IMG/VR virus record: IMGVR_UViG_3300036901_000034
Location: 1-34,051 of that record
DNA length: 34,051 bases
Origin: a virus
Reading direction: 5' to 3' (one strand)
The notes under the pieces are model-generated. The model did not search any database. It had not been told where the DNA came from and saw only the letters and a list, made by a program, of their open reading frames with translations. The position numbers were made by a program, and so were the translations under genes. Shown here piece by piece: positions 1-34,051 of the stretch; position 1 is the first letter of the stretch; each line of letters begins with the position of its first letter.

Positions 1-127
1 ATACGAACGTCACTTTGACATTAGGGGGTACTCCTGCAACCGCATTGCTTCAAGCCGTGTCATTTACTCTTGGCTGGAATGGGACCTTGTCAGGTGCGCG
101 AGGTGGTACTGGCGTTGCTAACACAGG
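1..127. repeat. Left copy of 127-bp terminal overlap (circular genome)
   Basis: Bases 1-127 are identical to bases 33925-34051. The overlap falls inside the tail-fibre gene, and the reading frame joins perfectly across it. I read it as the overlap left when a circular assembly is written out linearly; 127 is also a common assembler k-mer length. It is not likely to be a biological direct terminal repeat. Confidence 0.95.
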
Positions 128-962
128 TTCTACTTTTACAATGGGAGGAAATGTCGCCTTTAGTGGAGCTTATACCTTTACAGGAACATTGACAGCAAAC
201 ACCTCAGTCACGTTCCCAACAAGTGGCACGCTGGCAACGACAAGCCAATTGCCTACATTAGGCACAGGTGTAGCATCCGCATTAGCCGATAATGTGGGAT
301 CGGCTGGCTGTTTCGTGGTGAACGGCGGCGCGTTAGGCACACCAAGCTCAGGAAGTCTAGCAAACTGCACGGGTTTGCCAATAGGAAGCGTTACCGGGTT
401 AGGTGCAGGCGTTGCAACGGCATTGGCATCTGCCCTTAACGGATCTGGCGCTGTTTCAGGGGCGACTAGCCCCACTTTTGTCACGCCAACGTTAGGGGCA
501 GCCACTGCAACCAGCATCAATTTTGGTGGAAGCTCTTTAAGTACTTATGCTCAGTATCAGGCATGGACTCCGTCTATAAGTTTTCAAGTACCTGGAGATT
601 TATCGGTAGTTTACTATCAACGATTAGGATTTTATTCTCGAATCGGGGATATTGTAACTCTAACATTTTCTATAAATTTTACTGCAACTTTCACAACATC
701 ATCAGGAGCTTTTGAAATCACGGCATTGCCTGCTACAGTGCAAAACAGCGCCGGCTCCAACGCATATGGAAATTGTATATTTCAAACAATCGTTTATCCA
801 ACGGGATGCACAAGCATATGTTTGGAAGCTGTTAATAATACCGCTATAATGTATGTATCAGGGAATGGATCTGGTGTATTAGGGGGATATGTGTCACAAA
901 CGCAAGTCACGTCAGGAGTAGAATTTCTCATTCAAGGAAGTATTTCCTATCTTGCAATGTAA
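1..962 (+). CDS. Distal tail fibre protein, 3' part (starts at 32970)
   Basis: This is the C-terminal half of the fibre that starts at 32970; the ATG-like start at base 15 is internal. It begins with a second copy of the shaft repeat (GGTGVANTGSTFTMGGN, then the TFTGTLTANTSVTFPTSG motif). Glycine-rich repeats follow (LGTPSSGSLANCTGLP, SVTGLGAGVATALAS), a pattern common in phage fibres. The last ~120 residues lose the repeats and contain aromatic and beta-rich sequence ending in QGSISYLAM, which is probably the globular receptor-binding tip. It is the last gene of the rightward late region; an intergenic stretch with a strong hairpin follows. Confidence 0.85.
   Translation, partial: TNVTLTLGGTPATALLQAVSFTLGWNGTLSGARGGTGVANTGSTFTMGGNVAFSGAYTFTGTLTANTSVTFPTSGTLATTSQLPTLGTGVASALADNVGSAGCFVVNGGALGTPSSGSLANCTGLPIGSVTGLGAGVATALASALNGSGAVSGATSPTFVTPTLGAATATSINFGGSSLSTYAQYQAWTPSISFQVPGDLSVVYYQRLGFYSRIGDIVTLTFSINFTATFTTSSGAFEITALPATVQNSAGSNAYGNCIFQTIVYPTGCTSICLEAVNNTAIMYVSGNGSGVLGGYVSQTQVTSGVEFLIQGSISYLAM
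173..256 (+). repeat. 84-bp exact direct repeat in the fibre gene, copy 2
   Basis: Identical to 33815-33898. On the circle the two copies are 282 bp (94 codons) apart and in the same reading frame, so they encode two copies of the shaft segment TFTGTLTANTSVTFPTSG followed by TLATTSQLP. Confidence 0.95.
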
Positions 963-1040
963 ATTAGTTGTGATTGTGTTTTTGAAAAACTGATATATAC
1001 TGCTTTTGATATTAGAAGGTGTGAATTGCTAGACAGTTCT

Positions 1041-1069
1041 TTGACATCCGATTGGCAACTGCCACTAAT
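1041..1069 (+). promoter_or_regulatory. Putative promoter of the orphan RNA
   Basis: A perfect -35 TTGACA (1041-1046), a 17-nt spacer and ACTAAT (1064-1069, four of six matches to TATAAT) would start transcription near 1076, at the upstream edge of the tnpB/omega-RNA-like sequence. A second weaker candidate is TTGTGT (974-979) with TATACT (996-1001), 16 nt apart. Confidence 0.45.
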
Positions 1070-1085
1070 ATTTTAGTAATGTTTT

Positions 1086-1190
1086 GATACGGCTAGCTTG
1101 ACCGGATTTTAAGCCTGTGGAGAGGAGGGCGCTGGCTTATGTTTTAAGACATAAGTGAAAACAGTCTCAATGAAGCAGGAAATTAACACT
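1086..1190 (+). pseudogene. tnpB: Relic of IS200/IS605 tnpB 3' end
   Basis: Read in the frame starting at 1086, the sequence gives DTASLTGF-stop-ACGEEGAG, then KT-stop-VKTVSMKQEINT. That is the C-terminal signature of TnpB/OrfB proteins: an N/D-T-A-x-L-x-G stretch, then ACGEE, then VK-S-KQE. Two in-frame TAA codons (1110-1112 and 1152-1154) and the absence of any upstream TnpB body show that it cannot make a TnpB protein. No tnpB-like protein is encoded elsewhere in the genome. In IS200/IS605 elements this part of the gene doubles as the omega-RNA scaffold, so retention of sequence here may reflect RNA rather than protein function. Recognition is from remembered family motifs, not from a search. 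Confidence 0.65.
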
Positions 1191-1216
1191 GAATCTGCCC
1201 ATGGGGCAGATTCAGT
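1188..1216. terminator. 13-bp perfect hairpin between convergent operons
   Basis: ACTGAATCTGCCC and its exact complement are separated by a 3-nt ATG loop. The hairpin lies between the end of the rightward fibre gene (962) and the end of the leftward recombination operon (1281). There is no strong T-tract on either side, so it may be a bidirectional stop, the end structure of the omega-RNA-like sequence, or both. Confidence 0.6.
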
Positions 1217-1280
1217 TAGGTTTAATGGAGCGGTAGTAAATGGTAATTAACTTGATTTTGATGCTTAAATTTAGAAGCGC

Positions 1281-1808
1281 CTAAGCACTGGGCGCATTAC
1301 TAAAAGGGATGTCATCATCCAGATCGTGAGATTGTGGAACATCGGTGGGGGGAACCTTTTCTTTTTCTTTTGGCGGCTCCACTGCGTGATCTGCGTTACA
1401 AACAAAATCTTTAACATCATTGCGATCTGGCCACATTTCGCCTGATCCATCATCTTTAAGCGTACCCTTTTTAATTACAATATGTGCCTTCCCTGATTTA
1501 CTCAAGGTTCTAGCCATATCAAATGAACCGTTTTCATAATCAAGAATCATGCCAATTGTTTTGGCATAATGCCGTAACTTGTAAGCAAAATTACTATCAC
1601 CTGAAATAAACGTGTAAACAAAACGTTCACGGCCGTCATTATCCCATACCAATAATTTTAATTTTGCCATGTCAATACCGTTTTTATCGCGTAGTGGCCT
1701 ATTAAATTTATCGGTCAAATGAACTTCAATCACTTCAAAGGCATAAATTCCTTCGTCCATGACATTCATACTCTGAATTTGAGCTTCAGTATAAGGAGTG
1801 TATCGCAT
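1281..1808 (-). CDS. SSB-like single-stranded DNA-binding protein
   Basis: 175 residues. The N-terminal ~140 residues look like a compact beta-rich domain (IYAFEVIEVHLTDKFNRP, ERFVYTFISGDSNFAYKLRH). A Pro/Lys/Glu linker follows, then an acidic tail with DDDIPF at residues 164-169. An acidic DDIPF tail is the hallmark by which bacterial SSBs contact partner proteins, although here six residues follow it. It is the last gene of the leftward operon behind the Gp157-like protein and the ATPase, a common phage recombination triad. It probably coats single-stranded DNA during phage replication or recombination. The exact family is not certain; a DUF669-type phage SSB is the best alternative name. 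Confidence 0.65.
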   Translation of the reverse strand: MRYTPYTEAQIQSMNVMDEGIYAFEVIEVHLTDKFNRPLRDKNGIDMAKLKLLVWDNDGRERFVYTFISGDSNFAYKLRHYAKTIGMILDYENGSFDMARTLSKSGKAHIVIKKGTLKDDGSGEMWPDRNDVKDFVCNADHAVEPPKEKEKVPPTDVPQSHDLDDDIPFSNAPSA

Positions 1809-1815
1809 TAGAGTC

Positions 1816-2307
1816 TCACTTAATTTCTAGTTTGATTTTTCGTTGAATCGTAGCACCTGGCACGTCAACACCTTCAGTCAACACCTCTTTAAGCATGATT
1901 TTATCCACGGAGGTAGTGACTTTTTCACGCCAAAATTCAGCGGGAATTAGATTTTCATCAAACACGTCCACGGAAGGCGGGCACGTTTTGAGTCGAATTT
2001 TAAAATAAGGAGAAGTTTTAATTTCATTTATTGACAACTTTTGTAAGTTGAATTGTAAATAATCAGACAAGGATTGTATCTTGTTTGTCAATTTATTCTT
2101 TCTTGATGCCATATCTTTAATCGCTTCAGCAACCATAGTTTCTTCAGCTTCAATATTTTTTATATAGGCGGCCACTGATATAGCCTTGATCTCAAAGTCT
2201 TGTTGTAAACCATCCAAATTATCCAAATACTCTTGTGAGATTTCACCATCCTCACTAATGTTATTGAATATTGATTGCACTTCATTGGTTATTTCATAGA
2301 GTTTCAT
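1816..2307 (-). CDS. Siphovirus Gp157-like protein
   Basis: 163 residues with the pattern of the Gp157 family: a helical, acidic, coiled-coil-prone first half (QEYLDNLDGLQQDFEIKAIS, then KNIEAEETMVAEAIKDMASR) and a C-terminal beta-rich part (FKIRLKTCPPSVDVFDENLI, then PAEFWREKVTTSVDK). Gp157-family proteins recur in phage recombination cassettes with an AAA ATPase and an SSB; their biochemical role is not settled. The gene overlaps the end of the upstream ATPase by 14 nt and is 7 nt from the SSB-like gene, so the three are one transcription unit. Confidence 0.8.
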   Translation of the reverse strand: MKLYEITNEVQSIFNNISEDGEISQEYLDNLDGLQQDFEIKAISVAAYIKNIEAEETMVAEAIKDMASRKNKLTNKIQSLSDYLQFNLQKLSINEIKTSPYFKIRLKTCPPSVDVFDENLIPAEFWREKVTTSVDKIMLKEVLTEGVDVPGATIQRKIKLEIK

Positions 2308-3181
2308 TTTTATTTTGCTCCGATAGTGCTAATTTTGATTTGAGGTATTCAATAATAGAATCCATGTGTTTGCGATCCATTTCATCCCAGCTATTGGCAT
2401 CCCCTTTATTAAGCCATTTTTCAATAATCTCAGGCTTGATATTCATAAGCTTGATATAGTTTTCAATTTGGCTAATTTGGTAAGGGGTAGCTAACAATTC
2501 CTGGCAATCTTTTTCAAGAATTTCACGGCCATATCGTTTAGCCATTTCATCATAACTAAACTGGAATCTATCACTTTCTTGAAAAGATTCGATACGCGTT
2601 TTTTTAATTATTGCTTCACGAATTTTGCCTTTTTTATTAATCTCAAACACCAAATCAAATAAATAATCGAGTTTTTTGTAACCATCAAACGTTTGACCTA
2701 GTAATGTCATATTATCGCCATAAAGATTCTTGGAATGGCAAGTGATAATGACATTCATATCAACCTTAAGGAGTAAACTTAGTAACTGCTTCATTTTTCT
2801 ATCAGCAGCAATATAATGGCCACCATGAGCCATGCCATCGGGATTTTTTGGCGTAGCCCTATCTGCTGCACATTTTTCAATTAGATTGTTATATATAACG
2901 GTTAGCGGATCGATTATCAGCGTTTTATAAGTATGTTTTTCAGTAGCAAGCGCCTTTACTTCAGCGAGTACTTCATCAAAATCAAGTGTATGAAATACAC
3001 ACCCGCCATTTTCTTTAATTTTGTCCAGATATTGTTGATGCTCATAACCTTTTTCAGTGTCGATTAAATAAGGTTGCGGGAAACTAATTGCCGCCATCGT
3101 TTTACCGGATCCGGCAACTCCATACAGTAAAGTTTTTAATCGTTTCTTAACTAACTCTGGTTGTATTCCTCTTAAAGCCAT
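2294..3181 (-). CDS. AAA/RecA-fold ATPase (AAA_24, Sak4-like)
   Basis: 295 residues. Walker A GVAGSGKT is at residues 21-28, a Walker B-like LIIDPLT at 88-94 (D91), and a conserved NVIITCHSK stretch lies further on. This is the phage nucleotide-binding protein family AAA_24, some of which (Sak4) assist single-strand annealing with phage SSBs. Neighbours (Gp157-like, SSB-like) match that recombination module. The C-terminal ~80 residues are charged and helical. The start is supported by an AGGGAG ribosome site 9 nt upstream. Sak4-type function is inferred from domain and context. Confidence 0.8.
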   Translation of the reverse strand: MALRGIQPELVKKRLKTLLYGVAGSGKTMAAISFPQPYLIDTEKGYEHQQYLDKIKENGGCVFHTLDFDEVLAEVKALATEKHTYKTLIIDPLTVIYNNLIEKCAADRATPKNPDGMAHGGHYIAADRKMKQLLSLLLKVDMNVIITCHSKNLYGDNMTLLGQTFDGYKKLDYLFDLVFEINKKGKIREAIIKKTRIESFQESDRFQFSYDEMAKRYGREILEKDCQELLATPYQISQIENYIKLMNIKPEIIEKWLNKGDANSWDEMDRKHMDSIIEYLKSKLALSEQNKNETL

Positions 3182-3312
3182 GACTGCGCGCTCCCTATAG
3201 CAAAAATAATGACAATGATTGCAATTACATCAACCCAATTGAATCGTGAAATGGAAAAGGTTTTTAAACGCTTTTGTGGTGTAATAAAGTCTCTCATGCT
3301 ATTTCTATTCAT
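3172..3312 (-). CDS. Small single-span membrane protein
   Basis: 46 residues when started at the ATG at 3312, which is preceded by GGGAG and overlaps the stop of the upstream gene (ATGAATAG). A basic N-terminal half (RDFITPQKRLKTFSISRF) is followed by one hydrophobic segment (VDVIAIIVIIFAIG). Function unknown. A longer in-frame start at 3366 exists but lies inside the upstream gene and lacks comparable support. Confidence 0.55.
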   Translation of the reverse strand: MNRNSMRDFITPQKRLKTFSISRFNWVDVIAIIVIIFAIGSAQSWL

Positions 3313-3556
3313 CCCAGCTCCCAAACGGTTCTGATTCCGCGCACATCCTGTATATACAAGCATCATTAAGAAATTCTTGAAGGTAAGTATCTAAGTTACC
3401 AGTAATATGCATAAATTGAGATACTAGGTCTAATCTATCAGCAGAATTTAAGTCTGCAATAGAAAGTTTGTATTGATTATCTATGAACTTAGCTTTTTTG
3501 AAGGCAAGATTTTCCGCCAGCATGATAAGAGGTCTTTCGAGTGTTTTTGTAGTCAT
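3305..3556 (-). CDS. Hypothetical early protein
   Basis: 83 residues (MTTKTLERPLIMLAENLAFK at the start, GSWDE at the end), acidic and helical, of unknown function. It is the first gene of the leftward recombination operon. I place the start at 3556 because a consensus promoter lies at 3605-3633; an in-frame start at 3628 would overlap the promoter itself. Its leader contains two 13-bp direct repeats. Confidence 0.7.
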   Translation of the reverse strand: MTTKTLERPLIMLAENLAFKKAKFIDNQYKLSIADLNSADRLDLVSQFMHITGNLDTYLQEFLNDACIYRMCAESEPFGSWDE

Positions 3557-3566
3557 GTTTTTCTCA

Positions 3567-3594
3567 TTATGTTTTGTTACGTTATGTTTTGTTA
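3567..3594 (-). repeat. Two 13-bp direct repeats in the leader of the leftward operon
   Basis: TTATGTTTTGTTA occurs at 3567-3579 and 3582-3594 (plus-strand reading), between the -10 box of the leftward promoter and the first start codon. On the transcript strand this is a pyrimidine-poor TAAC/AAAC-rich leader resembling the leaders before the genes starting at 10788 and 11055. Confidence 0.8.
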
Positions 3595-3604
3595 TTACTC
3601 TTTT

Positions 3605-3633
3605 ATGATAACCTGCGATTTGCATCATGTCAA
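3605..3633 (-). promoter_or_regulatory. Leftward sigma-70 promoter
   Basis: On the minus strand: a perfect -35 TTGACA (3633-3628), a 17-nt spacer and -10 TATCAT (3610-3605). It drives the operon 3556 to 1281. Just upstream is a small dyad AACT-TTT-AGTT (3642-3632) that may be an operator. The -35 region and this element are shared with the promoter at 11088-11116. Confidence 0.85.
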
Positions 3634-3662
3634 CTAAAAGTTCTCAATTAAATAACTACGGG

Positions 3663-3691
3663 TTTACATTTGGTTGGCATTTCATTATTAT
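3663..3691 (+). promoter_or_regulatory. Rightward sigma-70 promoter
   Basis: -35 TTTACA (3663-3668), 17-nt spacer, -10 TATTAT (3686-3691). Transcription would begin near 3698, just before the AGGAGG ribosome site (3707-3712) of the HTH regulator. The 29 bp between the two divergent -35 boxes is the natural place for regulator binding. Confidence 0.8.
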
Positions 3692-3716
3692 GCGGTCTGT
3701 AATAATAGGAGGTTTA

Positions 3717-3929
3717 ATGCCATCACCAGTAAAAACAATTAGAAAGACGTTAGGAATGACGCAAACTGATTTTGGAAAGAAAATGGGGCTTAGTCGCACT
3801 TCGATTGATAATTATGAGCATTATCGTAAATCACCACGCTATAAAATAATTAAAAAATTAATGATAGTGGCTAAGGAAAATAATATTGATATTAAAATTG
3901 AGGACTTTTTTGAAAATGACAACGGATAG
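3717..3929 (+). CDS. Cro/C1-type HTH transcriptional regulator
   Basis: 70 residues. A helix-turn-helix covers about residues 5-40 (IRKTLGMTQTDFGKKMGLSR, then TSIDNYEHYRKSPR), typical of XRE/Cro regulators. The small size without a dimerisation or cleavage domain favours a Cro-like early repressor over a CI-like protein. The ATG at 3717 follows AGGAGG with 4-nt spacing; an in-frame start at 3627 lies upstream of the promoter and is rejected. It is the first gene of the rightward early transcript and probably represses the two divergent promoters. No second, CI-like repressor and no integrase are seen. Confidence 0.85.
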   Translation: MPSPVKTIRKTLGMTQTDFGKKMGLSRTSIDNYEHYRKSPRYKIIKKLMIVAKENNIDIKIEDFFENDNG

Positions 3930-3942
3930 CTACCTAAAATAG

Positions 3943-3965
3943 TTATCCACAAAAATTGTGGATAA
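3943..3965. promoter_or_regulatory. Inverted pair of consensus DnaA boxes (candidate origin)
   Basis: TTATCCACA (3943-3951) and TGTGGATAA (3957-3965) form a 10-bp perfect inverted repeat with an AAA centre. Both match the bacterial DnaA-box consensus TTATNCACA. The site lies in the 122-bp gap behind the HTH gene. It could be a DnaA-dependent element or an RNA hairpin after the HTH gene; no T-tract follows, which argues against an intrinsic terminator. Confidence 0.6.
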
Positions 3966-4051
3966 TGGTGTGCGTAATGATTAGTAAAGCCATATAGATG
4001 CTGATTATTTAATGGTGATTGAAATCTGCCTAAACAAGGACTAACAATAAG

Positions 4052-4402
4052 ATGACTGATGAAATAACGACAAAATTGTCGATTAGATATTCAAGGGGTG
4101 ATGAATGCTATTTAACCCGTGAAGAATTATTTATGAATAGAATCATTAATACCGTATTGGACTTAATTGACGAAGGATTTGAAAATAAATTATTAAATCT
4201 TGCTGCGATTCATCCAGTCGCCATATGTTCACATATTGTAACGAATTTAATTTTGAATTTATTTCTTAATTTTGCAAATCCACCTTCTCATGTCGAGAGG
4301 ACATTAATGCTGAATGAACTATTAGGTGCGATAAATAATTTATGCATTCAAAGTCTCGATAAAATTACTAACATTGATATTAGAAAATCAAAATACAATT
4401 AA
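4052..4402 (+). CDS. Hypothetical early protein
   Basis: 116 residues, no family recognised. The middle (LAAIHPVAICSHIVTNLILN, then LFLNFANPP) is hydrophobic and helical, while the ends are polar. The ribosome site is weak (AAGGACT upstream). It is in the rightward early train behind the HTH regulator, probably read from the 3663 promoter. Confidence 0.65.
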   Translation: MTDEITTKLSIRYSRGDECYLTREELFMNRIINTVLDLIDEGFENKLLNLAAIHPVAICSHIVTNLILNLFLNFANPPSHVERTLMLNELLGAINNLCIQSLDKITNIDIRKSKYN

Positions 4403-4413
4403 GGTGTTAAATA

Positions 4414-4602
4414 ATGAATAATGAGGAACGTAAAAACCACTGTTATTTAGGTGATGGACTTTATGTAGAAAGGACCCCCCATCATTTAATATTTAGAACA
4501 GGATCGCATCGTGATTCTGAGTGCGATAATATCATCTATATGGAGCCGAGCGTTTTTGAAAACCTTTTAGAATGGGTGAGGCATCTTAAGGAGATAAAAT
4601 GA
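4414..4602 (+). CDS. Small conserved phage protein
   Basis: 62 residues. The pattern YLGDGLYVE, then LIFRTGS and IIYMEPSVFENLLEW, is shared by small uncharacterised phage and proteobacterial proteins whose usual form is YLGDGVY...LEPEV; function unknown. AAGGTG precedes the start. Its TGA overlaps the ATG of the next mini-gene (ATGA). Confidence 0.7.
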   Translation: MNNEERKNHCYLGDGLYVERTPHHLIFRTGSHRDSECDNIIYMEPSVFENLLEWVRHLKEIK

Positions 4603-4685
4603 ATTTCATAGAGCCGGGTTGTATTTTATTTGGAATGGCAGTAGGCGAAATACTTTACTTATTAATTCGATGCAATCTTATATGA
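4599..4685 (+). CDS. 28-residue hydrophobic mini-protein
   Basis: MNFIEPGCILFGMAVGEILY followed by LLIRCNLI: a single hydrophobic segment. An AAGGAG ribosome site (4588-4593) is 5 nt before the ATG, and ATGA overlaps link it to both neighbours, which supports real translation. It could be a membrane peptide or simply a coupling leader for the next gene. Confidence 0.5.
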   Translation: MNFIEPGCILFGMAVGEILYLLIRCNLI

Positions 4686-4933
4686 CTAAAAAAATAACAT
4701 TTACGCCAGAACAAGTAGATTTATTTGAGATTGCTGAGAGAACGTTGGAGCTTTACCTTTCAGCTAATGCAGATGAGTTAAAAAATAATGGTTACCTGTT
4801 ACTTCGTGGGAAAAACTTAAAAGATTTCAATGAAATAGCTTCTGGTACCGCCACAAATGACGGTACCAAAACAACAGTATTGGGCATCTTTACTTTTCGT
4901 GCAGTTCTTAATTTAAGTATGTTGCTCACCTGA
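4682..4933 (+). CDS. Hypothetical early protein
   Basis: 83 residues from MTKKITFTPEQVDLFEIAER; helical acidic first half and a C-terminal beta-type stretch (TKTTVLGIFTFRAVLNLSML). The ATG at 4682 overlaps the stop of the preceding mini-gene, so I prefer it to the in-frame ATG at 4619. Function unknown. Confidence 0.65.
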   Translation: MTKKITFTPEQVDLFEIAERTLELYLSANADELKNNGYLLLRGKNLKDFNEIASGTATNDGTKTTVLGIFTFRAVLNLSMLLT

Positions 4934-5005
4934 TATAGCGAAAGGATTTTTTATTGGGGTTATGTTTTCATGTTTTGTTAATACAGTTTTTTGGATGATA
5001 TTCAG

Positions 5006-5170
5006 ATGAATGAATTTGAAATGAAAGAGCTTCTTGCTAGCGCATTGGATGGATTAACGCAAACGTTACAATCGCTAAATGACATTGATGATATAGATTT
5101 TGAAGTTGAAATTGTAATAGGTAAAATTGAAAATGCTTATGATGCATTATTAAGGATTTATGAATCATGA
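5006..5170 (+). CDS. Small acidic helical protein
   Basis: 54 residues (starts MNEFEMKELLASALDGLTQT, ends ALLRIYES), strongly acidic, probably a helical hairpin. Its TGA overlaps the ATG of the next gene (ATGA at 5167-5170). No ribosome site of note. Function unknown. Confidence 0.6.
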   Translation: MNEFEMKELLASALDGLTQTLQSLNDIDDIDFEVEIVIGKIENAYDALLRIYES

Positions 5171-5415
5171 ATGAATTTACGAAAGAAGAATTAGAGGAAA
5201 TTAAAGAAATGATGCGTCATGCCAGAAAGCAGGCCATTGATACCACACATAACATAAGCTATCAGGTAGAACTTAAAGCCAAATCCATGATAGATAACTA
5301 CTGCGAGCACGAATCTGATGGGAGATGGTATCAATTAGCTGATTGCACATATCGTATGAAAAGATGTTCAAAATGCCGAGAAGAATTTGGGCGACAAAAG
5401 TTTAAGGGGTTTTAA
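5167..5415 (+). CDS. Small zinc-ribbon-like protein (paralogue of 6669)
   Basis: 82 residues. A helical N-terminus is followed by KSMIDNYCEHE (about 55-65) and a CSKC motif near the C-terminus, giving a likely Cys/His zinc site. The gene ending at 6875 encodes KSMIVDYCEHE and CMKC in the same order, and the DNA of this segment matches at 29 of 32 bases, so the two are paralogues within one operon. A more distant relative is at 12788. Confidence 0.7.
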   Translation: MNEFTKEELEEIKEMMRHARKQAIDTTHNISYQVELKAKSMIDNYCEHESDGRWYQLADCTYRMKRCSKCREEFGRQKFKGF

Positions 5416-5474
5416 GTCCAATGGTACGAAAACGTACGCTAAGGATCGAGTATTAAAGAAAGAGGTTTTATTAA

Positions 5475-5660
5475 ATGAACGACAATTTAACAATCGCGGA
5501 TATTTGGGAACTGTTTTATCTTTTAACCGAGGCGGAAAATACTGCCACAACGGGTGTAATGAAACGTGATGACATGAACCATATAGAAATGAGTCTAGGT
5601 TATATGTTAGCAGTGAAACGTTGTAGAATTATACTATCTTCAATATTGAAGGGTGTTTAA
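5475..5660 (+). CDS. Hypothetical early protein
   Basis: 61 residues, mostly helical (NLTIADIWELFYLLTEAENT). GAGG lies upstream. It overlaps in another frame with an unsupported open frame at 5387-5569. Function unknown. Confidence 0.6.
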   Translation: MNDNLTIADIWELFYLLTEAENTATTGVMKRDDMNHIEMSLGYMLAVKRCRIILSSILKGV

Positions 5661-5662
5661 AA

Positions 5663-6007
5663 ATGAAGCTACCTGAAAAATATAGAGTAAGAATACTAAT
5701 GCTTGATCCATTATTATACCCCTATTTAGTTCCTTATAAAAAATTTCATTTAAAAGTAATCGCGTCATTTGAGCCTAATGGATGGAATCATGTTTCCGTC
5801 TCTCTTGAGCATAGAAATCCATCCTGGAATGAGATGTGTTTTGTTAAAGACTTATTTTTCGATGAAGAAGAATTGTGTCTGCAATTTCACCCAGCAAAAT
5901 CAGAGTATGTTAATTTGCATAATCATTGCCTTCATATTTGGCAGCCACCGAAAGAACTTGAAAAATATTTAGAGGATTTTTATAAATTAGCGGAGAGTAT
6001 CGAATAA
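5663..6007 (+). CDS. DUF7694-like conserved phage protein
   Basis: 114 residues. The diagnostic stretch NGWNHVSVSLEHRNPSWNEM, then FVKDLFFDEEELCLQFHPAK, then SEYVNLHNHCLHIWQPP, is a strongly conserved pattern in an uncharacterised family of phage and prophage proteins (the DUF7694 type, by memory). Conserved His, Trp and Pro residues suggest a folded domain; function unknown. The TAA shares one base with the next ATG (TAATG). Confidence 0.75.
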   Translation: MKLPEKYRVRILMLDPLLYPYLVPYKKFHLKVIASFEPNGWNHVSVSLEHRNPSWNEMCFVKDLFFDEEELCLQFHPAKSEYVNLHNHCLHIWQPPKELEKYLEDFYKLAESIE

Positions 6008-6243
6008 TGAACAAGTATCAATTAGGTCAAACCCTTTACTGGATTAAATATGCTGGAGGAAAACCAGAGTTAATAACTTTTGAAGTTGGAAATATTAAGC
6101 AAAGCATTATAAAAGGTTACGCCTATTCACATGACAAGCCAGCCGCCCTCTATGTAACCGAGGAACATGTATTTGATTCAATTCAAGGGGCTGTAGATAA
6201 CGCGTGCAGAATGATTAAAGGGTTTTTAAATGAAAGGTCTTAA
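6007..6243 (+). CDS. Hypothetical early protein
   Basis: 78 residues, alpha/beta mix (LGQTLYWIKYAGGKPELITF), no family recognised. It starts at TAATG overlapping the upstream stop, and overlaps the next gene by 14 nt. Confidence 0.65.
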   Translation: MNKYQLGQTLYWIKYAGGKPELITFEVGNIKQSIIKGYAYSHDKPAALYVTEEHVFDSIQGAVDNACRMIKGFLNERS

Positions 6244-6679
6244 GTTTGGTATGCGTATCATTGCCAAAAATTCGTATTCTGATGAGTATGAATTTGGCAC
6301 TATAATTGACTTTGATAAAGTTAATAATGAAATTATTTTGATAATTTATTTTGAGGAATTTGGCCAAGTTTTAGAATGTACACCTGATGAGGTTATTGTT
6401 ATGAAGTGTGAGGAATGTTTCGAATATTCTAGGATGCTCTATAAACGTGGAGAAATAGGGATTATGGATGCTAAAACGGTTGCTATTAACAGGCATATTT
6501 TAAAAGGGTGTGACACTGTTTTGAATAGTCAAAAAGTGATTGTGGGTTTAGAAAAGCTTTACGAATTTCTTTATGGCGCTCATTTAGCAACGACAGAATC
6601 AGAATCGTCTGCTACTTTTCATATGGCTTGCCATAAGATTACTGAAATTATTCAGGAGATTAAATTAAATGGGAAATGA
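6230..6679 (+). CDS. Hypothetical early protein
   Basis: 149 residues. The N-terminal ~55 residues are beta-rich (EFGTIIDFDKVNNEIILIIY), with a CEEC motif at about 60-63; the rest is helical. AAAGGG precedes the start. Function unknown. Confidence 0.65.
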   Translation: MKGLKFGMRIIAKNSYSDEYEFGTIIDFDKVNNEIILIIYFEEFGQVLECTPDEVIVMKCEECFEYSRMLYKRGEIGIMDAKTVAINRHILKGCDTVLNSQKVIVGLEKLYEFLYGAHLATTESESSATFHMACHKITEIIQEIKLNGK

Positions 6680-6875
6680 CTTCACGCATGAAGAGCTACT
6701 ACTTATTCTTAGCGCAGTTAGAACGGTCTATCAAATGATGAACGACCCAGAGCCGTTTAAAGTAATTGATTCAAAATTAAAATCCATGATTGTTGACTAC
6801 TGCGAGCACGAGGGCGAAATCGGAAAAGATTATCCCGCAGAAAAATGTATGAAATGCCATAAGATGTGGGAATAG
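6669..6875 (+). CDS. Small zinc-ribbon-like protein (paralogue of 5167)
   Basis: 68 residues. KSMIVDYCEHE and the C-terminal CMKCHKMW give a likely zinc site. It is paralogous to the protein at 5167. Last gene of the rightward early train, converging on the replication gene. Confidence 0.7.
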   Translation: MGNDFTHEELLLILSAVRTVYQMMNDPEPFKVIDSKLKSMIVDYCEHEGEIGKDYPAEKCMKCHKMWE

Positions 6876-6927
6876 TTATTTTTAATTCTTGATCTTAGAA
6901 AAAATCAATACACAAACCCCCAAATTT

Positions 6928-6960
6928 GGCCATGGTTAAACGATCTCGTTTTTCCATGCC
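6928..6960. terminator. Possible bidirectional terminator hairpin
   Basis: An imperfect stem (GGC-C-ATGG-TT-AAACGA paired with TCGTTT-TT-CCATG-CC) lies exactly between the convergent genes ending at 6875 and 6960. The right arm contains TTTTT. Suggestive only. Confidence 0.4.
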
Positions 6961-7916
6961 TATGACCCCAGTCCACGCCTAAACGCCTGTGCGTCAATCG
7001 TCATGCCTTTCTTTATCCATTCCTCAAAAGTAGGCATTATGGTTGATGCTGGGATTTCATTAAATTGTTTCATTGCCTTTAATTCGTTAATAAATTGCGA
7101 GTACAAGATCTGATTTGAGGGTTTAGTAGTATTTTTTGTTGCAATCGATTCTTTTTTAACCGCATTTTGTGATTTTGTGATTTCATCATTCCAGCGCTCA
7201 CCATTTAGGTAACTGGTTGGATGAGGTGCAAACCCTCTTAACCAGTCATCATCGTGTTCAATCTGAATAACCAACCTTCTTAGGATGTCATCCGCTATTT
7301 TATCCAGGTTGAGGGCACGCCATATTTGCACAGCACGTTTTTTATTTTTCTTAATTGGGTACAGATCCCAGAAGGTTTCAAAAGGTGACTGCCCTTGCTC
7401 AGCTTGGCTTTTAGATTCCTGTGCAACCGTGTGCACTTCGCGCACTACCCTATGCACTTTATGCATCCCTTCTATATATGATCCATTAATATTATCATTA
7501 AGATCTTGTGCATCGTCTTTTTTGCACAGGCTTTCTTGTTCAATTTCAGGCGGTTTATCGGTTAATTTTTCTACAGGTTTAAAGTAATTCAAGTAATGCG
7601 CAACTTCATAAACATTCGTTTCGCCGTAGTTTCCATTTTCCCAGTTTGTGCGTTTTATTAAAAAGTGAATTGATTCAAGTTGATTTAAAACATAAAAAAC
7701 TTTACGGCGTTTAATTTTGGATTTGATGCATAATTCTTTAATTGTCATCTGTACGCCTGAACATGGTTTTGAAAAATCCGCATAAAATCGCAATGCTTCG
7801 TAAACGCTACGTTCATAGACATCTAATGCATCAAAAACATTTTCATATTGGATTATGTAACGAGGTTGAGCGGATTTTACACAGGTGATGTTGGTTTGTT
7901 TGTTTTTTTTTGACAT
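6960..7916 (-). CDS. Replication initiator (lambda O / replisome-organiser-like)
   Basis: 318 residues. The N-terminal ~110 residues look like a winged helix (ERSVYEALRFYADF, then MTIKELCIKSKIKRRKVFYV), as in phage initiators. A polar linker (about 115-178) includes GMHKVHRVVREVHTV. A C-terminal domain has FETFWDLYPIKKNKKRAVQI and FAPHPTSYLNGERWND, a pair of motifs typical of phage replication proteins. As in lambda O, the DNA encoding the linker carries tandem repeats next to an AT-rich stretch, which may be the origin. No helicase or DnaC-like loader is visible nearby, so host factors would be recruited. Confidence 0.75.
   Translation of the reverse strand: MSKKNKQTNITCVKSAQPRYIIQYENVFDALDVYERSVYEALRFYADFSKPCSGVQMTIKELCIKSKIKRRKVFYVLNQLESIHFLIKRTNWENGNYGETNVYEVAHYLNYFKPVEKLTDKPPEIEQESLCKKDDAQDLNDNINGSYIEGMHKVHRVVREVHTVAQESKSQAEQGQSPFETFWDLYPIKKNKKRAVQIWRALNLDKIADDILRRLVIQIEHDDDWLRGFAPHPTSYLNGERWNDEITKSQNAVKKESIATKNTTKPSNQILYSQFINELKAMKQFNEIPASTIMPTFEEWIKKGMTIDAQAFRRGLGS
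7421..7507. promoter_or_regulatory. Candidate iteron origin inside the initiator gene
   Basis: On the minus strand the linker region contains four 9-nt units of the form RTGCRY-NNN (ATGCATAAA, GTGCATAGG, then after GTA GTGCGCGAA, GTGCACACG), followed by GTTGCACAG. Immediately next to them, 7470-7507 is almost pure A/T with TATATATG and TTAATATTATCATTA. Iterons beside an AT-rich block within an O-like gene is the lambda origin architecture. Confidence 0.5.
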
Positions 7917-8000
7917 TTTTAACTTCCCGTTGTTGCGTTAACAAAGGGCATCCGTTATGATTCACATCTAGTGTTGTTGTCGTGTTCGGATACCGTCAGC

Positions 8001-8036
8001 TTGAACAGCCCTGTTACGTCAGGGCTATAAGTTCAA
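8001..8036. promoter_or_regulatory. 13-bp inverted repeat with 4-nt bulge
   Basis: TTGAACAGCCCTG (8001-8013) pairs with CAGGGCT (8020-8026) and, after an ATAA bulge, GTTCAA (8031-8036); loop TTACGT. It lies between the divergent genes starting at 7916 and 8164. No T-tract. It may be an operator or a leader hairpin of the initiator transcript. Confidence 0.5.
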
Positions 8037-8108
8037 CCCCGCCATCATATTTTATTATTAATCAATTATCTAGATAAAAAAATAAACCACCACACTGTTC
8101 TTTTTTGT

Positions 8109-8137
8109 TTGTTATGTCAATTCATGTTTGCTACGAT
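8109..8137 (+). promoter_or_regulatory. Rightward promoter for 8164-9632
   Basis: -35 TTGTTA (8109-8114), 17-nt spacer, -10 TACGAT (8132-8137) with an extended -10 TG at 8129-8130. It would serve the unit with the endolysin. Confidence 0.55.
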
Positions 8138-8163
8138 AAATAAAAAAACTCACAGGATCACTT

Positions 8164-8400
8164 ATGTCAAAGAATGAAACATTAAAAAATCAACCTGTAC
8201 CCGTTGTCACAGAACGTACCCGCAAACCCCGTGAAGGCTTTAAAAATCCCAATAAGGGCATCCATGTCGCTGAAGGTTTAAATATGCAAGATGTTCCCCG
8301 TGAGATGATTATGCGACACCTCAAAGAGAATGAGCAGCTTGCAAAAGCGCGTTTCCAGCAAAAGTATGGTCATCAATTTGGCGGTCAACAATCGTTTTAG
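8164..8400 (+). CDS. Hypothetical small basic protein
   Basis: 78 residues, basic and Gln-rich (TERTRKPREGFKNPNKG at about 16-32), no family recognised. AGGATC lies upstream of the ATG. First gene of the rightward unit containing the endolysin. Confidence 0.65.
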   Translation: MSKNETLKNQPVPVVTERTRKPREGFKNPNKGIHVAEGLNMQDVPREMIMRHLKENEQLAKARFQQKYGHQFGGQQSF

Positions 8401-8409
8401 GGGCAATGC

Positions 8410-8961
8410 ATGGCGCAGTTTGAATCATGTGTGCAATATGTTTTACGCCATGAGGGGGGGTTATCCCAAGACAAAGCGGATCCGGGTGGAATAACAAATT
8501 TTGGTATTTCATTGCGATTTTTGCGGGAAGTAGATGCTGATACTTTAAAACGCATAGGATTTTTTGGGGAAGTAACCGAGCAAACGATCAGGGAATTAAC
8601 TCAAGACCAAGCGGAAAAACTTTATTATTCTGAATTTTGGATTAAAGCGCCTTTTGATAAAATTCAAAATGGGATCACAGGAAAATATATTTTTGATATG
8701 AGCGTCAATCACGGACTGGCTGAAGCTACCAGGTTAACCCAGCGGGCATGCTGTGCAGCGCAAAAACTTAAAGATTATGTCAAGGACGATGCCCTATTTG
8801 GTGCAAAAACACTTTCAGCTTTAAATCAAGGCTCCTTTATGGTTATTCCCGCCATGATTGCTACGCGGGCGGGATATATGCGACAATTGGTTGCAGTCAA
8901 TCCAAAACTTGATGTATTCTTAGACGGCTGGCTAACACGATGTTTTGATGTGAGCTTTTAA
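8410..8961 (+). CDS. Endolysin, glycoside hydrolase family 108
   Basis: 183 residues. The GH108 signature is clear: RHEGGLSQDKADPGG at residues 13-27 with the catalytic Glu at E15 (EGG motif), then ITNFGIS (28-34), FWIKAPFDKI and DMSVNHG (96-102). The C-terminal half matches the peptidoglycan-binding part usual in this family. It is a muramidase that cleaves the cell-wall glycan for lysis. There is no signal peptide or membrane anchor, so it would need a holin; none is next to it. AGGGG is 6 nt from the ATG. Placement early, not in a late lysis cassette, is notable. Confidence 0.9.
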   Translation: MAQFESCVQYVLRHEGGLSQDKADPGGITNFGISLRFLREVDADTLKRIGFFGEVTEQTIRELTQDQAEKLYYSEFWIKAPFDKIQNGITGKYIFDMSVNHGLAEATRLTQRACCAAQKLKDYVKDDALFGAKTLSALNQGSFMVIPAMIATRAGYMRQLVAVNPKLDVFLDGWLTRCFDVSF

Positions 8962-8980
8962 TAATTGATTGGAGGCAATC

Positions 8981-9193
8981 ATGTATTATGGAACAGATTT
9001 AAAACTACGTGAAAATAACATCAATGGGTCTTATCCAAAAGGCAAGGACAAGCCGCGGCCTGGTGCTGCAAAAGGTCAAGGCTTGGGCATGGGTGGTTAT
9101 GATGCCAGCGCAGTTAATAAAGCCATGGATAGCGTCAAAGGTGGTGGCGGCAAGCCTATGTATTATTGTGGTGGTTCTAAGATGGGAAGGTAA
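8981..9193 (+). CDS. Small Gly-rich hypothetical protein
   Basis: 70 residues from MYYGTDLKLRENN, with a glycine-rich C-terminus (VKGGGGKPMYYCGGSKMGR). GGAGG (8971-8975) precedes this ATG, so it is preferred over the in-frame start at 8969. Small Gly-rich proteins like this are frequent in podoviruses; function unknown. Confidence 0.65.
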   Translation: MYYGTDLKLRENNINGSYPKGKDKPRPGAAKGQGLGMGGYDASAVNKAMDSVKGGGGKPMYYCGGSKMGR

Positions 9194-9195
9194 TC

Positions 9196-9396
9196 ATGGC
9201 TATTGATCACGAAGCGCACAAAATCAGAATTAAAGCGGTTTCTGATCGCATGAATCATCCGATAGAATACAATGATGCTGGTGCTCCTTCTCGAATGGAT
9301 TACACGGAACATCAGATGCAAAAAGAAGGTAAAGAAGAATATCGCAAAATGCGTCGTGATGTTCGTATGCGCAACATGATTACAGGTGGACGGTGA
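9196..9396 (+). CDS. Hypothetical small basic protein
   Basis: 66 residues, rich in Arg, His and Met (RRDVRMRNMITGGR at the end). No family recognised. It starts 2 nt after the previous stop; its TGA overlaps the GTG of the next gene. Confidence 0.6.
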   Translation: MAIDHEAHKIRIKAVSDRMNHPIEYNDAGAPSRMDYTEHQMQKEGKEEYRKMRRDVRMRNMITGGR

Positions 9397-9632
9397 ATCA
9401 TAAGCAGTATATGGAAACGGTCAAGGAGTACAGCCAACGATCTGGCCATTCCATAAATTACTATGATGGAGGTTACTCCGCTACAGATACAGGAAGCACG
9501 CTTAAAAGACCTGTACAGAAAGGATCGCTTGCAAAAGATAAAATGCTTGATTTGCATGGACGTGCTGACGGTAGTGTGAATCGATCAGCACGTAGAAAGA
9601 ATGATAATGCACTTATTAATGATCCACAGTAA
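9393..9632 (+). CDS. Hypothetical small protein (GTG start)
   Basis: 79 residues starting at GTG in a GTGA overlap with the upstream stop, with AGGTGG just upstream; an internal ATG at 9411 is the alternative. Polar, with SGHSINYYDGGYSATDTGST. Its last 17 bases overlap the convergent small gene at 9616-9744. Function unknown. Confidence 0.6.
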   Translation: MNHKQYMETVKEYSQRSGHSINYYDGGYSATDTGSTLKRPVQKGSLAKDKMLDLHGRADGSVNRSARRKNDNALINDPQ

Positions 9633-9744
9633 CCATTGCGAGCTGTAACTCACAATGGTCAACTTGCTCTTTTAACTCTTGATCCCTTTCGTACTCAAAT
9701 TCCAGTTCGTCTTCATCCCCGTGTAAATTGTCAAATCGTCCCAT
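9616..9744 (-). CDS. Small acidic protein at the end of the second leftward operon
   Basis: 42 residues (MGRFDNLHGDEDELEFEYER at the start, MVTVDH at the end), highly acidic. A strong AAGGAG ribosome site 8 nt before the ATG follows directly on the stop of the gene at 9760. The 3' end overlaps the rightward gene ending at 9632. Function unknown; a DNA-mimic role would be speculation. Confidence 0.6.
   Translation of the reverse strand: MGRFDNLHGDEDELEFEYERDQELKEQVDHCELQLAMVTVDH
9633..9658. terminator. Hairpin after the 9393-9632 gene
   Basis: CCATTGCGAG pairs with CTCACAATGG (one mismatch, 6-nt loop) directly after the TAA at 9630-9632. No T-run follows. It lies inside the convergent 9616-9744 gene. 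Confidence 0.4.
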
Positions 9745-9759
9745 TTTTTAAACTCCTTC

Positions 9760-9981
9760 CTAATCGTTATCAGGAAAATCACGCCCTAATTTTCTAAGGC
9801 GATCATATTCTCTTAAATGTGAGGTATATAAATCTGCAATATAATCTTGGGCATTTTCAATTTTACTGTGCCCGCGGCCAACTATTTTTAAGGCTGGCAT
9901 TGCATGTAAATCGTAAGGATCCAAAACAAAGTAAGTAAGATGTAAGTTTAGTATTTTGTAGTCTTTGATATCTGGTTGCAT
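9760..9981 (-). CDS. Hypothetical early protein
   Basis: 73 residues with mixed alpha/beta content (ILNLHLTYFVLDPYDLHAMP), then a charged helical end. No family recognised. Two 16-bp palindromes end 17 bp upstream of its start, so its expression may be separately controlled. Confidence 0.65.
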   Translation of the reverse strand: MQPDIKDYKILNLHLTYFVLDPYDLHAMPALKIVGRGHSKIENAQDYIADLYTSHLREYDRLRKLGRDFPDND

Positions 9982-9997
9982 ATTATTCTCACTTTTT

Positions 9998-10034
9998 CAC
10001 CCTAATTAGGGTGCGTTTCACCCTAGCTAGGGTG
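9998..10034. promoter_or_regulatory. Two perfect 16-bp palindromes, 21 bp apart (paired operators)
   Basis: CACCCTAATTAGGGTG (9998-10013) and CACCCTAGCTAGGGTG (10019-10034) are both perfect dyads, differing only in a symmetric centre (AATT/AGCT). Start-to-start distance is 21 bp, two helical turns, which is typical of cooperatively bound dimer sites. They lie just upstream of the gene starting at 9981. Confidence 0.75.
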
Positions 10035-10040
10035 GTTTAA

Positions 10041-10083
10041 GCCCTGTTAGTGACGATTTAAACCGTTTAGCCACTAACAGGGC
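10041..10083. terminator. 12-bp perfect inverted repeat behind the J-domain gene
   Basis: GCCCTGTTAGTG (10041-10052) and CACTAACAGGGC (10072-10083) with a 19-nt centre that contains a smaller dyad (TTTAAACC/GTTTAG region). On the minus strand it sits 16 bp after the stop of the gene ending at 10100 and is followed by TTAAACC, so it may be a weak terminator or processing site. Confidence 0.55.
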
Positions 10084-10099
10084 GGTTGAATTATTAAAA

Positions 10100-10594
10100 T
10101 TATGCTGCTTCTATTTTATTGCGTTCTTTTAATGTGACTTTTTCACTTCCATGCGTAGCACGTATTTCGTCCATCGTTAGCTTACCACGCCCGCGGCTTT
10201 TGTAGTCGGCGGGTCGAAAGTACCACAACATTTTTTTAGGTCCCCATTTGAAACCATGCGTTTTTAATAACTCTTTGTGAGGTTTAGTATCACCATGCAA
10301 CCACACCCAGGCACCACAAATTTCAATGTCAAAGCCTAGATGAATTATCGCGCTCAAAGCTTTAAAAATGTCATTCCCATAGCTAGATATGTCGCCAGCT
10401 TCGGAAACAACTGCTTTCCCCGACTGTTCTTTTAGTGCAGTGTAGGCTTGGTTAACCAATTTCATCATTTCTAACCCGGCTGGGTTTCGGTCGGGATGAT
10501 ATAACGCGCATGCTTTACGGTATGCCTGTTTGATTGTTTCCGGGGTATAAACCCCGGTTATGCTTAGAATGCTAAGAGCGTCTTTTGTTATCAT
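10100..10594 (-). CDS. J-domain (DnaJ-like) protein
   Basis: 164 residues. A J domain covers about residues 5-55: TIKQAYRKACALYHPDRNPA with the invariant HPD at 33-35, then EMMKLVNQAYTALKEQ. The HPD loop is what stimulates the ATPase of DnaK-type Hsp70. The C-terminal ~80 residues (CGAWVWLHGDTKPHKELLKT, then HGFKWGPKKMLWYFRPADYK) form a second small domain seen in other phage and plasmid J proteins, of unknown role. There is no G/F region or zinc domain. Lambda replication needs host DnaJ/DnaK to remodel the O-P-helicase complex; a phage-borne J protein could play that role here, which is inference. Confidence 0.8.
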   Translation of the reverse strand: MITKDALSILSITGVYTPETIKQAYRKACALYHPDRNPAGLEMMKLVNQAYTALKEQSGKAVVSEAGDISSYGNDIFKALSAIIHLGFDIEICGAWVWLHGDTKPHKELLKTHGFKWGPKKMLWYFRPADYKSRGRGKLTMDEIRATHGSEKVTLKERNKIEAA

Positions 10595-10788
10595 GCTGCA
10601 CCCCCTAATCTTGAAGATTGAAACTGTTGATAGTGGAATGCTTCCAGGCTTTCTATTTTCGCGAGTTCTTTAAGCCAGTATTCGCCCAGGAACTCATCAT
10701 GATTAGATCTATGCCTGGCTATCTCATTGTTTATGAATCCTTGCAAGCTTATAAGAGCGCAGATGGTTTGGTGATGTATTGTGTGCAT
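10591..10788 (-). CDS. Hypothetical early protein
   Basis: 65 residues, helical, His/Gln-rich (NNEIARHRSNHDEFLGEYWL). Its TGA overlaps the ATG of the J-domain gene (ATGA), so the two are translationally coupled. The leader carries GGAG and TAAC-type pentamer repeats. Function unknown. Confidence 0.65.
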   Translation of the reverse strand: MHTIHHQTICALISLQGFINNEIARHRSNHDEFLGEYWLKELAKIESLEAFHYQQFQSSRLGGAA

Positions 10789-10800
10789 TTTTGTTACTCC

Positions 10801-10826
10801 GTTATGTTAAGTTAAGTTTAGTTTAG
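10801..10826 (-). repeat. Pentamer repeats in an early-gene leader
   Basis: On the minus strand this reads TAAAC, TAAAC, TTAAC, TTAAC, ATAAC in direct succession, ending just before the GGAG of the gene starting at 10788. Similar TAAC-rich leaders precede the genes at 3556 and 11055. Confidence 0.7.
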
Positions 10827-10863
10827 TTTTATTAATTGTGTTTTAAATCATGCCCGTAAGGGT

Positions 10864-11055
10864 TTAATCACAAAATACATGATCTTTTAACCATTTAAGA
10901 TCGATTTGTTTTAATCTTATGTATTGGTCTAGCTCCACCAGTACATTTAACGCGTGATCGATTGGCATGCTATTAAATTGTTTCATGTGATGGCGGATAT
11001 CAAAATCAATTGATAAGTCATTTATGGTATTTTCGTACAATTCTATGTGATTCAT
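10864..11055 (-). CDS. Hypothetical early protein, first gene of second leftward operon
   Basis: 63 residues, helical (LSIDFDIRHHMKQFNSMPID). AAAGGA precedes the ATG. The promoter is at 11088-11116. Function unknown. Confidence 0.65.
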   Translation of the reverse strand: MNHIELYENTINDLSIDFDIRHHMKQFNSMPIDHALNVLVELDQYIRLKQIDLKWLKDHVFCD

Positions 11056-11087
11056 TTTTTTTCCTTTGTTAGTTAAGTTACAAGGCT

Positions 11088-11116
11088 ATGATAAACCATA
11101 GTTGGCACTATGTCAA
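11088..11116 (-). promoter_or_regulatory. Leftward sigma-70 promoter, near-copy of the 3605 promoter
   Basis: On the minus strand: TTGACA (11116-11111), 17-nt spacer, TATCAT (11093-11088). Bases 11105-11128 match 3622-3645 at 20 of 24 positions, including the AACTTTTA just upstream of the -35 box, which suggests a shared operator or co-regulation. Confidence 0.85.
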
Positions 11117-11177
11117 TTAAAAGTTATCATTTAATTAAAATTTATTAAGTATCATGCAAGTAATAAATAGCCGGCGG

Positions 11178-11206
11178 TTGCACTTATTGCAGATTAACGT
11201 TATAAA
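11178..11206 (+). promoter_or_regulatory. Rightward promoter of the structural region
   Basis: TTGCAC (11178-11183), 17-nt spacer, TATAAA (11201-11206). It is divergent from 11088-11116 and starts the long rightward late region about 25 nt before the first ATG at 11238. Confidence 0.7.
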
Positions 11207-11237
11207 ATAGGTTTTTAATATCCTGCTATATTTAGCC

Positions 11238-11681
11238 ATGAATAAAAAAGAAGAAAGACCTAATCCCGGCGGCCGGCCCACAAAGCTTAATGAGGAAATA
11301 GCAAAACTCATTATTGATGACGTGCGCGAGTATTTATCAATAAATTTTGCAGCAGAGGCGCACAAAACGCCACGGTCAACCGTACAGAGCTGGATAGTGA
11401 AAGGCCGTGATGATCTCGCTCTAGGAAAAACCAATATATTCACGTGCTTCTCGCAAGATATAAAAAGAGCTAGGGCAGATTATATACAAAAAGCTGTAAA
11501 AGATATCAGAAACGGCGTAACTCAATGGCAAGGAACAGCGTGGTTACTCGAAAGGTGTTGCGCTGAAGATTTTGGGAAGGATTCAGAACTTTACAAGCAA
11601 TTGCTTGCTGATTATAAAATGTTAATGCAATCTTTACTTGATCAAAACATTGGGGCAAGTCATGGCAGAAAAAAAACCTAA
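11238..11681 (+). CDS. Putative terminase small subunit
   Basis: 147 residues. GGRPTKLNEEIAKLI at the N-terminus, an HTH-like stretch (AAEAHKTPRSTVQSWIVKGR), then RARADYIQKAVKDI and WQGTAWLLERCCAEDFGKDS. The order GRPTK - HTH - W-x-x-x-AWLLER is typical of small terminase subunits that recognise phage DNA. It is 20 kb from the large subunit on the linear map, although on the circle both are in the same rightward late region. Alternative: another HTH DNA-binding protein. No good ribosome site is visible. Confidence 0.6.
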   Translation: MNKKEERPNPGGRPTKLNEEIAKLIIDDVREYLSINFAAEAHKTPRSTVQSWIVKGRDDLALGKTNIFTCFSQDIKRARADYIQKAVKDIRNGVTQWQGTAWLLERCCAEDFGKDSELYKQLLADYKMLMQSLLDQNIGASHGRKKT

Positions 11682-11850
11682 AAACTGGATAAAGGATGCA
11701 ATCAAAAAGCCGGGGGCATTACGAAAAGAATTAAAAGCAAAGCCTGGTGAGCTAATACCCGCAAAAAAACTGAAAGCAGCAGCAAAAAAAGGTGGAAAAG
11801 AAGGTCAACGCGCAAGACTGGCCGAGACTTTAAAAAAATTACATAAATAA
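11662..11850 (+). CDS. Small Lys-rich conserved phage protein
   Basis: 62 residues from MAEKKPKNWIKDAIKKPGAL; the WIKDAIKKPGALRKEL, then KKGGKEGQRARLAETLKKLH, pattern recurs in small basic proteins of many tailed phages. Function unknown. It overlaps the end of the small-terminase gene by 20 nt; GGGGC precedes this ATG, so it is preferred over the start at 11638. Confidence 0.7.
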   Translation: MAEKKPKNWIKDAIKKPGALRKELKAKPGELIPAKKLKAAAKKGGKEGQRARLAETLKKLHK

Positions 11851-11862
11851 GGAAATTAAACC

Positions 11863-12048
11863 ATGAGTCTCATAAGTACTTTTATCTCTAATAATATTTT
11901 AAATATCTTAGAAAACGCATTTATAGCTCATGAGCCTGAGATGCAATCAGCTTTATTAAGCGAAGTGCAAACATTTAGCAGCCAACTAGTAACATGGATT
12001 GAAAGCAAGATATCGGTTGCTCAGCCAGTTCAAGCCACAAAGTCATAA
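11863..12048 (+). CDS. Hypothetical small protein
   Basis: 61 residues, mainly amphipathic helix (STFISNNILNILENAFIAHE). AAGGAA precedes the ATG. The TAA shares a base with the next ATG (TAATG). Function unknown. Confidence 0.6.
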   Translation: MSLISTFISNNILNILENAFIAHEPEMQSALLSEVQTFSSQLVTWIESKISVAQPVQATKS

Positions 12049-12233
12049 TGTATATTAAGGTTTTTGAAAGTAGAAAAAGCGCAAGATGCTACATGCTTCA
12101 GCATGACGTTAGCATAAAAGGTTTGGAGCATGGAGTTTTGTATATTCACAATCAGGATAAGCAAAGCATTCGTATTGGTGAAAACGAACTGTTTGCTATT
12201 ATTGATAACTACTGGAAGGATAAATTAAAATGA
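12048..12233 (+). CDS. Hypothetical small protein
   Basis: 61 residues, alpha/beta (ARCYMLQHDVSIKGLEHGVL). Start overlaps the previous stop; its TGA overlaps the next ATG. Function unknown. Confidence 0.6.
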   Translation: MYIKVFESRKSARCYMLQHDVSIKGLEHGVLYIHNQDKQSIRIGENELFAIIDNYWKDKLK

Positions 12234-12349
12234 AAAAAGACAAAAAGATGATGAATAAAAAAGAGGATATGAAACAAGACAAGAAAATGATGGAGAAATC
12301 AGAGAAGAAAGAAGAAAAAAAAATGAAAGACATGAAAAAGAAAAAATGA
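12230..12349 (+). CDS. Lys/Met/Asp low-complexity mini-protein
   Basis: 39 residues made almost only of K, M, E and D (MKKDKKMMNKKEDMKQDKKM at the start). ATGA overlaps on both sides (12230 and 12346) support translation. Very charged and probably one helix; comparable Lys/Met peptides occur beside podovirus portal genes. Function unknown. Confidence 0.5.
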   Translation: MKKDKKMMNKKEDMKQDKKMMEKSEKKEEKKMKDMKKKK

Positions 12350-12408
12350 GTTTTGAAACTATCAAGTATGCATTGAAATATATTTTTAATGTACTACAAG
12401 GATTAACT

Positions 12409-12552
12409 ATGCCGTTCAAATCAAAAGCCCAACAAAAATATTTATTCGCAAATAAGCCGGCAATGGCTGAGGAATGGGAAAAAGAAACGCCAGATATTAA
12501 AAAGTTACCTAACAAAGTTAAAAAGAAAAAAACCAAAACTAAAAGGAAATAA
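12409..12552 (+). CDS. MPFKS-type small conserved phage protein
   Basis: 47 residues from MPFKSKAQQKYLFANKPAMA; MPFKS-x-AQ-x-x-Y/F-x-x-AN is a widespread small protein of tailed phages with unknown role, ending in a basic Lys tail. AAGGA is 6 nt from this ATG. An in-frame ATG at 12346, coupled by ATGA to the previous gene, would add a 21-residue hydrophobic N-terminus; both starts may be used. Confidence 0.7.
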   Translation: MPFKSKAQQKYLFANKPAMAEEWEKETPDIKKLPNKVKKKKTKTKRK

Positions 12553-12555
12553 AAA

Positions 12556-12816
12556 ATGAGTGATGATCATAAAAAATTTACGCTTGAAGTTCTAAGAACT
12601 GAATTTATGAAATTCATGAACATGATTTCTAAAATGCCGGGTTCGATAGTTCAAAAACAAGCAGCATTTATGCGGTTCGATGAAGGCCACATGTGGATGC
12701 AAAATGCAGTGGCTACTTTCGAAGAACCTGCACCAACCAAAGAACAGCCATCAATTCCAGAACAACCAGCAAGTGAGCCTGTAAAAGATGAACAAAAAGA
12801 CGTACAAGCAGCCTAG
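12556..12816 (+). CDS. Hypothetical helical-hairpin protein
   Basis: 86 residues. Residues 8-55 look like two helices (EVLRTEFMKFMNMISKMPGS, then QAAFMRFDEGHMWMQNAVAT), followed by a Pro/Glu/Gln-rich tail. The RFDEGHMWMQNAV segment loosely recalls the second helix of small hairpin proteins such as Acb2/Tad1, but I do not assign that function here. Confidence 0.6.
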   Translation: MSDDHKKFTLEVLRTEFMKFMNMISKMPGSIVQKQAAFMRFDEGHMWMQNAVATFEEPAPTKEQPSIPEQPASEPVKDEQKDVQAA

Positions 12817-12961
12817 TTTTAAAACCAAATTTCAAACCGCCTTGGAAATAGCATTTTCCAAGGCTTTTGCACTTAAATGCGATCATGTAGCAGAATTTGT
12901 AGTAACGCATCCTGATGGGAAAACCCACAAATGCATGAAGTGTGGAGTTTATTACAAATGA
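12788..12961 (+). CDS. Small zinc-ribbon-like protein
   Basis: 57 residues. A basic helical start is followed by KCDHVAEF and, after a short beta-hairpin, HKCMKCGVYYK: a CxH...CxxC arrangement like a zinc ribbon. It overlaps the previous gene by 29 nt and its TGA overlaps the next ATG (ATGA). Distantly like the proteins at 5167 and 6669. Confidence 0.65.
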   Translation: MNKKTYKQPSFKTKFQTALEIAFSKAFALKCDHVAEFVVTHPDGKTHKCMKCGVYYK

Positions 12962-13194
12962 AAGTTAAACGCATGTTTCAAATGTCAAAGCTTGAACAGT
13001 GCATAATGCTAATGATTTGGAGTGATATAAAAAACCTACCACATTATGACACCTGGCGCAGTTATGAGCGTGCTTTTAAATTTGAAGAAAAACCTTATCG
13101 TTACAAATGCAAGTATAGAGTAGAAGGTGGACACCTGAGAATAATTGAAGCGAAGATTGAACACGAACAGGTTGTCATTAATATATTGCATTAA
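12958..13194 (+). CDS. Hypothetical protein
   Basis: 78 residues from MKVKRMFQMSKLEQCIMLMI; alpha/beta with many basic and aromatic residues. The ATG overlaps the previous stop, so it is preferred over the in-frame start at 12931. Function unknown. Confidence 0.6.
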   Translation: MKVKRMFQMSKLEQCIMLMIWSDIKNLPHYDTWRSYERAFKFEEKPYRYKCKYRVEGGHLRIIEAKIEHEQVVINILH

Positions 13195-13213
13195 TTTATC
13201 AGGGGGATCAGGG

Positions 13214-13360
13214 ATGAAAATAATTTTCAGCATACTATATACATTAGATCGAGTGGCTACATTGGTGTTCAAACCAGTATTATTAATTTTAATTATTGAG
13301 CTGATAATGATTGCTATTAATATTCAAGGCTTTGAAATAACTTTTGATAACCCGCAATAA
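13214..13360 (+). CDS. Small membrane protein (possible holin)
   Basis: 48 residues from MKIIFSILYTLDRVATLVFK, then PVLLILIIELIMIAINI: one long or two short hydrophobic segments and a polar acidic C-terminus. GGGG and AGGG purine runs precede the ATG; the in-frame start at 13145 lies inside the previous gene. A holin would be needed for the cytosolic endolysin at 8410, and this is one of few membrane candidates, but the assignment is weak. Confidence 0.5.
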   Translation: MKIIFSILYTLDRVATLVFKPVLLILIIELIMIAINIQGFEITFDNPQ

Positions 13361-13364
13361 ACCT

Positions 13365-13772
13365 ATGTTATGCTTCTTTTGTTTCTATAACGTATCTTCC
13401 GGTATTCAAGCGCAACTTGCATTTAGTAATGTTTTCAAGCACTGTAACCTCATAACATTTGATGGGGATGTATGGCTGGCTACAGAATTTGATTTGGAAG
13501 GAATTCATATCAGGCATATAAAAGTGCATAGCAGTACATCATTAATAAGAGGATTAAAATACATTGAGAGTTTAGAGGCATTAATCGTTCTCGAAGTGTT
13601 TGACCGTCCGTGTGTGCAATGGAAACCGTTTATAGTACGTAGTTGCAATGAATTAGATCGCTATATTTCCGGTGTAGATGTTGGATTTACATTTAACCCA
13701 AAACATCTTTACAATAAGTTATTGAAGTATGACGGCATAAACTACGAAATATTATACGACTGGAGGCGATAA
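13365..13772 (+). CDS. Conserved phage protein upstream of portal
   Basis: 135 residues from MLCFFCFYNVSSGIQAQLAF. The end (RSCNELDRYISGVDVGFTFN, then PKHLYNKLLKY) matches a pattern (SC-x-x-x-V/L-K...TP-x-x-LY-x-x-L) in uncharacterised proteins found just before podovirus portal genes; the conserved Cys and aromatic residues hint at an enzyme-like fold, without proof. A TTG start at 13344 is the alternative. Confidence 0.6.
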   Translation: MLCFFCFYNVSSGIQAQLAFSNVFKHCNLITFDGDVWLATEFDLEGIHIRHIKVHSSTSLIRGLKYIESLEALIVLEVFDRPCVQWKPFIVRSCNELDRYISGVDVGFTFNPKHLYNKLLKYDGINYEILYDWRR

Positions 13773-13773
13773 C

Positions 13774-13941
13774 ATGGGTTATTTTGGCACTTTTGGCAAT
13801 TCAGGCGCGCAAGGGAAGCAAGAAGAAGATACTTACACAAAAAATCAAGCGGAAATAGAAAAAAAACGCAAAGATTTATACCAGCAACGATTAGATATTA
13901 TTAAAGGCCAAGCCGGGCAAGTGTGGACACCTAAGAGATAA
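13774..13941 (+). CDS. Small hypothetical protein before portal
   Basis: 55 residues (starts MGYFGTFGNSGAQGKQEEDT, ends AGQVWTPKR). GGAGG lies 8 nt upstream and it directly precedes the portal gene. Polar, probably a coiled helix; function unknown. Confidence 0.65.
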   Translation: MGYFGTFGNSGAQGKQEEDTYTKNQAEIEKKRKDLYQQRLDIIKGQAGQVWTPKR

Positions 13942-13943
13942 CT

Positions 13944-15533
13944 ATGCCTAATCCACCAGAGAATTTCCACAAGTTAAACGATAGGTATCAGCAAGCAAAA
14001 TATTACAAAGACCGCTGGCTTGCTTTGTACAAAAATTTATATTTCTACGTTATCCCCGATAGAGACGCTTTCAATATTAAATTTAATTACACTGATACCG
14101 GAAAACCCGTCACTAATATGATTTGGGATAACACAGCAATGATTGCAGCGTATCAACGCGCGAATGATTTGCACGGCTTACTTATGCCAAAGGATAGAGT
14201 CTGGGCAAAGTACGTTTTAGACCCTCATATGCACGATGAAAAAGACATTCAAAAAGGCCAATTGGTTCTGGACAAAATTAATGAACGCATTATGTTTTAC
14301 CTTGGGGAGTCTAATCTGGCTCGCGTGGTTGGTAGCAGTAATTTGGATCTCGTTGGTGGGACTGGAGTCATTTGGGTGGAGTCGCCTAGTGATGATGTAC
14401 CTTTGTATTTTCGTAGTATTCCAGCTGTTGCTTTGTATATTGAGTATTGCAATGACGACTTAATTCGCAACTGCTGGTATGAGTCTAAAATGACAGGCCG
14501 GGCAGTATTAGATACGTTCCCTGATTACAAGGGCAATCAATACAATAATTTAAGAGACAATCCAAATGACACGTACTCGGTAAACTACGGGCAAATCGAA
14601 ATAGGTCGAGAACAATATTATATTTATGCAGTGCTTGAAGATGATCCGTTTACTTGTTTATGGGATAGATACAGCGATTACAGGCAAATTATTGTGTATC
14701 GGGATAGGGTACGACCTGGTGAAGCGGAGGGAAGGGGTATTGGTATTGATATGATGCCAACTATTATGGATTTAAACCGCATCGTAGAATACTCACGCAA
14801 AAACATGGCATTTAAGGCTAACCCGCCTATGTTTTATGATGCCGGCACGTATTTCAATCCCTATTCAATACGCCAGTGGGCAGGTGCAATGATAGCCAGA
14901 CAACCTACTGGACGAAATCCGCTAGAAGCATTGCAGATGCCTGAATACCCTGATGTGTTTCAGCAGATTGTGCACATGCAGGAAGTAATTCAAAAGGGCT
15001 TCATGGTCGATCAATTGGGTGAGATCCAAACGCCTGTGAAATCTGCTACTGAAATATCGATTAGAGAAAATAGAGCACAGCGAACAGCCAGCACAGACAT
15101 ATCACGGTTAATAAATGAATTGCCCAGGCAAATTTTTGAAGTTTCAGCGAAGATATTAAATGGCAGGGGATTGCTTTTGAAACCTAAGGAAGTAATCCCC
15201 GGGTTTGATCCAGCCCAATTGAAGTTTGCTTTTCAATCGCCGTTGTACGATTTACAAAATCAAACGGATTTGAATAACTTTATAACATCGATGCAGGTCA
15301 AACAACAATATTTCGGGCAAGCAGCACCTCTTGTCAGCATGGATATATTAGAGGCAAACAGATTCATAATGGACAAGTTAAACTTACCAGCCAAATTATC
15401 GGTTAGTGACGACAAGTTTAAAGAAACTTTGGCAGCAGCTGCACAAGCTGAACAAGCGCAAGTTAATGGCGCTCAACCGTCAACAACAGCGGGAGCGGTA
15501 GAATTCCCGAAAGACAAAGGGGTTACGATTTGA
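13944..15533 (+). CDS. Portal / head-to-tail connector protein
   Basis: 529 residues, close to T7 gp8 (about 536). Family features of the podovirus head-tail connector are visible: an N-terminal helical stretch (YQQAKYYKDRWLALYKNLYF), IWDNTAMIAAYQRANDLHGL, GGTGVIWVE, a mid-protein GRGIGIDMMPTIMDLNRIVE, KANPPMFYDAG, and VKSATEISIRENRAQR before a Gln/Ala-rich end. Twelve copies form the ring through which DNA is packaged and ejected. The following gene starts at a TTG overlapping its stop. Confidence 0.92.
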   Translation: MPNPPENFHKLNDRYQQAKYYKDRWLALYKNLYFYVIPDRDAFNIKFNYTDTGKPVTNMIWDNTAMIAAYQRANDLHGLLMPKDRVWAKYVLDPHMHDEKDIQKGQLVLDKINERIMFYLGESNLARVVGSSNLDLVGGTGVIWVESPSDDVPLYFRSIPAVALYIEYCNDDLIRNCWYESKMTGRAVLDTFPDYKGNQYNNLRDNPNDTYSVNYGQIEIGREQYYIYAVLEDDPFTCLWDRYSDYRQIIVYRDRVRPGEAEGRGIGIDMMPTIMDLNRIVEYSRKNMAFKANPPMFYDAGTYFNPYSIRQWAGAMIARQPTGRNPLEALQMPEYPDVFQQIVHMQEVIQKGFMVDQLGEIQTPVKSATEISIRENRAQRTASTDISRLINELPRQIFEVSAKILNGRGLLLKPKEVIPGFDPAQLKFAFQSPLYDLQNQTDLNNFITSMQVKQQYFGQAAPLVSMDILEANRFIMDKLNLPAKLSVSDDKFKETLAAAAQAEQAQVNGAQPSTTAGAVEFPKDKGVTI

Positions 15534-15796
15534 TTGAAGAATTACTGGATGCTAAAAAAATATCACCGCAAGAATTCAAACTTTACCAATTGTTTAGTAG
15601 TCCGTTAGGTGCTGAATGCCTGGCAACAATGGTGAAAGAAATGTTTTGGGAAGAGCCGCCAGAAACGTTAATGACTGAAGGGGTTTTAGCCTTTTATGAT
15701 GGCAGGCGCTCAGTGCTTAGAGGCATTAAATCCACAATGGAAAAAGTACAAACCATGATTAACCAACAATTATCGGATAACGCAGACAATGAGTAA
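15530..15796 (+). CDS. Bbp19-like phage protein (TTG start)
   Basis: 88 residues; starts at TTG overlapping the portal TGA with AAAGGGG upstream. The body (FKLYQLFSSPLGAECLATMV, then FYDGRRSVLRGIKSTMEKVQ) fits the Bbp19-type domain found next to podovirus portals, which has an F-x-x-LF-x-x-x-x-G...G-x-R-x-V pattern. Probably a small virion or head-assembly protein. Confidence 0.6.
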   Translation: MIEELLDAKKISPQEFKLYQLFSSPLGAECLATMVKEMFWEEPPETLMTEGVLAFYDGRRSVLRGIKSTMEKVQTMINQQLSDNADNE

Positions 15797-16001
15797 ATTC
15801 AAAGAAGGTGACATTGCCTATTCAGCTAGTTTTAAAATAGTTAAAAATGAACTGCTGAAAATCTATCCCTCAACCACGGAAGCCCAATATAGTACAGCTA
15901 GAATTAATGCCGATAGTTATGAAACTTATGAGCTTTTGAAAGACAAAAACGATGTGATTGATCTTATGATTAAAAAATTAGAGGAAATGAAAAATGAGTG
16001 A
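15789..16001 (+). CDS. Hypothetical protein
   Basis: 70 residues, helical and charged (KFKEGDIAYSASFKIVKNEL). It overlaps both neighbours by 8 nt. Function unknown. Confidence 0.6.
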   Translation: MSKFKEGDIAYSASFKIVKNELLKIYPSTTEAQYSTARINADSYETYELLKDKNDVIDLMIKKLEEMKNE

Positions 16002-16203
16002 TACATTTAGAAAAGAGTACAGATCGTTAAGCCCAGAGAATGCTTCTCGAATTCAGAGTATCAAATTACAAGCGGATCATATTGAGGTTGCAATGAGCAA
16101 GGTAAAAAGCCGCGAAATGTCACTGGCGATAACTAATCTTGAGCAATCAATTATGTGGGCAGTTAAAGCCATTGTATTAGATGATGAAAAGGTGACTAAA
16201 TGA
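15994..16203 (+). CDS. Probable Acb2/Tad1-hairpin anti-CBASS sponge
   Basis: 69 residues. The layout FRKEYRSLSPENASRIQSIK, then ADHIEVAMSKVKSREMSLAI, then TNLEQSIMWAVKAI, matches my memory of the small helical-hairpin family that includes Acb2: an N-terminal Y-x-x-L-S segment, a first helix, and a second helix carrying L-A-x-T-x-L-x-x-x-x-M-W-A-V-K. Acb2 proteins form hexamers that bind cyclic di- and trinucleotides and so block CBASS (and Thoeris-like) defence signalling. It sits between the Bbp19-like and scaffold genes, with overlaps on both sides. Assignment is by pattern, not by search. Confidence 0.6.
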   Translation: MSDTFRKEYRSLSPENASRIQSIKLQADHIEVAMSKVKSREMSLAITNLEQSIMWAVKAIVLDDEKVTK

Positions 16204-16844
16204 CTGACCAACAAACACCACCAAATGATACACCTAAACTATTTGCAGGTAAATTTAAAACCGTTGAAGAGCTAGAGGCGGGCTATAACAACGCTGCCAA
16301 AGTTTATCAAGAAAATGACGATCTTAAAAAGAAGCATGACGAAGCCACAAAAGTTCCTGATGATTATAACATTCCCGCAGATGTCACATTACATGAGAAT
16401 GACGTAGCCCAATTAAAGAATGCTGCTAAAAATAGTGGATTAACTCAGGCACAGTTTGAAAAACTAGCCCTAGCGCAAACTCAAACGGTTAAATCTAAGC
16501 TTGAAGCGTTTGAAAATGCTAAAAAAGAAGTAGGGTCTGATAACTTAAACCTCTTGCAAGATTTTCTCAAGAAAACTTATCCTGATAAAGTGGCCGACCA
16601 AATGCTTAAAGAAGCCATTAAGGACAAGGATTTAAGAGGTCAATTACTAGACCAACGTTCTAAAATGTTAAATTCATCGGTGCCTGGTAGTGGCAATGTA
16701 AGTGTTGGATCATACAATGATGTGACGCATGAGGATATTAAAAAGGCACGCGATGTTATGATGAAATCAAGAGGGCGTGCAAGAGTTGAAGCACAGAAAA
16801 AATATATTTCCTTGAGTTCAAGGCTAGCTCATTCCAAGGATTAA
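16200..16844 (+). CDS. Capsid scaffolding protein
   Basis: 214 residues, acidic-basic and highly helical. LFAGKFKTVEELEAGYNNAA near the N-terminus is the usual opening of podovirus scaffolds, followed by long coiled helices (AAKNSGLTQAQFEKLALAQT) and a basic C-terminal end (KARDVMMKSRGRARVEAQKK) of the sort that contacts the coat protein. Located between portal and coat genes as in T7 (gp9). Start overlaps the previous stop (ATGA). Confidence 0.85.
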   Translation: MTDQQTPPNDTPKLFAGKFKTVEELEAGYNNAAKVYQENDDLKKKHDEATKVPDDYNIPADVTLHENDVAQLKNAAKNSGLTQAQFEKLALAQTQTVKSKLEAFENAKKEVGSDNLNLLQDFLKKTYPDKVADQMLKEAIKDKDLRGQLLDQRSKMLNSSVPGSGNVSVGSYNDVTHEDIKKARDVMMKSRGRARVEAQKKYISLSSRLAHSKD

Positions 16845-16846
16845 TA

Positions 16847-17071
16847 ATGGGACAAGAAATTGTTTATTACATTAAATCAACATTGCAATCTATGTATCCG
16901 ATGTATAGGTTTGAAGTAACAAAGACGCAAGATGGCACTCAATATAATATCTCAGTTTTCAAAGGCGTAAATATTTTAAGTTCAACAACTGCACTGTACA
17001 CAACACCGCGAGATGTATTTTGGCAAAACATTCAAACTTGGATGAAACCTATTATTGCAAAGGGGAGATAA
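16847..17071 (+). CDS. Hypothetical protein
   Basis: 74 residues, beta-rich (YRFEVTKTQDGTQYNISVFK). It ends the promoter-distal part of the portal-scaffold unit just before the capsid promoter. Function unknown. Confidence 0.6.
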   Translation: MGQEIVYYIKSTLQSMYPMYRFEVTKTQDGTQYNISVFKGVNILSSTTALYTTPRDVFWQNIQTWMKPIIAKGR

Positions 17072-17114
17072 TTTAGGAAATATCCCATTCTGGGAAAATC
17101 TTGTAGAAGAGAAA

Positions 17115-17144
17115 TTGACATATTCAAACGAAAGCACATAATAT
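17115..17144 (+). promoter_or_regulatory. Strong promoter for major capsid gene
   Basis: Perfect -35 TTGACA (17115-17120) and -10 TAATAT (17139-17144) with an 18-nt spacer. It gives the capsid gene its own transcript with a leader of about 220 nt, ended by the terminator at 19705. Confidence 0.75.
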
Positions 17145-17176
17145 ACAGTATCGTTTAAAGTAAGCCCTAATAAACG

Positions 17177-17236
17177 CACTCCGGAATCCATTAAGACGTT
17201 TTCAAACTTGGCCGTTAGATACGTCTTAATGGAGTG
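17177..17236 (+). promoter_or_regulatory. Bulged stem-loop in the capsid mRNA leader
   Basis: CACTCC (17177-17182) and ATTAAGACGT (17190-17199) pair with ACGTCTTAAT (17221-17230) and GGAGTG (17231-17236), leaving a 7-nt bulge and a 21-nt loop. The 297-nt gap before the capsid ATG otherwise holds only the promoter and this leader. Confidence 0.65.
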
Positions 17237-17322
17237 AGTCGCTAAAATTTAGGCAACCTTACGTCTTGCGATCAAACATAATATTGGCCGGGCTACCCGT
17301 AACCCAATAGTTATCGATAGGC

Positions 17323-17339
17323 ACACGCTTGTTGCGTGT
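17323..17339 (+). promoter_or_regulatory. Short hairpin before the capsid ribosome site
   Basis: ACACGC and GCGTGT with a 5-nt loop, followed by ATTTGTTTAT, 30 bases before the capsid start. It may protect the mRNA, modulate translation, or partly terminate. Confidence 0.45.
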
Positions 17340-17368
17340 ATTTGTTTATACTATTGAGGTACGCAATC

Positions 17369-18253
17369 ATGGCTGATCAAATCGATCTTGCAACAGCGTC
17401 ACAACTGTTCGACACCGAGGTAACAATACGTTACCAAAATCATCAGTACTTAGCTGATACAATTGAAGAACGTCACGGTACAACTGGTGAAGCTACCAAC
17501 GTACCTGTATCCGATATCATCGAGATGCAAAACCAAACCTATGCCCCCGTGGATATTCCCGTCACACCCGTTGATTCAACGAACGTTATGATTGTCCCTT
17601 ACAACTATGCACTTAAAACAGTCATAGGCGGTGGTGAAAAAACCCTATTTGCTTACGATAAAATCGTTGACCATGCAAAATTACATGCGCTGGCTGCTGC
17701 TCGTATGGTGGATTACATTAAGATTAATGCCCTTTATACCTCAATCGGTTTTAGTACTATTTTTACAGTAGCGTACAACGTTGGTGTAAATACAGGTATG
17801 AACGAAGGCAAATTGGCTGAAGCATTATCTTACCTTGAAAATCAGGGTGTTAATGTGATGGATCAATCGTGTTCTTTATGGCTGCCAGCTATAACCAAGC
17901 AATCCATGTTGAATGATGATCGCGTCGTTAACATTTTCTATAACGATGTTAGACCATTGGTTGATAACCGTTTAACCTCATACCTTGGTGTGGATATCCG
18001 CACACTTGGCGCAAATGGTATTAACACGATCCCTTTTACGGTAGCCGCAGGTATTGATACTTACATGACACCATTAGTTCATATGGATTCAATGGTTCAA
18101 ATATTTAACCGTGACGTATCCACAAGTATTACATGGGTTCCACAAAATGACCGTTGGGAATTGTTAACCGTCCTAACATCAGGTGCTAACGTAATCCAGT
18201 ACAACGGTATTGCGTTAATTGAAACCCAAAACCCATACGTTGCTAACGCATAA
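17369..18253 (+). CDS. Major capsid protein
   Basis: 294 residues from MADQIDLATASQLFDTEVTI; TTGAGGT precedes this ATG, so it is preferred over the in-frame start at 17336. It follows the scaffold gene, has a strong own promoter, a structured leader and a following terminator, all as expected for the most abundant protein. Internal patterns (SDIIEMQNQTYAPVDIPVTP, then RPLVDNRLTSYLGVDIRTLG, then LTSGANVIQYNGIALIETQN) resemble coat proteins of podoviruses in the HK97 fold class. No cleavage site is evident. Confidence 0.85.
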   Translation: MADQIDLATASQLFDTEVTIRYQNHQYLADTIEERHGTTGEATNVPVSDIIEMQNQTYAPVDIPVTPVDSTNVMIVPYNYALKTVIGGGEKTLFAYDKIVDHAKLHALAAARMVDYIKINALYTSIGFSTIFTVAYNVGVNTGMNEGKLAEALSYLENQGVNVMDQSCSLWLPAITKQSMLNDDRVVNIFYNDVRPLVDNRLTSYLGVDIRTLGANGINTIPFTVAAGIDTYMTPLVHMDSMVQIFNRDVSTSITWVPQNDRWELLTVLTSGANVIQYNGIALIETQNPYVANA

Positions 18254-18262
18254 GGAGCGATC

Positions 18263-19699
18263 ATGTCAAAATTTGAAACGCTTGGCTTTATTACTGAAGG
18301 TAATATCAGTACAGCACCAAATGAGTTTTATGCAAGTACTGAAGATTCTTATGCAGAGATTACTGCACCAGGGTATCTCAATGATATTGCTGCCAAGATA
18401 AAACAGAATGACTTGTTTAACATAAACTATCTGGATACTTCGATATATCCTTTAAATACTGGCGAAGCAAGCTTATTAACTTCATTAAAGGTGAGCTATA
18501 ACCCAGCAACATTGAATTGGAGTTTAGTGCCAGCGAATCTTAATCAAAGTGGTGCTGCATTGTTAGCATCCCTAGGGTTTCATTCAGCTACAGCCTCATC
18601 TACAACAGCGTCTGCAACGTCAACTTATACGGACTCACTTGTGACACCAGCTTCAATTGCGTTTGCAAGATGGCCAGTAGCGGCCACTCCTGGAAACATA
18701 GAAGTTGTAACAACTAGCAATGGTTCCTTGAGTGTAATAAATAGTTCTACTGCTGGAGTTTCAACAATTAGTTACTTCTCCATTCTAGGTTCACTTGCAT
18801 TGCAAAATTTAGGGGTGTACGTCAATCAGTATGCTTATGCTGGAGGAAGTGCCACGATTGTTATTACCGATCCAAATATTCTGGTAGGTAATATTGTCGT
18901 AGCTAACTTTGCCAGTGCGGCAACCGATGTGAAGATTGAAACCGTCACACCAACTGCTGGCGTATTGACTATTGTTTGTAGTGGAAACCCCGGCGTTTCT
19001 GTAATTTCTTACCTGGCAATTACAGTGTCAACCGCATTAACAGCAGACGGATGCTATGCTGCAACATATGCCAGTGCTGGCGGGAGTGCCACGGTTACAA
19101 TCACTGATACCAACATTACAACATCAAGCATTGTAATGGCTGATATGAGTGCGCAAACGAATGCGTCCTACATTGAAAAAGTAACGCCTAATGCTGGTTC
19201 CTTAACGATTCTGTTAAATGCTGATGCGGGCGTTGCTGCATTTTCTTATGTAGCGACAACGTCAGCAGAGGGCAGCAATCCAAGTGATTACTTAATTGCA
19301 AGCAACAACTTGTCAGACGTAGCAAGTGCCCCATCCGCTTTGGCTAGCCTTGGTGGTGTGCCAATTGTAGGAGGGGTGTCATTGACAGGGAAAGTAACCT
19401 TTCAAAAAGGCACGGGATCGGGTGCAACCCCAACCATCAACACCCAATCTGGGGTGGTAACGACTGCTGCATTGACCACGGCAGCTACTACAAGCGCTAC
19501 TGCAACCACAATCACGAACAGCGAAGTTTCTTCAACCTCCGTGATTCTGGTGTCGTTAATGGGGGGAACCAATACGATCCCTGGCGTTTCAATTAGTGCT
19601 GTTCCAACAACTAACACGATTACCGTCACGGTCACAAATAATAACGTGGCTGGATCGGCATTAAATGGTACGTTAATCATTGGCTTTGCAGTCCTGTAA
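18263..19699 (+). CDS. Capsid decoration / head-fibre protein with internal repeats
   Basis: 478 residues. The N-terminal ~80 residues (ITAPGYLNDIAAKIKQNDLF, then NINYLDTSIYPLNTGEASLL) are typical of the protein coded directly behind podovirus coat genes. About residues 140-360 hold three related beta units; two clear copies share AGGSATI/VTITD...N-I...G-x-LTI...GV...SY. The C-terminus (TGKVTFQKGTGSGATPTINT, later GTLIIGFAVL) is the Ser/Thr-rich form of a secreted or surface beta domain. It likely decorates the capsid. It shares the capsid transcript and is followed by an intrinsic terminator. Confidence 0.7.
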   Translation: MSKFETLGFITEGNISTAPNEFYASTEDSYAEITAPGYLNDIAAKIKQNDLFNINYLDTSIYPLNTGEASLLTSLKVSYNPATLNWSLVPANLNQSGAALLASLGFHSATASSTTASATSTYTDSLVTPASIAFARWPVAATPGNIEVVTTSNGSLSVINSSTAGVSTISYFSILGSLALQNLGVYVNQYAYAGGSATIVITDPNILVGNIVVANFASAATDVKIETVTPTAGVLTIVCSGNPGVSVISYLAITVSTALTADGCYAATYASAGGSATVTITDTNITTSSIVMADMSAQTNASYIEKVTPNAGSLTILLNADAGVAAFSYVATTSAEGSNPSDYLIASNNLSDVASAPSALASLGGVPIVGGVSLTGKVTFQKGTGSGATPTINTQSGVVTTAALTTAATTSATATTITNSEVSSTSVILVSLMGGTNTIPGVSISAVPTTNTITVTVTNNNVAGSALNGTLIIGFAVL

Positions 19700-19704
19700 T
19701 TAGT

Positions 19705-19732
19705 TTGGGGGATTTATTTCCCCCAATTTTTT
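19705..19732 (+). terminator. Intrinsic terminator after capsid and decoration genes
   Basis: TTGGGGGA pairs with TTCCCCCAA around a short AT loop and is followed by TTTTTT. A textbook rho-independent terminator that closes the high-level capsid transcript; partial read-through would feed the tail genes. Confidence 0.9.
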
Positions 19733-19743
19733 CAAGAGGATTT

Positions 19744-20313
19744 ATGCCAACTCATCTGCAACTTGTGAATAGAACACTTTCTGAGTTAGGTCGGCTACAA
19801 GTCGCTCGCACTGAAGAAAGCCCTGATGCACAAGCAGCAAGTGCAAAAATATATGAATTAGAACAGGAATTATTTTTAGAGGCCAATTGGTCATTTTTAG
19901 TTAAATACATTTTTGACAACACACCCCTTACATTTAATTTTTCACCGGATTACGAATACACCTACCAAGTACCCGGTAATTTTGGCCGATTTTTCAAATG
20001 GCAAGCAACAAGTTCTCAATGGCCTATCTATGAATTTACTGATGGTTATTTATTGGCACAGGTTAGACCAGTAGGTTATTACTACATTTTAAATCAAGCG
20101 TTGCCTGAAGTTTACACGCCATTATTTGCTAGAGCATTAGTGCTTTATGCAGCCTCAAAACTCGCCCCTACGATGACAAATAATGTCCAATTAACAGCTT
20201 ATCTTGAAAAAGAATACGAGAAGATGTTAGCCAAGGCAATTACTCAAGATGACATGCTTAATCCTCATTTCGCCACAGCTTATAACGACTTTAATCGCAT
20301 AACTTTTGTTTAG
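19744..20313 (+). CDS. Tail tubular protein A-like (gp11-like adaptor)
   Basis: 189 residues from MPTHLQLVNRTLSELGRLQV; AGAGGA precedes this ATG, so it is preferred over 19705, which lies in the terminator. Helical N-terminus, then LEANWSFLVKYIF and YEYTYQVPGNFGRFFKWQAT, and a C-terminal helix. This matches tail tube A/adaptor proteins that attach the tail to the portal in T7-like phages. Confidence 0.8.
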   Translation: MPTHLQLVNRTLSELGRLQVARTEESPDAQAASAKIYELEQELFLEANWSFLVKYIFDNTPLTFNFSPDYEYTYQVPGNFGRFFKWQATSSQWPIYEFTDGYLLAQVRPVGYYYILNQALPEVYTPLFARALVLYAASKLAPTMTNNVQLTAYLEKEYEKMLAKAITQDDMLNPHFATAYNDFNRITFV

Positions 20314-20438
20314 ATTGTTTATTTATTAATCCTTGTAATATAAGGAGCCGGGATTAGTAAGGTTGCCAATCTTTCGGGAGCTACCCTAGGCGCATGTGTA
20401 TGTTACAATAATTTAACAGTGCCTCAATTTGTTTATTT

Positions 20439-20463
20439 TTAACTAAAAACATTTTTTAGTTAA
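20439..20463. terminator. AT-rich 11-bp hairpin upstream of tail gene B
   Basis: TTAACTAAAAA and TTTTTAGTTAA with a CAT loop lie 27 bp before the ATG at 20491. In the 177-bp gap 20314-20490 it is the main visible structure. It could be an mRNA stabiliser, a processing site or an inefficient terminator. Confidence 0.45.
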
Positions 20464-20490
20464 AGGATAATGTCATTAAAGGCGTAATTT

Positions 20491-22581
20491 ATGTCAAAAA
20501 TGGTTAGACAGACAAGTTTTTCGGCAGGGGAAGCTGATATATCAACGTGGAAACGAACGGATGTCGCAGAATATTTGACAGCCGCCCAAAGTCTATTAAA
20601 TTGCGAGGTTGGTACTACAGGGCTAGCTAAAAAACGCAGAGGCACAACGTTTTACTATAATGCTACCGATGAAGCAGTAATGAATTCAGTAATGTTTGAA
20701 TTCATAGATAAAAATGGAGCCTATTACATTATTTTGGGCGCAAGCGGTAATTTTTATGTGTTTACTGTACCTGAAAATGAATTGGACGTTGTCAATTATC
20801 TTGATCAGTTTGTAGTAACCTACACGGGCGCACAAGTCGTTTATAACAATGACAATATTGATTTAGTTCAAGCAATTGCCGTGGATTATACGGCAGCGGA
20901 CTTATTTGACCTTGACTATACTCAAGATAATGACACGCTTATATTAACATCCCCAAATTATCCACCAGGCCGGATTTATGTAAGCAATTACAATCCATTA
21001 ACTTTTTCTTTTCAATATTTAGATATTTACCCATTACCATCGTATGATTTTAATAACATTAATTATAATGGCACAACCGTCACTTTAAGTGTAAGCGGGA
21101 ATATTATAACCATTGCATTTGCCGGATTACCAGCAGGAGCGGTCTATACAAATGCTTGGATTGGCGGCGAGATTGTAGGTGGTGGGGTAAGTGAATTTGC
21201 ACCGATTGGTTATGCCATCATTAACACGGTAAACCAATCAGGAACAACGGTAACATTTCAAGCAACTATTCAAATTGCTTTTATGACGACAGGCTATGCA
21301 ACTTCAGGCTCCCAGTATGCAATACGACAACCTGCTTGGGTTAATGCGCTAGATAATCCTTATGCCCTAGGATACCCTGCAAAAGTACTCTATTTTCAAA
21401 ATAGATTATGGTTTGGCAATACGGCGTTATTACCAATTACCGTGTTTGGTTCCAAACTTAATCAACCAGTTTCCTTTGATGTGGGAACAGGAGCCGACAC
21501 CGATGCAATTATCTACACAATTGGTCAAACGGATACAGGTGAAATTTTGTGGCTTAATGGGGGTAAGCAACTTGAAATTTTCACGACTAACTTTGAGTTC
21601 GCATGCCCTCAAAATGAGGATGTTGGACTTACGCCCAGTTCATTTTCAATCCGTCAACAATCATCCTACGGTTCATCACCCATATTAAAACCGCAAACGT
21701 ACCTAAACGACACGTATTTTGTTCAAAAGACCGGAAAGGCCGCGGTTAATTTTCATTTTACAGGGGTAGGACTCGCATACCAATCCACTAATATAGCTCC
21801 ACAAAGTCAACATTTAATGAAAAACCCAGATAGTCGGGCACTTTTACGCGGTACGGATACGTCACAGGATAATTTTATTTATTTGTTAAATAGTGTTGAT
21901 AATACAATTACCGCGTTTCAATTTGCATCTGAAATTAAGCTAGCCGCCCTCACGCCATTCACTTTTGGCGAGAATGTGGAATTAATTGATATTGTTACCG
22001 TGAATAATCAGGTTTATTTATTGATATATTATACGCTAACCCAGCAATACACTATTGAGAGATTTGATACAGGCGTATATGTAGATAGCGCAAACACCTA
22101 TGTCATGATCCCAAATGGAACAGTGACTGAATTAGACTACCTCGATGGCTACAACGTTCAAGCCGTATTTAATGGTCAAGATTACGGTGAATATTTAGTT
22201 TCAATGGGTCAAATCGTGGTTAATAATCCAGAAATGCTTTCAGGAAACATTGAAATAGGATTGTTATATAATGTTCAAATTAAACCGATGTATCCTTTTT
22301 ATAGTGCCACTAGTTCGCCATTTGAAAAGACATTGAGTAGGATTTATATTGATTACTTTTCATCATTGGATTTTTTCATTAATGGCAAACTGGTTCAGTA
22401 TCAAAATTTCAAAGAAATACAAATGGGATTGCCGTTGATGCCTAAAACTGATACGGCAATATTTTCACCGTTTGAAGGGTATCATCGGTTTGATAGTGAG
22501 GCCATTGTAATTACACAATCATCTCCTTTTGATTTGCAAATATTATCCATTGGCTATGAAATTGATAAGGCTGTCATTTAG
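20491..22581 (+). CDS. Tail tubular protein B-like (gp12-like nozzle)
   Basis: 696 residues. The opening KMVRQTSFSAGEADISTWKR, then TAAQSLLNCEVGTTGLAKKR, with RGTTF is the recurrent start of podovirus tail-tube B/nozzle proteins, which use an FSAGE...RRxGT pattern. The rest is beta-rich. It sits directly behind the gp11-like gene, as in T7. It forms the tail nozzle that contacts the host surface. Confidence 0.8.
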   Translation: MSKMVRQTSFSAGEADISTWKRTDVAEYLTAAQSLLNCEVGTTGLAKKRRGTTFYYNATDEAVMNSVMFEFIDKNGAYYIILGASGNFYVFTVPENELDVVNYLDQFVVTYTGAQVVYNNDNIDLVQAIAVDYTAADLFDLDYTQDNDTLILTSPNYPPGRIYVSNYNPLTFSFQYLDIYPLPSYDFNNINYNGTTVTLSVSGNIITIAFAGLPAGAVYTNAWIGGEIVGGGVSEFAPIGYAIINTVNQSGTTVTFQATIQIAFMTTGYATSGSQYAIRQPAWVNALDNPYALGYPAKVLYFQNRLWFGNTALLPITVFGSKLNQPVSFDVGTGADTDAIIYTIGQTDTGEILWLNGGKQLEIFTTNFEFACPQNEDVGLTPSSFSIRQQSSYGSSPILKPQTYLNDTYFVQKTGKAAVNFHFTGVGLAYQSTNIAPQSQHLMKNPDSRALLRGTDTSQDNFIYLLNSVDNTITAFQFASEIKLAALTPFTFGENVELIDIVTVNNQVYLLIYYTLTQQYTIERFDTGVYVDSANTYVMIPNGTVTELDYLDGYNVQAVFNGQDYGEYLVSMGQIVVNNPEMLSGNIEIGLLYNVQIKPMYPFYSATSSPFEKTLSRIYIDYFSSLDFFINGKLVQYQNFKEIQMGLPLMPKTDTAIFSPFEGYHRFDSEAIVITQSSPFDLQILSIGYEIDKAVI

Positions 22582-22591
22582 TGGGGTATTT

Positions 22592-23053
22592 ATGGGACAA
22601 GTAGTAGCAGGAATTGCATTGGCTGCTGTATCTGTAGCTAGTACAATAGGCAAAGCAAAAGCTGAGAAGGATTCTGCTGATGCCAATATTTCAGCAATCA
22701 ATCAGCAATCACAATTGTTAACGTTGTCTTATCAAGAAAAAAACATACAAAATCTTGAGATGACAGAGAAAATTCTACAACGGCAAGCCGTTCAATTAAG
22801 TACGCGTGGAGTGTCGTTTGCATCCCCTAGCTTTAATGCTATTCAACGTGAAACAATTCATTTAGCAGGGCGTAAAGGATCCAATTTAAAAGTTGAAGAG
22901 GATTTAGCAAAAGCAGGACTACAAACCGAAAAGACAAATGTAAAAAATACATTGCATGCTCAATTATTTGGGGATGCTACAGGTCTAGCTTTTAATGCTT
23001 ACAATGTTTATGACAAAATACCGAAGTCGTTGCCGCAAGTTGAGGACATATAA
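22592..23053 (+). CDS. Internal virion protein B-like (gp14-like ejection protein)
   Basis: 153 residues from MGQVVAGIALAAVSVASTIG: a hydrophobic N-terminal segment, then a long Gln/Ala helical region (AINQQSQLLTLSYQEKNIQN) and VQLSTRGVSFASPSF. It resembles T7 gp14, which is injected and inserts into the outer membrane. TGGGG precedes this ATG; the in-frame ATG at 22529 lies inside gp12. TAATG joins it to the next gene. Confidence 0.75.
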   Translation: MGQVVAGIALAAVSVASTIGKAKAEKDSADANISAINQQSQLLTLSYQEKNIQNLEMTEKILQRQAVQLSTRGVSFASPSFNAIQRETIHLAGRKGSNLKVEEDLAKAGLQTEKTNVKNTLHAQLFGDATGLAFNAYNVYDKIPKSLPQVEDI

Positions 23054-25524
23054 TGACTCAAGAATTAGCGCAGATTAAAGAAACAAACCCAATTATTCAG
23101 CCAAGTACTCCTAATTCAAAAGCAAGAGGTTACGAAAATATTGCAAAAGTTTTAGGGAATATAGCGGAAAGATCAATCGCAAAAGTCGCTGACTATGCTA
23201 CGGAAGCCTCAAAAACTAATTTATTGCAAACAAAGTCTATGCTGGATGATGTATCTTCAAAATCCAAACTTGAAATGCTTAAAAGTCCAGAGCATGCCGG
23301 GGTTATTGCTAAAAACGCGGAGCAGACAACTAATAAAATCAAAGCCACGGCAAGACTAAACCGACAAGATAGGGTTAACCTAGATTTGGCTACAAAAGAC
23401 ATTAACCGCGATCTAAACTTTAAAGCGCAAGAAAAAACTATACAAATGACGAATGAGGCAGCGAGGTATTCAACGTTATCGGCCTTCAATAGTACCTTAA
23501 AGGATTTAAGTACAAGCTTGTACACCAATCCCGAGATGGCCAAAAAAACGATTGAAGCGCAATATCAGTCGTTAGCAGGACAAGTAAGGGCTGGAATTTT
23601 AACAGCAGTCGAAGCGGCTAATCTACATAAACAATTAGAGCATGAGGTTGATAGAGCATCGATAATACTTGAAGGTTATAAACAAGAAAATTTAACGGCC
23701 AGTGATGTAAATGCCTTGCACGCAGCATCACCGGAAGCAAATCAACCTTTTAGCAATGCTAATTTGCCGATGACGCATGACACCATGTTTCATGCAAATC
23801 ACCATCTTGAGCATTTAGCAAATGATGATATTAAATCAAAATGGGCAGAAGGGGGTTATGTTGCACCTATTCAATTAGCAGGCGTTAAAAAGCTTGATAC
23901 ATTAGACTCGTTATTGCGATACAAAAAAGGTACAGCGCACGCTACAGGTGATATTCAAGCGGGTGTATCTTGGAAAATGTTAAAAAACCGGCTGGATGTG
24001 TTGCAGAAAACACAAAAGTTGAGTACTGAGCAAGAAGGGTATAAAAACAGGCTTAACAATTACATTGTAGGGATTGAGAAAAACAATCAATATGCCAATT
24101 ATATATCCCAAACGCCAGCAGGAGCGCAGGCCTATTTAGATTATACCAACACACACGCGATAACCGAACAACATAGATATTTTGGTGATCCAAATCAGAT
24201 TGCACAGCAACGCCATGAAGCAGGGGTTGACAATCTTAATAATTTAGTAAGTAAGTTGGATGCAGTAGGCATTGGGGCTGATGTGCCAGATGCGTATAGA
24301 CAACCTATTCCTACACAATACGTGCAACCTATAGTTGATGGCTTTAATGAGGGTGGAAATACAACGGCAGCCATTAACAATATAGGATTGTTCAATAATA
24401 AAAATCGTATGTATGTAATGAATGCCTTTCCTAGAAAATATCGTCAACAACTTACCGTGTATGAAATTGGTAATTTAATTGGAAAAGCGGAGCCAGGATT
24501 TATGCAGACGTTACTAGCTTCCCAGCAAGTAAATCCATTGGGTGAAAAAGCTACTGGAAAAAAAGACAATCAGGAAAAGTTTTTGCAATTGTCACGTGAT
24601 AGAGGGTTTTCCGATAACAAATTAGTGTCGCGAATCAATCCCGCTCTAACCACAATTAATACTTACTTATCCAAACAGCCAAATGGTGGCGCGTTAGTTT
24701 CTGCTAAAGCTGATCAGGCATTAAGATATGTTAAACGGGTTGCGGTTGATCACAATGATTTTAACTATGAACACTTGGATGATTATATAAATACATTTTC
24801 TAGGAACATGGATAATGCCTATGGAGTATCGACAGGCTTTAACTACGTGATGGACAAAAATAATGTTCCACTTGAAGAGAATCAAATGCAGGTATTGGCA
24901 TCCCATAGTTTAAATGAAGTGCGCGAGAAGTTACTAAAATATAAAACACCCGGTCAAGTTGAAACCCTGTTTTCAATAGCTCCACCAATTCTTGTAAGTT
25001 CGCCAGGGGGCAGAATTACAGTGGTGGATCCAAATGGAAACGCAATTCCTGATAAAGACGGTCACCCAGCCTTTGATACCTTATACAATGAAGGGGTATG
25101 GCGTAACGCCGAACATGACACGGCAGCAAAAGAAGGAGCCAGCATTGCGCGTACGCCACTATTTGGTAAACCTTTTCAATCGGAAGCCCCATCGGCTGTT
25201 AATTATTTAAGAGGTAAAGCAGCCGTAGTTCGTCCAGTAGTTGAAGGTAATATTGATGTTGAAAACAGGCCAAAAGTGTATGACAAACACGGTAATTGGG
25301 AAACAGTCAAAACAATTACGGTTGAAATGGATGGTAAAACAGTTTTATTGCCAACCATAATTAATGGTAAAAATGTAACAAATAAAGAAGCAACAGAACA
25401 TTTTAAAAAAACCCATGAGCATTTAGGTATTTTCAAAACAAGAGAGGAGGCCAACAAATACGACAAACAATTGCATGAGCGTATGGGATGGTTAGGCGCA
25501 TCCAATAAAGGGGATGAAAAATAA
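23053..25524 (+). CDS. Internal virion protein C-like (gp15-like ejection protein)
   Basis: 823 residues, mostly helical (KARGYENIAKVLGNIAERSI at the N-terminus). The C-terminal part (GNIDVENRPKVYDKHGNWET, then VEMDGKTVLLPTIINGKNVT, then HLGIFKTREEANKYDKQLHE) is a small domain seen at the ends of phage internal and ejection proteins (GNID...NRP...V-x-PTI...H-LG-x-F). The gene lies between gp14- and gp16-like genes, as in T7. It probably lines the ejection channel in the periplasm. Confidence 0.75.
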   Translation: MTQELAQIKETNPIIQPSTPNSKARGYENIAKVLGNIAERSIAKVADYATEASKTNLLQTKSMLDDVSSKSKLEMLKSPEHAGVIAKNAEQTTNKIKATARLNRQDRVNLDLATKDINRDLNFKAQEKTIQMTNEAARYSTLSAFNSTLKDLSTSLYTNPEMAKKTIEAQYQSLAGQVRAGILTAVEAANLHKQLEHEVDRASIILEGYKQENLTASDVNALHAASPEANQPFSNANLPMTHDTMFHANHHLEHLANDDIKSKWAEGGYVAPIQLAGVKKLDTLDSLLRYKKGTAHATGDIQAGVSWKMLKNRLDVLQKTQKLSTEQEGYKNRLNNYIVGIEKNNQYANYISQTPAGAQAYLDYTNTHAITEQHRYFGDPNQIAQQRHEAGVDNLNNLVSKLDAVGIGADVPDAYRQPIPTQYVQPIVDGFNEGGNTTAAINNIGLFNNKNRMYVMNAFPRKYRQQLTVYEIGNLIGKAEPGFMQTLLASQQVNPLGEKATGKKDNQEKFLQLSRDRGFSDNKLVSRINPALTTINTYLSKQPNGGALVSAKADQALRYVKRVAVDHNDFNYEHLDDYINTFSRNMDNAYGVSTGFNYVMDKNNVPLEENQMQVLASHSLNEVREKLLKYKTPGQVETLFSIAPPILVSSPGGRITVVDPNGNAIPDKDGHPAFDTLYNEGVWRNAEHDTAAKEGASIARTPLFGKPFQSEAPSAVNYLRGKAAVVRPVVEGNIDVENRPKVYDKHGNWETVKTITVEMDGKTVLLPTIINGKNVTNKEATEHFKKTHEHLGIFKTREEANKYDKQLHERMGWLGASNKGDEK

Positions 25525-27545
25525 TGTTAGGTGGCGAACGTGAAATAGGGTTAGTCAATGAGTTGCCATATATGCCGTCATTAGGACAGACGGCAGCAGC
25601 ATCCTTTAATAAACCGCTGGAACAAGTAGGTCAACTTAGAGATTACATTTTTCCAGGTGCATCCACTGAAGAAGAAAGGCGCAAAACCGCTGAACGATTA
25701 TCAGTTATAAACGAGTTAACGGGCGATCCGCGCCAAGGAATAGGGCAGAAGTCTTTAAATACTGTAAGCAATATCGTGGGAGGTCTGATCCCAACGTTGC
25801 CATTTGCAGTGTTAGGTGGGGGAATTGGAGCGGGTGTTGCGGGAGCCGTGGGCTTTGGTGCAAGAAAATTAGCGTTAGAGGCTGGAAGTGAGGCCATAAC
25901 AACTGGATATTTAAGCACACAAGTGCCGTTAGCGAATCTTGCAGAAGGAGCACTTGGTCATTTTTTGCCGAAAGCTAGTGGTGCAGCAATTACGTCAGGG
26001 ATTGTGGAAAGTTACGCAGGCTATAAAGGCATGATTATCCCTGAGCATTTTAGCGAGCATTACAACGCTATTGAAAATAGCTTGGACGCAAGCCATGCAA
26101 TCCAGGATTGGGGTGCCGATAATTATGGTTTTCTGTTAGCGGCAGCGCCACTTGCGGCAGGTTACGTTTTATTCAAAGGCGTAAGAGGCGTTATTGCTCA
26201 TCGCGCTGAAAATGCTTCGACTGCTGCACTGGAAAAAGAAACAACACGCCTTCTTAAACAACATGCTGAGACATTGGAATTAAACAAAGTCAAAGAAGGG
26301 GAGGTGGCAGCGCGAGAAGCGAAGGTTTCCGAGCTTCAAAGCCATTTACAGCAAGCTGAAGAAATGAAATTAATCACCCCTGAGATGCATCAATGGTATT
26401 TAGATTATCTTGAAAATCCAAACGACATGACAAAAATTCACGGCGGTGGATTAAACATTTTGAAGTCTTTACAAATTCCTTACGATCGCGTAACCGGGCG
26501 AGTATGGAATGAAGTTTTAACTCGGGATGGCATTAAAAATTTAAAAAGTTCGTTGTTCGATCAAGGAATTACTCAATTTAGTGAAGAAGAAAGCCAATTG
26601 TTATCCAGCTATATAGTCCATAATGAACTTGATGGTTATATAGGAAATATGCGCGACAATCCCAATTTACTCAACGCGATGCAGGGCATGACCCATCACC
26701 TTGGCATGAGAATTGAAGCAAATAGCGCGGCTTTGAAAGCCTTTGACGTTGCGTTAGATAAAAATATTTCAAAAGGACTTGGAAAAAATGAGTTATTTTC
26801 TCAACAAAGCATTTATGAACATCTTAAAAAAATAGGTGTTTATGAAAGAAAGCACGTTCCTTATGAAGTACCGAACGAAGTGATGCAAAAGCTAGCATTA
26901 GAAAAGCAATTAAAAAAAATATTATCCAGAGAAACATTAGAGGATGAGCATTTATTTCAACAAGGAGTTCATCATGAGATAAAAAAAGAATTAGAAGAGA
27001 TAAAACTACATACCCCTGAACAAGAAATAAGAAGTTTAAAGGAAAAATTATTCCCAAAAGGGAAATTAAGTAAAAAATTCAAGAACAGTAAGGCTTATAA
27101 TAGGCTTGATGAATTAGCCCAAGTGTGGCCTAACGCGCAAGTGTTACTTGACCGAATCAACATGGAGGCTATTAATGCGAAACAACAAGGTCTTAATGAG
27201 ATCTTAAAGAAGTTTACGGACATGGTTGATAATAACTCACAGGCACTTGCTGATCCAGAATTAGTTAAACGATACCTTCATAGCAGACTAGAAAAAGCCG
27301 TTCCATTTGCTAAAGAGTTTGAAAAGGAAGGCATTAAAATTGAGCCAGCAACGGTTGAAACAAAAGGTTTGGAAGAGGTTACAAAAAGCGAATCATTATT
27401 TAATGAAGAATCAAAGCAAACGGTACAGTCCTCAGAATTGGAATTTGCGAAAAATGATTTTGAAGGTAGTGAAAAACGCTTTAAACAATTTAAAGAAAAT
27501 GAAGAAGCCCTTAACGAATTGATTAAATGCCAACTTGGTGAATAG
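25524..27545 (+). CDS. Internal virion protein with membrane segments (gp16-like, part 1)
   Basis: 673 residues. Two hydrophobic regions at about 82-112 (NIVGGLIPTLPFAVLGGGIG) and 202-220 (GFLLAAAPLAAGYVLFKGV), then a coiled coil (about 228-275, ESRKxE-type, e.g. TRLLKQHAETLELNKVKEGE), then a long charged helical end. No transglycosylase motif is obvious. By position and membrane segments it is probably an ejection protein that helps DNA cross the inner membrane. Confidence 0.65.
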   Translation: MLGGEREIGLVNELPYMPSLGQTAAASFNKPLEQVGQLRDYIFPGASTEEERRKTAERLSVINELTGDPRQGIGQKSLNTVSNIVGGLIPTLPFAVLGGGIGAGVAGAVGFGARKLALEAGSEAITTGYLSTQVPLANLAEGALGHFLPKASGAAITSGIVESYAGYKGMIIPEHFSEHYNAIENSLDASHAIQDWGADNYGFLLAAAPLAAGYVLFKGVRGVIAHRAENASTAALEKETTRLLKQHAETLELNKVKEGEVAAREAKVSELQSHLQQAEEMKLITPEMHQWYLDYLENPNDMTKIHGGGLNILKSLQIPYDRVTGRVWNEVLTRDGIKNLKSSLFDQGITQFSEEESQLLSSYIVHNELDGYIGNMRDNPNLLNAMQGMTHHLGMRIEANSAALKAFDVALDKNISKGLGKNELFSQQSIYEHLKKIGVYERKHVPYEVPNEVMQKLALEKQLKKILSRETLEDEHLFQQGVHHEIKKELEEIKLHTPEQEIRSLKEKLFPKGKLSKKFKNSKAYNRLDELAQVWPNAQVLLDRINMEAINAKQQGLNEILKKFTDMVDNNSQALADPELVKRYLHSRLEKAVPFAKEFEKEGIKIEPATVETKGLEEVTKSESLFNEESKQTVQSSELEFAKNDFEGSEKRFKQFKENEEALNELIKCQLGE

Positions 27546-27547
27546 AA

Positions 27548-29878
27548 ATGAGTAAGATTAAACCTGAATGTGTGGATGCGGCAAGAAAAGCATTAAACTT
27601 ATTTACAGGGGATGAATTAGAATCCTATATTAAGCAAGTTGGCACGTTGTCGCGTAAACTTCAAAAAGAAGGTGTACCGTTTGCACGCAATGCATCTATC
27701 CAACAGATTAATAAAGCACATTTGGAGGCGCTATTAGATGATTCAGCAAGTGCAGCAAGGAACATAGAAAAATACAGCGAGATAAAATCAAAAATGGATT
27801 CAGGCATAGCACCAATATCCTTTTTAGAAAAAACCGCTAAGAATACTGATTACAATGTGGAAACCTCAATTAATGCGGTCAATCAATTAATGCATCATCA
27901 ATCGTTTGGGCGAATGTCAAAAGAGGACTTGGATTTATTAGACAGTACAAAAATAGACGACCAGGTATTATCAGTAGCTGATGGTGACAAGCATGACGAT
28001 CCGGCCATTAAATTAATGGGTGAGTCGCTGAGCGATTATATCGAATTTAGAAATTCAAAATTAATTCAATCGGATGCCATGGCCGTATCAGACATGAATA
28101 AAGACAGGTATTTTAAAAATACTTACGATCAATCCAAGATGAATAAATTAGGGCGAGAGCAATGGGTCGCATTGCACAAATCTTTTATAGACGTTGAAGG
28201 GACGTTTGAAAACACGCGAGCAATGAATGCAGACGGTACGTTAAACCATGAAATAGTCGATGAGATGATCGGCAATACGTTTGATAACATCATGGAGGGT
28301 AACGGCGTATTATTTACGCGAGCATCGGTTTCAAAAGACAGCGATATAATATCCAGATCACGCCATATGTTTTACAAATACAAGGATTGGAAAAATTGGG
28401 GCATGGCAAATAGCCAATACGGACAAGGTACTTTATTCCAAGCCTGGTTAAAAGATATCTCAACATCGAGCCATCAAACAGGAATGGCTGAGATAATGGG
28501 AACCAATGCTAAACAAATGTTTTTAAAAATGCGCCACTTGCAAGCAGAAAAGCAAGACAATACCCTTTTTAATTCATTAAAATATTCTGAAGCGGATGCC
28601 TTATTTAATAATTTACTAGGGGCAAGTAGAGGTGCTTTTAATGCGGACTTCGCAAATATTGGCTCAAGTATTCGTTCTGTAACGTCAACAGCGCGACTAG
28701 GTGGGATAGCATTGATGAGTATATCCGATGCCGCGAACGTTGCCGGATTTGCACAAAGGGCGGGTGCTGGATATTGGTCGCCGTATATTAATGCCATTGT
28801 TAATTTATTTGATAGATTGCCGAGTGATAGTCGAATGCATCTTGCAAAAGTTATGTCATCGGTTATACAGGTTCACAGCGGAACAATATCAAGATTTTCT
28901 GATATAAGCGGCATGGGTACAACAGTTAACCGCTTATCTAATAAATTCTTTCATGGAGTAGGCTTGCATGCATTAGACAGGGGCAATAAATTAAGCGCTA
29001 TGGAGCCGATAATGAAAGTCTATGGCAAACAGTCTGCCAAGAATTTCAATGCCTTAGATAGGCAGCAGCAAGCCTATTTGAATCGTTTTAATATTACCGA
29101 GCATGAATGGGATGCGTTGCGAGCAAAAACGGAAAAGAATTATTTTACAACAGACAATGTGGATGCATTAACCGATAAAGAGTTGACAGAATTATGGAGC
29201 AAGGGAGGGAAAAGCATACCCTTATCCCTGTATCGTTCAAATCTTTATCGAAAAGTATTTTCTATGTTTGATACCGCGCATGAATTTTCAGTGTTAAACC
29301 CCACAGCCTATACCAATATGATAACAACGGGCAATTTTAGACCTGGGCATATTGGAGGGGAAATTTGGAGAGCGTTTGCGCAGTTTAAGGCCTATCCAAT
29401 ACAATATTTTAGACGTGTATGGGTTGGAGGTTTGCAGGACTTTGATAGTTTCCAAGGTAAAATGATGTATGCATTAAATCAATCCTTGGGTACTATTATG
29501 CTAGCAGGCTTGGCTGAATCCGTAGTGGCTGTTAGTAAAGGCTTGACACCACCCAATCCAAATAACATGAGTCGGAGCGAGCAAGCGAAGTATTTTGGAA
29601 AATTAATATTTGGTGGCTTTGGGGTGTTTAATAATATATTAAACGAGCCGAATGCAGCCAAAAGTTTCTTTTTTACTCCTTCGGTAAAATTTGCCCGCGA
29701 TCCCTTTGTTACAGCGCTTGCGTTAGTGAGAGGCGATTTAAAAGGGGCAAAGAATAGTGTGAAGGAATGGGTGAACGTGGCAAATCCTATAGGAACACTG
29801 CCGATTGTGTCGCCTTATGTGGACGCGTATTTAGGAAACAAACCCTATCTCGAACCAGGACAAAAACAACTATTTTAA
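27548..29878 (+). CDS. Large internal virion / DNA-ejection protein (gp16-like, part 2)
   Basis: 776 residues, overall helical; RSVTSTARLGGIALMSISDA, then NVAGFAQRAGAGYWSPYIN, is a hydrophobic region near the middle, and the C-terminal part carries YFRRVWVGGLQDFDSFQGK. These patterns match the C-terminal portion of the giant gp16-like internal proteins of podoviruses. Together with the two preceding genes it would make the ejectosome. T7 makes this function with one very long gp16; here the role seems split between 25524 and 27548. Confidence 0.7.
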   Translation: MSKIKPECVDAARKALNLFTGDELESYIKQVGTLSRKLQKEGVPFARNASIQQINKAHLEALLDDSASAARNIEKYSEIKSKMDSGIAPISFLEKTAKNTDYNVETSINAVNQLMHHQSFGRMSKEDLDLLDSTKIDDQVLSVADGDKHDDPAIKLMGESLSDYIEFRNSKLIQSDAMAVSDMNKDRYFKNTYDQSKMNKLGREQWVALHKSFIDVEGTFENTRAMNADGTLNHEIVDEMIGNTFDNIMEGNGVLFTRASVSKDSDIISRSRHMFYKYKDWKNWGMANSQYGQGTLFQAWLKDISTSSHQTGMAEIMGTNAKQMFLKMRHLQAEKQDNTLFNSLKYSEADALFNNLLGASRGAFNADFANIGSSIRSVTSTARLGGIALMSISDAANVAGFAQRAGAGYWSPYINAIVNLFDRLPSDSRMHLAKVMSSVIQVHSGTISRFSDISGMGTTVNRLSNKFFHGVGLHALDRGNKLSAMEPIMKVYGKQSAKNFNALDRQQQAYLNRFNITEHEWDALRAKTEKNYFTTDNVDALTDKELTELWSKGGKSIPLSLYRSNLYRKVFSMFDTAHEFSVLNPTAYTNMITTGNFRPGHIGGEIWRAFAQFKAYPIQYFRRVWVGGLQDFDSFQGKMMYALNQSLGTIMLAGLAESVVAVSKGLTPPNPNNMSRSEQAKYFGKLIFGGFGVFNNILNEPNAAKSFFFTPSVKFARDPFVTALALVRGDLKGAKNSVKEWVNVANPIGTLPIVSPYVDAYLGNKPYLEPGQKQLF

Positions 29879-29887
29879 GGAAAAGAC

Positions 29888-31033
29888 ATGGCAGATTTAC
29901 CGCAGCAAGATACCATCGTTCAATACGTGGCCGATGGTATAACAACCACGTATATCGTGCCATTTTTCACCCCTATTGAGACTACTGGCGTTCCTGATTT
30001 AGATGTTTACACACAGGCGGCAAGTGCGCCACCTATTCCGTCCATTGATATTAATGAATGGAATGTAGCCTATACGTACACCCCAAATTTAGATCCAATT
30101 ACCGGGGGAATGATTACTTTCAATCCGGGATTTATACCACCAAACGGCTACATTGTAACAATTGTTAGAGATGTATCAGCCTCTCTTGATGTTGAATTTT
30201 CAAATGCGCAAACTTTTTCAGGTTATACGCTGGATTTCGCACTTGATAAATTATTGCTTATTACCCAACAAAATAAAACGTTTGCTCTTGAAAGAAATAT
30301 TTCCTATATCATTAATTCTTATTTACCTGAAGATTTATTATTGGCAAACGTCCAAATACCGATATTACAACCAGGCTATATCTGGATAGGGGCAGTTAAT
30401 GGTGGGGTAACATCGGCCTATCTTCAAGAGCCATCTGATGCCTCAACCTTGCGTTCAGAGTTAGCCAATAATGCGCCCATTACCGATGGCGCAAATTTAG
30501 TGGGTTATTATGATACGGTTAATATGGAGCCTACAACCGTAGATGCCCAGTTAACTTATTTGACAGAGCAAGCCGCGGCGGTATTTCCATCCGGTTCGCT
30601 CATTGATTTTGCAGGAACGACCCCCCCAACAGGCTTTTTAGTTTGTAATGGTGATTCGTACCTAACAGCAACCTATCCTAATTTATTTGCGGCTATTGGC
30701 TACGCGTGGGGTGGTTCAGGAGCTAACTTTAAAGTACCCAATTTAAGTCGTACAGTGACAATGGGATCAGGTGGAGTTGGTTCAGCGGTCATTGGAAATG
30801 TGGTCGGTAACACGGGTGGTCAAGAAACTCACTTGATGGCAGCAAATGAATTGGTCGCTCATAGTCATTCCATTCCAGTAGTCCAATCAAATTCGACTGG
30901 ACCATTAGGAATACCAACAAGTGCGCAAGCAGCCAATACAACACAGGCATCTGGTGTAACACCAACCGGAACAGTCGTGCCCTTTAACATTATACAGCCA
31001 GCAGCAATTGTATTGAAATGCATTAAGACTTAA
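29888..31033 (+). CDS. Tail fibre/collar protein (gp17-like N-terminus)
   Basis: 381 residues. The first ~150 residues (TTYIVPFFTPIETTG, then YTLDFALDKLLLITQQNKTF) look like the podovirus fibre N-terminal domain that binds the tail. A phage tail-collar domain covers about 234-290 (PSGSLIDFAGTTPPTGFLVC, then NLFAAIGYAWGGSG and FKVPNLSRTV), ending with a His-rich stretch (AHSHSI). AAGGAAAAG precedes the ATG. It probably forms the proximal fibre or adaptor for the 638-residue fibre at 32970. Confidence 0.85.
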   Translation: MADLPQQDTIVQYVADGITTTYIVPFFTPIETTGVPDLDVYTQAASAPPIPSIDINEWNVAYTYTPNLDPITGGMITFNPGFIPPNGYIVTIVRDVSASLDVEFSNAQTFSGYTLDFALDKLLLITQQNKTFALERNISYIINSYLPEDLLLANVQIPILQPGYIWIGAVNGGVTSAYLQEPSDASTLRSELANNAPITDGANLVGYYDTVNMEPTTVDAQLTYLTEQAAAVFPSGSLIDFAGTTPPTGFLVCNGDSYLTATYPNLFAAIGYAWGGSGANFKVPNLSRTVTMGSGGVGSAVIGNVVGNTGGQETHLMAANELVAHSHSIPVVQSNSTGPLGIPTSAQAANTTQASGVTPTGTVVPFNIIQPAAIVLKCIKT

Positions 31034-31037
31034 CGAA

Positions 31038-32513
31038 ATGAGTACACTTCAAGAAATAAAAGCCTTGCGGGATAAGGCTTTAAATGTGCATGCAATACAG
31101 CAAATGAGCGAGTATGAATTAACACGTGATGCAAAGAACAATTTACATGTAACATGGCAGGATGGTTATCAAATTACTATCCCTATCATCGAATATAGAC
31201 CTTATCAACGGGAAGCGCGTGATGTTTTGGTACAAGGTTTATATAAACGCTTACTAACTCAATGGACAAGACGTTCAGGTAAAGAGGTTACAACCTGGAA
31301 TGTGATTTTAGATTTTGCAATAAGTGAGCCAGGACTTTATATCATGGCATACCCCACGAACGTTCGAGCGCGAAAAATTTTGTGGGAAGGGGCTATGCTT
31401 GAAAAGAAAACAGGAGCAAGCATCAAATTTGTCGAGATGATCCCAAGACGATTATTAGCGCGGAGGCCCAACGATGCGGATATGTCGATCCACCTTACAA
31501 ACGGCAGCCTTATTTGGGTTGTTGGTTGTGATATTGATCCAGATAAGCTACGGGGTACTAACCCTCGTGGCATCGTATTTTCAGAACTCGCGTTCTCAGA
31601 TCCAAGTGTGTTGTATACCATGTTGCCCGTGTTGCGCCAAAATGGAGGCTGGCTATTCGGACAATCAACATATGACGGGATGAATCATTTTTATTGGATG
31701 CTTAAGAAAAACAAGGAAGATCCATTGTGGTTTTGTCGTGAAGAGAGCATTAATACATTAGTAGATGAGGAAGGAAAGCCATACATAACGGATGAGGATG
31801 TTGATGAAGATAGACGTGCTGGCATGCCTGAATACCTTATACAACAAGAGTATTACGGCATTGTGCAAATTAATGAAGAAACTAAGTACTTTGCTATTGC
31901 GATCAATAAAATTCATGAAACGAATCGCATCATCAAAGGTCACTATTTTCCTAATAAGGCCGTTTATGCTTTTTATGATATTGGGGTATCTGATTACACA
32001 GCTATTACATTAGCACAATTTGAAAGTCGGGCAGGAAAGTTATGGCCGACCGTCATAGGGTACATAGAAAATAACAATCGAGCCTTATCCTTTTACGTTG
32101 GTGAAATAAAAGCGTTTTGCAATGCCAGGAATTTGGTATTGAAGATGCATTTTGTACCGCATGATGGCGCAAACCGTAATTTTGGTGATGGATTAAAAAC
32201 AACCCAAGATTATTTGGTTGAAATGGGGGAAATGTGCAACATTGTAAAGCGTCCAAGCACGCACAAAACAGCAATTGAAGGAATACGGCAAAAACTGTAC
32301 ATGACAACATTCAATGAAGAAAACGCGCAACGATTAATAGACTGCCTTTCAAATTACGAAAAAGAATTTGATGTTAAAATGGGTAAATTCAAAGACCATC
32401 CAAAACACGATTGGTCAAGTCATGGCGTTAAAAGTTATCAAACGTTAGTTTTAGCCTTAGAGAGTGAATTGATAACGGAACTGGCGTATGATGTTATTTA
32501 TATAAATCAATGA
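31038..32513 (+). CDS. Terminase large subunit
   Basis: 491 residues. ATPase domain: a divergent Walker A RRSGKE (78-83), Walker B GIVFSE (178-183) and a TYDG coupling motif (about 211-214). Nuclease domain: three Asp positions in FYDIG (D314), PHDGANR (D376) and KHDWSSHG (D458) fit the RNase H-like terminase nuclease. It packages the DNA into proheads through the portal. Follows the collar fibre as in T7 (gene 19 after fibre). The packaging mode (cos, headful or terminal repeats) cannot be told from this sequence alone. Confidence 0.92.
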   Translation: MSTLQEIKALRDKALNVHAIQQMSEYELTRDAKNNLHVTWQDGYQITIPIIEYRPYQREARDVLVQGLYKRLLTQWTRRSGKEVTTWNVILDFAISEPGLYIMAYPTNVRARKILWEGAMLEKKTGASIKFVEMIPRRLLARRPNDADMSIHLTNGSLIWVVGCDIDPDKLRGTNPRGIVFSELAFSDPSVLYTMLPVLRQNGGWLFGQSTYDGMNHFYWMLKKNKEDPLWFCREESINTLVDEEGKPYITDEDVDEDRRAGMPEYLIQQEYYGIVQINEETKYFAIAINKIHETNRIIKGHYFPNKAVYAFYDIGVSDYTAITLAQFESRAGKLWPTVIGYIENNNRALSFYVGEIKAFCNARNLVLKMHFVPHDGANRNFGDGLKTTQDYLVEMGEMCNIVKRPSTHKTAIEGIRQKLYMTTFNEENAQRLIDCLSNYEKEFDVKMGKFKDHPKHDWSSHGVKSYQTLVLALESELITELAYDVIYINQ

Positions 32514-32528
32514 TAGCAAGGACATATT

Positions 32529-32801
32529 ATGATTACTTGGGGTTTTGCATGTGGCTATTCAGGATTGGCCGTTGTAGGGGTTAACTTTCCTAAACCAAGT
32601 AGTTATTTATACGTTTCAGGCAATACAGGCAATATAGTTTTTTTAAACAGCAACGGTCAGCCTCAATATTTCCCAAATGCACAAGGCAATAATCTTTACC
32701 CAATTGCCGCCAGTCAAATCGTGGCATCAGCAGTAATTAATGGCGTAACTTACACAACTACTGCGACCAATATTGTATATTTATCAACCAACATTCCATA
32801 G
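32529..32801 (+). CDS. Small beta-rich hypothetical protein
   Basis: 90 residues, Gly/Asn/Tyr-rich (KPSSYLYVSGNTGNIVFLNS, then VINGVTYTTTATNIVYLSTN). Possibly a small virion or fibre-associated protein given its position between terminase and fibre genes. Function unknown. Confidence 0.6.
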   Translation: MITWGFACGYSGLAVVGVNFPKPSSYLYVSGNTGNIVFLNSNGQPQYFPNAQGNNLYPIAASQIVASAVINGVTYTTTATNIVYLSTNIP

Positions 32802-32808
32802 GTGAAAT

Positions 32809-32967
32809 ATGCATTTTTATTCGCATTTGATTTCTATTTTTTTTCCTTTTGTGATTTTAAATAACAATGATGATCTACCTCCAACTAGCTATGAGTATGT
32901 GATTGATTATCAAGATAGGCAAGTTGTAACCTACAATAACGACAACGTCATTGCGACAGAGGTTTAA
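32809..32967 (+). CDS. Small hypothetical protein before the fibre
   Basis: 52 residues: a hydrophobic start (MHFYSHLISIFFPFVILN) then an acidic/Tyr-rich end (DDLPPTSYEYVIDYQDRQVV). GGTG lies 3 nt before the ATG and the stop is 2 nt before the fibre ATG. Function unknown; the hydrophobic start could be a membrane segment. Confidence 0.5.
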   Translation: MHFYSHLISIFFPFVILNNNDDLPPTSYEYVIDYQDRQVVTYNNDNVIATEV

Positions 32968-32969
32968 TC

Positions 32970-34051
32970 ATGGCCGTCAATATTCAGTTAAAACAGTTTA
33001 CTGTTAAAACAGCACCAGTCCCCGCGGATTTGGTTTACTCAGCAGATTCAACAAATAATTATAATGAAGTACAAACGACCATTGCTGAATTAATAGGTGC
33101 ATACCCCTCTCTTTTATCGATTGGCAGTTTAACAACGGCAGCAAATCAACTTATTTACTCAAGTGGGGTGAATACATTTTCGACAGCCACGTTAACTGCA
33201 TTTGGTTTATCGGTTTTAGCATTAACGGCAGGGGTAACTACACCCACGGCAGCGGCTCTAGCGACTTGGGATGCAAATGCAAATTTATCTGCAAATAATT
33301 TTTTACCGGGTTTCAATTCGATTCCATCAGCAGCTACAACAACAATACTCACGGTTGCAAGCGCTGAAGTGCAGCAAATTACTGGTGTAACTACTCAAAT
33401 AATACAAATGCCAGTGACTTCAACATTAAAACAAGGGCAGCCATATTCAATTATCAATAGTTCAACAGGCCTTGTAACCGTCAATTCATCGGGAGGAAAT
33501 GCTATAGGGACATTAGCACCTGGTACGATGATGAATTTGACAACGATATTAACCAGTGGGACAACAGCGGCATCCTGGTTTGCAGAATACGTGGTTTCCG
33601 GCGCAGTAAACTCAGTGGCGGGTGATAGTGGATCGGCTACACCCTCAAGCGGATCATTAACGTTTACAGGCGGCTCCACAGGATTAACTTTTGCGGGTTC
33701 AGGGCACACGCTCACGTTAGGCGGTTTATTGGGTGGGGGTTATGGGGGAACGGGTGTCAATAATGGTAGTTCAGTATTAACTTATGCTGGCAACGTATCC
33801 TTTTTAGGCTCCTTTACCTTTACAGGAACATTGACAGCAAACACCTCAGTCACGTTCCCAACAAGTGGCACGCTGGCAACGACAAGCCAATTGCCTACTG
33901 GCGCTGCTCTCACCGAGATCAACGATACGAACGTCACTTTGACATTAGGGGGTACTCCTGCAACCGCATTGCTTCAAGCCGTGTCATTTACTCTTGGCTG
34001 GAATGGGACCTTGTCAGGTGCGCGAGGTGGTACTGGCGTTGCTAACACAGG
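32970..34051 (+). CDS. Distal tail fibre protein, 5' part (continues at base 1)
   Basis: This is the first part of a 638-residue protein that continues across the circular join to the stop at 960-962. The ATG follows a GAGG ribosome site (gacagaggtttaatcATG) and directly follows the gene ending at 32967. The codon made of bases 33924, 1 and 2 keeps the frame. The N-terminus (MAVNIQLKQFTVKTAPVPAD, then a segment with NEVQTTIAELIGAYPSL) is a recurrent N-terminal module of phage fibre proteins. The body is Gly/Ser/Thr-rich with fibre repeats such as GGTGVNNGSS and FTGTLTANTSVTFPTSG. It is probably the receptor-binding fibre; the N-terminus would dock on the tail or on the collar-domain fibre at 29888. 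The family-level role is inferred from repeats and position. Confidence 0.85.
   Translation, partial: MAVNIQLKQFTVKTAPVPADLVYSADSTNNYNEVQTTIAELIGAYPSLLSIGSLTTAANQLIYSSGVNTFSTATLTAFGLSVLALTAGVTTPTAAALATWDANANLSANNFLPGFNSIPSAATTTILTVASAEVQQITGVTTQIIQMPVTSTLKQGQPYSIINSSTGLVTVNSSGGNAIGTLAPGTMMNLTTILTSGTTAASWFAEYVVSGAVNSVAGDSGSATPSSGSLTFTGGSTGLTFAGSGHTLTLGGLLGGGYGGTGVNNGSSVLTYAGNVSFLGSFTFTGTLTANTSVTFPTSGTLATTSQLPTGAALTEINDTNVTLTLGGTPATALLQAVSFTLGWNGTLSGARGGTGVANT
33815..33898 (+). repeat. 84-bp exact direct repeat in the fibre gene, copy 1
   Basis: Identical to 173-256, in frame. The flanking protein sequence is similar but not identical between copies (GGTGVNNGSS versus GGTGVANTGS), so the exact core looks recently homogenised or duplicated. 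Confidence 0.95.
33925..34051. repeat. Right copy of 127-bp terminal overlap
   Basis: Identical to bases 1-127. Removing it gives a unique circle of 33,924 bp. Confidence 0.95.

Follow-up and report, generated by a model that had tools for sequence, protein, structure and literature searches.

An IS607 guide-RNA-like sequence without a nuclease gene between two convergent phage genes

The window that we analyzed is the whole of IMG/VR record IMGVR_UViG_3300036901_000034 (34,051 nucleotides), a circular phage record with a 127-bp terminal repeat. To judge from sequence comparisons, positions 1088–1233 are a complete, fold-competent IS607 reRNA-like sequence (reRNA is the guide RNA of TnpB) without a nuclease gene; it is an orphan and not a full system. 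We estimate a probability of roughly 60% that this piece is a truncated or miniature non-autonomous derivative of an IS607 element, with an intact guide RNA, which sits passively between two convergent phage genes and would need TnpB in trans. Cas12 descends from TnpB, which is thought to serve the retention of its own transposon.

The locus and its similarity to tnpB

The phage record contains terminase, portal-type, replication, and recombination genes. There is no TnpB body and no TnpA anywhere in the window. The guide-RNA piece lies in a 318-bp gap between two convergent genes, and the features of this region are as follows.

Ends at 962: tail-fibre gene, convergent with the gene at 1281–1808
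1018–1040, plus strand: candidate IS607-type left end, GG (1018–1019) followed by TGTGAATTGCTAGACAGTTC
1041–1069, plus strand: promoter-like pair, TTGACA (1041–1046), 17 nt, ACTAAT (1064–1069); 10/12 matches
1088–1233, plus strand: predicted complete IS607 TnpB guide-RNA (reRNA) scaffold, comprising the relic of a tnpB 3' end and the right end; from blastn, a covariance model, and base pairs
1090–1104, plus strand: stem-loop 1 (CGG-C-U / G-A-CCG, loop AGCUU), with one broken pair (C1093 x A1101); from a hand alignment to the L009 type
1114–1181, plus strand: RAGATH-18 core, a CCUGU...GCAGG stem with an inner hairpin at 1135–1156; from the match to RF03064
1182–1226, plus strand: right-end stem AUUAA/UUAAU around a perfect 13-bp hairpin (1188–1216); from comparison with relatives
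1228–1233, plus strand: scaffold end GAGCGG, of which GAGC (1228–1231) pairs with loop GCUU (1096–1099) as a pseudoknot
1234–1253, plus strand: sequence in the guide position, TAGTAAATGGTAATTAACTT; from the boundary in ISXfa1 (PMC10711439)
1281–1808, minus strand: gene without an assigned function (PHROG 2698)

The tail-fibre gene crosses the junction of the circle (window positions 32970–34051 and 3–962). The module FTGTLTANTSVTFPTSGTLATTSQLPT is repeated in it, and the 127-bp terminal repeat lies inside the gene.

With blastn, region 963–1280 matched the 3' ends of plasmid-borne tnpB genes (94 nt at 74% in the best match, with E = 3e-7). The matched part starts at 1088 and continues through ...GCCTGTGGAGAGGAGGGCGCTGGC...TCAATGAAGCAGGAA, and overall the homology runs from stem-loop 1 to just after GAGCGG. 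The first-pass annotation had drawn the limits at 1076–1226; the stretch is real, but the homology spans 1088–1233, and the GAGCGG end lies beyond the limit that was given. The TnpB reading frame has two stops (TASLTGF*ACGEEGAGLCFKT*VKTVSMKQEINTE), and its translation includes the 3' signature of tnpB that had been noticed, ACGEEG...SMKQE.

The piece had also been described as decayed tnpB. It is a relic of a tnpB 3' end, but the two stops alone do not indicate decay, because an IS607 element of Desulfovibrio piger (L040) has lost the C-terminal frame over the same stretch while its TnpB body is intact. In the D. piger elements (L039 and L040), the inner hairpin is 2 nt shorter, which shifts the tnpB frame: the RNA is kept and the C-terminal peptide is lost. 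We also considered positions 963–1087 as decayed tnpB (FEKL...DIRRC...), and rejected this: with a frameshift-tolerant profile, 120 of 300 shuffled sequences scored as well, and Pfam was also against it.

To model the RNA, we aligned eleven relatives, leaving the window out of the training set. The resulting covariance model (R1) matched positions 1079–1233 with 106.4 bits (E = 5e-25), which is above the 95.3 bits of a relative with a complete tnpB (L055). The Rfam family RAGATH-18 (RF03064), which is the guide RNA of IS607 TnpBs (Ren et al. 2024, PMC11061315), gave 28.1 bits for the window (E = 0.0022 in a 351-nt search). This is on par with the reRNAs of the relatives (25.9–27.8 bits); the gathering cut-off of 44.9 bits is reached by neither the window nor any tested member of this proteobacterial subfamily.

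The first-pass annotation had placed the piece in the IS200/IS605 family, which has a Y1 transposase. In the intact relatives that we checked, the adjoining TnpA is an IS607-family serine transposase, so we file the piece under IS607 and not under IS200/IS605. Neither the IS200 nor the IS607 model of NCBIfam reaches its cut-off with the TnpB proteins of L009 (from Hydrogenophilus) and L010.

The predicted guide RNA

With the window aligned by hand to the L009 type, 34 of the 36 stem pairs of the consensus fold are formed, as compared to 32–36 in the relatives, and the structure goes beyond chance (fold z = -3.5). The two hairpins that had been noted, of 7 and 13 bp, are both present: the arms of the inner hairpin are GCUUAUGUU and GACAUAAGU at 1135–1143/1148–1156, and the arms of the 13-bp hairpin are at 1188–1200/1204–1216 and pair perfectly. 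The right-end stem has been swapped pair by pair, from GUCAG/CUGAC or similar in the relatives to AUUAA/UUAAU in the window.

All four pairs of the pseudoknot are also formed. In this family the pseudoknot is GUUC:GAAC, and three of its four pairs are invariant across the 11 relatives. Both of its sides are altered in the window (GCUU and GAGC), yet pairing is retained, as G-C, C-G (by a double change), U-A, and U.G. Activity of ISXfa1 requires a pseudoknot (PMC10711439), and we infer that this is the same one. The compensatory changes may date from a functional ancestor, since one sequence is no proof of selection after the loss of tnpB, and the intact fold may merely reflect a recent insertion. 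The similarity is significant and the hairpins are not decayed, and the core of the earlier proposal is borne out: an orphan scaffold of a TnpB guide RNA, whose RNA parts are intact and whose nuclease gene is missing.

Could just one part of this structure have been kept, for another purpose? The 13-bp hairpin might be a transcription terminator between the convergent phage genes. On the minus strand it is followed by T-rich sequence, with a weak terminator-like call, and other hairpins occupy the same place in relatives. But the T tract is weak, there is no call on the plus strand, and the stop codon of the minus-strand gene is already spanned by a phage hairpin. A terminator would also leave the conservation of stem-loop 1, the core, and the pseudoknot unexplained, and we consider it very unlikely.

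The right end of the scaffold, GAGCGG, aligns with GAACGG in the 11 relatives and ends in GG. In ISXfa1, the right-end GG counts as part of the scaffold (PMC10711439), so we predict that the guide here would be 1234–1253, and not the sequence after 1217 as had been proposed. Even with as many as 3 mismatches allowed, the first 18 nt of this sequence occur nowhere else in the window. Potential targets in IMG/VR amounted to two exact 18-mer matches; both are in unrelated, AT-rich contigs with CTG instead of GG before the match, and we rejected them.

These searches bear on the idea, put forward in the first-pass annotation, that the phage has adapted the RNA as a guide or decoy, which would occupy the host's TnpB or turn it on phages that lack the insertion. 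This would resemble the RNA anti-CRISPRs, which are phage loci that mimic the RNA of a host's RNA-guided nuclease. The piece shares with them RNA mimicry in a phage locus; conservation across phages was not found, as R1 had no match in 13 related-phage records, many of them fragments. In four related phages, the same two convergent genes are 135–230 bp apart, instead of 318 bp, and the DNA between them contains no reRNA and does not align to the window. The piece is known from a single copy, and we found no empty site among the sampled relatives. The RNA does look intact, and two other viral contigs (L051 and L052) have gene-less reRNAs between phage genes. On the other hand, besides the missing matches in related phages and the lack of a credible target preceded by GG, gene-less copies are equally frequent in bacterial genomes. 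We consider a phage-adapted guide or decoy to be extremely unlikely.

The upstream region

About 20 nt upstream of stem-loop 1 is a promoter-like pair, of which the perfect -35 box (TTGACA) had been noted as a promoter. The -10 box (ACTAAT) is poor, with 4/6 matches, and a strict promoter scan did not call this TTGACA-17-ACTAAT pair. A pair this good is expected with p = 0.026 within 80 nt, or with p = 0.0046 in the register of other gene-less elements. For instance, the gene-less copies in one bacterial genome (G223) have TTGACT-16-TATAAT in the matching register.

A left end at 1018 is only suggested. The distance from its GG to the old start codon of tnpA (ATG at 1079–1081) would be 61 nt, and intact left ends have about 45–63 nt. 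However, a position weight matrix for the terminal sequence was not significant at 1018 (1480 of 5000 shuffles were equally good). Among seven intact left ends, just one, in the left-end/promoter region of L098, aligns better than most shuffles (7/500 were as good, uncorrected for multiple comparisons). Because the left end is without statistical support, the piece may simply be truncated.

The main alternative is that the piece is inert: a full IS607 insertion suffered a deletion that left its last ~150 bp, with no promoter and no RNA function, and the remnant persists by chance in a harmless intergenic spot. Consistent with this, the left end is not significant, and half of the bacterial loci that could be classified are orphans (described below), several of which have residual tnpB and no promoter. 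Against it, the surviving piece happens to cover the entire reRNA from its first stem, the stems and the pseudoknot are intact, and the promoter-like pair is in the register of multi-copy gene-less elements. An inert relic is possible, and we give it real weight as the lesser of these two readings; the better explanation seems to be an IS607 derivative that is non-autonomous and has kept its guide RNA intact.

Gene-less copies in other phages and bacteria

We scanned IMG/VR with a degenerate pattern for the core and found twelve contigs. Of these, 7/12 contain the reRNA but not the body of tnpB, including a near-identical pair (L051 and L059) in which the left end, the promoter of tnpA, and its first codons are still present and are fused to the reRNA. 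In L052, the left end and promoter region are joined to the reRNA. The contigs of L051 and L052 contain phage genes, and the reRNAs lie between them. We found no match to the empty site of L051, and searches of viral and genome contigs with narrow patterns, based on the sequence in the window, did not turn up a close copy.

In bacteria, 23 of the 46 loci of this proteobacterial subfamily that could be classified are orphans, and several of these have 60–300 nt of residual tnpB and no promoter. A promoter-like pair with at least 9/12 matches is present in 4/22 bacterial orphans and in 2/15 controls that have tnpB, so a promoter is a trait of some miniature copies and not of orphans generally. 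More broadly, 64% of RAGATH-18 RNAs adjoin IS607 TnpBs (PMC11061315), which implies that 36% are elsewhere.

The bacterial genome G223 has eight gene-less copies of an IS607 reRNA (L131–L136). A unit of about 284 bp, 94–97% identical and with different flanks, is common to L132, L134, L135, and L136; the copies of this form have a near-consensus promoter, and each has a different guide sequence downstream. The unit starts after GG, ends with GCAACGG (or GCAACAG in L135), and contains TTGACT-16-TATAAT or a similar promoter, with 21 nt between it and stem-loop 1. These units look like IS607-type miniature elements with a whole guide RNA.

The anatomy of the window's piece matches that of these miniatures and of the viral ones (L051/L059 and L052): no genes, a promoter-like pair before stem-loop 1 (at about 20 nt in G223, L052, and the window), a complete reRNA, and a GG end. 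The piece differs in that its left end is unproven, it is a single copy, and its -10 box is weaker. Because there are gene-less copies in other phages and in bacteria, the piece is most likely a mobile passenger that has been stripped down, and not a phage weapon.

We propose that an IS607-family insertion lost tnpA and the body of tnpB, while the right end and the overlapping, entire reRNA scaffold remained. The weak promoter would lie where the tnpA promoter used to be. Transcription could start at this promoter or run on from the tail-fibre gene. If the host produces an IS607 TnpB that fits, the folded RNA would load it and direct it to the 20 nt that flank the insertion, and retention of the insertion would be favoured; without a matching TnpB, the element would be silent. 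The TnpB would have to come from the host or from another element. If the short form does move, is transcribed, and loads TnpB, then any direct benefit would go to the element and not to the phage.

The existence of gene-less elements with a complete folded guide RNA, in both phages and bacteria, suggests that there may be value in keeping just the guide. If so, non-autonomous copies could gain TnpB-driven retention in trans. A stronger version of this idea is that IS607 gave rise to mobile elements that consist of just a promoter, the complete reRNA, and a site-specific guide, which spread among bacteria and phages by using the TnpA and TnpB of other copies in trans and, in phages, turn the host's TnpB on siblings that lack the insertion; we regard this as quite unlikely. 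In open-licence papers on orphan, standalone, or miniature TnpB RNAs, we found no promoter-driven IS607 miniatures.

Several types of known loci are similar in some respects. PATE- or MITE-type elements are non-autonomous derivatives of IS200/IS605 that keep their ends, have lost the transposase, and are moved in trans; the piece in the window is instead related to IS607, with a serine transposase and not a Y1 transposase. Stand-alone IscB omega-RNAs have been described in Ktedonobacter, with multiple copies in one bacterium. Like the piece in the window, these are guide-RNA loci without a nuclease gene, but the nuclease family and the RNA fold are different. The closest similarity is to the IS607 TnpB reRNA itself (RAGATH-18, RF03064, PMC11061315; ISXfa1, PMC10711439), with the CCUGU/GCAGG core, the inner hairpin, the right-end stem, the pseudoknot, the GG end, and a length of ~150 nt. 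Unlike those reRNAs, the piece in the window has no tnpB upstream.

We also noticed some unusual arrangements of these RNAs. In a contig from another genome (G256:C11:212-2012), three matches to the reRNA model are exactly 795 bp apart, in a tandem array. In L053:9950-10245, a right-end tail (GATGAGTAAGTCTGATGGAACGG) is followed immediately by a promoter-like TTGACT-17-TATTCT and then by another reRNA, an arrangement that resembles a tandem or circle junction. Finally, a Sulfuricystis plasmid (L008:1-1612) has two subfamilies side by side: ~400 bp separate an orphan reRNA of one of them from the gene for a different type of TnpB (42% identity to L009), which is on the opposite strand.
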